A stretch of DNA of 64,000 nucleotides, taken from contig NZ_CP036250.1 in assembly GCF_004300825.1 (NCBI RefSeq), positions 186,001 to 250,000 of the forward strand, in the 5' to 3' direction. Below, in pieces: positions 1 through 64,000 of this stretch. The stretch comes from Egicoccus halophilus. Its GTDB lineage: Bacteria > Actinomycetota > Nitriliruptoria > Nitriliruptorales > Nitriliruptoraceae. The notes under the pieces were generated by a model. The model saw only the letters and a program-made list of their open reading frames with translations, made no database searches and was not told the origin of the DNA. Position 1 is the first letter of the stretch. Each line of letters starts with the position of its first letter. The position numbers and the translations under genes were made by a program.

Positions 1-548
1 TCGCGGTGCCCGTCGCCGGTCACGTCACGAGCCAGCGGGGTCCCCACCTTCACGGCAGGCCCACCGACCAGGCGCGAGGCCAGGGCGTAGTCGGCACCGT
101 CCCAGGCGGCCAGCGCGACCTCGAGCGTGCCGGCACCGGTCACGGTGACGACCACCAACTCGGCGACCTCGTCGCCGAGGAGGTCGTGGGCGAGGTGATC
201 GGCCGCCGCGGCCTGCTCGACGTGGTCGTAGAGGAACGCCGCGAGCCGCGCGTCCATCCCGGGACCGTCCGCAGCCGGTGTGTCCTGATCACCCGATCCC
301 GGCGGCGGCCCGTCGTCCTGCCCGGCAGCGTCCGGCGACGGTCGGGCGTCGGTGTCCCCGGCCGGCGCCTGCCGGGCGGCGGTCCCGCCGGAGGGCGGGT
401 CCCGGTCCTCGGGCGGCGCGTCGGGCTCCGGCACGGGCGTGGCGGTCAGCTCCGGCGGCTCCTCGGCGTTCGGCGTCGGACCGCAGCCCGCGGCGACCAG
501 CGCGACCAGCGTCGCCGCCAGCAGGCGGTCCCGGGTCAGTCCGGACAC
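1..548 (-). CDS. Secreted lipoprotein, 3' end outside window
   Basis: The gene starts at a GTG at 548 and runs off the left edge after about 182 codons. The N-terminus is a short basic stretch, a hydrophobic core and a lipobox-like VAAGC with the lipidated Cys at residue 22, so it is probably exported and lipid-anchored. Residues ~25-90 are a Pro/Asp/Glu-rich linker, followed by a folded region. The last visible residues (DVTGDGH) resemble the Asp-rich loop of FG-GAP/VCBS repeats, which is only a hint. The alternative frame starting at 555 gives an Arg/Ala-rich shadow product and was rejected. Function unknown. Confidence 0.6.
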   Translation of the reverse strand, partial: MSGLTRDRLLAATLVALVAAGCGPTPNAEEPPELTATPVPEPDAPPEDRDPPSGGTAARQAPAGDTDARPSPDAAGQDDGPPPGSGDQDTPAADGPGMDARLAAFLYDHVEQAAAADHLAHDLLGDEVAELVVVTVTGAGTLEVALAAWDGADYALASRLVGGPAVKVGTPLARDVTGDGHR

Positions 549-699
549 GGTGCACGACCTCTCGAGGCGCCGGGGGCGGGCGCGGCCCGGGCCGACCTCA
601 GCGAAGCGGGGACGCGCCGCCGGCAGAGGGATCCGGCGCGGCCGGCCGTCGGTGGTCGACGCCGGCGCCGGGTCGCGGCGGTCCGTGTGGCCACGCCGG

Positions 700-1578
700 T
701 CACTCGGCCAGGCGGACGGTCGCCCCGTCGAGGTCGATCCGACCCTCGTCGGCCAGCAGGTGCAACGCGGCCCGGGTCGAGGCCTCCGCGGCCGGCCACA
801 GGCGGGGGTCGACGTCGGCGTAGATCCGGCGGACCAGGCCGGCCGGGTCCGTCGGCGCCTCCGCCAGCGCCTCGAGGATCTGCTGGCGCCGGAACGCCCG
901 GTGCTCGGCGTAGTAGCGCAGCACGGCGGTGGGGTCCTCGCTCAGCGCGGGACCGTGCCCGGGGAACAGCCGGTCGGGCCCCAGGTCCAGCACCCGGCGC
1001 AGCGACGTGAGGTAGGCGGCCAGGTCCCCGTCGGGATGGGCGACCACCGACGTGCCCCGACCCAGGACGTGGTCGCCCGTCAGCATCGCGCCCGTCGGCA
1101 CACGGACGGCGAGGTGGTCACGGGTGTGACCGGGGGTCGCCACCAACCGCAACGGCAGGTCGCCGGGATCGAGCACGTCGCCGTCGGCGAGGGTCCGCCC
1201 CTGCGGTCCGGCCACCTGCGTCGCGGCCGCCACCACCGTGCTGCCGAAGGCCTGCGCCCAGGCCTGCGCGGCCTCGGCGTGGTCGAGATGATGGTGGGTG
1301 ACCAGGATCGCGACCACGGACGCGTCCGCCTGCTCGACCACCTGCCGGACCCGCGCGAGGTGCTCCGGATCGTCGGGGCCGGGGTCGACGACCACGACCC
1401 CGCCCGTGCCCGCCCGTCCCACCACGTAGGTGTTCGTGCCGTCCAGGGTCATGGGCGAGGGGTTGGGTGCCAGGACGCGTGTGGTCACCTCGTCGAGGCG
1501 GCTCACGCGCGGCAGTTCCCCGAACGCCGGGAGGTCCCACGCGGAGCGGGGGTCGACCGGCGCGGCGGACGGACTCAT
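700..1578 (-). CDS. MBL-fold metallo-hydrolase (LACTB2/glyoxalase II-like)
   Basis: A 292-residue cytoplasmic metallo-beta-lactamase-fold hydrolase. The zinc signature HxHxDH is intact (H95, H97, D99, H100), followed by H151 in TPGHT, D169 in TGDH and H208 in PGHGP, the full set for two metal ions. The C-terminal ~70 residues form the helical, winged-helix-like region seen in LACTB2-type proteins. The substrate cannot be read from sequence; thioesters and RNA are both known in the family. The ATG has no clear Shine-Dalgarno but a TAGGCT -10-like hexamer (1585-1590, minus strand) lies six bases upstream, suggesting a leaderless transcript. Its mycobacterial counterpart lies near crp and a RidA gene; here RidA is about 20 kb away. 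Confidence 0.85.
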   Translation of the reverse strand: MSPSAAPVDPRSAWDLPAFGELPRVSRLDEVTTRVLAPNPSPMTLDGTNTYVVGRAGTGGVVVVDPGPDDPEHLARVRQVVEQADASVVAILVTHHHLDHAEAAQAWAQAFGSTVVAAATQVAGPQGRTLADGDVLDPGDLPLRLVATPGHTRDHLAVRVPTGAMLTGDHVLGRGTSVVAHPDGDLAAYLTSLRRVLDLGPDRLFPGHGPALSEDPTAVLRYYAEHRAFRRQQILEALAEAPTDPAGLVRRIYADVDPRLWPAAEASTRAALHLLADEGRIDLDGATVRLAE

Positions 1579-2279
1579 GCCCGCAGCCTAGTGCTCGACC
1601 CGCGACGAGGGTCGGGGCAGCCGGGACACCGCGACCGGGACACCGCGACCGGCACGGCCGAGGCTCGGGAACCACGTCCCCGAACGGTCGGCGACCGGGA
1701 CGCGGGCGGGTCGCTGCAGGAGCGGACCCCGGACGCGGGAACTCGTCCGGGGCCGCCGCCCCGGCGGGGGACGGGGCGGCGGCCGGTAGCGACGTGCCGG
1801 CGGAGGTCGCACGCCGGGCGACCCGAGGTCGGCGGACGTACGCGGCACGTCACCACCGGTCCGACTCGGCGGTGGCACCGCCATGTACGCCGTTCGTGGC
1901 GGAACGTCGCCGGTATGTCCCACGCACGAGTCCGCGGTCTGGTCGCGCGATGGGCGCCGCCCACGCCGCGGCTCGTGCGTGCCACCGCACGCCCAGCCGT
2001 GTCGGCGTCGCCGGGTGATCCGGGCAAAACGGGAGCGGCGGTCCGTCTCCGGACCGCCGCTCACCTCTCCCGCCCTGACGGCTCCCGCTCCGTCTCCCTC
2101 AGAAGGAGGTGTCCGGAAGGTTACCGACGGTCGGTGGCCGACGGAAGGGGTCACCCATTCCCCGTCACGCTGACCGCACGGTTTTCGCGCGGGACGCGCA
2201 CTTGTGCTCGGACCAATTCCACCCAGTGGCCCGCTCCGCATGGCGGGCCGACGCCCCGAAGTGGCACGCCGTGACCGGG
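1579..2279. other. Intergenic region without convincing gene
   Basis: 701 bases lie between two leftward genes. Open frames here encode Arg/Pro-rich products without family features, and I accept none. The region holds a terminator hairpin (2033-2062), the -10-like element of the MBL gene, and an orphan AAGGAGGTG on the plus strand near 2104 that matches the anti-SD consensus but precedes no credible reading frame. Confidence 0.5.
2033..2062 (-). terminator. Rho-independent terminator, downstream of Nudix gene
   Basis: A perfect 13-bp inverted repeat (GAGCGGCGGTCCG, loop TCTC, CGGACCGCCGCTC) is followed on the minus strand by CCCGTTTTGC, a short T-run. It lies about 217 bases past the Nudix stop codon and fits leftward termination. 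Confidence 0.6.
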
Positions 2280-3125
2280 TCAGATGGGTTCCGGATCGCC
2301 GCCGTCGGGGTGCTGCACGAGGACCTCGCCGTCCCGGCGCACGATCGTCGGTTGAATGCGTCGCTGGTCGACGGCGTCCTCGGTGGCCGCCCGCCAGGCC
2401 GCGTCGACCGAGGGGAAGTCGGCCAACTGGCGCAGGTTGCAACGGGTCGGGAAGATGACCACCGCCTCGCCGCGGGCGCCGGCGTCCAGGACCTCGTCAG
2501 GACGGCTCCAGCGCACCTCGGTGCTCTCGACGTCGTCGGGCGAGGCGGTCTGCCCCTTGGGCAGGCGCGCGAGGAAGAACCGGGTGTCGAACCGTCGGTG
2601 CTGCCCCTCGGGCGTGACCCACCACGACCAGAACCGCAACAACCGCAGGTCGAGCACCAGCTCCTCGTCCTCGAGCCACCGACGCCAGTCCCAGCTCCCG
2701 CCGCGGTCGCACAGGCGTCGACGGGCCTCGACGAAGGAGCGGCTGCGCAGGTCCTCGTCGGTCAACGGGGTGCCGTCCTCGCGCTGGGCGAGCAGGACGC
2801 CGACCTCCTCGAAGGTCTCGCGGACCGCGGCGACCAGCAGTCCCTGGGCCTGGCTGGTGGTCGCGGTCCCGAGCCGTTCCTGCCAGCGGGTCGGCGCGTC
2901 CCCGACCCACCGGGCGGCGTCGAGTCCCCCGTCCATGTCGGCCACCTTGCCGCCGGGGAACACGAGCGCACCGCCGGCGAAGTCCGCCCGCAGGTGCCGC
3001 TCGAGCATCAGGACCTGTGGTCCCGCGTCGTGCTCGCGCAGCAGCAGGACGCTCGCGGCGTCCACCGCCGGTGCCGTCGAGCCCTCCTCCAGGCGCCCCG
3101 CCGCCGTCCGCTCCTGCTCTGGCAC
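2280..3125 (-). CDS. Nudix hydrolase (NUDT19-like)
   Basis: A 281-residue Nudix-superfamily protein. The Nudix helix is visible as REtfEEvGv, preceded by the FPGGK segment with a long insertion between the two, as in the larger NUDT19-like members that cleave nucleoside diphosphate derivatives such as CoA or capped dinucleotides. The specific substrate is not deducible. I chose the GTG at 3125 because GGGAG lies about seven bases upstream and the sequence before it is Arg-rich and unlike a folded N-terminus. It is divergent from the large operon starting at 3325. Confidence 0.8.
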   Translation of the reverse strand: MPEQERTAAGRLEEGSTAPAVDAASVLLLREHDAGPQVLMLERHLRADFAGGALVFPGGKVADMDGGLDAARWVGDAPTRWQERLGTATTSQAQGLLVAAVRETFEEVGVLLAQREDGTPLTDEDLRSRSFVEARRRLCDRGGSWDWRRWLEDEELVLDLRLLRFWSWWVTPEGQHRRFDTRFFLARLPKGQTASPDDVESTEVRWSRPDEVLDAGARGEAVVIFPTRCNLRQLADFPSVDAAWRAATEDAVDQRRIQPTIVRRDGEVLVQHPDGGDPEPI

Positions 3126-3324
3126 CTGCCGCTCCCGTTTCGACCGTCTCGGTTCGTTCGCCGTGGTACGAGTCTCGCACGCCGCGCAGCCGGTAGGCGA
3201 TCCCCGCACCGGGCGTCGCGGGCGCGTGCGGTGTGCGACGATTCCGACCGGCATCGCAACCGGGGTGGGGATCGGCGACGTCCCAGGGCCGACAGGGCCT
3301 GCGGCGCGTACGAAGGGGACGGGG

Positions 3325-5823
3325 TTGGAGACAGGTGGCTTCGGACGACGCCTGCGCGCGCACGGTCGACGGCGGTCGACCGGGGGTCGGGGCACCGCCG
3401 TGCTGCTCGCGTCCGTGGTCGCGCTCGCCGCGCTGCTGGCCGGTCCGGGGACGCCGGGTGCGCTCGGCGCCGAGGACGAGCCCGCGCTGCGTCGGGCGGA
3501 GCTCGGCGCGAGCGTCACGGCCGGGTTCGGACGGGGCACCGGCGGAGCGGTCTGGACCCTCCTCGAGGTCGAGTTCACCCCGCGGGTGCCGATGGCCGGC
3601 CAGCTCGAGATCGCGTCCACGGGCTCGAGCCGCGCGAGCGACACCCGCCGGGTCGAGGTCTCCGCGGGCGCCACGAAGGTCTTCTTCGTGCTGCTGCCTC
3701 CGGCGGACGAGGTCCAGGCCGCGTTCGTGGCCGACGACGGCACCCGGGTGACGCTCCCCCGCCCGCAGCTGGGCGTCGAGGACGTCCTGGTCGGTGGCCT
3801 GGGGGCCGCACCCCAGCTGCCGACGCCGCTCAACACCGCCGCCCTGGACCGGGCCGTGCGAGGTGTGCGGGTCGACCCGGCGGTGCTCGACCTCGGCCCA
3901 CGGGCGCTCGAGGCCCTCGACGCCCTGGTCGTGTCGGCGGGCGACCTGCGGGCGATGGACGACGGCCGACGCGAGGACCTGGCGGTGGCGGTCGCCTCGG
4001 GGCTGGACCTGCTGGTCCCGATCCGGGCCGGTGACGAGGCGCTGCCCCTGCCGTGGAACCCGCTGGCGTCGACCGACACCGACGCGGACGGGCAGCTGCG
4101 ACTCGTGGCGGTCGACGGGGCATTCGCGGCCTCGGCGGCCGACCTCGGCGGCGAGGGCGCGACCACGGTGGCCGCCGCGACCCCCGCCGGTCGCGGCCGG
4201 GTCGTGGCCCTGGCGGGGGCCCCCGGCGAGGGTGGCCCCGCGGACGACCCGGAGATCTGGAGCCAACTCCTGCAGCCGCGCGTGGACCTCGGCGGCCCGC
4301 TGGGCAACACCGACGACGGCGACGTCGGCAACCGGCTGTTCGGCGGCGGCACGACGCTGCCCGGCATTCGGGGCGCGATCGCGTTCGTGCTCGCCTACCT
4401 CCTCCTGGTGGGCCCGGTCAACGCCCTGGTCGTGCGGCGTGCCGGCCGTCGGGAGCTCGCCTGGGTGACGATCCCGGCGATCACGGTGGTCTTCACCGTC
4501 GTGGCGGCGCTCACGGCCGCCGGCAGCGCGCCGACCGCGACGCCGGTGACGCGCGCGGCCTGGTGGTTCGACGGCGTCGGCCAGGAGGTGACCGCGATGC
4601 ACGTGCAGGCCCCGGCGCGCGGCGTCCAGGAGGTCGTGCTGCCCGGCGCCCGAGACACGATGATCGGCACCTCGTGGTCCGACGTCGCCTCCGCCGCCAG
4701 TTTCGACGGCGACGAGACGACCTTCCGCACCCGCCTCGAGGCCCTGCAGACGACCACCGCCATCGCGTTCGGCGCGCCGACGGCACCCGCGCCGCTGGAG
4801 GTCACGGCCACGTTCGACGACGGCGTCCTGAACGTCGAGCTCGCCAACCGCACCGAGCACCGGCTCGCGCAGGTCCGGGTCCTGGTGGCCACCTCGACCA
4901 CCGAGGTCGGGGAGCTCGGCCCCGGGGAACGGCGTACGGTCACCGTCGACGACCTCGAGGACACCCTGGCGCGAGCGCCCGGCGACCGGGGCCTGCGCAT
5001 GGTCGGCGAACCTCCGGGACGGGAGGTGGGGAAACGTCCCGAACCCGACGTCGCCGAACGGTTGTTGGCCTGGGGCATGCTCGACCGCAGCCCCGGCGCG
5101 GTGTGGGTGACCGCCGCCAGCACGGACGACCTCGGGCTGACCCGGCCCCGCGTCGGCGGGGAGCTCGACGACCGTGGCGCGTTCGTCGCGGTCGGTGTGA
5201 CCCCGGACCACGCCGGCGGGGACGTGCTCCCCCACGAGATCCGCCGCGACCTCGTGCGCAACGGGCCGTGGTCGCCATGGCGCCAGCACCCGCTGTCGGT
5301 CGAGGGCGAGGAGCAGCTGCTGCTGCGCTTCCGTCTTCCCGAGCCGGCGGCCGCCACGACGCTGGTGTCGACCCTGATGGCCGGAGGCGAGGTCCAGCCG
5401 ATGGACCACGGGATTGCCGATCCCTGGTCCAACGGCTGCTTCGAGGTGACCGAGATCGATGCCGACGGCGTCGCCTCGGACCCCGAGGAGGGCTGCGGGC
5501 CCGAGATCGCCTGCCCGCCGGCGAGCCGGGAGTGCGGCGGCGACGACCAGCGCATCGAGGCCTGTTTCGAGGACGGCAGCTGCCAGATCGCGGTCCGCAT
5601 CGGTGACGACCCGACGGTCGAGCAGCCGGACACCACCGTGGGCTTCGAGGTGTTCGACCGGCAGGCACAACGCTGGGTCGCGCTCGACCAGGTCTTCGAC
5701 GACGCGGGCCGCGCGTCGGTGGACCGGGTGGTCTCGCCGCTCGGCGAGGTGCTCGTGCGGGCCCGCAACGCCGGGTTCCTGCCGTTCGGCCAACGTGGTC
5801 TCGGCCTGGAGGTGGGCGCGTGA
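3325..5823 (+). CDS. Large exported/membrane protein, first gene of MoxR/ABC/VWA operon
   Basis: About 832 residues, no named family recognised. A TTG start at 3325 is preferred: AAGGGG lies six bases upstream, and the product then begins with a basic N-region and a signal-peptide-like hydrophobic core ending near GALGA. An upstream in-frame GTG (3265) has no ribosome-binding site. Two adjacent hydrophobic segments around residues 350-400 (codons near 4370-4530) look like membrane spans between two large extracytoplasmic halves. Many Cys residues cluster near the C-terminus (codons near 5430-5590). The next gene overlaps its stop (GTGA), so it is translationally coupled to an ABC transporter. 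Similar genes often precede ABC-2/MoxR clusters; I infer a role with that transporter at the envelope. Confidence 0.7.
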   Translation: METGGFGRRLRAHGRRRSTGGRGTAVLLASVVALAALLAGPGTPGALGAEDEPALRRAELGASVTAGFGRGTGGAVWTLLEVEFTPRVPMAGQLEIASTGSSRASDTRRVEVSAGATKVFFVLLPPADEVQAAFVADDGTRVTLPRPQLGVEDVLVGGLGAAPQLPTPLNTAALDRAVRGVRVDPAVLDLGPRALEALDALVVSAGDLRAMDDGRREDLAVAVASGLDLLVPIRAGDEALPLPWNPLASTDTDADGQLRLVAVDGAFAASAADLGGEGATTVAAATPAGRGRVVALAGAPGEGGPADDPEIWSQLLQPRVDLGGPLGNTDDGDVGNRLFGGGTTLPGIRGAIAFVLAYLLLVGPVNALVVRRAGRRELAWVTIPAITVVFTVVAALTAAGSAPTATPVTRAAWWFDGVGQEVTAMHVQAPARGVQEVVLPGARDTMIGTSWSDVASAASFDGDETTFRTRLEALQTTTAIAFGAPTAPAPLEVTATFDDGVLNVELANRTEHRLAQVRVLVATSTTEVGELGPGERRTVTVDDLEDTLARAPGDRGLRMVGEPPGREVGKRPEPDVAERLLAWGMLDRSPGAVWVTAASTDDLGLTRPRVGGELDDRGAFVAVGVTPDHAGGDVLPHEIRRDLVRNGPWSPWRQHPLSVEGEEQLLLRFRLPEPAAATTLVSTLMAGGEVQPMDHGIADPWSNGCFEVTEIDADGVASDPEEGCGPEIACPPASRECGGDDQRIEACFEDGSCQIAVRIGDDPTVEQPDTTVGFEVFDRQAQRWVALDQVFDDAGRASVDRVVSPLGEVLVRARNAGFLPFGQRGLGLEVGA

Positions 5824-6812
5824 GCGACACGATCGAGTCCGTCTCCGACGACGTACCGGTCCCGCCACCGCCCCCGGCGGCCGCGGTCACCGTGCGGGGT
5901 CTGACCAAGCGCTACGGGGACCTGGCCGCCGTCGACGGTCTCGACCTCGACGTGCCCCGGGGCGGGGTGTTCGGCCTGGTGGGCCCCAACGGGGCCGGCA
6001 AGACCACCACCATGCTGGCCACGGTCACCCTGCTGCGCCCCGACGAGGGCCGCATCGACGTGCTGGGCCACGACCCGGTCACCGACCCGCGCGCGGTCCG
6101 TGGCGTGGTCGGCTACGTGCCCGACACGTTCGGGCTCTACGACGGGCTCAGCTGTCGCGAGTACCTCGACTTCTTCGCCGCGGCCTACGAGGTGCCCCGC
6201 GAGGGACGTGCGGCCCAGGTCGACGCGCTGCTCGAGCTGGTCGAGCTGTCGCACAAGGCCGCGACCGACGTGGCCGGCCTGTCGCGCGGCATGCAGCAGC
6301 GCCTGTCGCTGGCCCGCGGGCTGGTCCACGACCCCCAGGTGCTGGTCGCCGACGAACCGGCCTCGGGTCTGGATCCGCGGGCCCGGGTGGAGCTGCGCGA
6401 GATCGTCAAGGAACTGGCCGTCCAGGGCGTCACGATCGTGATCAGCTCGCACATCCTCGCCGAGCTCGACGAGTTGTGCGACCGCGTCGCGATCGTCGAG
6501 GCCGGCAAGGTGCTCGCGCAGGGCACCGCCGACGAGATCCGCGGTGCGGTGCAGGCGTCCTCCACCGTGACGGTGCGGGTGCTCGGCGGCGAGGACGCGC
6601 TGGCCGTGGCCGCCACCCTCGCCGCCGGCACCGGCGCCCTGGTCACCCCCGAGGAGGGCCGACTGCGCTGCGAGGTGGTCGGCGGTGAGGCGGCCGCGGC
6701 CGAACTGCTGCGCACGCTGGTGGTCGGTGGGGTCCGGGTGACCGACTTCCGGGAGGACCGTGGCGGCCTCGAACGACTGTTCCTCTCGGTGACCCAGGGG
6801 GTGGTCCGATGA
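5820..6812 (+). CDS. ABC transporter ATP-binding protein
   Basis: A 330-residue ABC-2-type ATPase. Walker A GPNGAGKTT spans residues 55-63, the signature LSRGMQQ 154-160, and Walker B VLVADEP 174-180, with the switch His in SSHIL. The C-terminal ~80 residues form the extra domain common in CcmA/DrrA-like ATPases. The GTG start overlaps the preceding stop by four bases, and its own stop overlaps the permease start (ATGA), so ATPase and permease are made together. Substrate unknown; position in a MoxR/VWA operon suggests an envelope-related cargo. Confidence 0.93.
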   Translation: MSDTIESVSDDVPVPPPPPAAAVTVRGLTKRYGDLAAVDGLDLDVPRGGVFGLVGPNGAGKTTTMLATVTLLRPDEGRIDVLGHDPVTDPRAVRGVVGYVPDTFGLYDGLSCREYLDFFAAAYEVPREGRAAQVDALLELVELSHKAATDVAGLSRGMQQRLSLARGLVHDPQVLVADEPASGLDPRARVELREIVKELAVQGVTIVISSHILAELDELCDRVAIVEAGKVLAQGTADEIRGAVQASSTVTVRVLGGEDALAVAATLAAGTGALVTPEEGRLRCEVVGGEAAAAELLRTLVVGGVRVTDFREDRGGLERLFLSVTQGVVR

Positions 6813-7774
6813 AGGCTCCCGAACTCAACCCGGTCCTGCGCCGGGAACTGCTCGAACGCTGGCGGGGCCCGCGGGCGGCGTTCGTCCTGAGCGCCTACCT
6901 CGGCGTCCTGGCCCTGCTGCTGCTCGGCGCCCGCTGGATCGCCACCAGTTACCTCGAACAGCAGGCGGTCGACGGCTGGGCGCCGGTCAGCGCGAGCGGT
7001 CCGGTGCTCGGACGCTTCCTGCTCGAAAACCTGCTGGCCGGGGTGCTCGGCATGGTGCTGTTCGTGGCACCGGGTTATGCGGCGGCGCAACTGGCCGGTG
7101 AACGCGAGCGCCGCACCCTCGGGCTGCTGCGCATCACGCTGCTCACCCCGTGGCGCATCGTGCTCGGCAAGCTGGGTGCGGCGTCGGCCTGGTCGGTGCT
7201 GCTGGTCCTGGTCACCGCCCCGCTCGCGGCGACGGCCTTCGTGCTCGGCGGGGCGACGGTCGGTGACCTGGTCAAGGGCCTGCTGGTGGTGGTGGTCGTG
7301 GCCGTGGCGGTCGCCGCCATGGCGATCGGCATCTCCGCGCGGGCGCAGCGGACCACCGGGGCCGTCGTCCTGACCTACGGCATGGTCCTGTTCCTGGTCG
7401 TCGGCACGCCGCTGGCGGCGTTCGCCGAGTTCGCGGCCCGCGACTTCGAGATGCGCGACGGCCAGCGCCCGCTCGCCCTCTACGTGAACCCGTTCTACGC
7501 GCTGGCGGACGCCACGGGCGCGTCGAGCGGTGCCGCCTTCTCCGGTGGCATGCCGAGCGTGCTGAGCCCGTTCGCGCTGGTGCTGCCCGGCGACGACACC
7601 CTCGACCCCGTGGGGGCGCAACCGCTGGCCGGCGGCTTCGGCCCCGAGGCGCCCGACGCCGGCCGGCCGCTGGTGTGGCCGATCACCCTCGCGGTGCATC
7701 TCGCGCTCGGCTTCCTGGCGCTGCTGGCGGCGACCCGCTCGCTCGGTCCGCGCGACGGGCTGCGGGGGACCTGA
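6809..7774 (+). CDS. ABC-2 type permease
   Basis: A 321-residue integral membrane protein with six hydrophobic spans: near the N-terminus, around residues 70-100, 130-150, 152-175, 185-210 and at the extreme C-terminus. The pattern fits an ABC-2 permease. The segment PELNPVLRRELLERWR before the first span resembles the cytoplasmic lead-in of NatB/GldF-like permeases. It overlaps the ATPase gene by four bases (ATGA), its obvious partner. The loop between spans 5 and 6 is long. Confidence 0.88.
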   Translation: MKAPELNPVLRRELLERWRGPRAAFVLSAYLGVLALLLLGARWIATSYLEQQAVDGWAPVSASGPVLGRFLLENLLAGVLGMVLFVAPGYAAAQLAGERERRTLGLLRITLLTPWRIVLGKLGAASAWSVLLVLVTAPLAATAFVLGGATVGDLVKGLLVVVVVAVAVAAMAIGISARAQRTTGAVVLTYGMVLFLVVGTPLAAFAEFAARDFEMRDGQRPLALYVNPFYALADATGASSGAAFSGGMPSVLSPFALVLPGDDTLDPVGAQPLAGGFGPEAPDAGRPLVWPITLAVHLALGFLALLAATRSLGPRDGLRGT

Positions 7775-7776
7775 CG

Positions 7777-9413
7777 ATGTCCGTGGCCCCGTCCGTCCGC
7801 GCGCAGGCGGCGCCGATCCCGGCCCCGCCGCTGCCGGCGACTCCCGGTCTCGACGCCCTGCTCGCGCGCGGCCGACGACGGGTGCGGCGGGTGCGGCTCA
7901 CGGACCGGATCGGTCCGGTCACCGCCGCGGCCGCCGGGGTGGTGCTGCTGTGGCTGCTCGCGGCACAGGTGGTGCTCCTGCCCGTGGTGACCGGGCCGGT
8001 GCTGGGCGCCGGAGCCGCGGCGGCCCTGCTCGTCCTCGTCGCGGTCGCGCTGCGGCCGGTCCCCGACGAGATGGCGGCCGGCGCGGTGGACGGGTTACTG
8101 GACGCCAGGGACCGCTACCGCACCGCGCTCGAGTCGCGGCAAAACGGTGCCGACGCGCCGCTCGGCGACCTGGCGCGTCGCCAGCTCGTGGAGGCGGACG
8201 CGGCGGCCGCGGACGTGCGCAACCTGCCGCCGGCTCCCCGACCAGGGGGGCGCTGGCTCCTCCTCGCCGGCGTGCTGGTGATCGCGGTCGCGGCGCTGGC
8301 GGCCGCACCGGACCGGCATGGCGACGAACGCGACCGACGGGCTCGCGAGGCCGCGGCGGTCGAACGGGCGGCCGAGGACCTCGAGCGCGACGCGCAGGAG
8401 CTCACCGCAGCGGGCGAGCCCGGCGCCGCCGCCGCGGAACGCTTGCAGCAGGTCGCCCAGCAGCTCGACGGACGCTCGCTCGACGAGGCGCTCGAGCGCC
8501 TCGCCGCCGAGCGGGGTGCCCTGGCACGTGAGCTCGACCCCGGGCGCAACGGACAGCGGGCCGCGCTCGACGGACTGGCCCGAGAGCTCGGTCGCGAGCC
8601 GCTGGGGGCGGGCGAGTCGGTGCGGGCCCAGTTCGACGCCCTGGCCGCCGCGCTGGCCGCCGGCGGGGTCGAGGACACCGCCGCACTGGCCGAGCGGCTC
8701 CGGGAGTTGGCCGCGGCCGTCCGGGGCGGTCAGCCCGAGCTCGCCGAGGCACTCACCCAGGCGGCCGAGGCGGCCGCAGCGGGGAACCAGGCCGGTGCCG
8801 CCGGGGCGGCCTCCGCGGCATCGGGCGCCGTCGGCAGGGCGGTCGCGTCCGCCGCCGGGCAGGGCGCTCTCGAAGCCACCGACGCCCTGCTCGACCAGGC
8901 ACAGCGCACGCTGCGCGAGGCCACCGCCCCTGGACAGGGCCAGGGCCAGGGACAGGGCCAGGGCCAGGGACAGGGCCAGGGACAGGGCCAGGGCCAGGGA
9001 CAGGGCCAGGGCCAGGGACAGGGACAGGGCCAGGGACAGGGGCAGGGGCAGGCGGGCCAGGGTGGCGGTGGCCGCGGCGTGCAGCCGGGTGACGGCAACA
9101 CCGGCACGGGCCGGGTCCCCGAGCCGACCGGGACGGGCGCCACCGGTGCCGGCCCCGAACTCGACACCGTGTTCGCGCCGCCCCGCGTGGGCAGCGAGGG
9201 CGACGACTGGTACCTCGGCGGCAGCGACTCGGGCCAGGGTCCCGACGCCCAGGTCGGCCGCGGCCTCGGGCCGGGCGAGGTCAACGACGCCCTCGTCCCC
9301 TACCGCGACGTGCTCGGGACCTATCAGGACCGCGCCACGCGCACCATCGACCGGCCCGGCTTCCCCGCCGGCCGCCGCGATCTGGTGCGCGACTACTTCG
9401 ACCAGCTCGCCCA

Positions 9414-9417
<4 letters not shown>
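7777..9417 (+). CDS. Membrane coiled-coil protein with Gly-Gln repeat (DUF4175-like)
   Basis: About 546 residues. Residues ~40-90 contain two hydrophobic spans and a further span lies near residue 170; then a long Ala/Glu/Arg-rich helical region is predicted to form coiled coils. A perfect run of 20 Gly-Gln dipeptides follows (codons 8932-9051), then a Gly-rich linker and a conserved C-terminal stretch ending in DYFDQLAQ. This layout (paired N-terminal spans, coiled coil, disordered linker) resembles DUF4175-like proteins found beside MoxR/BatA genes; the assignment is tentative. The ATG at 7777 has GGGGGAC just upstream and starts three bases after the permease stop. The gene overlaps the MoxR start. 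Confidence 0.75.
8932..9051 (+). repeat. In-frame hexanucleotide repeat encoding (Gly-Gln)20
   Basis: Twenty consecutive 6-bp units of the form GGNCAG (GGC, GGA or GGG then CAG) occupy 120 bases inside the coiled-coil membrane protein gene. Because the unit is six bases, copy-number change would alter linker length without breaking the frame. Confidence 0.95.
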
Positions 9418-10441
<1,024 letters not shown>

Positions 10442-10445
<4 letters not shown>

Positions 10446-11455
10446 CCGCCCCGCCGGCCGCCGGGGCGTTGTTGCCGCATGCCCTGGTGGCCCAGCTCGC
10501 CCGGCACCAGCTCACGCCACGCCGTCGGATCCGGGGCCGCTACGTCGGCGGCCACCGTTCGCGCCGCCTCGGCACCTCGATCGAGTTCGCCGACGTGCGC
10601 GAGTACGTGGCGGGTGACGACCCGCGACGGATCGACCTGTCCGCCTCCCGCCGACACGGTCGACTCCAGGTGACGCTCACCGAGGCCGAGGACGACGCGG
10701 CCGCCCAGGTGGTGCTCGACCGCTCGGCTTCGATGACCGCGCGCAAGCGCCGGACCGCGGATCGGCTCGCCGCAGCGCTGACGGTGCTCGGGGCCCGCGA
10801 CGGCGTGCGACTCTGGCTGGTGGCACACGACCCGGCGACCGGCACCGACCAGGTCACCGGTGGCTGGGCACGTGGGCCGGGGGCCCTCGCCCAGGCCGGG
10901 CTGCTGCTGAGCGCCGGGTCCGGCACCTGGGCCGGCACGGGCCGCGGCGACCGGCGTGCCTCGGCCGACGCCACCTCGGCCGTGTCCACGGGCGTGGCGT
11001 CGGACGCCGCGGACGCCGACGACGGGGTCGCGGCCCCGCACGACCCGGCAGGCCGGCCCGACCTCGCCGCGGCGCTCGGGCGGGCGGTGCGCACCGCCGC
11101 GACCGGCCCGCTGGTCCTCGTGAGCGACCTGCTGTTCGACGGCTGGGACGCCGCGGTGCGTGCCGCCGGTGCCCGGGACCGCGACGTCCTGGTGCTACAG
11201 GTGCTCGACGTCGAGGAGCTGCACCCCACGCTCACCGACGACGTCCGGCTGGTCGACGCGGAGACCGGGGCGCAGGTCGAGGTCGGCGGGGACGAGCACA
11301 CCGCCGCGGCCTACGCCGCCGCGCTGCGGGCCCATCTCGACGCGGTCGCGGCGGTGTGCGCCTCGATCGGTGCGGCGCACGTGCTGGTCCCGACCGACGT
11401 CGACCTGCCACAGCTGCTGCTGGCCGAACTGCCGGCGTTGGGACTGGTGCGATGA
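10442..11455 (+). CDS. DUF58 domain protein (MoxR partner)
   Basis: A 337-residue DUF58 protein. The family core is clear: [12 protein letters not shown] and GDDPRRID around residues 44-65, then a VWA-like strand ending DRSASM at 93-98. Unlike most DUF58 proteins it lacks N-terminal membrane spans and begins near the DUF58 core. Residues ~155-205 are a low-complexity Ala/Ser/Thr/Asp insertion. Start and stop overlap or abut neighbours (ATGA with moxR). Expected role is adaptor or substrate of the MoxR ATPase; the actual client is unknown. Confidence 0.9.
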
Positions 11456-11495
11456 CCGGCCACCGGCACGTTCGGCCGCGACGGGGGTGCTCGCC

Positions 11496-13436
11496 GTGCG
11501 GCTGCTGACACCGTGGGGTCTGCTGGCCGCCGCCGCGGCGCTCCCGCTGGTGCTGTGGTACCTGCTGCGACCCCGACGACACCGGGTCGTGGTCGGCTCC
11601 ACGTTCCTGTGGCGGGCGGTCGAGCGGCCGGCCACGGCGGCGACCCCGTGGCAGCGCTTCCGCGGGGACGCGACCTTCTGGCTGGTGCTGCTGGCGCTGC
11701 TGGCCCTCGCCGTCGCGTTGGCACGGCCGGCGGTCCCGGTGCCCGTCGCCCTCGGCGACCACACCATCCTGGTGCTCGACGCCTCGGGCTCGATGCTGGC
11801 CGACGAGGACGGGGTCACCAGGGCGGAGCTGGCGCGGCGGGAGGCCACCGAGCTGACCTCCACGTTGGCCCCCGGTCAGGAGGTCTCGGTCGTCGAGGGC
11901 GGCCCCCGCGCGCGCATCGTGCTCTCGGGGTCCACCGACGCGCGGGAGGTCGCCCGCGCGCTCGGGACGATCGCGCCCCGCCACGCACCGTCCGACCTCG
12001 CCGACGCGTTCACCCTGGCCACCTCGCTGCAACGGCCGGGGCAGCGCACGGTCGTGCACCTGCTGACCGACGCGATGGTGTCGGCGGACGCGATGGCGCT
12101 CGCACCGCCGGGCCTGACGGTCTCGGCGGTCGGCACCGACCGACCCAACGTCGCGATCACCCGGATCACCTCGGCGCCGCTCGGCAGCGGGGAACACCAG
12201 GTGCTGGTGCAGGTCCGCTCGTTCGCCCAGACGGCGGTGACCGGCCGGCTGGCGCTGGATGTGGACGGCCGCACGGTGCTCCAGCAAGCACTGCGGTTGG
12301 CCCCGCGCGCCACCGAGGACGTCGTGGTGACCGTCCCGGCCGTCGCCGGGGACACCGGGGCTCCGCTCGGTGCCCGGCTGGAGCTCGACGCGGACGTGAC
12401 CGGCCAGGTCCCCGACGCACTGCCCTTCGACGACACGGCGAGCACCGTGCTCGCCGAGAACCGTGACCTGCGGGTGCTGCTGGCCGGCCCGGGCAACACG
12501 TTCCTGCAGGCCGCGCTGCGCGCGGTCCCGGGCCTCACCGTCGAGAGCGCCCCGGTGGTCCCCGACACGCTGACCGGCGTCGACCTGCTGGTGGTCGACC
12601 GGGTCGACGCACCGGCGAGCCTGCCGGTCCCGACCCTGCTGGTGGCGCCCACGCGGTGGCCCGACGACGTGAGCGCGATCGGGGACGCCGAGCTGCCCGC
12701 CCTGACCTACCAGTCGACCGACCACCCGCTGCTCGCCGACGTCGACCTCACCGGCCTGGCCGTCGCCACCACCCGGGTGCTCGAGGCACCACAGCTCACG
12801 GTGCTCGCCTCGGCCCCGGACGCCGGGCTGCTCTATGCGGGACGGGTGGGTGACGCACCGGCGGTCGCCCTGCCGTTCGACCTGCTCGCCTCCGACCTGC
12901 CGCTGCGACCCGCGTGGCCCCTGCTGGTCGCCAACACCACCCGCTGGCTGACCGGTGGTGCCGCCGGGACGGCTGCCGTGCCGGCCGGGTCGGTGGTCGC
13001 CCTGCCCTCCCCGGCGGGCACCACCGGCATCGTCGCGACCGCCCCCGACGGGCACGAGGTCCGCGTCGACCCGGGCGCCCCCACGCTGCAGGTCGACCTG
13101 GTCGGGCCCTGGCAGCTCGCCTACGCCGGTACGGAGGGGCCGGTGGCGGCCCCGACGACGCTGTCGGTGACCGCCGCGCTCGAGGAGGGCGACCTGGCCC
13201 GGGCGCGACCCGAACCCGGCACGCCGGCGGCGGGCGGGGAACCGACCCTCGGTGAGGGCCTGCAGGCGCTGGCCTGGCCCCTGGTCCTGGCGGCGCTCGT
13301 GCTGCTGCTGGTGGAGTGGGGCTGGAGCCACGGTGGACGGCAGTGGCTCCACGCCCGTCGCGGTGCCCGCCTGGCCCGCGTCCGCCGGGCACTGGACGAC
13401 GAGGACGTCGCGTCGCACGGGCAGGTGCCCTCGTGA
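11496..13436 (+). CDS. BatA-like membrane VWA protein
   Basis: About 646 residues. The N-terminus carries the BatA-type pair of membrane spans (residues ~5-24 and 58-80), followed by a VWA domain with MIDAS motif DASGSM at 95-100 and a T-containing LLTDAM strand. A long extracytoplasmic part follows and a single C-terminal span lies near residues 600-625. The start is the GTG at 11496, with GGGGG about nine bases upstream; an in-frame GTG at 11487 is possible but too close to that site. The stop overlaps the next VWA gene (GTGA). Confidence 0.88.
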   Translation: MRLLTPWGLLAAAAALPLVLWYLLRPRRHRVVVGSTFLWRAVERPATAATPWQRFRGDATFWLVLLALLALAVALARPAVPVPVALGDHTILVLDASGSMLADEDGVTRAELARREATELTSTLAPGQEVSVVEGGPRARIVLSGSTDAREVARALGTIAPRHAPSDLADAFTLATSLQRPGQRTVVHLLTDAMVSADAMALAPPGLTVSAVGTDRPNVAITRITSAPLGSGEHQVLVQVRSFAQTAVTGRLALDVDGRTVLQQALRLAPRATEDVVVTVPAVAGDTGAPLGARLELDADVTGQVPDALPFDDTASTVLAENRDLRVLLAGPGNTFLQAALRAVPGLTVESAPVVPDTLTGVDLLVVDRVDAPASLPVPTLLVAPTRWPDDVSAIGDAELPALTYQSTDHPLLADVDLTGLAVATTRVLEAPQLTVLASAPDAGLLYAGRVGDAPAVALPFDLLASDLPLRPAWPLLVANTTRWLTGGAAGTAAVPAGSVVALPSPAGTTGIVATAPDGHEVRVDPGAPTLQVDLVGPWQLAYAGTEGPVAAPTTLSVTAALEEGDLARARPEPGTPAAGGEPTLGEGLQALAWPLVLAALVLLLVEWGWSHGGRQWLHARRGARLARVRRALDDEDVASHGQVPS

Positions 13437-16400
13437 GCTGGTGGCCGCTGCACCTCGAGACGCCCGGGTGGCTGCTGGCGCTGGCCGCCGTGCCGCTGGT
13501 GGTGTGGCTCGGACGCACCCGGACCGTGGCCCCGGGCGGGCGCCCCCGGCCGACGGCCGTGCCGACGGCGCTGCGACGCGCCACCGCGCTGCGGGCGTTC
13601 GCCGTGGCCGCGTTGGTGCTCGCCCTGGCGGGCCCCCGCTGGGACGCCCCGGGACGAGGCGTCGACGTGGTGGTCGTCGTCGACGCCTCGGACTCGACGC
13701 TGGCCACCCGCACCCAGGCCGAGGACTGGATCGCCGGGGCCCGCGCGGCGCAGGGGCGCGGGGACCGGCTGGCCGTCGCCGCGGTCGGCCGCGACGCCCA
13801 GGTCGAGCACGGGCTGCGGGCGGACGCCGAGCCGGGTCCGCTGACGGTGCGGGTCGACGGCACCGAGACCGACCTCGCCCGCGGACTGCGGCTCGCGCAC
13901 GGCCTGGCCGGTTCGCAGCAGCGGCGCCGGGTCGTGCTGCTCACCGACGGGTTCGCGACCCGCGGGGACGCTGCCCAGGCCATCGGGGAGCTCGAGGAGG
14001 CCGGTGTCCCGGTCGACGTCGTCCCGCTCGGTGGCGACGTCGGCAGCGCGGACGTCCTGGTCGAGCACGTCCGCGTGCCCTCGCGGGTGCGTCTCGGGGA
14101 CGCCTACGACGTCGTGGTCGTCGCCACCAACACCGGCACGGCGCCGGCCGGTGCGACCGTGGTGCTCAGCGCCGACGGGAACGAGGTCGACCGCCGGGCG
14201 CTGTCGCTGCCGCCCGGACGCACCGAGGTCGCCTTCCCCCGCGTCGCCGCGTCGACCGACGAGACCGCCGACGCCGCCGGTGCGGTGCGCTACGAGGCCC
14301 GGCTGGAGTCGGCCGCGAGCGTGGAACCCCGCAACGACCTCGGCGTCGGAGCCGTGCAGGTCGAGGGGCCGGCCAGCGTGCTGGTGGTCGAGGGCGGTAC
14401 CGGCGACGGCGGAGGCGGGGACGCGGACGAACTGGTCCGGTTGCTCGAGGCGGGCGGTCTGCCGGTGACCCGGCTCGCGGCCGCCGACGGGTTCCCGACG
14501 CTGGACCGCCTGCTCGGCCACGACGCGACGGTCCTCGTCGACGTCCACGCCGAGCAGGTCGGGGAGGCCGGTGCCGTCGCGCTGGACGCCTACGTCCGTG
14601 ACGCCGGCCGGGGACTGACGGTGGTCGGCGGCGAACGGTCCTACGGCGTCGGTGGGTACGACGGCACCCGGCTCGAGGAGCTGCTGCCGGTGTTCGCCCG
14701 GGTCCAGGACCCGCAGCGACGTCCGTCGGTCGCCCAGGCGCTGGTCGTGGACGTCTCGGGCTCGATGGGCGCCTGTCACTGTCGTCCCGACGGCTTCGGT
14801 GGCGGTCCGGTGTCGACCGAGGCGGGGCCGAACAAGACCGACATCTCCCGGGAGGCGGTCGCGCGGGCGATCGAGAACCTCGACGCCCAGGACACGGTCG
14901 GCGTGCTGGCGTTCCACACCGAGACCGAGTGGGTCCTGCCCCTGCAGCAGGTGCCCTCGTCCGCCATCGTCGACGACGCCCTCGGCCGGCTGTACCCCGA
15001 CGGGGACACCTCGATCGGCCAGGCGCTCGAGGAGGCCATCGCGGGTCTGAAGGACGCCGACGCCCGCCTGCGACACATCGTGCTGTTCACCGACGGTTTC
15101 ACCAGCGAGGCGGGACTCGAGCGCATCGCTGCCGATGCGGCCGCCGAGGGCATCACCCTGTCGGTGGTCGGGACCGGCGAGGGCGCCGGGGACGCCGGGC
15201 AGGACGGCCTGCTCGAGCGCATGGCGAGCTCCGGTGGTGGGCGCTACTACCCGGGCCGCGACCTCGGCTCGATCCCGTCGGTGCTGGCCAGCGAGGTGCA
15301 GCTGGTGTCCCGGCCGCTCGTCGAGGAAGGCCGGTTCACGCCCGTCGTCACGGCGGTCGACGAGGTGACCGCCCCCCTGGAGGCCTCACCGCCGCTGCTC
15401 GGGTACGTGGCGACGACGGCCAAGCCGACCGCCCGCACGCTGCTGCGCATCGGCGACGAGCGCGATCCGCTGCTGGCGACCTGGCAGGCGGGACTCGGCA
15501 CCGTGGCGGCCTGGACCTCGGACGCGGCGCCGCGATGGTCCTCGCCGTGGTCGGGATGGGACGGCGCCCGTGACCTGTGGGGCGCCCTGGTGCGCTCGAC
15601 GCTGCCGAACGACGAGGGGGGCGCGCTGGACGTGCGTGCGGACGTCACCGCCGACGGCCTCGAGGTCGCGGTGGGCAGCGGGGAGCCGCTCCCGGGTGAC
15701 GTCACCGTCGACGCCGTCGTCGTGGATCCCGACGGCACCCGTCGCGAGGTGCCGTTGCACCGGACCGACCTCGACGCGTTCGCCGCGACGGTGCCGGCCA
15801 GCGGCAGCGGTGTGCACGCGGTGACCGTCCGGGTCGAGCGCGCCGGCGCCGAGCTCGCCCGGCAGACCGTCACCGCGGTGCGCTCGTACCCGGCCGAGTA
15901 CGCGGCCAGCACGGGCAGCGACACGGCGACCGCCGCGCTGGTCGGGACGCTGGGGCGCCACGACCCGACGCCCGAGCAGGCGTTCCTGCGGGACGGGACC
16001 ACGCCGGGACGCACGCCGCGGGACCTGACCGGTTGGCTGCTGCTCGCGGCGCTGGTGACCCTCCCGGTCGACGTCGGTCTGCGACGGCTGCGCCTCGAAC
16101 CGGGGGACCTGCGCCGGTGGTGGACGGCCCGTGGCCGGGCGGCCGCTGCGTCCGCAGTGCCCGCGACCGGTGCGACGTCACTGGCCGACGCCCGCCGCCG
16201 CGCCCGGACGACCGACGACCCCGACGGCAGGGCGGCCGGTGTCGACGGCGCGTCCCGGTCCGCCGACGGAACGGCACCGGCCCCGACACCCACCCCCACG
16301 CCGACTTCGACGTCCACGCCGACTTCGACGTCCACGCCGGCCTCGACGTCCGCGTCGTCCGAACCGGCGGAGACGACCGCGCCGGCGGCGACGTCCTCGA

Positions 16401-16513
16401 CTGCCGCACCCCGGCCGACGTCCGCGGCCCCGTCGCCGTCGCCACCGGAGGCCGGCGGTGCGTCACGGTTGTTGCAGGCGCGGCGTCGCGCGCGGCAGGA
16501 GCCGCCGGACTGA
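13433..16513 (+). CDS. Giant membrane protein with two VWA-like regions and a GATase1-like domain
   Basis: About 1026 residues, last gene of the operon. Two N-terminal spans (residues ~12-28 and ~55-68) lead into a first VWA-like region with DASDST at 84-89. A CARDB-like beta domain follows, then a class I glutamine-amidotransferase-like fold (around codons 14390-14700). A second VWA has an intact MIDAS DVSGSM (D440) with an unusual inserted CHC motif just after it. A C-terminal span lies near residue 866 and a Pro/Thr/Ser tail contains 18-bp coding repeats. The GTG start overlaps the previous stop. VWA plus amidotransferase-like architecture is known from Bat-type proteins in planctomycetes and actinobacteria; biochemical function unknown. 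Confidence 0.85.
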   Translation: MSWWPLHLETPGWLLALAAVPLVVWLGRTRTVAPGGRPRPTAVPTALRRATALRAFAVAALVLALAGPRWDAPGRGVDVVVVVDASDSTLATRTQAEDWIAGARAAQGRGDRLAVAAVGRDAQVEHGLRADAEPGPLTVRVDGTETDLARGLRLAHGLAGSQQRRRVVLLTDGFATRGDAAQAIGELEEAGVPVDVVPLGGDVGSADVLVEHVRVPSRVRLGDAYDVVVVATNTGTAPAGATVVLSADGNEVDRRALSLPPGRTEVAFPRVAASTDETADAAGAVRYEARLESAASVEPRNDLGVGAVQVEGPASVLVVEGGTGDGGGGDADELVRLLEAGGLPVTRLAAADGFPTLDRLLGHDATVLVDVHAEQVGEAGAVALDAYVRDAGRGLTVVGGERSYGVGGYDGTRLEELLPVFARVQDPQRRPSVAQALVVDVSGSMGACHCRPDGFGGGPVSTEAGPNKTDISREAVARAIENLDAQDTVGVLAFHTETEWVLPLQQVPSSAIVDDALGRLYPDGDTSIGQALEEAIAGLKDADARLRHIVLFTDGFTSEAGLERIAADAAAEGITLSVVGTGEGAGDAGQDGLLERMASSGGGRYYPGRDLGSIPSVLASEVQLVSRPLVEEGRFTPVVTAVDEVTAPLEASPPLLGYVATTAKPTARTLLRIGDERDPLLATWQAGLGTVAAWTSDAAPRWSSPWSGWDGARDLWGALVRSTLPNDEGGALDVRADVTADGLEVAVGSGEPLPGDVTVDAVVVDPDGTRREVPLHRTDLDAFAATVPASGSGVHAVTVRVERAGAELARQTVTAVRSYPAEYAASTGSDTATAALVGTLGRHDPTPEQAFLRDGTTPGRTPRDLTGWLLLAALVTLPVDVGLRRLRLEPGDLRRWWTARGRAAAASAVPATGATSLADARRRARTTDDPDGRAAGVDGASRSADGTAPAPTPTPTPTSTSTPTSTSTPASTSASSEPAETTAPAATSSTAAPRPTSAAPSPSPPEAGGASRLLQARRRARQEPPD
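16308..16355 (+). repeat. 18-bp coding repeats in Thr/Ser/Pro tail
   Basis: The unit CCGACTTCGACGTCCACG occurs twice in tandem with a third degenerate copy, encoding repeating PTSTST in the cytoplasmic tail of the VWA protein. It is a low-complexity slippage product of in-frame period. Confidence 0.8.
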
Positions 16514-16523
16514 GCCGGCAGCG

Positions 16524-17351
16524 TCAGGCGACGCGCCAGGGCGCCCGTCCACCGCGCCGACGTCGCGTGCGCCGACGGTCCACCGGGGCACCGCCACCGG
16601 CGAGGCTGGCGTGCTCGCAGCCGATGCCGACCGCGTGGGCGGTGACCCGGTCGAGGCACCGCGCGAGGACGGTCAGCGCCTCACCGGCGGTGTCGTCACC
16701 ACGTGCACCACGGCCCGGATCCGCACCGGCGGTGACGGCCGGATCCGCATCCGCGTCGTCCCCCGTGTCCGCACGCGCGTCGTCGGTCGCGTCCGCCCGG
16801 CCGTCGCCGTCGGGGGCACCGACCGCCACCAGGCGTGCCCGCAACCGGGACGCCCGCCGGTCGAGCTCGACCAGCCGCGCCAGCGTGCCTCGCTGGGGGG
16901 AGGCCGGCACCGCCGTGCGGTGGGCAGCGGCCGCGACGGCGCCGAGCTCGACCAACGCCTCGCGGACGTCCGGGGCGAGGCCGGGCAGGTCGGCATCGGC
17001 GCCGGCCTGGGCGGCGCGGCGCAACAGGTGCAGGCACCGCACGGTGAGCTCGCCGAGCCGTTCGGCGGCGAGCGCCTCGACCCGCGTGGGCGCGCCGGGC
17101 GCCGCGGCCGCCACCGCACGCCTCGTCACCGCCTGCAGCTGCCGGTGGCGGGCCCGGGCGTCGGTCAGGTCGGCCCGGGTGCGTGGGAGCACGTCCTGGC
17201 CGGCCAGCAGCCCGTCGACCAGCGCTTCCACGGCCTCCGCGACGTCCGCCGCCAGGGCCAGCGCCAGGGCCGGCGCCGACGCGGGCGCCGTGGGATCGAC
17301 GGACACCCGCAGGTCGTCGACCGACCGGGGGTGGAACTCCGACGCCTCCAT
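16524..17351 (-). CDS. Helical protein of unknown function, possibly PhoU-like
   Basis: 275 residues from the ATG at 17351, which has GAAAGG six bases upstream. Residues 20-170 are Ala/Leu/Glu/Arg-rich amphipathic helices with regular spacing reminiscent of PhoU-like three-helix bundles, but I see no metal-binding signature and the assignment is weak. The C-terminal third is an Asp/Ala/Arg-rich, probably disordered tail ending in a run of Arg. It converges with the VWA operon (10-base gap) and is divergent from selA. Function unknown. Confidence 0.6.
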   Translation of the reverse strand: MEASEFHPRSVDDLRVSVDPTAPASAPALALALAADVAEAVEALVDGLLAGQDVLPRTRADLTDARARHRQLQAVTRRAVAAAAPGAPTRVEALAAERLGELTVRCLHLLRRAAQAGADADLPGLAPDVREALVELGAVAAAAHRTAVPASPQRGTLARLVELDRRASRLRARLVAVGAPDGDGRADATDDARADTGDDADADPAVTAGADPGRGARGDDTAGEALTVLARCLDRVTAHAVGIGCEHASLAGGGAPVDRRRTRRRRGGRAPWRVA

Positions 17352-17595
17352 GACGGACCTTTCCGCAGACGGCGAGCCAGCCGTGCCACTCGGTGCGGCG
17401 ACGAACGGGCCGAGCACCGCCCGAACCACGACGGCGACGTGCTGTCCGGTTTTCCATGATGCCGTCGGGCTGGGACACCGGGAGCAGCCGATCGGGCCGA
17501 ACGGCCGCCACAGCATCGCGTCCGCGGCCCCGCTCGGCAATGCCGGCGTGCCGTGTGGTTGGCTGTCGGCCCCGACGACGACCGAGGGAACCGGC

Positions 17596-18966
17596 ATGGC
17601 GGCGCACGCAGGCGACCCGACGCTGGCGCGCCTGCCGCAGCTCGACGCGCTGCTGCGCGCCGACGCGGCCGCCGAGCCGCTGGCCACGCACGGGCGCCCG
17701 GCGTTCACCGCGGCGGTGCGCGCGGAGCTCGACGCCGTCCGCACGCGGCTGCGCACGCACGGCGGTGAGGTCCCCGCCGAGGCCGACCTGCTCGCCGCGG
17801 CCGACGAGGCCCTGCACCAGCGACGCGCCGGACGACTGACCCGCGTGGTCAACGCGACCGGGGTGGTGCTGCACACCAACCTCGGGCGCGCGCCGCTGTC
17901 CGCCGCAGCACGGGCCGCGGTCACCGACGCCACCGGCTACACCACCCTCGAGTACGACCTCGACCGCGGCACCCGCGGCTCGCGGACCGCGCACGTCGGC
18001 GCGCTCGCAGCCGAACTGTGCGCCACCGAACGCGCCACCGTGGTCAACAACGGTGCGGCCGCGCTGCTGCTCGTGCTCGCCGCGCTGGCGGGCGGCCGCC
18101 AGGTGATCGTCAGCCGGGGCGAGCTGATCGAGATCGGGGGGTCCTACCGGCTGCCCGACGTCATGGCCGCCTCGGGTGCACGGATGGTGGAGGTCGGCAC
18201 GACCAACCGCACCTGGCTCGCCGACTACCGCGACGCGATCACCGACGACACCGCGCTGCTGCTGAAGGTGCACCGCTCGAACTACGACGTCGTCGGCTTC
18301 ACCGAGGAGGTCGGCATCGCGGCACTGGCGGACCTCGGCCGCCGCACGGGCGTCGCCGTCGTCCACGACCTCGGCTCCGGGCTGATCCGGACGGCCACCG
18401 ACGGGCCGCTGGCCAGCGAACCGAGCGTCGAGGCGTCCGTGCGGGCCGGCGCCGACCTGACCATCTTCTCCGGTGACAAGCTCCTCGGAGGGCCACAGGC
18501 CGGACTGGTCGTCGGCGCCGCGGCGCTGCTGCGGCGGTGCGAGCAGCACCCGTTGGCCCGGGCGGTGCGCCTCGACAAGCTCCAGCGCGCGGCGCTCGAG
18601 GCGACCCTGGAGGCTCACCTGCGCGACCCGCTGCCGGCGGACGTGCCGACGGTGGCGATGCTGCACGCCGACCCGGACGCGCTGCACGAGCGGGCCACCG
18701 CGATGGCCGCACGGCTCGAGGACGCCGAGGTGCTCCCCAGCGACGGGCTGGTCGGCGGCGGGTCGTCACCCGGCACGACGCTGCCGTCGTGGGCGGTCGC
18801 GCTGCGAACCGACACACCCGACGACCTCGCGGCCCGGCTGCGGGTCGGCGAGCTCCCCGTCGTCGGCCGGGTCGAGGCCGGGCGCGTGCTGCTCGACCTG
18901 CGCACCGTCCCGCCGAGCCTGGACGCCGAGGTGGTCGCCGCCGTGGTCGCGGCGCGCCGGGCATGA
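17596..18966 (+). CDS. selA: L-seryl-tRNA(Sec) selenium transferase
   Basis: 456 residues, the usual SelA length. SelA converts seryl-tRNA(Sec) to selenocysteyl-tRNA(Sec) using selenophosphate, in a PLP-dependent homodecamer. The family hallmarks are present: RVVNATGVVLHTNLGRAPL near residues 83-101, NNGAAA, KVHRSNY, HDLGSG, and the PLP lysine K295 in FSGDKLLGGPQAG. The ATG at 17596 is preceded by GAGGGAA. The stop overlaps the selB start (ATGA), giving a selA-selB operon. I find no tRNA-Sec (selC) or selD within the window. Confidence 0.97.
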   Translation: MAAHAGDPTLARLPQLDALLRADAAAEPLATHGRPAFTAAVRAELDAVRTRLRTHGGEVPAEADLLAAADEALHQRRAGRLTRVVNATGVVLHTNLGRAPLSAAARAAVTDATGYTTLEYDLDRGTRGSRTAHVGALAAELCATERATVVNNGAAALLLVLAALAGGRQVIVSRGELIEIGGSYRLPDVMAASGARMVEVGTTNRTWLADYRDAITDDTALLLKVHRSNYDVVGFTEEVGIAALADLGRRTGVAVVHDLGSGLIRTATDGPLASEPSVEASVRAGADLTIFSGDKLLGGPQAGLVVGAAALLRRCEQHPLARAVRLDKLQRAALEATLEAHLRDPLPADVPTVAMLHADPDALHERATAMAARLEDAEVLPSDGLVGGGSSPGTTLPSWAVALRTDTPDDLAARLRVGELPVVGRVEAGRVLLDLRTVPPSLDAEVVAAVVAARRA

Positions 18967-20933
18967 CCGCCGCGGTCGCCGGGCGGCACGACACCGCCAC
19001 GCCGGCCGGACACCGCACGGTCGCGACCGCCGGCCACGTCGACCACGGCAAGTCGACGCTGGTGCGCGCGCTGACCGGCATGGAGCCCGACCGGCTGGAC
19101 GAGGAACGTCGCCGAGGACTGACCATTGAGCTCGGCTACGCGTGGACGACGTTCGGGACGACGACCGTGGCGTTCGTCGACGTGCCCGGGCACGAACGGC
19201 TCGTGCGCACCATGCTGGCCGGTGCGGGGGCCGCCCCGGCTGCGCTGTTCGTGGTCGCCGCCGACGACGGTTGGTCGGCGCAGTCCGACGAGCACCGCGA
19301 CGTGCTCGACCTGCTCGAGGTCCCCGGGGTGGCGGTCGCGGTCACCAAGGCCGACACGGTCGACGACGCGCGGCTGGCCGCCGTGGTCGCGGAGGCGTCC
19401 GAGCGGCTGGCCGGCACGCCGTTCGCGAGCGCACCGGTGGTCGCCGTCGACGCCGTGTCCGGCCGTGGGCTCGCGCGACTGCGGACGGTGCTCGCCGAAG
19501 GGCTGACGGCGCTGCCCGCCGCCGACGACCGCGGTCGACCGCGCCTGTGGGTCGACCGTGTGTTCGCCCCGCCCGGCATCGGCACCGTCGTCACCGGCAC
19601 GCTGACGGGTGGCCGGCTCCGTCCCGGTGACCCGGTGCACGTCCCGACCTCGGGTGACGTGGGCCGGGTCCGCGCGCTGCAGGCGCTGGGCCGACCGGTG
19701 GCCGAGGCGGCACCGGGGATGCGGGTCGCGCTCGACCTGACCGGCCTGGCCCGCGACGCGATCGGCCGCGGCGACGCGCTCGTCGGTGGCGGCGGCTGGC
19801 GTGCCACCGCCGAACTCGACGCCTGGCTGCGGGTGCTGCCCGGCCAGCAGGTCGACCGGACGGGCGCGTGGACCCTGCACGTCGGCAGCGCGGCGGTGGG
19901 CTGCCGGGTGCTGCCCCTCGACGGCCCGCTCGAGGGCCCCGGGCACGGGCCGGTACGCCTGGTACTGGAGGCCCGACTCCCCCTGGTCGTCGGTGACCGG
20001 GTCGTGCTGCGCGAAGCCGGACGGCGCGCGACCGTCGCCGGCGGGGTGGTCGCCGACCCGGCCCCCGACCGTCGTCCGCGCGGTCCGGCCGGACGCGGCG
20101 CCCACGCGACGGCGCTCGCGGCGGCGGCGACGGCGCCCCCCGCGGAGCGGCCGGCGGCGCTGCTGCGGCTGGCCGCCCACGGCTGGCGGCCGGCCGCGGA
20201 CGTCCTGGCGGCGGCCGACCTGACGGCGGCGCCCGCCGCGACCCGGCGCACGGTCGCCGTCGTCGGCGAGGCCCTGGTCGGCCGCGACGACCTCGAGCGG
20301 TGGATCGTCGGTACGGCCCGTCAGGTGGGCGACACCACCGTGGACCGGTGGATGCTGCGCACGACGCTTCGCGAACAGGGGGCCCCGGCGGCCGTGGCGG
20401 ACGCCGTGGTGGCCGGGCTGCTCGCGCAGGGACGGCTGGTGCGGGTCGGAGGCGGGCTGGCCTTCGCCGAGCACGCCGAGAGGGCGGGTGCCGGCACGGC
20501 CGCACGGGTCCGGGCGCTGCTGGCCGACCTGCTCGCGCGACCGTTCGCGCCCGAGGAACTCGGCGTGCTCACGGCCCGGCACGGGATCGACCACCGGCTG
20601 GTGACGAGCCTGGTCCATCGCGGGAAGCTGGTGCGGACCGGCGGGCTGGTGTTCGCCGGCGCCGCGGTCCCGGCCGCGCTGGCACGGCTGGTCCGGCTCG
20701 AGGACGAGGTCGGGGCGTTCACCGCGGCCCAGGCGAAGCAGGCCTGGGGGACGACCCGCAAGTACGCGATCCCGCTGCTCGAGCACCTCGACGCCGCCGG
20801 CCTGACCGTGGCCGACGGCGACGGCCGGCGACGGGTGACCGGGCGCGGCCACGACCGCGCGCTCGCCGCAGCGGCGGGCGGGACGGCGCCGGACGGGGCG
20901 CCGGCCGGTCAGTCGCCGGTCGGGCCGTCCTGA
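18963..20933 (+). CDS. selB: Selenocysteine-specific elongation factor
   Basis: 656 residues. SelB delivers Sec-tRNA to ribosomes paused at UGA and recognises the SECIS hairpin. GTPase motifs are clear: GHVDHGKS at 24-31, DVPGH at 73-77 and TKAD at 128-131 in place of NKxD. An EF-Tu-like domain 2 and 3 follow, then the C-terminal winged-helix repeats (residues ~380-640, ending in the KYAIPLLEHLD recognition helix). The start overlaps selA by four bases; the 3' end overlaps the convergent gene at 20909 by 25 bases. The organism must encode at least one selenoprotein elsewhere. Confidence 0.97.
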   Translation: MTAAVAGRHDTATPAGHRTVATAGHVDHGKSTLVRALTGMEPDRLDEERRRGLTIELGYAWTTFGTTTVAFVDVPGHERLVRTMLAGAGAAPAALFVVAADDGWSAQSDEHRDVLDLLEVPGVAVAVTKADTVDDARLAAVVAEASERLAGTPFASAPVVAVDAVSGRGLARLRTVLAEGLTALPAADDRGRPRLWVDRVFAPPGIGTVVTGTLTGGRLRPGDPVHVPTSGDVGRVRALQALGRPVAEAAPGMRVALDLTGLARDAIGRGDALVGGGGWRATAELDAWLRVLPGQQVDRTGAWTLHVGSAAVGCRVLPLDGPLEGPGHGPVRLVLEARLPLVVGDRVVLREAGRRATVAGGVVADPAPDRRPRGPAGRGAHATALAAAATAPPAERPAALLRLAAHGWRPAADVLAAADLTAAPAATRRTVAVVGEALVGRDDLERWIVGTARQVGDTTVDRWMLRTTLREQGAPAAVADAVVAGLLAQGRLVRVGGGLAFAEHAERAGAGTAARVRALLADLLARPFAPEELGVLTARHGIDHRLVTSLVHRGKLVRTGGLVFAGAAVPAALARLVRLEDEVGAFTAAQAKQAWGTTRKYAIPLLEHLDAAGLTVADGDGRRRVTGRGHDRALAAAAGGTAPDGAPAGQSPVGPS

Positions 20934-21325
20934 CGGCGGGCCGCCTTCATCTCCGCCTCGTGGACGTGGTGGCGCCCCTCGACGAGCTGTTCGCGCACGC
21001 GGCGTTCGCAGTCGGTGGCGACGTCGAAGTAGGTGCGGTCGAAGTCCTCGACGATCTCGAACGTCCAGCGGTCCTGGATCGCGTTGCGGCCGAGCCACGT
21101 CGTCTCGAGCTCGTCCGCCAGCTCGTCCTGCCCGGCCTCGCGCAACTTGTCGATGCCCTCACCGACGAGCAGGTCGGCGCGCCCCATCTCCTGGTGGAAG
21201 GTGTAGAGCGCGCCGCGGGCCCGCACGATCCACTCGAAGGCCTCACCGAACGTGCCGGTGGCCTCGACGGTGGCGTCGTCGACCCCGTCGGGGCGGGCGT
21301 GGGCGGCATCGGGCTGGCGGGGCAT
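20909..21325 (-). CDS. Conserved-looking hypothetical protein, 138 aa
   Basis: 138 residues, acidic, rich in Trp, Tyr and charged residues, without signal peptide or membrane span. Residues ~25-110 look like a compact helical domain (FHQEMGRADLLVGEGIDKL, then TTWLGRNAIQDRWTFEIVEDFD). I do not recognise the family. Codon use and the ATG start support a real gene. It overlaps the selB 3' end by 25 bases on the opposite strand and lies downstream of the RidA gene in the same direction, so it may be the last gene of that leftward unit. Confidence 0.7.
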   Translation of the reverse strand: MPRQPDAAHARPDGVDDATVEATGTFGEAFEWIVRARGALYTFHQEMGRADLLVGEGIDKLREAGQDELADELETTWLGRNAIQDRWTFEIVEDFDRTYFDVATDCERRVREQLVEGRHHVHEAEMKAARRQDGPTGD

Positions 21326-21368
21326 GGCGACCTCGTCGTCGAGTCCGGGACGGCGCCCCGGTTCGGGG

Positions 21369-21836
21369 TCACCGCGGGCGGAGGATGGCCTCCACTTCTA
21401 CGGGGCTGTCGAGCGGAAGCACGGGCACCCCCACCGCCGAACGGGCGTGCACCCCGGCGTCGCCGAGCACGTCGGCCAGCAACGTCGATGCGCCGTTGGC
21501 CACCAGGTGCTGCTCGGTGAAGTCGGGCGACGAGGCCACGAACACCGTCAGCTTGACGACGTCGACCCGGTCGAGATCCCCGAGTGCGGCCTCGGCGACG
21601 GCGAGGACGTTGAGGGCCGCGGCACGGGCGAGGTCGGCGCCCTCCTCGGTGGTGAGCTCCGCGCCGAGCTTGCCGGTGCGCGGCAGCGAGCCGTCCACGA
21701 GCGGCAGCTGGCCGGCGGTGAACACCAGCCCGCCGGCGGTCTCGGGCAGCTGCGACCACGGCTCGTAGGCGGCGGCGGGCGCCGGCGGGTCCGGCAGGCT
21801 CAGCCCGAGCTCGGCGAGACGGTCGGCGGCACCCAT
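21369..21836 (-). CDS. RidA/YjgF-family protein
   Basis: 155 residues of the RidA superfamily, whose archetype hydrolyses reactive enamine/imine intermediates released by PLP enzymes. The strand LVFTAGQLPL and the trimer-core segment SAVGVPVLPLDSPVEVEAILRP are typical, although the archetypal catalytic Arg context (R-S/T-x-V) is reduced to RSAVGV. It resembles the longer actinobacterial subgroup. The ATG at 21836 shares one base with the stop of the DUF4177 gene (TGATG), so the two are coupled. A GTG one codon upstream is also possible. Confidence 0.88.
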   Translation of the reverse strand: MGAADRLAELGLSLPDPPAPAAAYEPWSQLPETAGGLVFTAGQLPLVDGSLPRTGKLGAELTTEEGADLARAAALNVLAVAEAALGDLDRVDVVKLTVFVASSPDFTEQHLVANGASTLLADVLGDAGVHARSAVGVPVLPLDSPVEVEAILRPR

Positions 21837-21976
21837 CACTCGCCCTTCGGACGCTTGAAGTAGGCCACGTTGTCGGCCACGGTCACCAGTTCCCAGCCGT
21901 CGTCACCCCACTGGTTGAGGATCTGCTGCAGGGCGTGGCTGATCAGGGGGGCGGTGGCGTATTCCCAGCGGGTCAC
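21836..21976 (-). CDS. DUF4177 small protein, 46 aa
   Basis: A 46-residue protein read from the GTG at 21976 with GAGAGG upstream: it begins VTRWEYATAPL and contains NQWGDDGWELVTV and a terminal YFKRPKGE. This matches the DUF4177 pattern (WEY...WGxxGWELV...FKRP). It is short enough to be missed by length-filtered gene callers. Its stop overlaps the ATG of the RidA gene by one base. The same DUF4177-RidA pair occurs near whiB4 in mycobacteria. Function unknown. Confidence 0.88.
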   Translation of the reverse strand: MTRWEYATAPLISHALQQILNQWGDDGWELVTVADNVAYFKRPKGE

Positions 21977-22078
21977 GGGCGCCTCTCAGGTCGCGGTCGT
22001 CGCGGGTCGACGTCTCGGCTGCGTTCCTACCGCAGCGGACGCGGCTCCGGCAACCGGCGAGCGGGCCCGGAGGGCGGA

Positions 22079-22378
22079 TCAGCCGGCGCGGGCGGCCAGT
22101 CGCGGGTCACGGCGCGCCATCACCGCGCGTCGGTCGGCCTCGCCGAGGCCGCCCCAGACCCCGTACGACTCCCCGGTCAGCAGCGCCTGCTCACGGCACG
22201 CCACGATCGCGGGGCAGGCGGCGCACACGGCCTTCGCCTCGGCCTCCCGGCGCAGCCGGTCGTGCTTGCTCTCGAAGCCGGGCGGTCCGAAGAACAGCGT
22301 CGGGTCCTCGGTGCGGCACCCGGCCTGCTGTTCCCACCCCTCCGTGGCGAACAGGATGGTCGGTCCAACGAGTCGCAT
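22079..22378 (-). CDS. WhiB-family iron-sulfur transcription factor (copy 1)
   Basis: 99 residues. The four [4Fe-4S] cluster cysteines are C21, C52, C55 and C61 (C-x30-C-x2-C-x5-C), followed by the turn GVWGG at 73-77 and a basic C-terminal segment for DNA or sigma-factor contact. The ATG at 22378 has a strong GGAGG seven bases upstream. WhiB proteins bind sigma-A region 4 and sense redox or nitric oxide. The upstream 422-base intergenic region contains the structured repeat copy at 22587-22721. It heads the short leftward group with DUF4177 and RidA, about 100 bases away. Confidence 0.95.
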   Translation of the reverse strand: MRLVGPTILFATEGWEQQAGCRTEDPTLFFGPPGFESKHDRLRREAEAKAVCAACPAIVACREQALLTGESYGVWGGLGEADRRAVMARRDPRLAARAG

Positions 22379-22800
22379 GGCTTCCCTCCGGTTCGTCGCT
22401 CCCCGCGCGAACCCTAACGGTGCCTCCCCCGGTCTGACTAGACCCAGTTTTCCGCTCGACGCGGAGCGCACGCGCGACCACGGGGCGAGCAGGACCATCC
22501 ACCCGCCGGTTCCGAACAGCCATCCGACCAGGGCTTGCCTCGGTCCCGGCGGCGAGGTAGTCCGAGACCCAGCCCAGCCTGCGCTCCGGTACGACGCACG
22601 TGCGTCGGGAGCCGGCCCTGTGCAGATCAGCACGCACGGATCGACGGTCGCGGCGGCCCTGAGCGCGATCCGTGCGTCCGCACGTCGGTCGGTGCGGACC
22701 AGGGCGCACGGAAGGCTCCGGCCAGCCCGTCCGGTTGCAAGCCCCGACGTACGGCGGATCGATCCGACCGCCAGGCCCTCGGAGCCGGCAGGCGCCGGCG
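22379..22800. other. Intergenic region upstream of whiB copy 1
   Basis: No gene is supported here. The central 135 bases (22587-22721) are one copy of a structured repeat found again at 50863-50997. The remainder presumably includes the whiB promoter, but I see no strong consensus elements. Confidence 0.5.
22587..22721. repeat. Structured intergenic repeat, copy A (135 bp)
   Basis: Aligns without gaps to 50863-50997 with 12 mismatches (about 91% identity). Internal structure: the palindrome ACGCACGTGCGT, a 12-bp stem ACGCACGGATCG/CGATCCGTGCGT (22632-22643 with 22666-22677) enclosing 22 bases, and a 7-bp stem TCCGCAC/GTGCGGA (22677-22683 with 22692-22698). All three stems are conserved exactly in both copies, while five of the differences fall in the main loop. 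The strand of function is unknown. Confidence 0.9.
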
Positions 22801-24180
22801 TCAGTCGCGGGCGGACGAGCCGGCACCGGCACCGGAGGTCGGTGCACCGGCGGGCGTGGACGCGTCGAACGGCTCGACGAGCACGACCGCCCCTTCGACC
22901 GCGTGCACCCGGACGGGGGTGCCGACCTTGGCGCGACGGGTCTCGCCGGTCCAGCGGGCCCGCCACAGCGCGCCGTCGATGTAGACGTGGCCCTCGGGGT
23001 TGAGCACCGAACGGACGATGCCGGGCCGACCGACGAGGTCCTCGACCGACACGCCCTCCGGACCGGCCTGTGCCCGCAGCAGCGAGGTCATGACGAACAC
23101 GAAGAAGACCAGCACCGTTCCGGCCGTCGCCACCACCAGCCACACCGGCAGCGCCAGCGCGTCGGCGGCGTAGAAGTTCAGCGAGCCGACCACGAACGCC
23201 GCGGTGGCCGCCACGGTCACCGGCCCGAACCCGGCGATGGCGGTGTCCACGGCGTACAGCAGCAGACCGAGCACCACCAGGGCGACCGCCCACCACACGA
23301 CCGGCAGCACGCTCAGCCCGAAGCCGGCGATCCCGACCGTGATCACACCCGCCAGGCCGGCCACACCGAACCCCGGCTGGAACAACTCGAACAGCAGCAT
23401 CCCCAGCCCCACGGTGAGGAGCAGGTAGATGAACGGTGCGGTGGTCGCGGCGTGCAGCAGGCGACGGACGAGTCCGAGACTGTGGAACCGGACCTCGACC
23501 TCGTCGCCGCGGATGCGCAGCTGTTGGTCGCTGCCGGCCGGCGTGACGCCGTCGAGCTCCAGCAGCAGCGGCTCGAGTCCCTGCGCCTCGAGGTCGAGCA
23601 GGCCGGCGTCGGCGAGCTGGCCGGGGTCGAGCGCGCCCGCGTACAGCGCGGCCGCGGCCTGCTGGTCACCCCCGGCCGCGACCACGAGGTCGACGACGTC
23701 GTGCTCGAGCGGGGTGTCGACGCGGTCGTCGAAGGTGATCGGCTCGATCGGGCCGACCAGCGCATCGGCGGACGCCGCCCGGACGTCGGCGGCCAGCCAC
23801 AGCAGTGCCGCGGCGCCGCTGGCGTCGGTGGCCTCGCCGAGCGGGCCGACCAGCACGGCGACCGGGACGCTGGAGGCGCGGATGCGGTCGACCAGTGCCG
23901 CGGCGTCGACCGACACGCCGCCGCGCGAGTCGAGCTGGAGCACGACCAGCTGCGAGCCGTCGGCCTCGGCGACGTCGAGGACCTCCTCGATCTGTGCCAC
24001 CACCGGCGGGTCGAGGAAGCCGGACACGGGCAGGATCTCGACCCGGGTGGACGTGGCCGTGCCGGCGTCCACCCCGTCGTCGGTCTGCGCGGTCGCGAAC
24101 GTCGCCGTCAGCCCCACCAGCAGCGCGGCGAGGGTGGCCAGGACCAGGAGGCGGCGGACGGCCGCGAGCGAGGCGTACAT
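22801..24180 (-). CDS. NfeD-family membrane-bound serine protease-like protein
   Basis: 459 residues. A signal peptide (about residues 1-32) precedes a ClpP/crotonase-like SDH domain (residues ~45-210) with LQLDSRGG and a Ser-containing DASGAAALLWLAAD segment where NfeD1 proteins keep the nucleophile region. Then come about five membrane spans and a C-terminal OB-fold NfeD domain (around GRPGIVRSVLNPEGHVYIDG). Full-length NfeD proteins partner with stomatin/flotillin proteins; none is seen here. The ATG at 24180 lacks a good ribosome-binding site. It is divergent from the ArsA-like pair, with 72 bases between. Confidence 0.88.
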   Translation of the reverse strand: MYASLAAVRRLLVLATLAALLVGLTATFATAQTDDGVDAGTATSTRVEILPVSGFLDPPVVAQIEEVLDVAEADGSQLVVLQLDSRGGVSVDAAALVDRIRASSVPVAVLVGPLGEATDASGAAALLWLAADVRAASADALVGPIEPITFDDRVDTPLEHDVVDLVVAAGGDQQAAAALYAGALDPGQLADAGLLDLEAQGLEPLLLELDGVTPAGSDQQLRIRGDEVEVRFHSLGLVRRLLHAATTAPFIYLLLTVGLGMLLFELFQPGFGVAGLAGVITVGIAGFGLSVLPVVWWAVALVVLGLLLYAVDTAIAGFGPVTVAATAAFVVGSLNFYAADALALPVWLVVATAGTVLVFFVFVMTSLLRAQAGPEGVSVEDLVGRPGIVRSVLNPEGHVYIDGALWRARWTGETRRAKVGTPVRVHAVEGAVVLVEPFDASTPAGAPTSGAGAGSSARD

Positions 24181-24240
24181 GGTGCGGGAGCGTACCGGCG
24201 CACGGACACGCCGAGGTATCCCGTGGCATCGCCGCACCCT

Positions 24241-24246
24241 TAGGAT
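24241..24246 (+). promoter_or_regulatory. -10-like TAGGAT of the ArsA-like operon
   Basis: TAGGAT ends six bases before the ATG at 24253, placing transcription start at or near the initiation codon. This suggests a leaderless mRNA, common in actinobacteria. No good -35 hexamer is visible. Confidence 0.45.
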
Positions 24247-24252
24247 CGGGGC

Positions 24253-25338
24253 ATGACCGCCTCCGATCCGACCGCCGCCGCCCCGCTGCTCGACGGCGGC
24301 TACGACGAGCTGTTCCCGTCCAACCTGCTGATCGTCACCGGCAAGGGCGGGGTCGGCAAGACCACCGTCGCCGCCTCGCTGGCGTTGGCCGGGCGCGCCT
24401 CGGGTCGGCGCACCCTGCTGGTCGAGGTCGAGGGCCGGCAGGGCTTCTCGCGCACGTTCGGCACGCAGCCCTGGGACTACACCGAGCGCGAGTTCCGTCC
24501 CGGCCTGTGGGGGGTCGCGGTCGACCCGACCGAGGCCGTGTACGAGTACCTCGAGCTGTTCTACGGGCTCAAGCGCGTGCAGTGGGTGATGGAGCGTTCG
24601 AACGCGCTCGACTTCGTCACCACCGCGGCGCCGGGTCTGCGCGACCTGCTGCTGATCGGCAAGATCTACGAGATCGAGGCCCGCAAACGCGACGACGGTC
24701 GCCGGCAGTACGACCTGATCGTGGTCGACGCCCCACCGACGGGGCGCATCGTGCCGTTCCTGCAGGCGCCCGAGGGCGTGACCGAGATCGTCCGGGTCGG
24801 TCCGATCAAACGCCAGGCGGGCCAGATCCGCGACATGCTGACCAACCCGCGACGCACGACCGCGATCATCACCACGCTGCTCGAGGAGATGCCGGTCCGC
24901 GAGGCGAGCGAGGGAATCGCCGCCCTGCGCTCGGCCGACATCGCGGTCGGTCCGGTCATCGCCAACCAGGTGCGCGCCCCGCGCCTGGACCCGTCCGCCG
25001 CCACGACGCTCACGGCCCTCGGCGCCGAGGGGCTGCGCGAGCGGGCCGAGGCGGCCGGCGCGACCATGTCGGGACGGACCGCGGGCCTGGCGCTCGACCT
25101 CGTCGCGACCCACACCGCCCGCGTGGCGCTGCAACGCGAACTGCGCGCGGAGCTGGCCGCGAACTGCGGGGTACCGGTGCTGTCGCTGCCGCTGCTGACC
25201 GGCGCGACGTTCGACGCCGCCGACCTCGAGGTGCTCGCCGACGTGCTCGCGCTGCAGATCGGCGAGGACGGGCCGCGCGGGGTGGACCTGCTCGGCGACG
25301 CGCTGCCGGGCTTCCTCGACCCGGAGGCATCGGCATGA
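24253..25338 (+). CDS. ArsA/GET3-like ATPase, subunit 1
   Basis: 361 residues. Deviant Walker A GKGGVGKT at 30-37 and switch motif VVDAPPTGR identify a SIMIBI-class ArsA/Get3-like ATPase. It pairs with the next gene, to which it is coupled by a four-base overlap (ATGA). The pair corresponds to the two ArsA-like genes next to whiB4 and ponA2 in mycobacteria, whose substrate is unknown; an arsenite role is unsupported since no ars genes are nearby. The two subunits probably form a heterodimer. Confidence 0.92.
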   Translation: MTASDPTAAAPLLDGGYDELFPSNLLIVTGKGGVGKTTVAASLALAGRASGRRTLLVEVEGRQGFSRTFGTQPWDYTEREFRPGLWGVAVDPTEAVYEYLELFYGLKRVQWVMERSNALDFVTTAAPGLRDLLLIGKIYEIEARKRDDGRRQYDLIVVDAPPTGRIVPFLQAPEGVTEIVRVGPIKRQAGQIRDMLTNPRRTTAIITTLLEEMPVREASEGIAALRSADIAVGPVIANQVRAPRLDPSAATTLTALGAEGLRERAEAAGATMSGRTAGLALDLVATHTARVALQRELRAELAANCGVPVLSLPLLTGATFDAADLEVLADVLALQIGEDGPRGVDLLGDALPGFLDPEASA

Positions 25339-26474
25339 GCGACCACCTCGCCGAAGCGCGCCGCCACTCGCTCGCCGCGTCCGTCGACGACGCGCACGTG
25401 CTCGTCACCACCGGTTCGGGCGGGGTCGGCAAGACCACCAGCGCCGCCGCCATCGGGCTGGCGGCCGCCCGCCGGGGGCGTCGCACCCTGGTGCTCACCA
25501 TCGACCCGGCGCGCCGGCTCGCCCAGGCCATGGGCATCGACGAGCTCGACGACGAGCCGGCCCGGGTCGAGGTGCCCGATGCGGCCGACGGCGGCGAGTT
25601 GTGGGCCATGATGCTCGACATGCAGACCACGTTCGACCGGCTCATCGACCGTCACGCCACCAGCCGCGAGCGGGCCGACAACATCAAGCAGAACCGGATC
25701 TACCGCACCCTGTCGTCCACCCTGTCGGGGACGCAGGAGTACATGGCGATGGAGCGCCTGCACGAGCTGCACGACACCGGTGAGTGGGACCTGTTGGTGG
25801 TCGACACGCCACCGACCCGCTCGGCGCTCGACTTCCTCGACGCCCCCAACCGCATGACCTCGTTCCTCGAGGGCCGGCTGCTGAGCCTGCTGATGCGCCC
25901 GGGCATGGCCGCCGGCAAGCGGGTCGGCAGGGTGGTCGGCTTCGGCGCGACGACGTTCATGAAGGTCGCCGGCCGGGTCACCGGCATGGACCTGCTCGAC
26001 GACCTCGCGAGCTTCTTCCGCAACTTCGAGGGCATGTACGAGGGATTCAAGGAGCGCGCCGAGCAGGTCCGCGACCTGCTCCAGCAGCCCAGCAGCCGCT
26101 TCGTCGTGGTCACCTCGGCCGACCCGCCACCGCTGCGCGAGGCGAAGTTCTTCCTCGAACGGCTCGAGCAGGAGGGCCTGCACGCCGCCGGTGTGGTGGT
26201 CAACCGGATCCGACCGGAGATCCCGCGCGACCCGTCCGACGCGGCGCTGCAGCGGGCCGTCGAGGCCCAGGGCGACGACGACGAGGGCCAGGCGGTGGCC
26301 GGCGCGTTGGCCCTGCTGGCCGACGTCCGCAACCTCGCCAACCGGCAGCGGCGCGACGTCGCGGCCGCGCTGTACGGGGTCCCGGTCCCGTCCCTGGTCG
26401 AGGTCCCGCTCTACGGTCGCGACGTCCACGACCTCGACGGTCTGCGCGCCATCGCCGACACGCTGACCGCCTGA
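25335..26474 (+). CDS. ArsA/GET3-like ATPase, subunit 2
   Basis: 379 residues, Walker A GSGGVGKT at 27-34, switch region VVDTPPTRSALDFLDAP. A hydrophobic, Met-rich helical region in the middle (residues ~180-230) resembles the client-binding helical subdomain of Get3-like proteins. It is co-translated with subunit 1 and followed after 13 bases by the YbjN-like gene. Function is inferred only from family and partner. Confidence 0.92.
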   Translation: MSDHLAEARRHSLAASVDDAHVLVTTGSGGVGKTTSAAAIGLAAARRGRRTLVLTIDPARRLAQAMGIDELDDEPARVEVPDAADGGELWAMMLDMQTTFDRLIDRHATSRERADNIKQNRIYRTLSSTLSGTQEYMAMERLHELHDTGEWDLLVVDTPPTRSALDFLDAPNRMTSFLEGRLLSLLMRPGMAAGKRVGRVVGFGATTFMKVAGRVTGMDLLDDLASFFRNFEGMYEGFKERAEQVRDLLQQPSSRFVVVTSADPPPLREAKFFLERLEQEGLHAAGVVVNRIRPEIPRDPSDAALQRAVEAQGDDDEGQAVAGALALLADVRNLANRQRRDVAAALYGVPVPSLVEVPLYGRDVHDLDGLRAIADTLTA

Positions 26475-26487
26475 ACCGGAGAAGTCC

Positions 26488-27171
26488 GTGAGCGACATCC
26501 CTGCCCCGTCCGACCACCCCGACCGGGAGCACGACACCGACGACGAGGCCCCCGAGCGCGGTCCCGGTGGCGCACGCGAACCCGACGAGGAGGCCGAGAT
26601 CCCGCCGTCGGCTGCGCTCTCGGCCGTGGTCCCCGGGCTGCGCCCGCCGCGCCCGCCCCGACGCACCGGCGTGTTCGTCGACCCCGACGACCTGCGCGAC
26701 CACGTCGGGCAACTGCTGCGCGCGATCCTCGGCGGCTACGAGGTCGACGCGTTCGGCAACTTCACCTTCGTGCACGAGGGTGCCCGGGTGTTCGTCACCG
26801 TCGGGGGCTCACCGGTCGGCCCGCAGGTCGGCGTGTTCTCGGTCACCAACCTCGACGTCGACCTCGCCCCGCCACTGGCCTCGTTCCTGCTGACCACCAA
26901 CCACACGCTCGGGTTCGGCGCGTTCAGCTACGACCCGGACAACCGCTCGGTGTGGCTGCGGCACACGCTGCTCGGCACCACGTTGGACGGTCCGGAGCTG
27001 CACTCGGCGGTGGCCGCCGTGGCGACGACGGCCGCGCAGGTCGACGACGCCATCAAGCAGCGCTTCGGGGGCCGGACCTTCGCCGAGGCGCCCGACGAGG
27101 TCCAGCGTCGGGTGGAGCCGCCGGAGCCCAACCCGGGTACGACCGCCCCCAACGCCTCCGGCTACCTGTGA
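26488..27171 (+). CDS. YbjN/T3SS-chaperone-fold protein
   Basis: 227 residues from a GTG with GGAGAAG just upstream. Residues 1-55 are an acidic, Pro-rich disordered region; residues ~65-190 form an alpha/beta domain with the pattern of the YbjN/type III secretion chaperone-like superfamily (GNFTFVHEGARVFVTVG, then LTTNHTLGFGAFSYDPDN and helical SAVAAVATTAAQVDDAIKQRF). Such proteins are cytoplasmic and often act as adaptors. It is the third gene of the ArsA-like operon and converges on whiB with 13 bases between. Confidence 0.78.
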   Translation: MSDIPAPSDHPDREHDTDDEAPERGPGGAREPDEEAEIPPSAALSAVVPGLRPPRPPRRTGVFVDPDDLRDHVGQLLRAILGGYEVDAFGNFTFVHEGARVFVTVGGSPVGPQVGVFSVTNLDVDLAPPLASFLLTTNHTLGFGAFSYDPDNRSVWLRHTLLGTTLDGPELHSAVAAVATTAAQVDDAIKQRFGGRTFAEAPDEVQRRVEPPEPNPGTTAPNASGYL

Positions 27172-27180
27172 GCCGGTGCG

Positions 27181-27210
27181 GCCGTCAGCTCGCCGCGGCG
27201 AGCTGACGGC
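27181..27210. terminator. Bidirectional terminator-like hairpin overlapping whiB 3' end
   Basis: GCCGTCAGCTCGCC and GGCGAGCTGACGGC form a perfect 14-bp inverted repeat separated by two bases. It lies between the convergent YbjN-like and whiB genes and covers the last codons and stop of whiB. There is no T-run, as is usual for high-GC actinobacterial terminators. Confidence 0.6.
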
Positions 27211-27421
27211 GCAGGTACGCGCGCCGCTGACGTTCGGTGAGTCCGCCCCAGACCCCGAAGTCGATGTCGTTGTCGAGGGCGTAGCGCAGGCACTCGTCCT
27301 TGACGACGCAGCGCTCGCACACCCGGATGGCGGGACGCGCCTGCGCCACCCCCCGGACGAAGAACTGCTCCGGATCCAGCCCCCGACACCGCGCCTGGTC
27401 CGACCAGGTGGTCTCGTCCAC
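27185..27421 (-). CDS. WhiB-family iron-sulfur transcription factor (copy 2, WhiB4-like position)
   Basis: 78 residues with cluster cysteines C12, C35, C38 and C44 and the GVWGG turn at 56-60, followed by basic TERQRRAYLRRQLAAAS. The GTG at 27421 is preceded by GGGGAGGCAAGG. Its position between the ArsA-like operon and a divergent PonA2-like gene is that of mycobacterial whiB4, a redox regulator. Length and cysteine spacing differ from copy 1, so the two are distinct paralogues. Confidence 0.94.
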   Translation of the reverse strand: MDETTWSDQARCRGLDPEQFFVRGVAQARPAIRVCERCVVKDECLRYALDNDIDFGVWGGLTERQRRAYLRRQLAAAS

Positions 27422-27806
27422 AGCCTTGCCTCCCCTGTTCCTCCACCGTTGCCGGTGCCCGTGGCTCCGGCAACGATCTACGGTGAAGGTGTTCTGCGCT
27501 TCGCTCGTGCCCGCGCTCCGACGAACGCTACGTTCCGCCCGTACCCGTCTCCATAGCCCGCTGGAGGCATTGTTCTCGTGTACAGGAACTAGTCACGTCG
27601 GCCGCGAGCGGGTCGGAACGGCCGCGTTCCGCGCGCCGGCCGAGCGATGCGGGCGACTCCGGCCCCACGCACGGGCACGCCTGCTCCCCTGCGCGCGCGC
27701 CGAGGGACCTGTCGCTGACCCGGGGCGGTGGCCGGTCGACGGGGTAACCTCGCCGCCGATTCCGAGGGGCCGTCCTCCGCGCCCCGCCTGACGTCGAAGG
27801 GTGGAC
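27422..27806. other. Divergent intergenic region between whiB and PBP genes
   Basis: 385 bases without a supported gene. It should hold the promoters of the leftward whiB and the rightward penicillin-binding protein gene, but I find no clear -35/-10 pair. A weak palindrome GAACG-N3-CGTTC lies near 27523; its spacing does not match the SOS box. Confidence 0.4.
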
Positions 27807-30689
27807 ATGGGCGCGCGTCCGAGCCTGCAGCGACCCCCACGCCGACGCGGCGGGGCCGCTGACTCCGGCGTTGCGGCGACGGACCTCGTGGAACGCGGCA
27901 GCAGCGTCCTGGCGCGGGTGCTGATGCTGATCGCCGTGGTCGGGGCGACCGGCCTGCTCGTCGGCACGCTGTTCCTCCCGGCCGCCGTCGCCACCGACGA
28001 CGTGCTGGCCGCCGTGCGCAGCGAGGTGTTCGACCTGCCACCGTTGGGGGACCCGGTCGCGCCGCCGCAGAACTCCTATGTCCTGGCCGCCGACGGCAGC
28101 GAGCTCGCCGAGCTGACCTTCGAGGAGAACCGGGTCCCCGTCCGGTTCGACGAGATCCCCCAGGTCATGATCGACGCGGTGCTGGCCACCGAGGACGCCG
28201 ACTTCTACGAGCACGAGGGCGTCAACCACCTCGCCATCGCCCGCGCCGCGCTCACCAACTTCCGCGCCGGCAGCATCCAGGGCGGGGCATCGACCATCAC
28301 CCAGCAGTACGTCAAGCAGGCGTTCCTCACCCCCGAGCAGACCCTGGGTCGCAAGGTGCAGGAGGCCATCTACGCCACCCAGCTCGAGCAGCAGCTGACC
28401 AAGGACGAGATCCTCGAGCAGTACCTCAACCGGACCTACTTCGGCACCGGCGTCTACGGCATCGGCACCGCGGCCGAGCGCTACTTCTCCAAGGACGTGT
28501 CCGCACTGAGTCTGCCCGAGGCGGCGACGCTGGCCGGGGTGATCCGCAGTCCCGAGCGCAACAACCCGATCGCCAACCCGCAGAACGCCCTCACGCGCCG
28601 CAACATCGTGCTCGGGCAGATGGCCACCCACGGGTTCGTGTCGGCCGACGAGGCGGCCGAGGCCCGCGAGCAACCACTCGAGCTGCAGGTCGCCGAGCCG
28701 CATCCCACGTCCGAACCGCTGTGGGTGGACTGGGTCACGCGCCTGCTGATCAACGAGGAGGTGGCCGGCGGTCTGGGAAGCCAGCTCGACGCCATGCAGA
28801 CCATGGGGGCGACCTCCGAGGAGCGCCGCGCCCGTGTCTACCAGTCGGGCCTGCGCATTCACACCACGCTCGACCCCGAGCTGCAGGCCCTGGCGCAGGA
28901 GTCGTTGGCGGCCAACCTCACCTACGAGCGCGAGACGGCGGCCGAGTTGGCCCGCGAACCGCGCGGTGCGATCGCCTCGATCGACCCGGAGACCGGGGCG
29001 ATCGTCGCGCTCGCGCAGGGCCCGCACCCCTGGGGTGCGTGCAGCGAGGACGGCGACTGGGCCGACCAGACCGACGACGGCGAGCTGCTCTGCCACAAGA
29101 CCAAGGTCAACTCCGTCGTCCCGGGCGCCGGCGGCTCCGGTCGCCAGCCGGGGTCGACCTTCAAGCCGCTCATCATCGCGGCGGCACTGGACGACGGCCT
29201 GCCGCCGACCCTGCAGATGGACGGCCGAGGCCCGACCGAGATCGAGGGTTGCCGCAACAGCGGAGCGCCCTACGAGGTCGGCAACTTCGCCGAGAGCGGC
29301 GGTGGGCAGTTCATGGACATGTACGAGGCCGTCCGGCGCTCGAACAACGTCTACCACGCCAAGCTGATCGCGGAGATCGGTCCGGACCAGGCCGTCGCGA
29401 CGGCCCGCAAGCTCGGCATCACCAGCCGCCACCTCGCCCCGGAGTGCTCGCTGGCGCTGGGCGCGGTGGACGTCGCGCCGCTCGAGATGGCCGCGGCGTA
29501 CGCGACGCTCGCCAACCGCGGGGTCCACTGCGCACCGTTCCCGATCAGCCGCATCGAGGACGCCGACGGCGAGGTCGTCTGGGAGCACCAGCCCGAGTGC
29601 ACACAGGTCCTCGACCAGGACGTCGCCGACCGCACGGTCGACATCCTGGCCGGACCGGTCCGACCCGGGGGTACGGCCCCCAGCGCCGATCTCGGCGAGT
29701 GGCCGACCCGCGGCAAGACCGGCACCACCGACAAGCACCGTGACGCCTGGTTCGTCGGCTTCATCCGCCAACTCGCCACCGCCACCTGGATCGGCTACCC
29801 GGCCGACACCCGCTACTTCGTCGACTCGGACGCCGCGGCGGCGGCCTGCGGGGACGAGGGCTGGTTCCGGCCCGGCGAGACGACCCAGTGCAACGGACGG
29901 ACCAAGTTCCTCACCGACGTCACCATCGCCGGGCAGTACTACGCCCGGGTCACCGGCGGCAGCCTGCCCGCCGCGGTCTGGACCGACTACATGCGTCAGG
30001 CGGCCGAGCGCTACGAACCGGAGGACTTCCCCGACCCGGGTGCCCTGCCCAGCGCGAGCGTCCCGAACCTGCTCTCGTCCGGCTCCGTCGGGCGGGCGCG
30101 CCAGGTCGCCCAGGAGGCCGGGTTCCGGTTCCGGCTGGTGGAGGTCGACGACCACCGCAGCGCCGGCACCTTCGTCGGCCAGACGCCTGGCGCCGGCGCC
30201 AGCCGGCCGCTGGGGACCGCCGTCACCCTGCAGGTGTCCAACGGCACCGGGCAGGCCCCGGCCGTCCCCGACGTACGGGGCCGCACGCTCGACGACGCCA
30301 TCGCCAGGCTCGTCAACCGCGGCTACGAGGTGGCCGTGCAGCGGATCGCGGTCAACGACCGGGACCAGGTCGGCCGCGTCGTGGGCACCAGCCCGTCGCC
30401 GGGTTCGCGGTTGCTGCCGCGGCAGGGCGCCGTGGTCGTGATCAGCGTCGGTGTGGCCGCCCAGCCGGAACCTTCCCCCGAGCCCTCCCCCGAACCGTCC
30501 CCCGACCCCGCTCCGGAGCCCTCGCCCGAGCGCTCCCCCTCGCCGTCGCCGAGTCCGTCGCCTCCGGCCGGCGCGGACGAGGACGGCGACGCGACGGCCG
30601 GCGGCGAACCCGACGAGGATCCGCCGGCGCGTCGGGGTCCGGGTCAGGGACGCGGCCCCGACGGCGACGGCCCGCCAGGTCAGGACTGA
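27807..30689 (+). CDS. Class A penicillin-binding protein with PASTA domains (PonA2-like)
   Basis: 960 residues. A cytoplasmic basic tail and one membrane span (residues ~35-60) precede a GT51 glycosyltransferase domain containing the EDADFYEHEGV motif and GGASTITQQ, then a transpeptidase domain with the SxxK serine S450 (STFK), SNN and KTGTT motifs. Two PASTA domains follow (around codons 30040-30450), then a Pro/Glu/Ser-rich tail with repeated PEPSPEPSP. The enzyme polymerises and cross-links peptidoglycan. The ATG at 27807 has AAGGG five bases upstream; a GTG at 27801 is an alternative. Divergent from whiB, as in mycobacteria. Confidence 0.95.
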   Translation: MGARPSLQRPPRRRGGAADSGVAATDLVERGSSVLARVLMLIAVVGATGLLVGTLFLPAAVATDDVLAAVRSEVFDLPPLGDPVAPPQNSYVLAADGSELAELTFEENRVPVRFDEIPQVMIDAVLATEDADFYEHEGVNHLAIARAALTNFRAGSIQGGASTITQQYVKQAFLTPEQTLGRKVQEAIYATQLEQQLTKDEILEQYLNRTYFGTGVYGIGTAAERYFSKDVSALSLPEAATLAGVIRSPERNNPIANPQNALTRRNIVLGQMATHGFVSADEAAEAREQPLELQVAEPHPTSEPLWVDWVTRLLINEEVAGGLGSQLDAMQTMGATSEERRARVYQSGLRIHTTLDPELQALAQESLAANLTYERETAAELAREPRGAIASIDPETGAIVALAQGPHPWGACSEDGDWADQTDDGELLCHKTKVNSVVPGAGGSGRQPGSTFKPLIIAAALDDGLPPTLQMDGRGPTEIEGCRNSGAPYEVGNFAESGGGQFMDMYEAVRRSNNVYHAKLIAEIGPDQAVATARKLGITSRHLAPECSLALGAVDVAPLEMAAAYATLANRGVHCAPFPISRIEDADGEVVWEHQPECTQVLDQDVADRTVDILAGPVRPGGTAPSADLGEWPTRGKTGTTDKHRDAWFVGFIRQLATATWIGYPADTRYFVDSDAAAAACGDEGWFRPGETTQCNGRTKFLTDVTIAGQYYARVTGGSLPAAVWTDYMRQAAERYEPEDFPDPGALPSASVPNLLSSGSVGRARQVAQEAGFRFRLVEVDDHRSAGTFVGQTPGAGASRPLGTAVTLQVSNGTGQAPAVPDVRGRTLDDAIARLVNRGYEVAVQRIAVNDRDQVGRVVGTSPSPGSRLLPRQGAVVVISVGVAAQPEPSPEPSPEPSPDPAPEPSPERSPSPSPSPSPPAGADEDGDATAGGEPDEDPPARRGPGQGRGPDGDGPPGQD

Positions 30690-30692
30690 CCC

Positions 30693-31601
30693 ATGAACCG
30701 GCTCTCGCGTACGGCCCTGGCCACCGGCGTGCTCGGTGCCGGGTGCCTCGCCTACGGCACCCTTCTCGAGCGTCGCTGGTACCGGCTGCAGCGCCTGCAA
30801 CTGCCCGGGACCCTGCGGCGTCCCGCCGACACCGCCGACGGACGGCTGCGGATCCTGCACGTCAGCGACGTGCACCTCGTCCCCGGTCAGGACCACCGCA
30901 TCCGGTTCCTGGCGTCGCTGGCGCGCCTCGACCACGACCTCGTGGTGGCCACCGGTGACCTGTTGGGCGCCCCGGACACCGAGGACCTCGCGGCCGACGC
31001 GCTCGCGCCGCTGACCTCCGGTGGCCGGCCGGGACTGGTCGTGCTCGGCAGCAACGACCTGTACGGCCCGGTGCCCAAGACGCCGGTGGCCTACTTCATC
31101 GAACCCGACCGCCGCCGCTTCGGGCCGCGGCTCGACACCGACCGGTTCGTCGACCGGCTCGGGGCCTACGGCTACCGGACCCTGCGTGGCGAGGCGTGCA
31201 CCATCGAGACGGCCGCCGGCAGGGTCGCCGTCGGTGGGTTCGACGACCCCCATCTGCCCGAGACCGTCATCCCCACCCCCGAGGTGCTGCGCCCGCCCGA
31301 CGCCGGCGACGTGGTGGCCTCGCTCGGGCTGGTGCACGCGCCCTACCTCGCGGCACTCGACGTCCTGGTCGACGCCGGACACGAGGTGCTGCTCGCCGGG
31401 CACACCCACGGTGGGCAGGTCCGGGTCCCCGGTGTCGGCGCGCTGATCGCCAATTGCGACCTGCCGCTGGACCAGGCCCGGGGCGCCTCGCGCTACCGCG
31501 GCCGGTGGCTGCACGTCTCCGCCGGGCTCGGCCACAACCGCTACGCGCCGGTCCGCTTCGCGTGCCGGCCGGAGGCGACCCTGCTCGAGCTGTCGCCGTG
31601 A
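30693..31601 (+). CDS. Membrane-associated metallophosphoesterase
   Basis: 302 residues. An N-terminal hydrophobic segment is followed by a calcineurin-like phosphoesterase domain: DVH with D59 and H61, GDLLG with D89, GSND in place of the usual GNHD (Asn to Ser at the position that normally reads N in GNxD, the catalytic-loop Asn-Asp retained), and GHTHGGQ near residue 233. It starts three bases after the PBP stop and matches the gene downstream of ponA2 in mycobacteria. Possible substrates include lipid-linked phosphates; unknown. Confidence 0.9.
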   Translation: MNRLSRTALATGVLGAGCLAYGTLLERRWYRLQRLQLPGTLRRPADTADGRLRILHVSDVHLVPGQDHRIRFLASLARLDHDLVVATGDLLGAPDTEDLAADALAPLTSGGRPGLVVLGSNDLYGPVPKTPVAYFIEPDRRRFGPRLDTDRFVDRLGAYGYRTLRGEACTIETAAGRVAVGGFDDPHLPETVIPTPEVLRPPDAGDVVASLGLVHAPYLAALDVLVDAGHEVLLAGHTHGGQVRVPGVGALIANCDLPLDQARGASRYRGRWLHVSAGLGHNRYAPVRFACRPEATLLELSP

Positions 31602-31679
31602 CCCGACGCCGGTTCGCGCCGGTCGCCGCGCCGGGGTAATCTCCGGGCCGCCCCGCTTCGGGGCCTTCCGCGTGCACGA

Positions 31680-31756
31680 CGGGATGTAGCGCAGCTTGGT
31701 AGCGCACCTCGTTCGGGACGAGGGGGTCGCCGGTTCAAATCCGGCCATCCCGACCA
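31680..31756 (+). tRNA. tRNA-Pro(CGG)
   Basis: A 77-base cloverleaf. Acceptor CGGGATG pairs with CATCCCG, D-arm GCGC/GCGC, anticodon stem CCTCG/CGAGG with loop TTCGGGA (anticodon CGG), T-arm GCCGG-TTCAAAT-CCGGC, discriminator A and an encoded CCA. Confidence 0.96.
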
Positions 31757-31769
31757 GCGCACGCGAACG

Positions 31770-31800
31770 ACGCGCGGCACCGGTTCCCGGTGCCGCGCGT
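31770..31800 (+). terminator. Terminator-like hairpin after tRNA-Pro
   Basis: ACGCGCGGCACCGG and CCGGTGCCGCGCGT form a perfect 14-bp stem with a TTC loop, 13 bases past the tRNA 3' end. It lacks a T-run but is well placed to end tRNA transcription. Confidence 0.6.
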
Positions 31801-31896
31801 CGCGTTCGTGCCGGGTCGCTCGGCGAGAGCCCTACGCTGCCGTCCCCGGCCGGCGAACCCGACCTCGACCTCCGCTCCGTCGCGCAAGGGACGTCC

Positions 31897-32199
31897 ATGG
31901 ATCTCGGGCAGCTGCAGCGCACCATCGCCGCCACCTACGGCGTGCAGGACCGCGCCCGGGGCGTGGACGGCACGTTCGCGTGGTTCGTCGAGGAGGTCGG
32001 CGAACTGTCGCGGGCGATCCGCCGGCAGGGGCACGACGAACGCGTCGTCGAGTTCTCCGACGTGCTCGCCTGGCTGGTCACCCTGGCGGAGATGACCGGG
32101 GTCGACCTCGCCGAGGCGGCCGAGCGCTACGCCGACGGCTGCCCGAAGTGCGACGCCTCGCCCTGCCGGTGTGGGGTCGACGATCCGTCGCGACCCTGA
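31897..32199 (+). CDS. MazG-like nucleotide pyrophosphohydrolase
   Basis: 100 residues from the ATG at 31897, with AAGGG six bases upstream. The MazG/all-alpha NTP pyrophosphatase motif is visible as EEVGEL (first E pair) and EFSDVLAWL (second metal-binding pair). The C-terminus adds a CPKCDASPCRC cysteine motif, potentially zinc-binding. The family hydrolyses non-canonical NTPs to NMPs. The stop codon lies in the first copy of a 23-bp tandem duplication. Confidence 0.87.
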   Translation: MDLGQLQRTIAATYGVQDRARGVDGTFAWFVEEVGELSRAIRRQGHDERVVEFSDVLAWLVTLAEMTGVDLAEAAERYADGCPKCDASPCRCGVDDPSRP

Positions 32200-32223
32200 C
32201 CGACGATCCGTCGCGACCCTGAC
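32178..32223 (+). repeat. 23-bp tandem duplication spanning MazG stop codon
   Basis: Two exact head-to-tail copies (32178-32200 and 32201-32223) include the stop codon, so a second TGA lies 23 bases downstream. It looks like a recent slippage or replication duplication at the 3' end of the gene. Confidence 0.95.
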
Positions 32224-32230
32224 GCGACGG
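32208..32230. terminator. Hairpin between convergent MazG and BCCT genes
   Basis: CCGTCGCG and CGCGACGG form an 8-bp perfect stem with a 7-base loop in the 45-base gap between two convergent genes. It uses the second copy of the 23-bp duplication as its left arm. Confidence 0.4.
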
Positions 32231-32244
32231 TCCGGCCGTCCGCG

Positions 32245-33981
32245 TCATTCACGCGGCTGGCCGGAACGCTCGTCGCGGACGTCGACGTCCTCGGGCTGCA
32301 GGTCGATCTCGCGCGCCAGCACGTCGAGTTCGCGTTCGCGGACGGTGACCTCGTCGCGCAGCTGCGAGAGTTCCTGCTCACGCCGACGGAACGTTCGCTC
32401 GCGGTCGGTCGCGTCACGCATGTGGACCGGCGGCAGCCCGGTGCGTTGCCCGGCCGGTGCGACGGCGAACTCCTGTTTGAGCCCGCGGGCGATCGACCAC
32501 GTCGCCAGCACCAGGACGATGGTGAAGGGCAGGCCGGTCGACACCGCCCCGGCCTGCAGGGCGCCCAGCCCGCCGGCCAGCAGCAGCCCGGCGGCGACGA
32601 GCCCCTCGGTGACCGCCCAGAACACCCGGGTGACCGGGTGCGGGTCGGGGTCGCCGCCGGACGTCAGGATGTCGATGACGAACGAGCCGGAGTCGGAGCT
32701 GGTGACGAAGAAGGTCACCACGAGCAGCACGGCGAGGACCGACACGATGCCCGACAGCGGCAGCTGCTCGAGCAGCCCGAACAGCGCGAGCGAGGAGTCC
32801 TCGGCCGCCAGCTCGTCGATCCCGGCACCCTGCTCCTCGAAGAAGATGCCGGCGTTGCCGAAGACGGTGAACCACGCGAAGGACACCACCGACGGCACGA
32901 GCAAGACGCCCAGGATGAACTCCCGGATCGTGCGACCACGCGAGATGCGGGCGATGAACATGCCGACGAACGGCGACCAGGACACCCACCAGGCCCAGTA
33001 GAAGATCGTCCATCCGCCGAGCCAGTCCTGCCCCTCCTGACCGGCGTAGACACCCATGCGCGACAGCAGCTCGGCCATGCCACCCAGGTAGGCACCGGTG
33101 TTCTGCACGAAGGCACCGACCAGGAACAGGGTCGGACCGGCCAGCAGCACGAAGCCCATCAGCAGCGCCGCCAGCACGATGTTGAACTGCGACAGCCGCT
33201 GGATGCCCTTGTCGAGGCCCGAGAGCACCGACACGGTGGCGACCGCGGTGATGATCGCGATGAGCACCAGCTGCACGCCGACGGACATCTCGATGTCGAA
33301 GACCCGGTTCAGTCCCGCGTTGACCTGCGCCACGCCCAGGCCCAGCGAGGTCGCCACACCGAACATGGTGCCCACCACGGCGGTGACGTCGATCAGGTTG
33401 CCGAGCGCCCCCTCGACGCGGTCGCCGAGCAGCGGGCGGAACAGCGAGCGGATGGCGAGCGGCTGGTCGTGCCGGAAGCCGAAGTAGGCCAGTCCGAGGC
33501 CGATCACCGCGTAGATCGCCCACGGCGAGAAGCCCCAGTGGTGGAACGCATGCAGCATGGCGTCGCGGGCGGCCTCGGTCGTACCGGGTTCGAACCGCGG
33601 CGGGTCGGACGCGTAGAACATCACCGGTTCGGCGACGCCCCAGTACATCAGGCCGATGCCCATGCCGGCCGCGAACAGCATCGCGAACCACGACAGCGTC
33701 GAGTAGTCGGGCGTCGAGTCGTCCGGGCCGAGCCGGACCTTGGCGTAGCGCCCGAGCGCCATCCACGCACAGAAGCCGAGGAAGAGCACCACGGCCAGGA
33801 TGAAGAGCCAGCCGAAGGTGTCGGTGATCCAACCCTGCACCGCACCGAGCGTGTCACCGGCCGTCTCCGGGGCCACGACCGCGAACACGACGAAGGCGAG
33901 GATCAACACCGCCGACGCGACGAACACCGGCGGGTGGATGGTCTCACGGATCGATCGCTTCTCATCGGTGGCGCTCGTCAT
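32245..33981 (-). CDS. BCCT-family betaine/choline/carnitine transporter
   Basis: 578 residues with about twelve membrane spans. The BCCT signature GMGIGLMYWGVAEP (residues ~105-120) and the Trp-rich FYWAWWVSWSPFVGMF segment are present; the glycine-rich motif fits Na+-coupled betaine-type carriers. The cytoplasmic C-terminus is a ~60-residue charged coiled coil, the region that senses osmotic state in BetP-like carriers. It probably imports compatible solutes under salt stress. It sits 132 bases downstream of asd in the same direction. Confidence 0.93.
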   Translation of the reverse strand: MTSATDEKRSIRETIHPPVFVASAVLILAFVVFAVVAPETAGDTLGAVQGWITDTFGWLFILAVVLFLGFCAWMALGRYAKVRLGPDDSTPDYSTLSWFAMLFAAGMGIGLMYWGVAEPVMFYASDPPRFEPGTTEAARDAMLHAFHHWGFSPWAIYAVIGLGLAYFGFRHDQPLAIRSLFRPLLGDRVEGALGNLIDVTAVVGTMFGVATSLGLGVAQVNAGLNRVFDIEMSVGVQLVLIAIITAVATVSVLSGLDKGIQRLSQFNIVLAALLMGFVLLAGPTLFLVGAFVQNTGAYLGGMAELLSRMGVYAGQEGQDWLGGWTIFYWAWWVSWSPFVGMFIARISRGRTIREFILGVLLVPSVVSFAWFTVFGNAGIFFEEQGAGIDELAAEDSSLALFGLLEQLPLSGIVSVLAVLLVVTFFVTSSDSGSFVIDILTSGGDPDPHPVTRVFWAVTEGLVAAGLLLAGGLGALQAGAVSTGLPFTIVLVLATWSIARGLKQEFAVAPAGQRTGLPPVHMRDATDRERTFRRREQELSQLRDEVTVRERELDVLAREIDLQPEDVDVRDERSGQPRE

Positions 33982-34113
33982 GCGTCACTCTCCGGCAGCA
34001 CGCGGACGGGGGACTCGCCGCGCGGCCGTCCCCACCAGCCTCGCGACAACGTTCGACGCTAGGGCCGCCGACGCCGTCCGGCAGGCGCAGCGCCCCCGTC
34101 GGACGGCCGCCCC

Positions 34114-35166
34114 TCACTCGTCGAGCACGAGCTCGGCGATCTGGACCGCGTTGAGCGCGGCACCCTTGAGCAGGTTGTCGCCGACGACCCACAGGTTGAG
34201 GCTGTGCGGGTCGAACAGGTCCTCGCGGATGCGACCCACCAGGACCTCGTCGCGACCGGCCGAGCCGAGCGGCGTCGGATAGGCCAGCGTCTCGCCCTCG
34301 GCGTCGACGCCGTCCTCGATCACCAGCCCGGGGGCCTGTTGCAGCGCGTCGAGCGCCGCCTCGCGCGAGACCGGGTCGGCGAACGACATCCGCGCGTTGA
34401 TGGCGTGACCGACGACGACCGGGACCCGGACGCAGGTCGGCGAGACCCGCAACGCCGGCAGGTCGAGGATCTTGCGCGACTCGTTGACGAGCTTCCACTC
34501 CTCGTCGGTGTAGCGCGCGTCGGTGAAGCTGCCGCAGTGGGCGAGCACGTTGAAGGCGATCGCCTTGGAGAACGTCTCCGCCGCCACGCCGGCCTCGGCG
34601 GCGGCGCCGTCGGTGCGCAGCAGCTCGGGGTTCTCGGCCAGCTCGGTGGTCTGTGCGAGCAGTTCGGCGATGCCCGACTGTCCGGCGCCGCCGGCCGCCT
34701 GGTACGAGGTCGCGACCATGTCGGTCAGGGCGAACGCCTCGTGCAGCGGCTTGGCGGCCACCATCAGCACCATGGTGGTGCAGTTGGGGTTGGCGATGAT
34801 GCCCTTGGGGCGCTGCCGCGCCGCGTCGGGGTTCACCTCGCTGACCACCAGCGGGACCTGCTCGTCCATCCGGAACGCGGAGGAGTTGTCCACGACGACC
34901 GCGCCGCGCTCCGCGGCGATCGGGCCCCACTCCCTGGAGCGGGCACCTCCGGCGCTGAACAGGGCGATGTCGACGCCGTCGAACGCCTCGGGCGAGATGG
35001 CGCGGACCTCGACCTCACCGTCCTTCCACGGCAGCGTGGTGCCGGCGGAGCGTTCGGAGGCGAGGAAGACCGGCTCGCCGTCGAGCGGGAAGTCGCGCGT
35101 GTCGAGCAGTCGGCGCATCTCGCGCCCGACCGCTCCGGTGGCGCCGACCAGGGCGACCTTGGCCAT
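34114..35166 (-). CDS. asd: Aspartate-semialdehyde dehydrogenase
   Basis: 350 residues. It reduces aspartyl-phosphate to aspartate semialdehyde with NADPH, the second step to Lys, Thr, Met and diaminopimelate. N-terminal GATGAVGREM is the NADPH loop; C129 in NPNCTT is the nucleophile; SYQAAGGAGQ and the GHAINARMSF catalytic-His segment follow. The ATG at 35166 has AGGAGAG upstream and overlaps the lysC stop by one base (TGATG), so lysC and asd are co-translated. Confidence 0.97.
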   Translation of the reverse strand: MAKVALVGATGAVGREMRRLLDTRDFPLDGEPVFLASERSAGTTLPWKDGEVEVRAISPEAFDGVDIALFSAGGARSREWGPIAAERGAVVVDNSSAFRMDEQVPLVVSEVNPDAARQRPKGIIANPNCTTMVLMVAAKPLHEAFALTDMVATSYQAAGGAGQSGIAELLAQTTELAENPELLRTDGAAAEAGVAAETFSKAIAFNVLAHCGSFTDARYTDEEWKLVNESRKILDLPALRVSPTCVRVPVVVGHAINARMSFADPVSREAALDALQQAPGLVIEDGVDAEGETLAYPTPLGSAGRDEVLVGRIREDLFDPHSLNLWVVGDNLLKGAALNAVQIAELVLDE

Positions 35167-36407
35167 CAGTTGCTCTCCTGTGCGACCTGCTCGTCGGCCA
35201 GGTCGAAGGCGTCGTGGACGGCGAGCACCGCCTGCTCCACCTGGTCCTTGGACACCACCACGGACACGCGGATGGTCGAGGTGGAGATCATCTCGATGTT
35301 CACGCCGGCGGTGGACAGCGCCCCGAACATCTTGGCGGCGACACCCGGGTGGGTCTTCATGCCGGCCCCGACCAACGACACCTTGGCGATGTTGTCGTCG
35401 ACGTTGATGCCCTCGGCGTGGATCTCGTTGGCCAGCGGCTCGAGCACCGACAGCGCCTGGGGCTGGTCGCCGCGCGGCAGGGTGAACGAGATGTCGGTGC
35501 GCCCGTCCGAGGAGACGTTCTGCACGATCATGTCGATGTTGACGTTGGTCTGCGCCAGCGCACTGAACAGCCGGGACGCCACGCCGGGCGTGTCGGGCAC
35601 GCCGTGGACGGTCATCTTGGCCTCGGAGGTGTCGTGGGCGACACCGGAGATGATCGCGTCTTCCACCTTGTCCTCCTCCGGACCGACCCACGTGCCGGCC
35701 GTGTAGCTGAACGACGAGCGCACGTGGATGCGCACGTCGTGGTTGCGTCCGAACTCCACCGAGCGGACCTGCAGGACGCCGGCGCCCTGTGCCGACATCT
35801 CGAGCATCTCCTCGTAGGAGACGTAGTCGAGCTTGCGGGCGTCGTGGACGATGCGCGGGTCGGCGGTGAACACCCCGTCGACGTCGGTGTAGATCTCGCA
35901 CACGTCGGCGCCGAGCGCGGCGGCCAGCGCCACCGCGGTCGTGTCCGAGCCGCCGCGACCCAGCGTGGTGATGTCCTTGGTGTCCTGGCTGACGCCCTGG
36001 AACCCCGCCACGATGACGACGTTGCCCTCCTCGAGCGCACCCTGCACCCGGCCGGGCGTGATGTCGACGATGCGGGCCTTGCCGTGCACCGCGTCGGTGA
36101 TGATGCCGGCCTGCGAGCCGGTGAACGACTTGGCCGGCACGCCGCGCTCGGCGAGGGCGATGGCGAGCAGCGACATCGAGATGCGTTCACCGGCGGTCAG
36201 CAGGATGTCGAGCTCGCGCTCGGGGGGCTGCTCGCTGATCCGGGCCGCCATGTCGACCAGCTCGTCGGTCGTCTTGCCCATGGCGGACACGACGACGACG
36301 GTCTGGTTGCCGCCACGGTGGGAGCGGGCGACCCGGTCGGCGACCCGCTTCATGCGGTCGACGTCACCGACGGAGGTCCCGCCGTACTTCTGCACGACGA
36401 TGGCCAC
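35166..36407 (-). CDS. lysC: Aspartate kinase
   Basis: 413 residues, the length of a class with two C-terminal ACT domains. N-terminal [11 protein letters not shown] carries the catalytic Lys; the ATP region FTADPRIV is intact; ACT repeats begin near residue 265 and would bind Lys and/or Thr as feedback inhibitors. In several actinobacteria an internal start also yields a beta subunit; I cannot confirm this here. The start is a GTG with a weak upstream site. First step of the aspartate family pathway. Confidence 0.97.
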
Positions 36408-36635
36408 GGGGTGGACGCTTTCGTGTGAGCGATGGGTGTTCGGGCGGGCCGCCCGCGCGCCGTCGAGGTCGAACGTGGCGGCGCCCCGACGGACCTCGCC
36501 GACCGGGGCACGTCGAGACTAGGCGGCCTCCCGCTCGTCAGCGAGTCGGGCCCCGGGCCGTACGGTGGCGGGCGTCGCGTCGCCACCGGCCACGCGCGAC
36601 ACGCACGCGTGCCCGGTTCGTCGCGGTCGTCGGGT

Positions 36636-37235
36636 TCAGCCGCGGACGTCGCGGCGGCCGGCGAAGGCCCGTCCGAGCGTGACCTCGTCGGCGTAGTCGA
36701 GGTCGCCGCCGACCGGCAGCCCGCTCGCCAGCCTGGTGATGCGCACGCCCAGCGGCGCGAACAGCCGCGACAGGTACGACGCGGTCGCCTCGCCCTCGAC
36801 GTTGGGGTTGGTCGCGATGATCAACTCGTCGACGGGTTCGTCGTCGAGCCGGCGCACGAGGTCACGCACGTGCAGGTCGTCGGGCCCGATCCCGTCGATC
36901 GGCGAGATCGCCCCACCGAGCACGTGGTAGCGGCCGCGGTACTCGCGGGTGCGCTCGATGGCGACGACGTCCCGGGCCTCCTCGACCACGCACAGCACGC
37001 GGCCGTCCCGGCGCGGGTCGCGGCAGATGCGGCACTCCTCGGCCTCGCTGACGTTGAAGCAGCGGGCGCAGAACCGCACCGTGGCCTTCACCCGGGTGAT
37101 GGCGTCGGCGAGCCGCTGCGCGTCGGCCGGCTCGGCCTGCAGGAGGTGGAACGCGATCCGCTGGGCACTCTTGGGGCCGACGCCCGGCAGACGGCCGAGT
37201 TCGTCGATGAGGTCCTGGACGGCACCCTCGTACAT
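36636..37235 (-). CDS. recR: Recombination protein RecR
   Basis: 199 residues. RecR loads RecA at gaps with RecO and RecF. N-terminal helix-hairpin-helix ([15 protein letters not shown]), a C4 zinc finger (C56, C59, C68, C71), and a TOPRIM domain ([15 protein letters not shown], then [14 protein letters not shown]). The ATG has GGGAAGG upstream. dnaX lies 63 bases upstream; the ybaB gene that commonly separates the two is absent. Confidence 0.97.
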
Positions 37236-37298
37236 GCAGGCATCCTTCCCGCTCGGGTGGCGTCGAGGTCGTGCGGCGAGCGTATCCGCGCGCCCGGA

Positions 37299-39602
37299 TC
37301 AGCCCGCGTCGGGGGCGGGGCGTTCCTCGAGCAGTTCGGCGCCGAGCTCGCGGGCCAGCAGTTCGTCGGTCTGGGCGGCCTCCACCGGCCGGGCCACGAA
37401 CGCCTCCGCCTCGCGCACGTCGGCCTGTTCGGCGGCGGTGGGGCCGTCCTCGTCGAGTACCGGCGTGCGGGCGTCGTCGGGCGTGACCGACGGGGGCACC
37501 GGACGGCGCCGGTCGTCGTCGCCGTCGACGGTCACCTCGACCCGCAGCCGCAGGCCGCAGGCGCGTTCGATCGCCTCCTTGAGGACGTCGGCGAACTCGC
37601 CCTTGCCGGCGTTCTGGGCGTGGAAGGAGGCGTAACGGGGGCCGTAACGCAACGTGACGATGCCTCGTCGTACGGCGGTCACCGTGGCCGGCTGGAACAC
37701 GGCGTGACTGCGCCGGCTGCGGTTCTTCACCAGCTCCAGCACGCCGTCCCAGTTGCGCTGCAGCAGGTCGAGCTCGTCCACCTCGGCGCCCCCGGCCGGC
37801 GGCGGATCGTCGGACGAGGCGGCGTCGGCCGGCGCGGCGTCGTCGGGCGATGCCGCGTCGTCGGCCGGCGCGGCGTCGTCGGCGGGCGCGGCGGTCCCCG
37901 CGCTCGTCGAGGCTGGTGCCGGCGCGGGATCCGCACTCGACGGGGTCTGCGGCCTCGAGGCAGCCTCGCCAGCCGGAGCGGCGACCCGGCCGGTGTCCTG
38001 CGCGCCGGACGCCGGTGGCGCCGGCGGCTCGTCGGGGTCCGACGGCGGTGGGGGGCCGTCGTCGCCACCACGGCGACCGGCCGCCTCGCTGCGGGCCCGG
38101 GCCCGCGCCTGCAGGGCGGTCTCCCGGGCGGGTGCGGCCGCCTCCCCGGCCACGGCGCTCGCGGAACCGCCCTGCCCCGACGACGTGGTGGTGGCACCCG
38201 TGGCTGCCGACGCCCTACGCGAGGCGGCGGGTGCGGGTCGGGGTGTCGCGGGCGCGGACCTCGGTGCCGCCGGCGCCGGCCTGGGCGCGGACGGCGCCGA
38301 TGCCGGCGTGGCAGGCACGGCCGCCGCGCTCGACGTGTTGCGCGTGGCGGCACCGCTCGGCGCGGCAGGGGCGGACGACGACGCCGGCGCCGGGCGGCTC
38401 TCGTCGGTGCCGCTCCCCCCGCCGGCGCCGACCGCGCCGCCGCGTTCGAGCCGGGCGACACGATCGGCCAGGCTCGCGACGTCCCCGTCGGCCCCGGGCA
38501 CGGCGAGCTTGGCGAGTGTCAGCTCCAGCGGCAGCCGCGGCGAACCCTGGCGCTGTTCGACGACCGTCTGCGCCAGCAGGTCGACCGCGCGCAGCAGCGA
38601 CTCGCGCGGCAACGCGGCGGTCTGCGCCTGTAGCTGGCGCCGCCGGTCGTCGGTGGCGTCCACGAGATCGGGACGGTCGGGCGCCACCTGCAGCACGAGC
38701 AGGTCACGCAGGTGCTGGACGAGGTCGAGCGTGAACCGGCGCAGGTCGTGGCCCTCGTCGAGCAGTCCCTGCACCAGGCCCAGCAGGCCGGCGAGGTCCT
38801 GGCCCGCGACCGCGTCCACGGTCCCGAACACCCGCTCGGCGGGGGTGGTGCCCAGCACCGAGGCGACGGCCTCGGCGGTCACCTCACCCCCCTTGCGGCC
38901 CTCGCCGGGGGCGACACCGGCGAAGGCGAGCACCTGCTCGAGGACGGACTGGGTGTCGCGCAGCGAGCCGTCGCCGGCGCGCACGATCGCCTCGACCGCC
39001 CCCTCCTCGATCGTGTAGCCCTCGGCCTCGCACAGGCGGCGGACGTTGCCCGCGACCTCGGGTGCGGCGACCCGCCGCAGGTCGAGGCGCTGCACGCGCG
39101 AGAGGATGGTCGGCAGGACCTTCTGCGGATCGGTGGTGGCCATCGCGAACAGCACGTGCGCCGGCGGCTCCTCGATCAGCTTGAGCAGCGCGTTGAAGGC
39201 CGCCGTCGAGGCCATGTGGACCTCGTCGAGGATGTAGATCTTGCGCCGCGCCCGCGCCGGGGCGTACAGGGCCCGGTCGCGCAACTCACGGGCGTCGTCC
39301 ACGCCGCCGTGCGAGGCCATGTCGAGCTCGATCACGTCGACCGAACTGCCCTCGGCGATGGAGGTGCAGTGCTCGCACACCCCGCAGGGCGTCGGCGTCG
39401 GTCCCTGTTCGCAGTTGATGGCCTTGGCCAGCAACCGGGCGGTCGAGGTCTTGCCGGTCCCCCGCGGCCCCGTGAACAGGTACGCGTGGTGGAGCCGGTC
39501 CTCCTCGATGGCGTGGACCAGGGTCTGGATGACGTGCTGCTGTCCGACCACGTCCGTGAACGACTGCGGGCGGTACTTGCGGTACAGCGACACGTAGGCC
39601 AC
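37299..39602 (-). CDS. dnaX: DNA polymerase III subunit gamma/tau
   Basis: About 767 residues from the GTG at 39602, which gives the family-typical N-terminus VAYVSLYRKYRPQSF; an ATG two codons upstream has worse spacing to its ribosome-binding site. Walker A GPRGTGKT at 45-52, zinc cysteines C64, C73, C76 and C79, and DEVHMAS as Walker B are intact. Residues ~390-610 form a long Ala/Pro/Ser-rich linker with many repeats. The C-terminal tau-like domain (around NRSRRSHAVFQPATVTAV) is present. I see no clear programmed-frameshift site. It is the clamp-loader core of the replisome. Confidence 0.96.
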   Translation of the reverse strand: MAYVSLYRKYRPQSFTDVVGQQHVIQTLVHAIEEDRLHHAYLFTGPRGTGKTSTARLLAKAINCEQGPTPTPCGVCEHCTSIAEGSSVDVIELDMASHGGVDDARELRDRALYAPARARRKIYILDEVHMASTAAFNALLKLIEEPPAHVLFAMATTDPQKVLPTILSRVQRLDLRRVAAPEVAGNVRRLCEAEGYTIEEGAVEAIVRAGDGSLRDTQSVLEQVLAFAGVAPGEGRKGGEVTAEAVASVLGTTPAERVFGTVDAVAGQDLAGLLGLVQGLLDEGHDLRRFTLDLVQHLRDLLVLQVAPDRPDLVDATDDRRRQLQAQTAALPRESLLRAVDLLAQTVVEQRQGSPRLPLELTLAKLAVPGADGDVASLADRVARLERGGAVGAGGGSGTDESRPAPASSSAPAAPSGAATRNTSSAAAVPATPASAPSAPRPAPAAPRSAPATPRPAPAASRRASAATGATTTSSGQGGSASAVAGEAAAPARETALQARARARSEAAGRRGGDDGPPPPSDPDEPPAPPASGAQDTGRVAAPAGEAASRPQTPSSADPAPAPASTSAGTAAPADDAAPADDAASPDDAAPADAASSDDPPPAGGAEVDELDLLQRNWDGVLELVKNRSRRSHAVFQPATVTAVRRGIVTLRYGPRYASFHAQNAGKGEFADVLKEAIERACGLRLRVEVTVDGDDDRRRPVPPSVTPDDARTPVLDEDGPTAAEQADVREAEAFVARPVEAAQTDELLARELGAELLEERPAPDAG

Positions 39603-39840
39603 GCACATCACCCCAACAACGGTCCGGACTCCGACGCGCCGAGCCGACGCGGCCCACACGGTAGCGGTGGACCCGGACACCTCCGGGCGTCGCGGGCGGC
39701 GCCCGCGGACGCGACGACGACACGCCCGCATGCTTCCCGGGCGCCGCCGATGCCGCGGAAGTTCCCGCCCCGGCGCGCGACCGATGCTCGCTCGGCCGCC
39801 TGCGCCGGAACGGCGACACGCGAGGCGGCGACCCGACGGG

Positions 39841-39954
39841 GTGTGGTGACGGACGTCCGGCTCGCACCCGTCCGAGAACGGCTTAGGGCTGCTACCTCTC
39901 GGTCCTGACCCGGTTCACCGGGGGACGTCACGACGGACGCCCGTCACCGCACAC
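39841..39954 (-). ncRNA. ffs: Signal recognition particle RNA (4.5S/small SRP RNA)
   Basis: About 114 bases that fold end to end: the 5' end GTGTGCGGTGACGG pairs with CCGTCACCACAC at the 3' end. The apical part has the conserved SRP54-binding sequence GGTCAGGACCGAGAGGTAGCAGCC, read here as GGGTCAGGACC (symmetric loop side) and GGTAGCAGCCC (asymmetric loop side), with GAGA as the GNRA apical tetraloop. Its place just upstream of dnaX is the usual one in mycobacteria and Streptomyces. The 238 bases between it and dnaX hold nothing I can name. Boundaries are approximate by a few bases. Confidence 0.88.
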
Positions 39955-40055
39955 CGCCGGGATCGCGGACCCCGCGTGCGACGCGGACGGTACCAAGCTC
40001 CGGGCGACCGTGCCCGCCCGCGTGGCGCCGACCGCCGCAGCGTCGGACCGCGACG

Positions 40056-41288
40056 TCAGACCGCGGTGTCGGTGTCCGTCAGATGGCGAACGAGGTGGTC
40101 GGCGACGTCGGGGTGCCAGCACAGCCCGAAGTGGTTCGCGGCCACCGGTACGACGTGGACCCGCTCCCCCTCGATGCGGCGGGTCCGACCGCGGCCCGTC
40201 GCCGACGACGCCGGGACGAGCAGGTCACCGAGGACACGGTTGACCGGATGGCGCTCCCCGCGGGCGAGACGTCCGACCACGAGGTGGTGGTCGACGTCGG
40301 CCAGCCACGGGTCGTCGGCGTCGGGCTCGACCACCTCGCGCAGGCGCTGACCGGGATCGACCAACGTGCCGTGGTGGAGGTCGCGGATGCCCGGTGCGCG
40401 CCGGTCCAGGATGCCGACGAACGGGGCCACCTCGGGCACCCGCCCGAACAGGCCGACGGCACGCTCGACGACGCGCTCGAGCGGAGCTCCGAGGTGCGGC
40501 GTGCCCAGATAGGCGACGTGCCGGAGCGCTCGCGTCCAGGAGTGACCACGCTCGGCCGCCTGCGCACAGGCGGAGCGCACGACCAGCCCGCCCATCGAGT
40601 GTCCGACCAGGGTCAGCTGCGCGATGGGCACCGGCCAGTGCTGCACCAGGTGCTCCAAGAGCTGCGTCAGGGCCGCCCCGTTGCGTCCGACGGCGGCGCC
40701 GGTGCCGTAGCGCACGCGCACCGGCGTCGTGCCGGCCGAGCCGAGCGCCGTCGGCAGGCTCACCCGCCCGGGCCGCTCCGGCGGCGGGTCCCAGATCCGG
40801 TCGTCCTCCGTCAGTCCGTGGACGAACACCACGACGTGCGTGGTCGCGTCCGGGAACGCCGCGGCCAGCGCCGCGGCCTCCGCGTCGACGGTGACACCTG
40901 CCTGTCGGATCGCCAGGGGCAGCCGCAGCGCCGACGGCACCTCGTCGAGCAGACCGTTGGCGATCGCCGCCAGTCGGGAGCCGGCGGACGAGCGGTCGAG
41001 CCACGGACGCTGCTGGTCACGCGCACGGGCGGCGGCGACCATGCCGCCGACGACCCCGAGTCCCCGGAGCGAGCCGCGGACCGTCGCGTAGACGCTCTCG
41101 AGGACGACGTCGTGGACCAGACGCACCGGCGCACCGAGCGGGCCGACGGCGCCGAAGGCCCGGTCGGCGACCGCCCGGTGGACGCCCTGGACCGTCTCGG
41201 ACACGACCCCGTCGACGACGTCGGCGGCCAGCCGGGCCCAGCCGTCGGCCTCCGCGGCCGGGCCCGTGTCCGTCGGTCGCTGCTCCAT
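40056..41288 (-). CDS. Alpha/beta hydrolase (PGAP1/lipase-like esterase)
   Basis: 410 residues from the ATG at 41288 with GGGAG six bases upstream. After a ~145-residue helical region comes an alpha/beta-hydrolase core: oxyanion-loop segment VFVHGLTEDD, nucleophile elbow GHSMGG with S231, and a late catalytic His in AANHFG. The architecture resembles PGAP1-like esterases and large triacylglycerol lipases. No signal peptide, so probably cytoplasmic or peripheral. Substrate unknown. Confidence 0.85.
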   Translation of the reverse strand: MEQRPTDTGPAAEADGWARLAADVVDGVVSETVQGVHRAVADRAFGAVGPLGAPVRLVHDVVLESVYATVRGSLRGLGVVGGMVAAARARDQQRPWLDRSSAGSRLAAIANGLLDEVPSALRLPLAIRQAGVTVDAEAAALAAAFPDATTHVVVFVHGLTEDDRIWDPPPERPGRVSLPTALGSAGTTPVRVRYGTGAAVGRNGAALTQLLEHLVQHWPVPIAQLTLVGHSMGGLVVRSACAQAAERGHSWTRALRHVAYLGTPHLGAPLERVVERAVGLFGRVPEVAPFVGILDRRAPGIRDLHHGTLVDPGQRLREVVEPDADDPWLADVDHHLVVGRLARGERHPVNRVLGDLLVPASSATGRGRTRRIEGERVHVVPVAANHFGLCWHPDVADHLVRHLTDTDTAV

Positions 41289-41355
41289 GACCGCTCCCCC
41301 GGGTCGGGTCCGACGACGGTAGCGGCCGGACGCCGAACCACCGGGGACACGCCCG

Positions 41356-41778
41356 TCAGGCGTCGATGCCGACACCGGTGCGCTCGGCGACGTCGCGGAT
41401 GCCCAGGCCGATGAACACGAACAGCACGCCCATGCCGATCGCCATCGCCGCGGTACCGAACGCGAGGATGGAGGTGAACAACGACGCCTGCAGGAAGGAC
41501 GAGTTCATGGCCAGGTCGCGACGCGGGTCCTCACGGTCGAGCTCGGCGTAGGTCAGACCGTCGGTCGTGTCCAGCGTGTGCTCCTGGATCACCTGCGCCT
41601 GGCAGTAGGCCGTGAACGGGCCCCGGACCTCGCGCTCGGGCAGGCAGGCGTCGTCGGGCGTGGTGATGCGCTGTTCGGCGAGGGTGCTGCTGACCATCGC
41701 CCAGGTCCCGATGCCGCCGATCACGAGCAGCACCCCGAGGACGATCGAGCCGATGGACGCGGCGTTGCGCATGGTCAT
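41356..41778 (-). CDS. Two-span membrane protein, actinobacterial, unknown function
   Basis: 140 residues. Spans lie at residues ~9-30 and ~100-125, flanking an extracytoplasmic loop with two Cys (in DDACLPE and AYCQAQ) that could form a disulfide. Proteins of this layout in actinobacteria are often labelled LigA by transfer error; nothing here indicates a dioxygenase. It stands alone between two longer leftward genes. Confidence 0.75.
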   Translation of the reverse strand: MTMRNAASIGSIVLGVLLVIGGIGTWAMVSSTLAEQRITTPDDACLPEREVRGPFTAYCQAQVIQEHTLDTTDGLTYAELDREDPRRDLAMNSSFLQASLFTSILAFGTAAMAIGMGVLFVFIGLGIRDVAERTGVGIDA

Positions 41779-41925
41779 GGTCGTTCCCTTCGTCGATGAC
41801 CGTCGACGGTAGGAACTCCGAGGTCACCGGTCCGGGGTCGAGGGCCCTCGATGCCGCCGACCATCGACCCCGACCTGCACTACCGGCAACCGGGCTCGTG
41901 TGACCCGGCGCAGCTGTGGACCGGA

Positions 41926-43590
41926 TCAGACGGTCGGCAGCGCCGCGGCGACCTCCGACAGCCGTTCGGGACGCACGGGTCGCGACCACAGGTAGCCCTG
42001 GCCGAAGTCGCAGGCGAGCCGTCGCAGGTGTTCGACCTGTCCGACGTGTTCGATGCCCTCGGCCACGACGGTCAGCCCGAGCGCCGCGGCCATGCGGCAG
42101 ATCCCGCTCACCAGCGCGTCGGCACCGACGTCGTCGAGTGCGGCGGTGAAGCTACGGTCGATCTTGAGCTGGTCCACCGGCAGTCGACGCAGCGAGTCGA
42201 GGGTGGCGAAGCCGGTCCCGAAGTCGTCGAGGGCGACCCGCACACCGGCCTGCCGCAACCGCTGCAGCAGCTCGCCGGTCGAGACCGTGTCGTCGACCAT
42301 GCCGGTCTCGGTGATCTCGAGGGTGAGCCGGCCGGGGGCCACGCCGGCGCCGACGAGCGCCGAACGGACCTCCTCCTCGAGCTGCGGGCGCAGCTGGGCG
42401 ACGGCGACGTTCACGCTGACCGTCCACGTCGCCGCCGCGGGCCCGAGCTCGTCCCAGGCGGCGAGTTGCCGCAACGACTCGTGCAGGACCCACCGGCCGA
42501 CGTCGAGGATGTCCCCGGACGCCTCGAGCAGGGGCACGAACGCGTCCGGGCCGATCGGACCGAGGTCGGGATGGTCCCAGCGCAGCAGCGCCTCCACGCC
42601 CCGTACGAGACCGGTGTCCAGCCACACGATCGGCTGGTACTCGAGCCGGAACTCGCCCCGGTCCAGGGCCTCACGGACGTCGGTCCGCAGCCGCAACAGG
42701 TCCGACACGCGCTGGTGGTCCTCGGGCGTGTGCACCTCGACCCGCCCACCACCGTGGGTCCGTGCCAGGTACAGGGCGACGTCGGCCTGGCGGAGCAGGG
42801 TGTGCACCTCGCTCCCGCCCGAGCTCGCCGCGACCCCGACGGAGACTCCCACGCGGCAGAGACGCCCGCCCACGACCGTCGGCCGCGACAACCGGGTGTG
42901 CAGTTCGCCGGCGAGCCGGTGCGCCTCGGTCACCTCGGCACCCGGCAGGAACAGCGCGAACTCGTCCCCGCCGAGCCGGGCCACGACGGTCGAGGACACG
43001 ACCCCGGAACGCAGCCGCGTCGCGACCTCGACCAGGACCGCGTCCCCAGCCGCGTGCCCCAACGTCTCGTTGACGGACGCGAGGTCGTCGACGTCGACGA
43101 GCACGACCGCGCCGCCACGGCTGCGCACCGCGACCTCGGCCTGCTCGAGGAAGGCGGGACGGTTGACGAGCCCGGTCAGCTCGTCGTGCGTCCCGAGCCG
43201 CTCCAGGGCCGCCTGTTGCGCCTGGTGGGGGCGCAGGTCGCTGGCCAGCACGGCGAACCAAGCGTGGCCGTCACCGTCCTCACCCGGCACGAGCAGGACC
43301 GCCAGCGGCACCCGACGTCCGGCATCCACGGCGACGAGCTCGCCCCGCCAACTCTCCCCCGCCTCCAGGCGCGGCAGCACCTCCATGTCGAGCAGCATGC
43401 GGCTCGCGGGGGTGAACACGGTCGCATGGTCCGACGGCAGCGATCCGCCCCAGCCGAGCAGCGCACGCGCCGCGGCGTTGGCCTGCTCGACGGCGCCGCC
43501 CGGCCCCACGAACCAGACCGGGTCGGGCGAGCCCAGCAACAGCTGCGCCGCCCGACGTGCGAACACGTCGTCGCGCGTCTCGACGTCCAT
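41926..43590 (-). CDS. PAS-GGDEF-EAL cyclic-di-GMP enzyme
   Basis: 554 residues from the ATG at 43590 with GGAGG five bases upstream. Residues ~12-120 form a PAS-like sensor (SPDPVWFVGPGGAVEQANAA). The diguanylate cyclase domain keeps GGDEF at 207-211. The phosphodiesterase domain keeps EAL at 333-335 (EALLRW), the metal-binding DDFGTG loop, and EGIEH, so both activities look possible. No membrane span, so it acts in the cytoplasm. It is divergent (117-base gap) from an RsbQ-like hydrolase, a family whose known member works through a PAS-domain partner. Confidence 0.94.
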   Translation of the reverse strand: MDVETRDDVFARRAAQLLLGSPDPVWFVGPGGAVEQANAAARALLGWGGSLPSDHATVFTPASRMLLDMEVLPRLEAGESWRGELVAVDAGRRVPLAVLLVPGEDGDGHAWFAVLASDLRPHQAQQAALERLGTHDELTGLVNRPAFLEQAEVAVRSRGGAVVLVDVDDLASVNETLGHAAGDAVLVEVATRLRSGVVSSTVVARLGGDEFALFLPGAEVTEAHRLAGELHTRLSRPTVVGGRLCRVGVSVGVAASSGGSEVHTLLRQADVALYLARTHGGGRVEVHTPEDHQRVSDLLRLRTDVREALDRGEFRLEYQPIVWLDTGLVRGVEALLRWDHPDLGPIGPDAFVPLLEASGDILDVGRWVLHESLRQLAAWDELGPAAATWTVSVNVAVAQLRPQLEEEVRSALVGAGVAPGRLTLEITETGMVDDTVSTGELLQRLRQAGVRVALDDFGTGFATLDSLRRLPVDQLKIDRSFTAALDDVGADALVSGICRMAAALGLTVVAEGIEHVGQVEHLRRLACDFGQGYLWSRPVRPERLSEVAAALPTV

Positions 43591-43707
43591 GGTGGCCTCC
43601 TCGACCCGTGCCGGTCGGCCGGACCGACCGGCGTTCAAGCGCGCGCCTTGAGTCGCGGTCCGCCCGGCCGACCAGGGGCGTGTTCCTCGAGGTGCCCGGA
43701 GCCCGTC

Positions 43708-44517
43708 GTGTCCGCCGTCGTCCGCAACAACGTCCAGGTCGTGGGGCCCGTCACGGGGCCGACCCTGGTGCTCGCCCACGGGTTCGGTTGCAGCCAGGGC
43801 ATGTGGCGGCACGTCACCGCCGACCTGGCCCGCGACCACCGCGTCGTACTGTTCGACCACGTCGGGGCCGGCGACAGCGATCCTCGTGCCTACGACCCCA
43901 CCCGCCACGCCACGCTGGCGGGCTACGCCGAGGACGTCGTGGCGATCCTGCGTGAGCTCGGCGTCGGCGGGGTGACCTACGTCGGGCACTCGGTGGGCGC
44001 GATGATCGGGGTGTTGGCCTCCCGGTTGGCACCCGAGTGGATCACCGACCTCGTGCTCGTCGGCCCCTCGCCGCGTTACCTCGACGACCCGGCGACCGGC
44101 TACGTCGGCGGGTTCGACGAGGCGGACATGACCGAACTGCTCGGGCTGCTCGACCGCAACCATGCCGGTTGGGCTTCGGCGATGGCGCCGACCATCATGG
44201 GCAACGCGGACCGCCCGGAGCTCGCCGAGGAGTGGTCCGACAGCGTCTGCCGCACCGACCCGGTCCTCGCACGGCGCTTCGCGCGTGCGACCTTCCTCGG
44301 CGACAACCGGGCCGACCTGCCGCAGGTGACGGCGCGCACGCTGGTGCTGCAGTCGGCGCGGGACGCGATCGCCCCGCCGGTCGTCGGCCGCTACGTCGCC
44401 GACGCGATCCCCGGCGCCGTCCTGCGTGAACTCGACGTCAGCGGGCACTGCCCGAACCTGAGCGCGCCGCAGGTCACCGCCCAGGCCATCCGGGACTTCG
44501 CCGCCCTCCCCGTGTGA
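43708..44517 (+). CDS. rsbQ: RsbQ-like alpha/beta hydrolase (signalling type)
   Basis: 269 residues, the same length as Bacillus RsbQ. The catalytic triad S95 (GHSVGA), D219 (SARDAI) and H247 (SGHCPN) falls at almost the same residue numbers as in RsbQ, and family-specific stretches such as GPSPRYL-(N/D)DP and YVGGF are present. In Bacillus, RsbQ is needed for the PAS domain of RsbP phosphatase to signal energy stress; plant KAI2/D14 receptors share the fold. The GTG at 43708 has GGAG six bases upstream. Its divergent neighbour is a PAS-GGDEF-EAL protein rather than an RsbP phosphatase. Confidence 0.92.
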   Translation: MSAVVRNNVQVVGPVTGPTLVLAHGFGCSQGMWRHVTADLARDHRVVLFDHVGAGDSDPRAYDPTRHATLAGYAEDVVAILRELGVGGVTYVGHSVGAMIGVLASRLAPEWITDLVLVGPSPRYLDDPATGYVGGFDEADMTELLGLLDRNHAGWASAMAPTIMGNADRPELAEEWSDSVCRTDPVLARRFARATFLGDNRADLPQVTARTLVLQSARDAIAPPVVGRYVADAIPGAVLRELDVSGHCPNLSAPQVTAQAIRDFAALPV

Positions 44518-44758
44518 CGCAGCCGGCAGGGAAACGGCGTGCCGGGCGTACCGCGACGACGATCGCCACGGTGCCGCGGCGTCGGCCACCCGTTGCCCGC
44601 AAGCGTGGACCTGGCGCGCGAAACGGCTGGCCGAAGGGCCGGGAAGACCTGTCCGCCCGCCCGCAGCGCTACCTAGCGTCCGGCTCGTCCTCGGTGTCGG
44701 CGGCCCGACACGGCTCCGGGGACCCGGAACGGGGTTCGGGCGAGGAGAGCGAGACGTC

Positions 44759-45631
44759 ATGCGACGACGATGGACCACCTGCTTGAGCCTGGCGCTGATG
44801 GGGATGCTGCTGGGCGCCCTGCCCGCCGCCGCACAGTCCGCCGATGCCGAGGCGTTGCTCATCGCGCCCAGCGTGGACGAGTTCTGCACCGCGATCGAGG
44901 AGCTCGCCGCCGGCGCCGACCCCGAGGAACTGGCCGAACTGGTCGAGGGTGACGGCGGACAATGGGCGGCGATGTTCGCGCCCGAGCCGATCGACCGCGC
45001 CGACGTCGGGGACGTGGCCGACAACCTCGAGGAACTGCTCGCCGAGTCCGACGGTGACGTCGCCAGTGCCAGCCACGACGGCATGGCCCTGGTCGTGACC
45101 CTGCTGCCCGACCCGACCCAGTGCGAGGGCTTCGCGGACTGGGGCGTCGAGGAGGGCGAGCAGATGGAGCCCGGCGCCTACCTGATCGCCCCGTCCGCCG
45201 ACGAGTTCTGTGCGGCCGTCGAGGAGCTGTTCGAGGAACTGCTCGCCGACGAGGGCGCGATGGAGGACGCGGCCCCCGGTGACGACCTCGGCGTCAGCCC
45301 GGCCGTCCTGGAGGCCTTCGAACCCGACCTGATCGACCTGTCCACCGACGAGCGCTACGCCGCACTCGCCGACGCGATGAGCACGACCCGCACCGGCTAC
45401 GACGCCGACGTGCTGTCGGTGACCACCGACGGCGAGTCGGTGCTCGTCGTGGCGCTGCCCGACCTGACCGACTGTGACCTCGGCATGGACGACGTGCCCG
45501 TGGACGGCGTCGAGGCCGGCTTCGGTGGTGCGGCGTCCGACAACGTCCCGCCGATCGCCCTGCTGCTGCTCGGGCTGGGTGCCGGCGCGCTCGCCCTGGG
45601 TGTCCGCACCCTGCGCACCGACGCCGCCTGA
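44759..45631 (+). CDS. Secreted membrane-anchored protein with duplicated domain
   Basis: 290 residues. A signal peptide (residues 1-26, ending AAAQS) precedes two acidic repeats, each beginning LIAPSxDEFCxAxEEL and ending with a Cys-containing strand (PDPTQCEG, PDLTDCDL), giving two conserved Cys per repeat that could form disulfides. A C-terminal hydrophobic span and short basic tail follow, like a sorting signal, but no LPxTG-like pentapeptide precedes the span. The class F sortase gene follows by 79 bases. Function unknown. Confidence 0.8.
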   Translation: MRRRWTTCLSLALMGMLLGALPAAAQSADAEALLIAPSVDEFCTAIEELAAGADPEELAELVEGDGGQWAAMFAPEPIDRADVGDVADNLEELLAESDGDVASASHDGMALVVTLLPDPTQCEGFADWGVEEGEQMEPGAYLIAPSADEFCAAVEELFEELLADEGAMEDAAPGDDLGVSPAVLEAFEPDLIDLSTDERYAALADAMSTTRTGYDADVLSVTTDGESVLVVALPDLTDCDLGMDDVPVDGVEAGFGGAASDNVPPIALLLLGLGAGALALGVRTLRTDAA

Positions 45632-45710
45632 CGTCCGAGGAACCCGGCCGGCGCCCGTGCGGCGCCGGTCGGGATCCCGGCGTCGTCCCCCATCGACCGC
45701 GAGATCCACG

Positions 45711-46529
45711 ATGTCCCGCCGCTCGCCGACACCTGACGCCACCACCGGTCGCACCCGCACCGGTCGTGGGGCGCTGTTGCTGGTGCTCGGAGGCGTGCTG
45801 ACGGCGTTGGGGGTCTGGTTGACGTTCGGACCGGCGGCGACGCCCGTCGGCGCCCATCTCGAGGCGCTCCCCGCCGAGCCGCCCGCATCCGAGCCCGCGG
45901 CCACGCCGCCGGAGACCGCGAACGAGGACCCCGACGCGGCCGCCGACAGGGGCGCCGCCGCGGTCCGGCCGCTGCGTCCCTCGACCCCGCGCGCCGAGCT
46001 GGTCCCCGACCTGCCCGCGCCACCACCGGCCGCGGCCCCGGACGAGGCCCCGGTCGAGGCCCCGGTCGAGGCCCCGGTCGAGGCCGAGGTGGCGGCGCCG
46101 ACCGTGCTGGAGGTGCCGCGCATCGGCGTCGACGCGGCGCTGGTGGCGCTCGACCTCGACGACCAGCGTCGGCTCGAGGTCCCCGCCGACGCGGCCGTTC
46201 CCGGCTGGTACGTCCGCGGCCCACGCCCCGGCGCGGCCGGCCCGGCCGTGATCGCCGGCCACGTCGACTCGCATGCCGGACCGGGGGTGTTCCTGCGGCT
46301 GCCGGAGCTCGAACCCGGTGACGAGATCCTGGTGCACCGCGAGGACGGATCGACGGCCCGGTTCGTGGTGGACCGCATCGGGCGCTGGCCCAAGGACGAG
46401 TTTCCGACCGACGCGGTCTACCGCCAGGCCGACGGCGCGGAGCTGCGCCTGATCACCTGTGGCGGCACGTTCGACGAGGACGTGCGCCGCTACGAGGACA
46501 ACATCGTGGTCTTCGCCTCCGCCGCTTGA
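45711..46529 (+). CDS. Class F sortase
   Basis: 272 residues. One N-terminal span (residues ~20-40) anchors the enzyme, a Pro/Ala/Glu-rich linker with three 12-bp coding repeats (APVE units) follows, and the sortase domain holds catalytic H184 (AGHVDS), C250 (LITCGG) and R260 (RRYEDN). Spacing and the GTFDEDVRRYEDNIVVFA end fit class F sortases of actinobacteria. The substrate is not identified; the upstream secreted protein is a candidate by position only. Confidence 0.92.
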   Translation: MSRRSPTPDATTGRTRTGRGALLLVLGGVLTALGVWLTFGPAATPVGAHLEALPAEPPASEPAATPPETANEDPDAAADRGAAAVRPLRPSTPRAELVPDLPAPPPAAAPDEAPVEAPVEAPVEAEVAAPTVLEVPRIGVDAALVALDLDDQRRLEVPADAAVPGWYVRGPRPGAAGPAVIAGHVDSHAGPGVFLRLPELEPGDEILVHREDGSTARFVVDRIGRWPKDEFPTDAVYRQADGAELRLITCGGTFDEDVRRYEDNIVVFASAA

Positions 46530-46586
46530 CACCTCGGCGTTTCCCGCGCGCAGGCCCATCAGCCGGGGGATGCGCAGCAGACGCGT

Positions 46587-46614
46587 ACGCCCCCGGCGCA
46601 GGGGCCGGGGGCGT
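46587..46614. terminator. Bidirectional terminator between sortase and P-type ATPase
   Basis: ACGCCCCCGGC and GCCGGGGGCGT form a perfect 11-bp stem with a six-base loop in the 133-base gap between convergent genes. No T-run on either side. Confidence 0.6.
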
Positions 46615-46662
46615 CACCGCGCGGTGCGGTGGCTGGGGCCTCCGCGCCGCCGCACCTGCGGC

Positions 46663-48609
46663 TCAGCGGGCCGATGCGGCTGGCGAGCGCGTCCGATCCG
46701 CGCCGGTCGTGATGGTGCCGGCAGGGTCGGCTGGCGGGCGGGACGGGGCGGGAGCCGGCTGCAGCAGCCGCATGGCGTTGGCGATGACGAGCAACACGGA
46801 GGCCTCGTGGACGAGCATCCCGATCGCCATCGTGACCCCGCCGAGCAGCACGCCAAGGAGGAGGAACGCGACGGTGGCCAGCGCGATGGTGATGTTCTGA
46901 CGCATGTTGTCGACGGTCCGGCGAGCCAGCGACACCGCCTCGGGCAGCTTGTGGAGGTCGTCGGCCATGAGCGCGATGTCGGCGGTCTCGACGGCGACCG
47001 CGGAGCCAGCGGCACCCATCGCGACACCGATGTCCGCCGTGGCCAGAGCCGGGGCGTCGTTGACGCCGTCGCCGACCATCGCCACCACGTGCCCTGCGCG
47101 CTGGAGTGCCGCGACGGCATCGAGCTTGTCCTCGGGCAGCAGGCCCGCGTGTACCTCGTCGACGCCGGTCGTCCGGCCGATCGCCTCGGCAACGAGCTGG
47201 ACGTCGCCCGTGAGCATGACCACCTCGCTGACACCGGCCGCATGCAGGTCTGCGACCATCCCGGCGGCGTCCGGGCGGACCTGGTCGGCCACGGCGATCA
47301 CGCCCAGCACCCGGTCGTCGACGGCGACGATCATCGGGGTGCGCCCGGCAGCCGCGAGCCCGGCGGCAGCCTGACCGGCGCCGACGGTGTCGACGGTGTC
47401 GACGACGTACGCGTCGAGGAGGGCGGCGTTCCCGACGAGGACCCGCCGGCCATCCGCGGTGGCGGCGATGCCCTTCCCGGGCACGGGCTCGGTGCGTTCG
47501 GGCAGGTCCGGAGTCGACCGGCCGTCCGAGGCGGCGGCCGCGAGGATGGGCCGGGCCAACGGGTGTTCCGATCCGGCTTCCGCACGGGCTGCCCACGTCA
47601 GCACCTCGCCTCGGTCGGAGCCGGCGTCGAGCACGACCACGTCGGTCAGTCGCGGACGACCCTCGGTGAGGGTGCCGGTCTTGTCGAGCGCGACGGCGGT
47701 GATCCGGGCCGAGGTCTCGAGGAACTCCCCGCCCTTGATCAGCATCCCGTCCTTGGCGGCGCGGCCGATCCCGGCCACGATCGAGACGGGGATGGAGATG
47801 ACCAGTGCGCCGGGGCAGCCGATGACCAGCAGCGTCAGTCCGAGCACCACGTCGCCGGTGAGCAATCCAGCGAACAGCGCCAGCACGATGATGGCCGGGG
47901 TGTACCAGGCGGAGAACCGGTCCATGAACTGCTGGGTGCGGGCCTTGGCGTCCTGCGCCTCCTCCACGCGGTGGACGATCCGTGCCAGGGTGGTGTCCGC
48001 GCCGACGCCGGTGGCACGGACCTGCAGGAACCCACCCTTCGCGATGGTCCCGGCGAAGACGCGGTCGCCGGCGACCTTCTCGACGGGGATCGACTCCCCG
48101 GTGATGGAGGACTCGTCGAGCGCACCGGTCCCGTCGACGACCTCACCGTCGACGGGCACCTTCGCGCCGTTCTTGACCAGCACCCGCTCGCCCACCGCCA
48201 CCTCACCGGCAGGCACCTCGACCTGCTGGCCGTCGCGCACGACCACGGCGACGTCGGGCGCGACCGCGACGAGTTCGGCCAGCGCCGAGCGGGTCCTGTC
48301 GAGCGTCGCCGTCTCGAGCGCATGGCCGATCGCGAACAGGAACGTGACCGCAGCTGCCTCCCAGTACTCACCGATGACGACCGCGCCGGTCGCAGCGACG
48401 CTGACCAGCAGGTCGATGCCGACGACCCTGGCGGTCAACGCCCGGATCGCGTTGCGCACGATCGGGGTCCCGGCAACGATCGCCGCAGCCACCATCATCA
48501 ACCTCCCCGGCCAGGTCACGGACGTCAGCACGTCGGTGACCAACGAGGTGCCGATGAGCAGGCCGGAGACGAGTGGGACCGTCCACCGGCCGTCGCGTCG
48601 GGTCTCCAT
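46663..48609 (-). CDS. P1B-type heavy-metal ATPase
   Basis: 648 residues. All P-type motifs are present: TGES, phosphorylation DKTGT at 309-313, SEHPL, and GDGVNDAPAL. The transmembrane metal motif reads CPG (265-267) rather than CPC, as in one group of Zn/Cd/Pb-type exporters. There is no N-terminal metal-binding domain; a separate HMA protein is encoded just upstream. The ATG at 48609 has GAGGAGG. Expected to export divalent metal ions; the exact ion is uncertain. Upstream lies a CTGAC-N4-GTCAG palindrome. Confidence 0.93.
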   Translation of the reverse strand: METRRDGRWTVPLVSGLLIGTSLVTDVLTSVTWPGRLMMVAAAIVAGTPIVRNAIRALTARVVGIDLLVSVAATGAVVIGEYWEAAAVTFLFAIGHALETATLDRTRSALAELVAVAPDVAVVVRDGQQVEVPAGEVAVGERVLVKNGAKVPVDGEVVDGTGALDESSITGESIPVEKVAGDRVFAGTIAKGGFLQVRATGVGADTTLARIVHRVEEAQDAKARTQQFMDRFSAWYTPAIIVLALFAGLLTGDVVLGLTLLVIGCPGALVISIPVSIVAGIGRAAKDGMLIKGGEFLETSARITAVALDKTGTLTEGRPRLTDVVVLDAGSDRGEVLTWAARAEAGSEHPLARPILAAAASDGRSTPDLPERTEPVPGKGIAATADGRRVLVGNAALLDAYVVDTVDTVGAGQAAAGLAAAGRTPMIVAVDDRVLGVIAVADQVRPDAAGMVADLHAAGVSEVVMLTGDVQLVAEAIGRTTGVDEVHAGLLPEDKLDAVAALQRAGHVVAMVGDGVNDAPALATADIGVAMGAAGSAVAVETADIALMADDLHKLPEAVSLARRTVDNMRQNITIALATVAFLLLGVLLGGVTMAIGMLVHEASVLLVIANAMRLLQPAPAPSRPPADPAGTITTGADRTRSPAASAR

Positions 48610-48683
48610 GTCTTCCTCCTCGGATCTCGTGGCCCCGTCGAAGGGCCTCGGACACCACAGTGGCAGTGGTCGCGGAGACGAAT

Positions 48684-48697
48684 CTGACGTGCGTCAG
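48684..48697. promoter_or_regulatory. CTGAC-N4-GTCAG palindrome upstream of metal ATPase
   Basis: CTGACGTGCGTCAG has the half-site spacing of FNR-type boxes and lies about 75 bases before the ATPase start. A second copy with different spacer lies at 49113-49126, and a Crp/Fnr-family regulator is encoded in the same operon. Confidence 0.55.
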
Positions 48698-48739
48698 GGA
48701 ACGGCAGGGAGATCGGCCGGTCGGCTCCCGGCGGACGGC

Positions 48740-48773
48740 GACGTGGCACCGCCGGATGAGGCGGTGCCACGTC
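48740..48773. terminator. Hairpin between HMA gene and ATPase gene
   Basis: GACGTGGCACCGCC and GGCGGTGCCACGTC form a perfect 14-bp stem with a six-base loop, just after the HMA stop and before the ATPase promoter region. It may end most HMA transcripts or stabilise their 3' ends. Confidence 0.55.
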
Positions 48774-48795
48774 GGGTTCGTGCGGAACTTCCGGC

Positions 48796-49035
48796 TCAGA
48801 AGGACGCGGGGCGGGCGGTGTAGCCAGCCTGGGCGACCGCAGCGACCAGGTCGTCGACCGAGGTGACCGCGGGGTCGTGGTCGACCTCGACGCGGGCCGA
48901 GGCGAAGCGCACCTTCACGTCGTCCACGCCCGGCAGTCGGCCGACCTGCTTCTCGATCCTGCTGACGCACGAGGGGCAGGAGAAGCCCTCGGCGCGCAGG
49001 ACGGTACGGGTGGTCGGGCTGGTCGTCGTGGTCAT
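48796..49035 (-). CDS. HMA-domain metallochaperone (CopZ-like)
   Basis: 79 residues from the ATG at 49035 with AGGGG seven bases upstream; a longer reading from 49083 is possible but lacks a site. The ferredoxin-like HMA domain has the metal ligands C20 and C23 in GFSCPSC and a typical VDDVKVRFASARVEVDHDP strand. It would hand metal ions to the neighbouring P1B ATPase, which has no HMA domain of its own. Confidence 0.92.
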   Translation of the reverse strand: MTTTTSPTTRTVLRAEGFSCPSCVSRIEKQVGRLPGVDDVKVRFASARVEVDHDPAVTSVDDLVAAVAQAGYTARPASF

Positions 49036-49112
49036 CTCGAACCCCTCTCGGATCGGGCGAGCCACCTCGTGGGGTGGCAGCATCGACGGTACGCCCGGTC
49101 CCGTCCACGAAC

Positions 49113-49126
49113 CTGACCGCCGTCAG
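49113..49126. promoter_or_regulatory. CTGAC-N4-GTCAG palindrome upstream of HMA gene
   Basis: CTGACCGCCGTCAG lies about 78 bases before the HMA start and overlaps the stop codon of the Crp/Fnr gene. It matches the half-sites of the palindrome at 48684-48697. Confidence 0.55.
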
Positions 49127-49941
49127 ACAGGGACCCTCGATCCCCGGGGTCCGTCGTGATCAGCCGACGCGCAGCTACGCCGGTCGGGTCCTGCTGCCCC
49201 CGGGACCCCGGCGAGGTCCGCGAGTACCTCCGGCCGACGTAGTGACACCCACCGTCGACCGGTCTCGACCACCCCGTCGCGGCTCCAGGCCGCCAAGCTC
49301 CGGCTCACCGTCTCCGGGGCACACCCGGACAGGCTCGCGAGATCCTCGCGAGTCAGCGGCACATCGATCAGGACACGCTCACCGTCGTCGACCCCGAGAC
49401 GGCCCGCCAGCGTCAGCAGCGTGCTCGCGATCCGCGCCGGAGCACTGGCCGACGCCATCCGCTCGATGCGGTCCTGCGTGACACGCAGCCGTTGCCCGAT
49501 GGCGACCAACGCCGCCCTGGCCACCGAGGGCTGTCCGGACAGCACCGCCTCGAACCGGTCACTCGTGAACGACAGCAGGCACCCCGACGTGAGCGCCCAC
49601 GCATCCTCGGCGTAGGTAACCCCGCCGAGGGCCGGCAACGTCCCGAAGAATCCCCCCGGGCCGAGCACGTCGAGCAGCACCACGGTCCCGTCCGGGCTCG
49701 TCCCGGTCAGCTTCACCACCCCGGTCGCCACCACGTAGAGATGCTCGGCGCGGTGCCTGGCCAGGTAGACCGCCTCGTCCGCCTCCATCCCGTGCATGTT
49801 CGCGCGGGCGTCGACCTGGTGCAGCGCATCGAGATCCAGCCCAGCGAAGAAGGGCACCCGCGCCAGTGCGTTGACCCGAGCACCTCGACTGCACGCGCGC
49901 GGATCGGACTCCGGGATGCTCAACGGCGTCCGTCGCGACAC
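49123..49941 (-). CDS. Crp/Fnr-family transcription regulator
   Basis: About 272 residues from the GTG at 49941 (GAGG upstream). The cyclic-nucleotide-binding fold is present (VYLARHRAEHLYVVATGVVKL and GGFFGTLPAL), though the cAMP-binding RxS motif of Crp is not seen, and a C-terminal winged helix (LTREDLASLSGCAPETVSRSL, then RRWVSL) binds DNA. A single Cys lies in the recognition helix region and others near the N-terminus, so it is not clearly an iron-sulfur Fnr. It is upstream of the HMA and ATPase genes on the same strand and is their likely regulator. Confidence 0.88.
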   Translation of the reverse strand: MSRRTPLSIPESDPRACSRGARVNALARVPFFAGLDLDALHQVDARANMHGMEADEAVYLARHRAEHLYVVATGVVKLTGTSPDGTVVLLDVLGPGGFFGTLPALGGVTYAEDAWALTSGCLLSFTSDRFEAVLSGQPSVARAALVAIGQRLRVTQDRIERMASASAPARIASTLLTLAGRLGVDDGERVLIDVPLTREDLASLSGCAPETVSRSLAAWSRDGVVETGRRWVSLRRPEVLADLAGVPGAAGPDRRSCASADHDGPRGSRVPV

Positions 49942-50066
49942 GTCCGACCTCGCTCTCGGAAGCCAGCATACGACCGGCCCACGGCGCGTTGCTGTCCGGA
50001 AAGCGGCGGCCGGGACGCCCCGTGACCGTTTCCGGACGGTCGCGGTCGGGTCATGCCGGCGGGAGA

Positions 50067-50495
50067 TCACCGGGTGGGATGTGGCACCTCGATGACGGGA
50101 AGCTGCACGATGGCGGCGAAGTCGTGCACGTTGCTGGTGAAGAGGGGAAGGTCGTGCGCGATCGCCACTGCGGCGATCATCGCGTCGTAGGAACGCGCTG
50201 CGGGCTTCCGTCCGGCCTGGCGCAGCGCGGCCGCGACCTGGCCGAACGCCCTCGCCGCGGCTGCATCGAAGGGCAGCGGATCGAAGTCGGCTTCGGCTTG
50301 CTGAAGATGGGCCTGTCGGGCAGCGCGTTCGGCCTCCGTCCGAGCGACGAGCGGCCCGACGGACAACTCCGCCAGCGTGATGGTCGAGATGAGCGGCTCG
50401 ACGGGAAGCGCCGTGGCGTCCGGCAGCTGCGGGAGCAGGAGCAGCGTGCTGGTGTCCAAGAGGCCCCGCGCCGGCCGGTTCGCAGGCGGCGTCAC
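50067..50495 (-). CDS. vapC: VapC-type PIN-domain toxin
   Basis: 142 residues. The PIN ribonuclease fold has its acidic residues: D14 in LLDTS, E in TLAELSVG, D in SYDAMIAA, and a terminal SNVHDF segment in place of the usual TxNxxDF. VapC toxins cleave tRNA or rRNA. The GTG start overlaps the antitoxin stop by four bases (GTGA), so toxin synthesis depends on antitoxin translation. The inverted repeat arms GTCCGGAAA (49994-50002) and TTTCCGGAC (50029-50037) downstream may terminate it. Confidence 0.92.
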   Translation of the reverse strand: MTPPANRPARGLLDTSTLLLLPQLPDATALPVEPLISTITLAELSVGPLVARTEAERAARQAHLQQAEADFDPLPFDAAAARAFGQVAAALRQAGRKPAARSYDAMIAAVAIAHDLPLFTSNVHDFAAIVQLPVIEVPHPTR

Positions 50496-50734
50496 AGCGT
50501 GGGATCGAGGAGTTCGTCGAGGTCCTCGCGCAGCCGGACAGGGTCGACGTGAGGGAGCCGGCGCCGACGCTCGAGCAACACCTCCGCCTTCACGGCGGGC
50601 CGTCCGACCGGACGAAGCTCAGCAACCGGCTTGCCCGAGCGGGTCACGGTGAGGCTCTCGCCCGCCGCGACGCGGTCGACCACGTCTCCGCCGTGGTTGC
50701 GGAGCTCTCGGATGCTGACCTCGGGTGCGCCCAT
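50492..50734 (-). CDS. vapB: Phd/YefM-type antitoxin
   Basis: 80 residues. The N-terminus SIRELRNHGGDVVDRVAAGESLTVTRSGKPVAEL is the Phd/YefM DNA-binding fold; the C-terminal ~30 residues (LREDLDELLDPTL) form the toxin-binding tail. The pair is probably autoregulated. The ATG at 50734 lies seven bases after a TACACT -10 hexamer. Confidence 0.93.
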   Translation of the reverse strand: MGAPEVSIRELRNHGGDVVDRVAAGESLTVTRSGKPVAELRPVGRPAVKAEVLLERRRRLPHVDPVRLREDLDELLDPTL

Positions 50735-50741
50735 GGGGCGT

Positions 50742-50747
50742 AGTGTA
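50742..50747 (-). promoter_or_regulatory. -10 element TACACT of toxin-antitoxin operon
   Basis: TACACT on the minus strand is followed after seven bases by the antitoxin ATG, which predicts a leaderless mRNA. No strong -35 is visible. The GTGATACAC sequence around it could also serve as an operator. Confidence 0.5.
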
Positions 50748-50862
50748 TCACCTGTGAGACATCGACGAAGGTCAGGCGATTGGCGATCGGATGCCTCCAT
50801 CGGCATAAGCCTGATCGCGATGCGCCCATCCCGATCAGCTGCATGCGACCCAGGTGCACGTT

Positions 50863-50997
50863 CGGTGTGACGCACGTGCGTCGGAAGCCGGCCGTGTGCA
50901 GATGAGCACGCACGGATCGACGGTCGCGGTGGTACCGAGTGCGATCCGTGCGTCCGCACGTCGGGCGGTGCGGACCAGGGCGCACGGATGGCTCCGG
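50863..50997. repeat. Structured intergenic repeat, copy B (135 bp)
   Basis: Gapless partner of 22587-22721, same orientation. The 12-bp stem ACGCACGGATCG/CGATCCGTGCGT, the ACGCACGTGCGT palindrome and the TCCGCAC/GTGCGGA stem are all unchanged. It occupies the 462-base gap between the toxin-antitoxin promoter and the tRNA-Ser integration site, where I see no protein gene. Confidence 0.9.
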
Positions 50998-51142
50998 GCA
51001 GACCCTGCCGGCGGCACCCGGGCGAGAACCGCGTTGTGGCGCGAGCGCCGCAGGCCGAATTCCGGCGCGGTGGAGCGGCTCAGGCGGCTGCTGACACCAC
51101 GTGGCTCGCGGAGGCCGCCGGCCGGGACCGTCCCGGTACGCG

Positions 51143-51171
51143 GACGCCCCGGCCGACGGGGCCGGGGCGTC
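51143..51171 (-). terminator. Displaced original tRNA-Ser terminator
   Basis: GACGCCCCGGCC and GGCCGGGGCGTC form a perfect 12-bp stem with a five-base loop. It lies 26 bases beyond the tRNA 3'-end fragment at 51197-51252 on the chromosomal side, so before integration it stood just downstream of tRNA-Ser. Confidence 0.6.
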
Positions 51172-51196
51172 TCGCAGGTCGAACACGGTTGCGGTG

Positions 51197-51252
51197 GCGG
51201 AGGGTGGGGGATTCGAACCCCCGAGGGATGTGACTCCCAACACGGATTCCAG
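51197..51252. repeat. attL: 56-bp copy of tRNA-Ser 3' end
   Basis: Identical over 56 bases to 57433-57488, the 3' part of tRNA-Ser from the anticodon loop to the discriminator base. Divergence begins at the next base on both sides. It is the 3' end displaced by integration. Confidence 0.95.
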
Positions 51253-51369
51253 GCGTGTCCACGCCGTTTGGCCTCGTTGGGCCTCGTCTGCCGAAACATG
51301 CTCTGACCAGCGGAAACGCGCGGCTCGCGTCACGTGACGTCTCGGCTCGTAGGGCGTCGTCTGTCGGCG

Positions 51370-51394
51370 TTCGTGTCCACGATGTGTCCACGGA
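51370..51394. repeat. Left arm-type repeat (two GTGTCCAC sites)
   Basis: A 25-bp sequence containing GTGTCCAC twice with an 11-base period. It matches 57329-57353 at 23 of 25 positions in the same orientation, about 118 bases inside attL. Another GTGTCCAC lies at 51255-51262 beside the core. Probable integrase arm-binding sites. Confidence 0.65.
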
Positions 51395-51402
51395 CACGCT
51401 CG

Positions 51403-51456
51403 CGGGGTTCCATAGAGCGGCGGGGTTCCATGGCCTGCCGGGGTTCCACGGCCTCG
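51403..51456. repeat. Three 18-bp iteron-like repeats
   Basis: CGGGGTTCCA recurs at 51403, 51421 and 51439, exactly 18 bases apart, with similar flanks. This lies just inside the left arm repeat. Candidate binding sites for a replication or recombination protein. Confidence 0.7.
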
Positions 51457-51477
51457 GTCGAGGGGTAGCGTCCGGCC

Positions 51478-51717
51478 ATGCCTCGCACCCCCGAGACGGC
51501 GGGTCCGTGCCCGATGTGCGCGATGGATGGTCGCGCCGAGGTCGCGTGGACGCGTGAGCACCAGCACGCCGCGCACCCGCGCGTGGTGGACGCGTGCCGT
51601 CGCGCAGCAGGGCGGCCGTCGATGGAGCAGCGGCAGGAGTCGGCGCGCCTCGCGTGGCGGCCGTCGCTGAACCCGTCGCCGGGGCGGCTGCCCTACGTCG
51701 CGAGGTCGTCGAGGTGA
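51478..51717 (+). CDS. Small CPMC-motif protein, doubtful
   Basis: 79 residues, starting at ATG 51478 without a good ribosome-binding site. It contains CPMC near residue 11 and a further Cys near residue 40, a half zinc-ribbon at best. GC3 is high enough to be coding. Its 3' end overlaps the leftward gene at 51693 by 25 bases. Could be a genuine small element protein or a chance frame. Confidence 0.4.
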   Translation: MPRTPETAGPCPMCAMDGRAEVAWTREHQHAAHPRVVDACRRAAGRPSMEQRQESARLAWRPSLNPSPGRLPYVARSSR

Positions 51718-51887
51718 GGGGGTGCCATGCTGGCGGGGGGTGCCATCGTCTCCGCGTCGAGGCGGGCGAGGTCAGCGCGTAGGCCGTCGTCGTCGAGCGC
51801 CTGGAGCTTCGCGAGCGTGTCGGGGTAGCTCGCCTCCAACGCGTCGAGCCGCGCTCGTAGCTCTCCGGTCGTCGCGCATCCGCACAC
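51693..51887 (-). CDS. Small helical element protein, 64 aa
   Basis: 64 residues from the GTG at 51887, chosen because GAGGAG lies eight bases upstream. It begins with a CGC cysteine pair and is mostly one amphipathic helix (ELRARLDALEASYPDTL, then LQALDDDGLRADLARLDA), suggesting a coiled-coil or small adaptor. It is the last gene of the element's leftward operon, past a hairpin. Family not recognised. Confidence 0.6.
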   Translation of the reverse strand: MCGCATTGELRARLDALEASYPDTLAKLQALDDDGLRADLARLDAETMAPPASMAPPHLDDLAT

Positions 51888-51964
51888 GGGCCGGCTCCTC
51901 GGTCGACGGCTCCAGCTCGCGCAGGAGCGTCGCACGTCGACGGTGGGTAGCTGGGGGTACCCCA

Positions 51965-51999
51965 CCGCCCCGGACGGCCGGGAGGCGCGTCCGGGGCGG
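51965..51999 (-). terminator. Hairpin downstream of capsid gene
   Basis: CCGCCCCGGACG and CGTCCGGGGCGG form a perfect 12-bp stem with an 11-base loop between the capsid stop and the 64-residue gene. No T-run; may be partial. Confidence 0.5.
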
Positions 52000-52076
52000 G
52001 GAGGATGCGACGAGCGGGGCGGCCCCGGTCACCCGCAAGGACCGGAAGGAGCGGCGACCCCGCGTGCCGTCGCGAG

Positions 52077-53663
52077 CTAGGCCGAGGTCACGAGGTCGAC
52101 GGTGCCCGACGTCGTGCCGTTCGGGTCGACCGGGACGTCGATGGCGAGCGGGGTGAGCGGTGCGACCCGTGCGACGTTCTCGAACACCTCGCGGAACAGC
52201 TCCGCGTCGTTGACCGCGTTCAGCTCGTGGTCCCGAGTCCACCCGAGGTGGAGCATCCCGCCGTCGAGGAGCACGTAGGTGCCCTCGGCCCACAGGGTCG
52301 CGCGGACCGTCTCGGGGAACGGCACCAGCGGTCCGGCCGCCTGCGCGCCGAACACCTGCGCGTCGAGGACCCACACGGGCGACACGCCCCGAACGGAGAA
52401 GTGCTCCGCGAGCTGCGCGTCCGAGACGGCGGTCGTGGAGTCTCCGGGGAGCTGCCGGGCGAGGTCGACGCGCAGGAGGTGGCGGGTCCACGACGGCAGC
52501 GCGACGCGCAGCACCGCCTCGTCCGAGAGCCGGTTCCGGGAGCGGTACCCCGCCGCGGCGAGGTCGACCGCCGACAGCAGGTCACGCGACGCGCCGAGCA
52601 CCTGCGCGGCCGCGACGACCGTCGCGTCGTCGACGATGGTGTCGAGGAGCTTCGCCTCCGCGGTCCGTGCGGCAGCGGCCTCCAGCAGCGTGAGGGCCTG
52701 CTGTACCTGCTCGGGCTGGAGCATCCGGGCGAAGTTGCCGACCCGGAGCCGCTCGACGACCGCGTCGACGCGGACCTCGACCTCCTCGGGGCACTCGATG
52801 CGCCACACGTTCTTGGTCGCGGGGCCGGTCGGGGGCTCCGCGCCCGCACCGGCGTCGGGGTCGACGTCGTGCGCCTCGGTCCACACGGTCACCCCGGCGG
52901 CCGCGTCGGCGAGCGACGCGCCACGGGTGAAGCGGATACCGCCGCGGGACGTATCGAACGCGGGCAGGGCCGCACGGAGCGGCCGGGCTGCGGTCGACCA
53001 CACACCGAGGTCGTAGTGCGCCTCCAGCGGCGCGCAGAGCCCACCGGCCGCGACCAGCGCGTCCGTACCCACGACCGACGCGACGACCGCGGTGTCGTGC
53101 TCGGGCTCGCCGGTGAGGCGACGGTCCTCGGGGTAGTCGGCCTCCAAGGTGACCACGGTCCCGCCGTCACCTCGGCCGCGGAGCAGGTCGCGACCTGCCG
53201 CGACGAGCGCGGTGGTCACCCCGTCGGCGTCGAGGGGCTCGCCGGCGGCCATGAGCGCCCGCGCACGCGAACCGTGGGGAACGCGGACGCCGTTGCGGGC
53301 GTGCCGGGCGGCGTCGGCGAGCGACGGGCGGCGCGGGGTCGAGGGGGCGTCGGGGCCGCGGACCGAGGCGACGAGCTGCCGGGCGTCAGCGGCGCGGCGC
53401 TCGGATGCGGCGCGGACCGTCTCGACCGCTGACGCGCACACGGTCGCGATGTCGAGGTCCGCAGCCTCGGGAGCGTCCTCGGGGACCAGCTCGTCGAACG
53501 CAGCAGACAGCTCCGCGTCGAGCCGGGAGAGGTCGCCGGCCGGGAGGTTGGACAGGTCCCCGTCGCGTGCTCCGTCGACGAGGTCGACGAGGTCGGGCGA
53601 GAGGGTCCCCGCGTCAGCGAGGGCGGACAGGGCGGCGCGCAGTTGCGCGAACGAGAGCTTCAC
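52077..53663 (-). CDS. Phage-type major capsid protein (HK97 fold, actinophage family)
   Basis: 528 residues from the GTG at 53663, with GGAGG seven bases upstream. The C-terminal ~330 residues carry the pattern of actinophage major capsid proteins: GLCAPLEAHYDL, TSRGGIRF, the VxVxAxxxxLxxGNF segment, SRNRLSDEAVLRVALPSW, and the C-terminal LLDGGMLHLGWTRDHELNAVNDAELF. The N-terminal ~170 residues are helical and charged and could act as a scaffold or delta domain, normally removed by a protease that is not encoded here. It is the only virion structural gene seen in the element. Confidence 0.82.
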   Translation of the reverse strand: MKLSFAQLRAALSALADAGTLSPDLVDLVDGARDGDLSNLPAGDLSRLDAELSAAFDELVPEDAPEAADLDIATVCASAVETVRAASERRAADARQLVASVRGPDAPSTPRRPSLADAARHARNGVRVPHGSRARALMAAGEPLDADGVTTALVAAGRDLLRGRGDGGTVVTLEADYPEDRRLTGEPEHDTAVVASVVGTDALVAAGGLCAPLEAHYDLGVWSTAARPLRAALPAFDTSRGGIRFTRGASLADAAAGVTVWTEAHDVDPDAGAGAEPPTGPATKNVWRIECPEEVEVRVDAVVERLRVGNFARMLQPEQVQQALTLLEAAAARTAEAKLLDTIVDDATVVAAAQVLGASRDLLSAVDLAAAGYRSRNRLSDEAVLRVALPSWTRHLLRVDLARQLPGDSTTAVSDAQLAEHFSVRGVSPVWVLDAQVFGAQAAGPLVPFPETVRATLWAEGTYVLLDGGMLHLGWTRDHELNAVNDAELFREVFENVARVAPLTPLAIDVPVDPNGTTSGTVDLVTSA

Positions 53664-53812
53664 GAGTGGGCCTCCAGAGGGGCACGCGAGCACGGATGGT
53701 CGTCGTGCGCTCCCAGCGGGGGCGTCCGGGTCCGCTATGCGTCCCGACGCTCGGCCCAGCGACTACGTCTAGGGCCCACCTGCGCACCGCCAGCGTACCG
53801 CCGGCACCTCCG

Positions 53813-54229
53813 CTACCGCGGTTCCTCGGGCACCTCCTCGTCCTCGCGCAGCGATGCCGCGACCATCTCCGCGACCTCGGCCAGCTCCGGCCGGGACACG
53901 CCGTGCCCTTCGACGGTGCCGAACACGGACGAGAGCGCGAGGAAGGTCCCGCCGACGAGCCCGTGAGCGGCCGCGAGGTCGCCCACGACGGCCGCGATGG
54001 CCTCCGCAGGGTCCGGGGCAGGGACGGGCACGCTCACGCGCTCCGCGGGCTCCACGGCCGCGCGGAGCAGGGCCGGCTCGACCGTCGTGGCGAGCTGACC
54101 GCGGAGTACCTGCGCGCTCCACTCGTCGTCGTGCTGCTCGCACCAAGAGACGACGAGCCCGAGCGTGTCCGCGAGCGCCTGGAGACGGTCGGTCGGAACG
54201 AACGTGCCGAGGGTGGGTTCAGCGCTCAC
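53813..54229 (-). CDS. Element protein of unknown function, 138 aa
   Basis: 138 residues from the GTG at 54229 (GAGG seven bases upstream). The sequence is Ala/Glu/Val-rich and mainly helical, with VPTDRLQALADTLGLVVSWCEQHDDEW near the N-terminus and an acidic C-terminal tail EDEEVPEEPR. No membrane span and no family recognised. It lies between the initiator-like and capsid genes in the leftward operon, where phiRv-type elements carry small proteins. Confidence 0.6.
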   Translation of the reverse strand: MSAEPTLGTFVPTDRLQALADTLGLVVSWCEQHDDEWSAQVLRGQLATTVEPALLRAAVEPAERVSVPVPAPDPAEAIAAVVGDLAAAHGLVGGTFLALSSVFGTVEGHGVSRPELAEVAEMVAASLREDEEVPEEPR

Positions 54230-54337
54230 GCGGGTACCTCCGGGTCCGCCGCGGTGTCCGCGGCCGGGTCGATGTGCTGCTACGGGCCTCGGTTCGGCCG
54301 GAATCTGCGCTTCCGCACACGGTCGGGTCACGTGTGG

Positions 54338-55108
54338 TCATCCCGCGACCTGCCTCGGCGAGCCGTCGCACCAGCGGCACCAGGGCTCGTCCGCGAGGTC
54401 GTACGAGCCGACCGGGGCGGGGTCGCCGCATGTAGAGCACCGAGGGCTGTCCTCTGCAGTGTCCCCCTCCCTCGACTCGACTCGTCTCGGCTCGACTCGA
54501 CTCGACTCCCCCCGGTGAACCCCCTGCGCATCCCCCATGCCAGGGGGATGCGACTCCGCGGGGTCGGGGGCCGCTCGGGCATCCCCCTGCGCATCCCCCT
54601 CCCGATGGGGGATAGGAGCCCCATCCGCAGGGGCATCCTCGACCGCGAACGTGAGGTCGGGACGGGCGCTGCCGATGCCGTGGGCGAAGTCGGGCGCGTG
54701 CGTCGCCGCGAGCCGGTAGGCCTCGCGCTTGAGCGGTGTCTCGGCGACCTGGAGGAACAGCGCCACGGCCGGCCCCATCGCGCGGTTGACCTTCACCTCG
54801 CCGGTGCGAGGGTCCGTGCCGTGCTTGAGCGGACGGTCCCGCAGCGCGCGACGGTCGAGCACGACCTCGGCCTCCGGGTCGTAGGACGCGATGCCGAGGC
54901 GGTCCAGCTCGTCGAACGCGGCGAGCACCTCGTCCTCGCTCATGCCGGTGTCGAGCGCGACCTGACCGGCGGACAGCTCGTAGAGCCCCTCGCTGATTCG
55001 GGCGCGGCACGTCCACACGTAGAACGCGGTCACCTGCGCGTCACGCGACGCGCGGCGCATCTCTCGTCCCCACACGTTCGGGGACACCTGATGGAAGCGG
55101 GCAGGCAT
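54338..55108 (-). CDS. Replication initiator-like winged-helix protein
   Basis: 256 residues. The N-terminal ~110 residues (FHQVSPNVWGREMRRASRDAQ, then LYELSAGQVALDTGMSEDEV and ELDRLGIASYDPEAEVV) have the winged-helix layout of phage replisome organiser/initiator proteins. The middle third is low complexity, and the C-terminus is a zinc ribbon (CSTCGD and CRWCDG). Two notable DNA features lie inside the low-complexity part: a CTCGA pentanucleotide run (54471-54510) and a cluster of GCATCCCCC motifs (54528-54610). The ATG at 55108 has AGGGG upstream. The function is inferred by fold resemblance only. Confidence 0.65.
   Translation of the reverse strand: MPARFHQVSPNVWGREMRRASRDAQVTAFYVWTCRARISEGLYELSAGQVALDTGMSEDEVLAAFDELDRLGIASYDPEAEVVLDRRALRDRPLKHGTDPRTGEVKVNRAMGPAVALFLQVAETPLKREAYRLAATHAPDFAHGIGSARPDLTFAVEDAPADGAPIPHREGDAQGDARAAPDPAESHPPGMGDAQGVHRGESSRVEPRRVESREGDTAEDSPRCSTCGDPAPVGSYDLADEPWCRWCDGSPRQVAG
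54471..54510. repeat. CTCGA pentanucleotide microsatellite in initiator-like gene
   Basis: Eight consecutive 5-bp units, five exactly CTCGA and three with a changed base (CTCGT, CTCGG, CTCCC). The unit is not a multiple of three, so gain or loss of one unit would shift the frame before the C-terminal zinc ribbon. Confidence 0.85.
54528..54610. repeat. GCATCCCCC motif cluster, candidate origin
   Basis: GCATCCCCC occurs at 54528, 54579 and 54591, and inverted at 54543-54551, with partial copies near 54604-54610. The pair at 54528/54543 forms a stem. Placement within an initiator gene is typical of phage and plasmid origins. Confidence 0.5.
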
Positions 55109-55128
55109 CGGAGAGCCCCTCTCGGCCG

Positions 55129-55344
55129 TCAGGCGTGGTCGGGGGCGCTCACGAACCGAGCGAGCGCGTCACGGCTCACACGGAACGCACGGCCGAGCCG
55201 GATGACCGGCAGCTCGCCTCGGTGGACGAGTTCGTAGACCGTGGACCGGTCGCACCGCAGGAACGCGGCGACCTCGTCGACACGGAGAACGTCGGGCAGG
55301 GAGTCGAGGCTCGACGCCTCGGGCTGGCTACGCATCGGGAACAC
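55129..55344 (-). CDS. Excisionase-like helix-turn-helix protein
   Basis: 71 residues (68 if the ATG at 55335 is used). It is a MerR-type winged helix of the excisionase/HTH_17 class: VLRVDEVAAFLRCDRSTVYELV, then GELPVIRLGRAFRVSRDAL. Such proteins direct excision with the integrase or regulate early genes. It is the first gene of the leftward operon and faces the integrase across a 240-base control region. Confidence 0.85.
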   Translation of the reverse strand: MFPMRSQPEASSLDSLPDVLRVDEVAAFLRCDRSTVYELVHRGELPVIRLGRAFRVSRDALARFVSAPDHA

Positions 55345-55430
55345 CGTTCGTCAGGGCCGCGCGTCACGACGCGCAGCCGCTCCGGTGTCCCTCCCGGTGC
55401 CGAGAGCGCCCGGCGCTCCCGATGCCGGGG

Positions 55431-55459
55431 ACCATACGGCCGACGAAGCGGGACGTCAA
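55431..55459 (-). promoter_or_regulatory. Leftward sigma70-like promoter of xis operon
   Basis: On the minus strand TTGACG (55454-55459) and TATGGT (55431-55436) are separated by exactly 17 bases. It is the best consensus promoter in the window and should drive the leftward operon. Confidence 0.65.
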
Positions 55460-55464
55460 TCACC

Positions 55465-55494
55465 CTGACCACACGGTGCGGAACCGTGTACGGT
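55465..55494 (+). promoter_or_regulatory. Rightward promoter with operator palindrome, for integrase
   Basis: CTGACC (55465-55470) and TACGGT (55489-55494) are 18 bases apart. The spacer holds the inverted repeat ACACGGT-N5-ACCGTGT (55471-55489), so a bound protein would block RNA polymerase. The promoter hexamers are weaker than the leftward pair. Confidence 0.5.
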
Positions 55495-55584
55495 CCTGGC
55501 ACACGATGCCGCTTGGCGGCTCGTTTCAGCAAACGAGACGGTCCGTGGACACGGCGACGGACACGGGCAGCGGGAGGGACACCG

Positions 55585-56814
55585 ATGCGGGGCACCATCG
55601 AGCGCTACGAGACGAAGGCCGGGGAGCGGCTCTACCGCATCCGGTGGGACCTGCCGACGGGCTCGGACGGGCGGCGTCGGCAGCGGACGCGGCGCGGGTT
55701 CCGGACGAAGCGCGAGGCGTCCGCCGCGCTCGCGGAGCTGCTCCACGAACAGGCGAACCGAGGGCGTCCCTCGGTCCGGTCGACGGTCACGCTCGACGAG
55801 TACGCGCGTGGGTGGCTCGACCAGCGCCGCGACCTGCGGCCGACCGCGAGGGACAACCTGACCACGGCGCTCGTCCACGTCCTCCCGCGGCTCGGGGCGC
55901 GTCGGGTACAGGAGGTCACCCCCGAGGACGTCGCGACGCTCTACGTCGACCTCGCGGAGCGTGGGAAGCGGGCGGGCACGTGCCGTACCGCCGGGGTCAC
56001 GTGCGCCGAGCACGGCTGCACCCCGGAGCGGCACCAGGGGCTGTCCGAGAAGTCGGTCGGGCACGTCCACGCGGCGCTACGTGCCATCCTCGCGGCGGCG
56101 GTCGAGGACGGGCTCATCGCGAGCAACCCGGCGGACACGAAGCGGGCGAAGCAAGCGCGGGCGCGCGGCGGCAAGACGTCCGCGAAGGTCACCGAGGACC
56201 GCTGCTGGTCGACCGAGCAGGCGCGCGCGTTCATCGACGCGACGAGCGAGGACCGGCTCGGGGCGCTGTGGACGACGCTGCTCGGGACCGGGCTGCGCCG
56301 GGGCGAGGCGCTCGCGCTCCGGTGGGAGGACGTCGACCTCGACGCGGGCACGCTCCACGTCCGCCGCACCGTGACCGCGGTGCGCGGGCAGCTCGTCGAG
56401 GCGGACGGCGGCAAGACGGACGCGGCGACGCGACGCATCGTGCTCGGGGACGACCTCGTCGCGCTGCTGCGGGCGCACCGGGCTCGGCAGGTTGAGGAGC
56501 GGCTCGCGGCCGGCCCCGCGTGGCAGGACACCGACGCGATGTTCACCGAGGTCGACGGCCGGCCGCTCCACCCGAACAAGGCGTCGACGACGTTCACACG
56601 CGCAGCCGCAGCGGCCGGGCTCCCGGCCATCGGCGTCCACGGGCTGCGCCACACACACGCGACGATGCTGCTCCGTGCGGGGGTGCCGATTCCGGCTGTC
56701 GCGCAGCGGCTCGGGCACGCGAATCCGGCCATCACGCTGGCCGTCTACAGCCACGCGCTACCCGCGGACGACGCACTCGCGGCCGACGCGACGGGGCGTG
56801 TCCTGTTCGCTTAG
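55585..56814 (+). CDS. Tyrosine recombinase (integrase) of the element
   Basis: 409 residues from the ATG at 55585 (GGGAGGG upstream). An arm-binding N-terminal domain (AP2-like, residues 1-60) and core-binding domain (65-180) lead to the catalytic domain with R238 (GLRRGEAL), H352 and R355 (HGLRH), H378 (LGH) and nucleophile Y388. An insertion at residues 133-150 has three Cys and two His with zinc-finger-like spacing. It would recombine the 56-bp core in tRNA-Ser. It lies close to the intact tRNA end, as is usual. Confidence 0.95.
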   Translation: MRGTIERYETKAGERLYRIRWDLPTGSDGRRRQRTRRGFRTKREASAALAELLHEQANRGRPSVRSTVTLDEYARGWLDQRRDLRPTARDNLTTALVHVLPRLGARRVQEVTPEDVATLYVDLAERGKRAGTCRTAGVTCAEHGCTPERHQGLSEKSVGHVHAALRAILAAAVEDGLIASNPADTKRAKQARARGGKTSAKVTEDRCWSTEQARAFIDATSEDRLGALWTTLLGTGLRRGEALALRWEDVDLDAGTLHVRRTVTAVRGQLVEADGGKTDAATRRIVLGDDLVALLRAHRARQVEERLAAGPAWQDTDAMFTEVDGRPLHPNKASTTFTRAAAAAGLPAIGVHGLRHTHATMLLRAGVPIPAVAQRLGHANPAITLAVYSHALPADDALAADATGRVLFA

Positions 56815-56836
56815 GGCCAGCCGCCAGAGAGCTGCT

Positions 56837-57307
56837 CTACCCGTCGGTCTCGTAGGTGACCTCGCGCGCGCGTGCCATGAGCGCGTCGAGTGCGTCGTGG
56901 ACCTGCGCCCGACTAGTGGCGGGCGAGCCGTCCTCGTCCTCGGGATGCACCAACCCCATCGAGCGCGTCGACGTTCGCACGTACAGCGAGAACAGGTGGT
57001 AGGCGTGCTCCGCCAGCGTCCGGGTCTCGGCATCGGGGTGCGCGACGGCGATCCGCCGCAGCTTGTCGAGGTGGGTCTGAGACACCTCGGTCCCGACCGC
57101 CTCTAGGCGACCCTCGGTCGTTATCTCCAGGTCGGTCGCCTGAACCTCTAGGCCGACGACGGCCGACACCGTTTCGTCGAGCCAGCGCCGCAGCTCTCGG
57201 GCCTGTTCGGCCCGCTCGCTACCGCGTTGGGCGAGCCGCGCGCCCAACCAGACGCCGCCTAGGGACGCGATCCCCACGAGCACGGCCGCCGCCAGTTCTC
57301 CGAGCAC
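56837..57307 (-). CDS. Single-span membrane protein of the element, unknown
   Basis: 156 residues from the GTG at 57307, chosen for AGGGGG seven bases upstream; a TTG at 57361 would place the right arm repeat inside the gene. An N-terminal span (residues ~4-22) is followed by a charged helical region with coiled-coil character (RGSERAEQARELRRWLDETV). It is separated from the integrase stop by 22 bases and points the other way, the position of accessory or exclusion genes in phages. Function unknown. Confidence 0.65.
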   Translation of the reverse strand: MLGELAAAVLVGIASLGGVWLGARLAQRGSERAEQARELRRWLDETVSAVVGLEVQATDLEITTEGRLEAVGTEVSQTHLDKLRRIAVAHPDAETRTLAEHAYHLFSLYVRTSTRSMGLVHPEDEDGSPATSRAQVHDALDALMARAREVTYETDG

Positions 57308-57328
57308 CTGGAACCCCCTGACCGCCGA

Positions 57329-57353
57329 TTCGTGTCCACCTTGTGTCCACGGA
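57329..57353. repeat. Right arm-type repeat (two GTGTCCAC sites)
   Basis: Matches 51370-51394 at 23 of 25 bases, same orientation, with GTGTCCAC twice at an 11-base period, about 80 bases inside attR. Probable integrase arm-binding sites. Confidence 0.65.
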
Positions 57354-57376
57354 GCCGGCAACGCCCGCTAGGCGAG

Positions 57377-57411
57377 GAACGCCCCGGCCGGCTCGGTCGG
57401 GGCGTTCTCGC
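57377..57411 (-). terminator. Element-borne terminator for tRNA-Ser
   Basis: GAACGCCCCG and CGGGGCGTTC arms form a 10-bp stem beyond the 3' end of tRNA-Ser, inside the element. It takes the place of the displaced hairpin at 51143-51171, with which it shares the core ACGCCCCGGCC. Confidence 0.6.
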
Positions 57412-57432
57412 TGGTCAAACGGTGATTCTATA

Positions 57433-57488
57433 GCGGAGGGTGGGGGATTCGAACCCCCGAGGGATGTGACTCCCAACACGGATTCCAG
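57433..57488. repeat. attR: 56-bp core within tRNA-Ser
   Basis: Exact copy of 51197-51252, forming the 3' part of the intact tRNA gene from the anticodon loop to the discriminator. Confidence 0.95.
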
Positions 57489-57522
57489 CCGTGCGCCATA
57501 GGCCGGACTAGGCGAACCCTCC
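57434..57522 (-). tRNA. tRNA-Ser(GGA)
   Basis: An 89-base class II tRNA. Acceptor GGAGGGT/ACCCTCC, anticodon stem CACGG/CCGTG with loop CTGGAAT (anticodon GGA), a long variable arm, T-arm GGGGG-TTCGAAT-CCCCC, discriminator G, no encoded CCA. Its 3' part is supplied by the integrated element and keeps the gene functional. Confidence 0.95.
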
Positions 57523-57575
57523 GTGCCGCCGTCCGGGCGGACCCGGGCGGAGCGGACGAGAGGGTACGCGCTCGC

Positions 57576-58418
57576 TCACCTGCCCGGCAACGTGGCCCGG
57601 TCCGAGTGGCGGAGATCGACCACCCCACCGTCCGCCTCGAGCACCGACAGCGGGTCCAGCGACGGCGGCGGCCACGGCCGCGCCGCCTCGCCCAGCATGG
57701 CCACCAGGCGCCGTGCGTTGCGGACCGCGTGTCCCGCGGCGTCGTTGTTGAAGAACACCCAGGCCGCGGTGCCGGCGGCGGCGACCTCGCGCAACCGTTC
57801 GGCCCAGGGCCGCAGCTCGTCGTCGCGGTAGTCGTGGCGGTAGGCATCCTCCGACAGCCCGTGGAAGCGAACGTAGACGTGGTCGCCGGTCGCGACGAGC
57901 TCGTGACGCCGGGTCAGCGACGACGACAACCACACGTGCGCCGCGCCGTGGGCGTCGAGCAGGGCGTAGGTGTCGGGGTGGAACCAGTCGTCGTCGCGGA
58001 ACTCGAACGCGTAGCGGTGGGTCGGCGGCAGCAGCTCGAGGAACTCGCGCAGCCGGTCGAGGTTGCGCCGGAAGTTCGGCGGCAACTGCCACAGGATCAC
58101 CGCCGTGCGCTCGAGCACCGGGACCAGCGGCGCGAAGAACCGCCCGACGGCCTCGTGGGCACCGCGCAGCTTGAGCCGGTGGGTGATGAACTGGCTGCCC
58201 TTGAGCACGAACTCGAACCCGGGCGGCGCGGTGTCGCGCCAGCGTTCGGCGGCGGTCTCGCGGGCCAGTCGGTAGAAGGTGGCGTTGACCTCGACGGTCG
58301 GGAACCAGCCGACGTAGTGCGACAGCCACTTCCCGGGCCCGACGCCGGGCGGGTAGACCTCGCCGCGCCAGTCGTCGTACTGCCAGCCGCTGGTGCCGAC
58401 CCGCACCTCGCCCGCCAC
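57576..58418 (-). CDS. DUF72 protein
   Basis: 280 residues from the GTG at 58418 with GGGAGGG upstream. It has the DUF72 TIM-barrel pattern: VGTSGWQYDDWRGEVYP at the start, VEVNATFYR, FKGSQFITH-like FVLKGSQFITH, and FEFRDDDWF. The fold is typical of a metal-dependent endonuclease-like barrel, but no activity is established for the family. Its 3' end is 53 bases upstream of tRNA-Ser in the same direction. Confidence 0.92.
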   Translation of the reverse strand: MAGEVRVGTSGWQYDDWRGEVYPPGVGPGKWLSHYVGWFPTVEVNATFYRLARETAAERWRDTAPPGFEFVLKGSQFITHRLKLRGAHEAVGRFFAPLVPVLERTAVILWQLPPNFRRNLDRLREFLELLPPTHRYAFEFRDDDWFHPDTYALLDAHGAAHVWLSSSLTRRHELVATGDHVYVRFHGLSEDAYRHDYRDDELRPWAERLREVAAAGTAAWVFFNNDAAGHAVRNARRLVAMLGEAARPWPPPSLDPLSVLEADGGVVDLRHSDRATLPGR

Positions 58419-58551
58419 GACGCCCTCCCGGAGTCGTCTCCTCGGACGAGGGTAGGGTCGCCCGCCCGAGTTGCTCCTCCACCCCCCGGCCACCCGTCGG
58501 TTCGCCCGTCGTCCGGCCACGACGGCGGGCCGTACCCAGGAGATCCGCGCG

Positions 58552-59586
58552 GTGACCGACACCCCGCCCCTCGATGCCGCGACCGCTGGCCGCTACGCCC
58601 GCGCGGGGCTGGCCAACGTGGCCCGCGAGTACCCCAACCACCCGATGCACCTGCTGCTCGGTCCCGACGACGTCGGTGCGACGCCCTCCGCGCTGCATCC
58701 GCTGTTCTTCGGCAGCTACGACTGGCACTCGTCCGTGCACCAGCACTGGATGCTCGTGCGGCTGCTGCGGCGCTTCCCCGAGCTCGACGAGGGGCCGGCC
58801 GTGCGCGACTGGTTCACCACCCGCTGCACGCCCGAGGCGGTGGCGACCGAGGCCGCCTACCTCGGTGATCCGGCCCGTCGCGGTTGGGAGCGGCCCTACG
58901 GGTGGGCGTGGCTGCTCACGCTCGCGGCCGAACTGCACGTCGCCGCCCGGGACGACGCCCTGCGCGGGATCGCCGACGAGCTCGCCGGCTGGGCGGCGAC
59001 CCTGACGCCGTTGGTCGAGGTGGTCCGGGGCCGCTGCGTCGACTGGCTGGCGACGACGACCTACCCGCAGCGCAGCGGGACCCACGCGAACTCCGCGTTC
59101 GCATGCGGGCTGCTGCACGACGCGGCGGCGGCCACCGGTGACGCGGCGGTCACGGCGGCCGTCGGTGAGGCGGCGCTGCGGTGGTACGGCCGCGACGCGG
59201 GCTACCTCGCCGCGTTCGAGCCCTCCGCCAACGACTTCCTGTCCCCGGCGCTGGTCGAGGCCGACCTGCTGCGGCGGATCCTCGGCCCGGCCGAGTTCGC
59301 CGGCTGGTTCCACCGCTTCCTGCCCGATCCGTCCCCGCTGGCCGAGCCGGCGGTGGTCAGCGACCGCACCGACCCGCAGACGGTCCACCTCGACGGGCTC
59401 AACCTCAGTAGGGCCTGGTGCTGGTCGGCCATCGCCGACGCGTTGCCGGCCGGTGACCCGGTCGTCGACCTCGCCGCCGATGCCGCCGCCCGGCACCGCG
59501 ACGCGGCGCTGCCCGCGGTCCTCGGTGGCGACTACGTCGGCGAGCACTGGCTGCCGACCTTCGCGGTGTACCTGCTCGACCGCTGA
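58552..59586 (+). CDS. DUF2891 protein
   Basis: 344 residues from the GTG at 58552 (AGGAG upstream). The family features are present: PNHPMHLLLGPDD, HPLFFGSYDWHSSVHQHWML near residue 60, WERPYGWAWLL, and NDFLSPALVEADLL. The many His, Trp and Asp residues suggest an alpha/alpha-barrel hydrolase-like fold, but the activity is unknown. It is divergent from the DUF72 gene (133-base gap) and followed by the beta-propeller lipoprotein. Confidence 0.92.
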   Translation: MTDTPPLDAATAGRYARAGLANVAREYPNHPMHLLLGPDDVGATPSALHPLFFGSYDWHSSVHQHWMLVRLLRRFPELDEGPAVRDWFTTRCTPEAVATEAAYLGDPARRGWERPYGWAWLLTLAAELHVAARDDALRGIADELAGWAATLTPLVEVVRGRCVDWLATTTYPQRSGTHANSAFACGLLHDAAAATGDAAVTAAVGEAALRWYGRDAGYLAAFEPSANDFLSPALVEADLLRRILGPAEFAGWFHRFLPDPSPLAEPAVVSDRTDPQTVHLDGLNLSRAWCWSAIADALPAGDPVVDLAADAAARHRDAALPAVLGGDYVGEHWLPTFAVYLLDR

Positions 59587-59689
59587 CCCCGCCGTGCCCC
59601 CGGGACGACCGTGGTCCGACAGCCGCGGGAACCCGGGGGCCCCGGCCGACGTCCGACCGGTGGAGGACGAACCGTCGGAGGAGCCCGGG

Positions 59690-61810
59690 ATGCGCCGCTG
59701 GACCGCCACCACCCTGCCACTGCTGGTGGTGCTCACCGCCTGCACGGCCGCGCCGCCGCCCGAGGAACCGGCCGCCCGTTCCACGCCGCGCACGCCGGCA
59801 CCCGCCGGTGAGACGGACGCGTTCGCGCTGCCGGGCGACCTGCAGCTCGCCGCCGCGCTGCAGCCGTTCGACGCCTGTGACGACCTGCTCGACCACCTGC
59901 GCACGCAGGCACTGGAGCAGGTCGGCCCGTGGGGGCTCGGCGGCGGTGGCGGCGGCTGGCGGATGACCGGTGAGGAGTTCGCCGTCGAGGACGCCGGTGA
60001 CGAGACCGCGGCGGACACCGCCATGGACGCGGCACCGGCCGCCGGCGCGGCCGACGCCACGGTCGAGCACAGCACCACCAACGTGCAGGAGGCCGGCGTC
60101 GACGAGCCCGACCGGGTCAAGACCGACGGCGACCGGCTCTACGTCGCCGACGACGCGTGGCTGCGCATCCTCGACGTCACCGGCGACGAGCCCGAGCAGA
60201 CCGGCGAGCTGCGCATGCGCGACGCCTGGGACGCGCAGCTGCTGCTCGACGGGGACCGGCTGCTGGTCACCTCCTCGGCACCGCACGTGCTGCCGTTCGC
60301 CGGCGAGCGAATCGCGGACTCGATGCCCTACGGCGGCAGCGTCACCACCCTGACGCTGGTCGACGTCAGCGACCCGAGCGCCCCGGAGGTCACCGAACGG
60401 CTGACGCTGGACGGCATGACCGTCTCGGCGCGGCTCGTCGACGGGGTGGCGCGGGTCGTGGTGCGCACCGAGGCCGGCGTCGACCTGCCCTGGAGCTACC
60501 CGGAGGGCAACGGCCTGCGGGCCGAGCGGCGCGCAACCGAGGCCAACCGCCAGCTCGTGCGCGAGTCGGCGGTCGCGGACTGGCTGCCGTACTTCGTGCA
60601 CGAGACCGCCGGCGGCGACACCTCCGAACGCACCCTGCTGGCCTGCGACCAGGTCGCCCGTCCGGAGACGTTCGCCGGCCTCGGGCTGCTGTCGGTGCTC
60701 ACGGTCGACCTCACCGACGGTGACCTCGAACCCGATGCCGGCGGGGTCGGGATCCTCGCCGGCGGTGACACGGTCTACGCCTCGGCCGAGCAGCTGTTCG
60801 TCGCCACCACCCGCTGGGTCGACTGGGACGCGCTGTCGGACCGGGAGCGCCGCCGCGCCGCCGAGAAGACCCGCACCGAGATCCACGCCTTCGACATCAC
60901 CGACCCGGCCGCGACGTCCTACGTCGGCTCGGGTGAGGTGCCGGGGACCCTGCTCAACCAGTTCGCGATGTCGGCCCACGAGGGGCACCTGCGGGTCGCC
61001 ACCACCGTCGGTGACGCCGCCTGGTGGGGCGGCGACGAGCCCTCCGAGAGCGTGGTCAGCGTGCTCGACCTGTCCGAGCCGACCCTCCCGGTGGTCGGCT
61101 CCGTCGACGGGCTCGGGGTCACCGAACGCATCTACGCCGTCCGGTTCCTCGGCGACGTCGGCTACGTCGTCACCTTCCGCGAGACCGACCCGCTGTACAC
61201 GATCGACCTGCGCGAGCCGACCGAGCCGGAGGTCACCGGTGAGCTCAAGATCACCGGCTACTCCGCCTACCTGCATCCGGTCGGCGACGACCTGCTGCTC
61301 GGGGTCGGCCAGGACGCCGACCTCGACGGGCGCACGCTCGGGCTCCAGGTGTCGCTGTTCGACGTGTCCGACCCGGCAGCCCCGCAGCGGCTCGACCAGC
61401 TCACCGTCGCCGACGGCCACAGCGACAGCGAGTACGACCACCACGCGTTCCTGCACTGGCCGGCGACCGGACTGACCGTCGTGCCCTTCCAGCGCTGGAG
61501 CTGGGACGAGGAGACGCAGACCGAGGACAGCCACTCGGGCGCGCTCGGGTTCACCGCCACCCGCGCGGGCGGCATCGAGGAGGTGGCGCGCGTCTCGCAC
61601 GTGCCGCACCTGCGCCGCGAGGCCGAGGTGGCCGCCGATACGCCGTTCGACCAGACCAGCTCGGCGATGCCCTACGACTGGGCCTGGCAGGGTGCGATCA
61701 ACCGCTCGATGGTGCGCGGCGAGAAGCTGCTGACGATCTCGCGGGCCGGCGTCGGCGTGCACGAACTCGACACCCTCGAGGACGTCGGCTGGTACCGCTT
61801 CGCCGGCTGA
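59690..61810 (+). CDS. Beta-propeller lipoprotein
   Basis: 706 residues from the ATG at 59690 with GGAGGAG upstream. A lipobox LTAC places the lipidated Cys near residue 18. After a Pro/Ala linker, the rest matches the secreted C-terminal beta-propeller family: TTNVQEAGVDEPDRVKTDGDRLYV, repeated VDVSDPSAPEV and FDVSDPAAPQRL blades, and EYDHHAFLHW. It would sit outside the membrane and may bind proteins or polymers. The convergent gene begins 71 bases on; the gap is GC-rich with no clean hairpin. Confidence 0.9.
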   Translation: MRRWTATTLPLLVVLTACTAAPPPEEPAARSTPRTPAPAGETDAFALPGDLQLAAALQPFDACDDLLDHLRTQALEQVGPWGLGGGGGGWRMTGEEFAVEDAGDETAADTAMDAAPAAGAADATVEHSTTNVQEAGVDEPDRVKTDGDRLYVADDAWLRILDVTGDEPEQTGELRMRDAWDAQLLLDGDRLLVTSSAPHVLPFAGERIADSMPYGGSVTTLTLVDVSDPSAPEVTERLTLDGMTVSARLVDGVARVVVRTEAGVDLPWSYPEGNGLRAERRATEANRQLVRESAVADWLPYFVHETAGGDTSERTLLACDQVARPETFAGLGLLSVLTVDLTDGDLEPDAGGVGILAGGDTVYASAEQLFVATTRWVDWDALSDRERRRAAEKTRTEIHAFDITDPAATSYVGSGEVPGTLLNQFAMSAHEGHLRVATTVGDAAWWGGDEPSESVVSVLDLSEPTLPVVGSVDGLGVTERIYAVRFLGDVGYVVTFRETDPLYTIDLREPTEPEVTGELKITGYSAYLHPVGDDLLLGVGQDADLDGRTLGLQVSLFDVSDPAAPQRLDQLTVADGHSDSEYDHHAFLHWPATGLTVVPFQRWSWDEETQTEDSHSGALGFTATRAGGIEEVARVSHVPHLRREAEVAADTPFDQTSSAMPYDWAWQGAINRSMVRGEKLLTISRAGVGVHELDTLEDVGWYRFAG

Positions 61811-61881
61811 TCCGGCCGCCCGCGGCCTCGGACCCGGCCCGCCCCCGTCGGCCCCGGCCCGGCCCGGCGCCGCCCGGTCGC

Positions 61882-63516
61882 TCAGCGGTCGACGGGTGGC
61901 GCGCCGAAGGGCTGCGAGGCGAGGTGGTACAGGTCCGCCCACGGCGGACAGCCCCGCTGTCCCTCACCCTCGGCGGGCGGGTCGCGCAGCACCTCGCCGT
62001 CGAGGAATCGGTCGGCGGCCCGGTGGAAGTGGGGCGTGATCGGCAGATAGGGGTGCGCCTCGCGCAGCGGGCAGACGTCGAGCGCCCCGTCGATGCGCCA
62101 GCCGTCGGGCATCACGGCGAGGTCGCTGGAGGCGGTCACGGCCAGCGCCTCGACCCCGTCGGGCAGCGGCTGGGCGAACACCGCCGAAGCGGCGTCCGGC
62201 GTCGCCAACAGCTCGCGCGACAGCGGGGCATCGACGAGGAAGTCGAAGTCGACCAGGTCGGCCAACGGCACGAGCTGCCGGAACAGCTCGCCGCCGACCA
62301 GCCCGGGACCGTTCTCGCCCGGCGGTGGCCAGGTCAGTGGGCTGGAGGGGAACGGACCGAGCAGGACCAGCGCCGCGAGCCCGTCGAGGCGCTCCTCGGC
62401 AGCGGCCTGCCAGGCCACCCACGCGGCCTGCGAATGCGCGAACACCACGATCGGGGGCTCGAGGTCGGCGGCCTGGGCCTCGAGCAACGCGACCTGCTCG
62501 TCGAACGGCCGCTGGGTGTGGTCGGGGACGTAGGGCGCGCCGTGGTCGAGCGGACAGACCGCGACGCCCTGCGGCTGGCTGTCGCCCGGGCCCGCGTACG
62601 AGTAGTAGGTGAACTGTTCGCAGGTGTAGCCCACGAACGCCGGCTGCAGGGTGAAGATCGCGCCCTCGCCGGACGCCGAGTTGATGCCCGACATGATCAC
62701 CGCCGAGCCGTCGCGCTCGCTGGTGGACGCCGTCCACGGCGCGTCGCGGGTGACGACGGTCGTGCCCCACAGCGCGAGCCCGAGCGCGGTCACCCCGGCG
62801 AGGCCCGCCAACGGCCGCTGCGGCACCGGTGCACGCAGCCGCGCGACCGTCGCCAGGGTGAGCGCCCCGGACACGGGGACGGCCACCACGATCCCGACCG
62901 GTCGGGTGGCCTCCGCGAGCGCGCCGAGGACCAGCAGCGCCGCCACGTAGGCGGCCAGCACCGGGGCGCGCAGGCCAGCCCGCACGGCGGCGCGCCAGGC
63001 GACGCCGAGCCGCCACGCGACCGGGTCACCGGTGGTGGCGACCCTCCCGGTGTCCTGCCCACCCGGCGTGGTCCCCCGCCCGAGCGGCACCCACGGGGTC
63101 GCCGCGGACAGCACGAAGAGTGCGGCCAGGACGAACAGCGCACCGCCGAACAGCCGCGAGTACAGCGCGGCATGGGCGATGAAGTCGAGTTGGGCGGCCA
63201 GCACCGCCGGCAGCCAGACGACGGCGTAGAAGATCGCGGCGAGCCGCCAGCGCGGACGTTCGGCGTCGAGCAGCAGCGCCAGCGCCGTGATGCGGACGGC
63301 CAGCAGCGCGGCGGCACCGCCCACCGCCAGCGGCCAGGAGGTCGCCCGGGCAAGCAACCAGCGGGCGTCGGCAGCGACGTCGAGCGGCGGCAGCGCGACC
63401 AGGTGCACCGCCCCCGACCAGCGCGGCACCAGCCCGGTCGCGACCGCCAGCGTGCACGCCACCACGAGCGCGGCGTAGGCCGCCACGCCCGTGGTCGCCG
63501 GCCGACGCACCCTCAC
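61882..63516 (-). CDS. Polytopic membrane protein with alpha/beta-hydrolase-like C-terminus
   Basis: 544 residues from the GTG at 63516, which overlaps the upstream stop by four bases (GTGA). The N-terminal ~290 residues carry about eight membrane spans; the C-terminal ~250 residues look like a soluble alpha/beta-hydrolase domain, with a nucleophile-elbow-like VFAHSQAAW (Ser in a H-S-Q context), and late Asp/His candidates in SSDLAVMPDG and PHFHRAAD. Conserved-looking Cys residues (YTCEQF, VAVCPLD, DVCPLRE, RGCPPW) suggest disulfides and an extracytoplasmic domain. No family recognised. Confidence 0.7.
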   Translation of the reverse strand: MRVRRPATTGVAAYAALVVACTLAVATGLVPRWSGAVHLVALPPLDVAADARWLLARATSWPLAVGGAAALLAVRITALALLLDAERPRWRLAAIFYAVVWLPAVLAAQLDFIAHAALYSRLFGGALFVLAALFVLSAATPWVPLGRGTTPGGQDTGRVATTGDPVAWRLGVAWRAAVRAGLRAPVLAAYVAALLVLGALAEATRPVGIVVAVPVSGALTLATVARLRAPVPQRPLAGLAGVTALGLALWGTTVVTRDAPWTASTSERDGSAVIMSGINSASGEGAIFTLQPAFVGYTCEQFTYYSYAGPGDSQPQGVAVCPLDHGAPYVPDHTQRPFDEQVALLEAQAADLEPPIVVFAHSQAAWVAWQAAAEERLDGLAALVLLGPFPSSPLTWPPPGENGPGLVGGELFRQLVPLADLVDFDFLVDAPLSRELLATPDAASAVFAQPLPDGVEALAVTASSDLAVMPDGWRIDGALDVCPLREAHPYLPITPHFHRAADRFLDGEVLRDPPAEGEGQRGCPPWADLYHLASQPFGAPPVDR

Positions 63517-64000
63517 GCCGCGACGGGCGTGCGCTCCCCGTCCGGTGCGATGTCCTCGATGCTCACACGGTCGTAGTTCCCGGCCTGCGCCAGGAACTCG
63601 TCGAACTCCGCGAGCGAGAGCGGTCCGGGGATCGGGTACTGCGGCGAGAGCTGCTTCATCGCGCGGTTGTACTTCGCGTACTGGGCGAAGTCGTGCGGGA
63701 ACTCGTCGAGGTCGGCGCCCAGCGTCGAACCCTCGCGTCGGGCCCGCGAGAGCACCTCGCGCCAGTCGTCGGGCGAGGGGATGCCCACGGCATTGACCCC
63801 GTGCTGGAACAGCGCCAGGTGGATGTCGTCGAACGGCTCGCGTTCGTCGAGGAAGCGTCGCACGCCGTCGACCGACGGCTGCATGTTGAACCGCATCCAG
63901 TACGGCACCGACCCGGTCCGCAGCGCCCGGTAGGCGTCGTTGATCACGAACGAGGTCACCATCAGCCGGTTCGACGGGATCCGCCGCCGTCGGTACCACC
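63513..64000 (-). CDS. C-terminal part of unidentified protein, 5' end outside window
   Basis: The frame is open to the right edge: in-frame codons upstream of the ATG at 63962 read WYRRRRIPSNRL, so that ATG is probably internal. The visible ~162 residues include VINDAYRALRTGSVPYWMRF, then HLALFQHGVNAVGIPSPDDWREVL and a Tyr/Pro-rich C-terminus. It is coupled to the following membrane-hydrolase gene by a GTGA overlap, so the two likely act together. Family unknown. Confidence 0.65.
   Translation of the reverse strand, partial: WYRRRRIPSNRLMVTSFVINDAYRALRTGSVPYWMRFNMQPSVDGVRRFLDEREPFDDIHLALFQHGVNAVGIPSPDDWREVLSRARREGSTLGADLDEFPHDFAQYAKYNRAMKQLSPQYPIPGPLSLAEFDEFLAQAGNYDRVSIEDIAPDGERTPVAA

Follow-up and report, generated by a model that had tools for sequence, protein, structure and literature searches.

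Integrative elements that pair an integrase with a major capsid protein (MCP) are known from Mycobacterium as 'candidate PICIs', a group that is defined by these two genes and includes phiRv1 and phiRv2. Members with a tyrosine integrase use tRNA genes as their target, and genes for replication, scaffold or terminase occur in some of the group; dependence on a helper has been proposed for them, but not shown (PMC10654092). The cf-PICIs encode an MCP, a head protease, a portal, connectors, TerS, TerL and an HNH nuclease, and the Streptomyces satellites MulchRoom, which has a tyrosine integrase, and MiniFlayer likewise bring their own capsid genes (PMC10690885). PICMIs, which are found next to fis and have a DUF3987 primase, contain no capsid gene, and their DNA enters helper heads of full size in concatemeric form; one of them, PICMI115 from Vibrio, comprises 6,110 bp with an integrase, an AlpA/HTH_17-type regulator and a replication gene (PMC10803314).

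Here we describe an element of 6.2 kb from Egicoccus halophilus, located in a 64-kb stretch of its genome (contig NZ_CP036250.1, positions 186,001 to 250,000; hereafter the window). Similar parasites are already known; this one is unusually small and comes from a poorly studied lineage. We consider it probable that the element is a tRNA-integrating, capsid-encoding phage satellite, dependent on a helper and equipped with its own shell protein.

Comparison with known systems

The initial annotation had likened the element to phiRv1 and phiRv2, a comparison that holds for the general type of element, as integrase and MCP are present in both cases (PMC10654092). Like the candidate PICIs of this type, the element has a tyrosine integrase, a tRNA site and att repeats; it is set apart from them by a host from a different actinobacterial lineage, by its length of 6.2 kb and probably also by its MCP, which is of the MCP_Sipho/PHROG_777 family. 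The elements phiRv1 and phiRv2 are about 10 kb long and carry a protease gene.

With the cf-PICIs the element shares an HK97-fold capsid encoded by the satellite itself, but the MCP is the only part recognised of what in cf-PICIs is a complete head module with protease, portal and connectors. Nor did we recognise a TerS, TerL or HNH nuclease of its own, although TerL is present in a related unit (G010, see below). The element is as minimal as a PICMI, having an integrase, an HTH_17-type protein and a replication gene, yet it resides in tRNA-Ser, gives no DUF3987 match and has a capsid gene. MulchRoom and MiniFlayer possess complete head and packaging modules without key replication genes, whereas the situation here is the reverse.

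Boundaries and attachment sites

The exact 56-bp direct repeats that had been reported around a 6.2-kb unit were confirmed to the base, with a period of 6,236 bp; the right copy constitutes the 3' end of the tRNA-Ser(GGA) gene (Table 1). On the side that faces away from tRNA-Ser(GGA), an imperfect similarity continues past the identical 56 bp for about 55 bp, through a GC-rich hairpin. Just within both element ends we found a new feature, a repeat that is putatively the arm-type site of the integrase and has only two matches in the 64 kb, one inside each end, against an expectation of 0. Both the direct repeats and the arm sites far exceed the chance expectation. The att structure is present, and integrase and excisionase are presumably active on it.

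Table 1. Features of the element and its integration site; positions refer to the window.
Feature	Position	Strand	Remarks
attL	51197..51252	+	56 bp, identical to the end (3') of tRNA-Ser(GGA)
putative integrase arm-type site	51374..51394	+	TGTCCACGATGTGTCCACGGA; inside left end
possible 79-aa ORF (weak)	51478..51717	+	small, Cys/His-containing; GC3 0.89; no family match
possible 90-aa ORF (weak)	51693..51965	-	small, downstream of MCP gene; start probably later; GC3 0.86; no family match
HK97-fold MCP	52077..53663	-	528 aa from GTG (ribosome-binding site GGAGG), or 538 aa if started at 53693
138-aa small protein	53813..54229	-	probably all-helical; between initiator and MCP genes
replication initiator	54338..55108	-	256 aa, N-terminal part DnaD-like; PHROG_1701 DnaD-like helicase loader, 6e-9
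iteron cluster, putative replication origin	54471..54599	.	within initiator gene; 4 x GCATCCCCC in 72 bp, 10-bp tandem CTCGACTCGA
excisionase	55129..55344	-	HTH_17 / TIGR01764 ('excise' family)
tyrosine integrase	55585..56814	+	409 aa, with Arm-DNA-binding domain; PF00589, E=2e-25
174-aa protein	56837..57361	-	N-terminal hydrophobic segment; between int and attR
putative integrase arm-type site	57333..57353	+	TGTCCACCTTGTGTCCACGGA; inside right end
attR	57433..57488	-	last 56 nt (3') of tRNA-Ser(GGA), whose gene is intact
tRNA-Ser (GGA)	57433..57522	-	left intact by insertion

In two genomes of the same genus (G002 and G003) the tRNA-Ser site is unoccupied, and the flanks of the element in the window, when joined, align with it in one piece across the repeat, over 416 bp in G002 and 451 bp in G003. 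On the left, 59-88 bp outside attL match what lies downstream of the empty tRNA-Ser gene in these genomes; past about 90 bp this flank is not syntenic with either genome, while the right side is well conserved. Because of the non-syntenic flank, and of the roughly 55 bp of similar DNA that the element has beside the tRNA gene, the unoccupied-site match is carried by these 59-88 bp together with the conserved right side. Neither genome has a copy of the MCP, which indicates that the capsid gene has not long belonged to the chromosome. Relatives with an empty site thus exist, the capsid gene is missing from their chromosomes, and the satellite-like reading put forward initially is supported on both counts. 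The exact gene set of the element recurs in no other genome searched.

Gene content

The integrase, the excisionase and the initiator-like protein named in the initial annotation were all identified by family or profile matches. Relatives of the initiator adjoin an integrase, a P27 TerS or a primase in tRNA-linked elements and in one phage-like region; it had no match in viral contigs or phages and none that was convincing in PDB. Within its gene lies an iteron cluster, newly recognised here and putatively the origin of replication: apart from a tandem repeat at 8932-9054, this is the only place in the window where a 9-mer occurs four times within 72 bp.

The genes for the excisionase, the initiator, the 138-aa protein and the MCP are co-directional and likely form one operon. 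The 138-aa protein has a homologue of 143 aa in the G010 element (37% identity over 113 aa), encoded there between the genes for TerL and MCP, so that its pairing with the MCP is found again there. A small helical protein between initiator and MCP, with a homologue at the same place in a second element, is new; its AF2 model, computed from the single sequence, is helical at low confidence (pLDDT 56), and we regard the protein as a candidate scaffold, size or packaging factor. For the 174-aa protein next to attR no homologue was found. An unrelated membrane-like protein occupies its slot in the G088 element.

Searches of eight element ORFs yielded no match to portal, terminase, protease or tail families, in agreement with the absences noted earlier, and no defence genes were detected among the element proteins tried with PADLOC. 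The element lacks a full virion gene set, but has an integrase, an excisionase/regulator and its own replication gene. In the host genome as a whole, neither the portal family searched (Phage_portal) nor the TerL family searched (PHROG_9) had a match anywhere, and the MCP of the element is the only one. Since the genes serve excision, replication and the formation of one shell protein, with no other part of a virion recognised, the element most likely spreads as a parasite of a helper phage.

The major capsid protein

The capsid protein that had been noticed in the unit proved to be a full-length MCP, with 319 bits to NCBIfam MCP_Sipho (cut-off 75) and 1e-62 to PHROG_777; Pfam Phage_capsid gave no match. 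An AlphaFold model and its comparison to PDB show the HK97 fold, with the cf-PICI EcCI2 capsid among the structural matches (9gyi_B, Z 14.9, rmsd 3.2 over 240 residues). In this comparison encapsulins scored level with phage capsids, as would be expected if the protein formed an encapsulin-like nanocompartment or another domesticated HK97-fold shell on an integrative element. We give this reading very little credence, for in sequence the protein falls into phage MCP families, its HK97 domain is still preceded by a long helical stretch at the N-terminus, and no cargo enzyme is seen beside the gene, whose neighbours are the integrase, excisionase and initiator.

With the single sequence as query, no relatives of the MCP were found in genome contigs or viral contigs; a three-row alignment as query retrieved 30 viral loci and one MAG, in whose locus several long ORFs flank the MCP.

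Related units and the possibility of a prophage remnant

Among several hundred genomes of the phylum, two other capsid-bearing units contain this MCP family, both with direct repeats, intact in each case, at their own tRNA genes. The unit of G010 (10.2 kb, tRNA-Leu) encodes a tyrosine integrase, a related MCP, a helicase and TerL, and that of G088 (8.3 kb, tRNA-Cys) a tyrosine integrase, a related MCP and a weak TerS-like protein. As the MCPs of these units fall into at least two lineages of the MCP tree, compact capsid-bearing units seem to have arisen or persisted more than once. We do not claim a single satellite lineage for all three units, which the tree does not unite.

The family is also that of large tailed actinophages. 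The MCP is about 39-40% identical, over about 60% of the protein, to the PHROG_777-type MCPs of Arthrobacter phage Atuin and Actinomycetia phage DSL-LC01, and phages of this type (129-194 kb, tailed) have capsid-maturation-protease and head-tail adaptor genes adjoining the MCP; such genes were not recognised in the element. The element could be what remains of a temperate phage in tRNA-Ser after deletions had removed the genes for packaging, portal, protease and tail and left the capsid gene an orphan. A worn-down prophage reduced to integrase, excisionase, initiator and MCP would look similar, and in G010 this tRNA-Ser site is taken up by a decayed-looking unit of 4.8 kb that contains an integrase fragment besides unrelated genes. 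We nevertheless judge a remnant unlikely, as the main genes are all open with coding-like GC3, the 56-bp repeats match exactly and both arm sites are preserved, the ORFs searched contained no recognisable pseudogene remains of portal, terminase or tail, and the two compact units with related MCPs keep intact repeats at other tRNAs.

Proposed life cycle and implications

For a helper-dependent satellite we envisage the following course. Integrase and excisionase would move the element into and out of tRNA-Ser; after excision, the DnaD-like initiator would bind the iterons that its gene contains and bring in the host helicase, by which the 6.2-kb circle would replicate. The MCP would then build a shell or co-assemble with helper subunits, the small helical protein possibly acting as scaffold or size determinant, and the portal, protease, terminase, tail and lysis functions would come from a tailed phage infecting the same cell. 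Replication, particle formation, packaging, transfer and the part of the helper are inferred here.

With just an MCP and a small helical protein, and neither portal nor protease, the element might instead use its MCP subunits mainly for interference, poisoning the helper capsid or altering its size, and not to form a shell of its own. The capsid-size factors of SaPI and P4 do act by binding the helper MCP (PMC12409344; PMC10690885); the known switchers, however, are small scaffold-like proteins and not full-length MCPs, which makes such interference improbable.

Tentatively, and with some doubt, we suggest that the satellite may take over its helper with nothing but the MCP and the small scaffold-like protein, while portal, protease, terminase and tail are those of the phage. 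If so, capsid diversion would proceed by replacement of the shell protein and not by a size-switching scaffold or an entire own head, and compact units with MCPs of this family would occur in at least two classes of Actinomycetota. Satellites are known to shrink the helper head through a small protein (P4, SaPI), to make a whole head of their own (cf-PICI, MiniFlayer) or to leave the capsid unchanged (PICMI); a 6.2-kb element with a single shell protein beside a replication gene would fall between the first two strategies and could show how capsid-forming satellites evolve. For the many 'prophage-like' regions of Actinomycetota that have an integrase and an MCP but unproven mobility, phiRv1 and phiRv2 of the tuberculosis bacillus included, the element would offer a defined test case.

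Integration site

The integration anatomy of the 6.2-kb element in tRNA-Ser(GGA) could be demonstrated. An exact 56-bp direct repeat bounds it, at the coordinates given in the initial annotation, with a repeat-to-repeat length of 6,236 bp (see table). Outside this core, imperfect similarity continues for ~55 bp via a GC-rich hairpin, which may be the tRNA terminator. The element has the GC content of the surrounding DNA. The motif TGTCCAC(NN)TGTGTCCACGGA is present at two places in the 64-kb window, one 122 bp inward of attL and the other 80 bp inward of attR, and never in shuffled sequence; since the element's integrase has an arm-binding domain, the pair is most simply read from its sequence as putative integrase arm sites.

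Features of the element and their positions in the window
Feature	Position	Strand	Remarks
Left repeat copy (attL)	51197-51252		exact, 56 bp
Two possible small ORFs	left end of element		
Capsid gene	best start 53663 (GGAGG)	-	528 aa
138-aa protein	53813-54229	-	counted from start with GGAGG ribosome-binding site
256-aa protein (initiator)	54338-55108	-	N-terminal part similar to DnaD-like helicase-loader family PHROG_1701 (6e-9)
10-bp tandem repeat	54471-54508		adjoins GCATCCCCC cluster
Four GCATCCCCC copies	54528-54599		within 72 bp
Excisionase	55129-55344	-	HTH_17, TIGR01764
Tyrosine integrase	55585-56814	divergent	409 aa, arm-binding domain
174-aa protein	integrase-attR interval		N-terminal hydrophobic segment
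Right repeat copy (attR)	57433-57488		exact, 56 bp
tRNA-Ser(GGA)	57433-57522	-	3' 56 nt = attR; gene left intact

Of three other genomes of the genus examined, two (G002, G003) have a tRNA-Ser(GGA) gene whose neighbours on the right are those found in the window. On the element side, no integrase-like gene was seen among their longer ORFs, and the capsid gene is absent from both. A sequence made by joining the left flank, a single repeat copy and the right flank of the window aligned without a break to G003 (451 bp, 77%) and G002 (416 bp, 75%); left-side synteny ends beyond 59-88 bp, so the comparison is short on the left and strong on the right. Relatives with an empty site, for which the initial annotation had proposed a search, thus exist.

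The tRNA-Ser site is an insertion hot spot. A different integrase adjoins it in G001, a different 4.8-kb unit with an integrase fragment occupies it in G010, and in G007, from another genus, a second, diverged repeat copy lies ~11.5 kb from the tRNA. Just outside attL is a VapBC-like toxin-antitoxin pair (50067-50773), to which a G007 stretch (L079, 148-845) is 79% identical, in the same position beyond the outer repeat of the 11.5-kb unit. Also just outside attL is a dispersed repeat of ~150-220 bp (50809-51026; again at 22587-22728). The host genome holds ~12 copies of it, 81-95% identical, and no comparable multi-copy match turned up in the searched genomes of the family; it may represent a MITE-like family.

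Gene content and putative replication functions

The integrase diverges from the other four named genes, which run in one direction, and every main gene has a coding-like GC3 bias. Eight ORFs searched gave no match to portal, terminase, protease or tail families, bearing out the initial annotation; no homologue was found for the 174-aa protein. The major capsid protein (MCP) matches NCBIfam MCP_Sipho with 319 bits, where the cut-off is 75, and PHROG_777 at 1e-62. An AlphaFold model from 26 sequences places an HK97 fold at residues ~225-522, after a long helical N-terminal part, with structure matches of Z up to 16 (HK97 itself 15.5, cf-PICI EcCI2 14.9).

In lambda, the origin is located inside the initiator gene O. 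The GCATCCCCC cluster inside the element's initiator gene is likewise a putative origin; because it lies in coding sequence, part of the repetition may reflect repeats in the protein. Four copies of a 9-mer within 72 bp are unique to this gene in the window, barring a short tandem repeat of a GGGCCAGGGACA-like motif at 8932-9054.

Initiator relatives occur in other tRNA-linked elements (L117-L120) and one phage-like region (L121). They accompany an integrase at tRNA-Leu (L117) and a CHC2 zinc-finger protein (L120). Near tRNA-Met in G276 (L118, 205-2266), a P27-type small terminase (Terminase_4, 4e-11) comes after the relative, a SaPI-like pairing of a replication gene with TerS. Beside tRNA-Ala in G189 (L119, 5762-15139), it occurs with an integrase, two S78 prohead proteases, an HK97 capsid protein different from the element's MCP and a minor tail protein; no portal or terminase was recognised among the ORFs inspected of this unit, within which the contig ends.

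Proposed packaging and relation to known satellites

The element would replicate by its own initiator, a helper phage would package it, and its MCP would be put to use. Searches of the 3.98-Mb host genome with one portal family (Phage_portal) and one TerL family (PHROG_9) gave no match, and a second MCP is absent. Any movement of the element would most probably depend on a helper phage entering from outside. A T=7 head could hold far more than 6.2 kb, so smaller shells or concatemers would be needed. The MCP and its small helical neighbour suggest own or modified shells; PICMI115 (6.1 kb) forms concatemers in helper heads (PMC10803314).

Mycobacterium regions with integrase and MCP, phiRv1/2 included, have been named candidate PICIs, with helper mobilisation unproven (PMC10654092). 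The element shares both genes and fits this kind, in keeping with the phiRv1/phiRv2 likeness first remarked on. It is not a cf-PICI, as most head and packaging genes are missing, nor a PICMI, as it has neither fis nor a DUF3987 primase.

Capsid-bearing relatives

In overlapping sets of 199 relatives, 66 class genomes and 396 phylum genomes, searches found MCP relatives in two other genomes. The G010 unit (L004; 10.2 kb, at tRNA-Leu between copies of a 38-bp repeat) encodes, in order, integrase, HTH protein, excisionase, helicase (PHROG_6012), TerL (PHROG_9, 5e-27), a 143-aa protein similar to the element's 138-aa protein (37% over 113 aa) and an MCP 48% identical to the element's. The G088 unit (L005; 8.3 kb, at tRNA-Cys between copies of a 46-bp repeat) has an MCP, a TerS-like protein (weak match to Terminase_4, 0.015), HTH genes, an integrase and a membrane-like protein adjoining the tRNA; a weak AbiU2/HEPN-like protein lies at its end. 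A third tRNA-Cys repeat 1.4 kb outside it (L005, 5234-6710) suggests an older tandem insertion.

The existence of these compact units, together with the intact genes and ends of the element, argues against its chief rival interpretation as a prophage remnant, which we disfavour relative to a satellite. Phage relatives of the MCP are mostly large actinophages, with the MCP beside protease and head-tail genes. In a tree of MCPs, the element's protein is sister to that of G010 (95/86) and G088 groups with two viral contigs; compact capsid-bearing units of this MCP family therefore probably had at least two origins.
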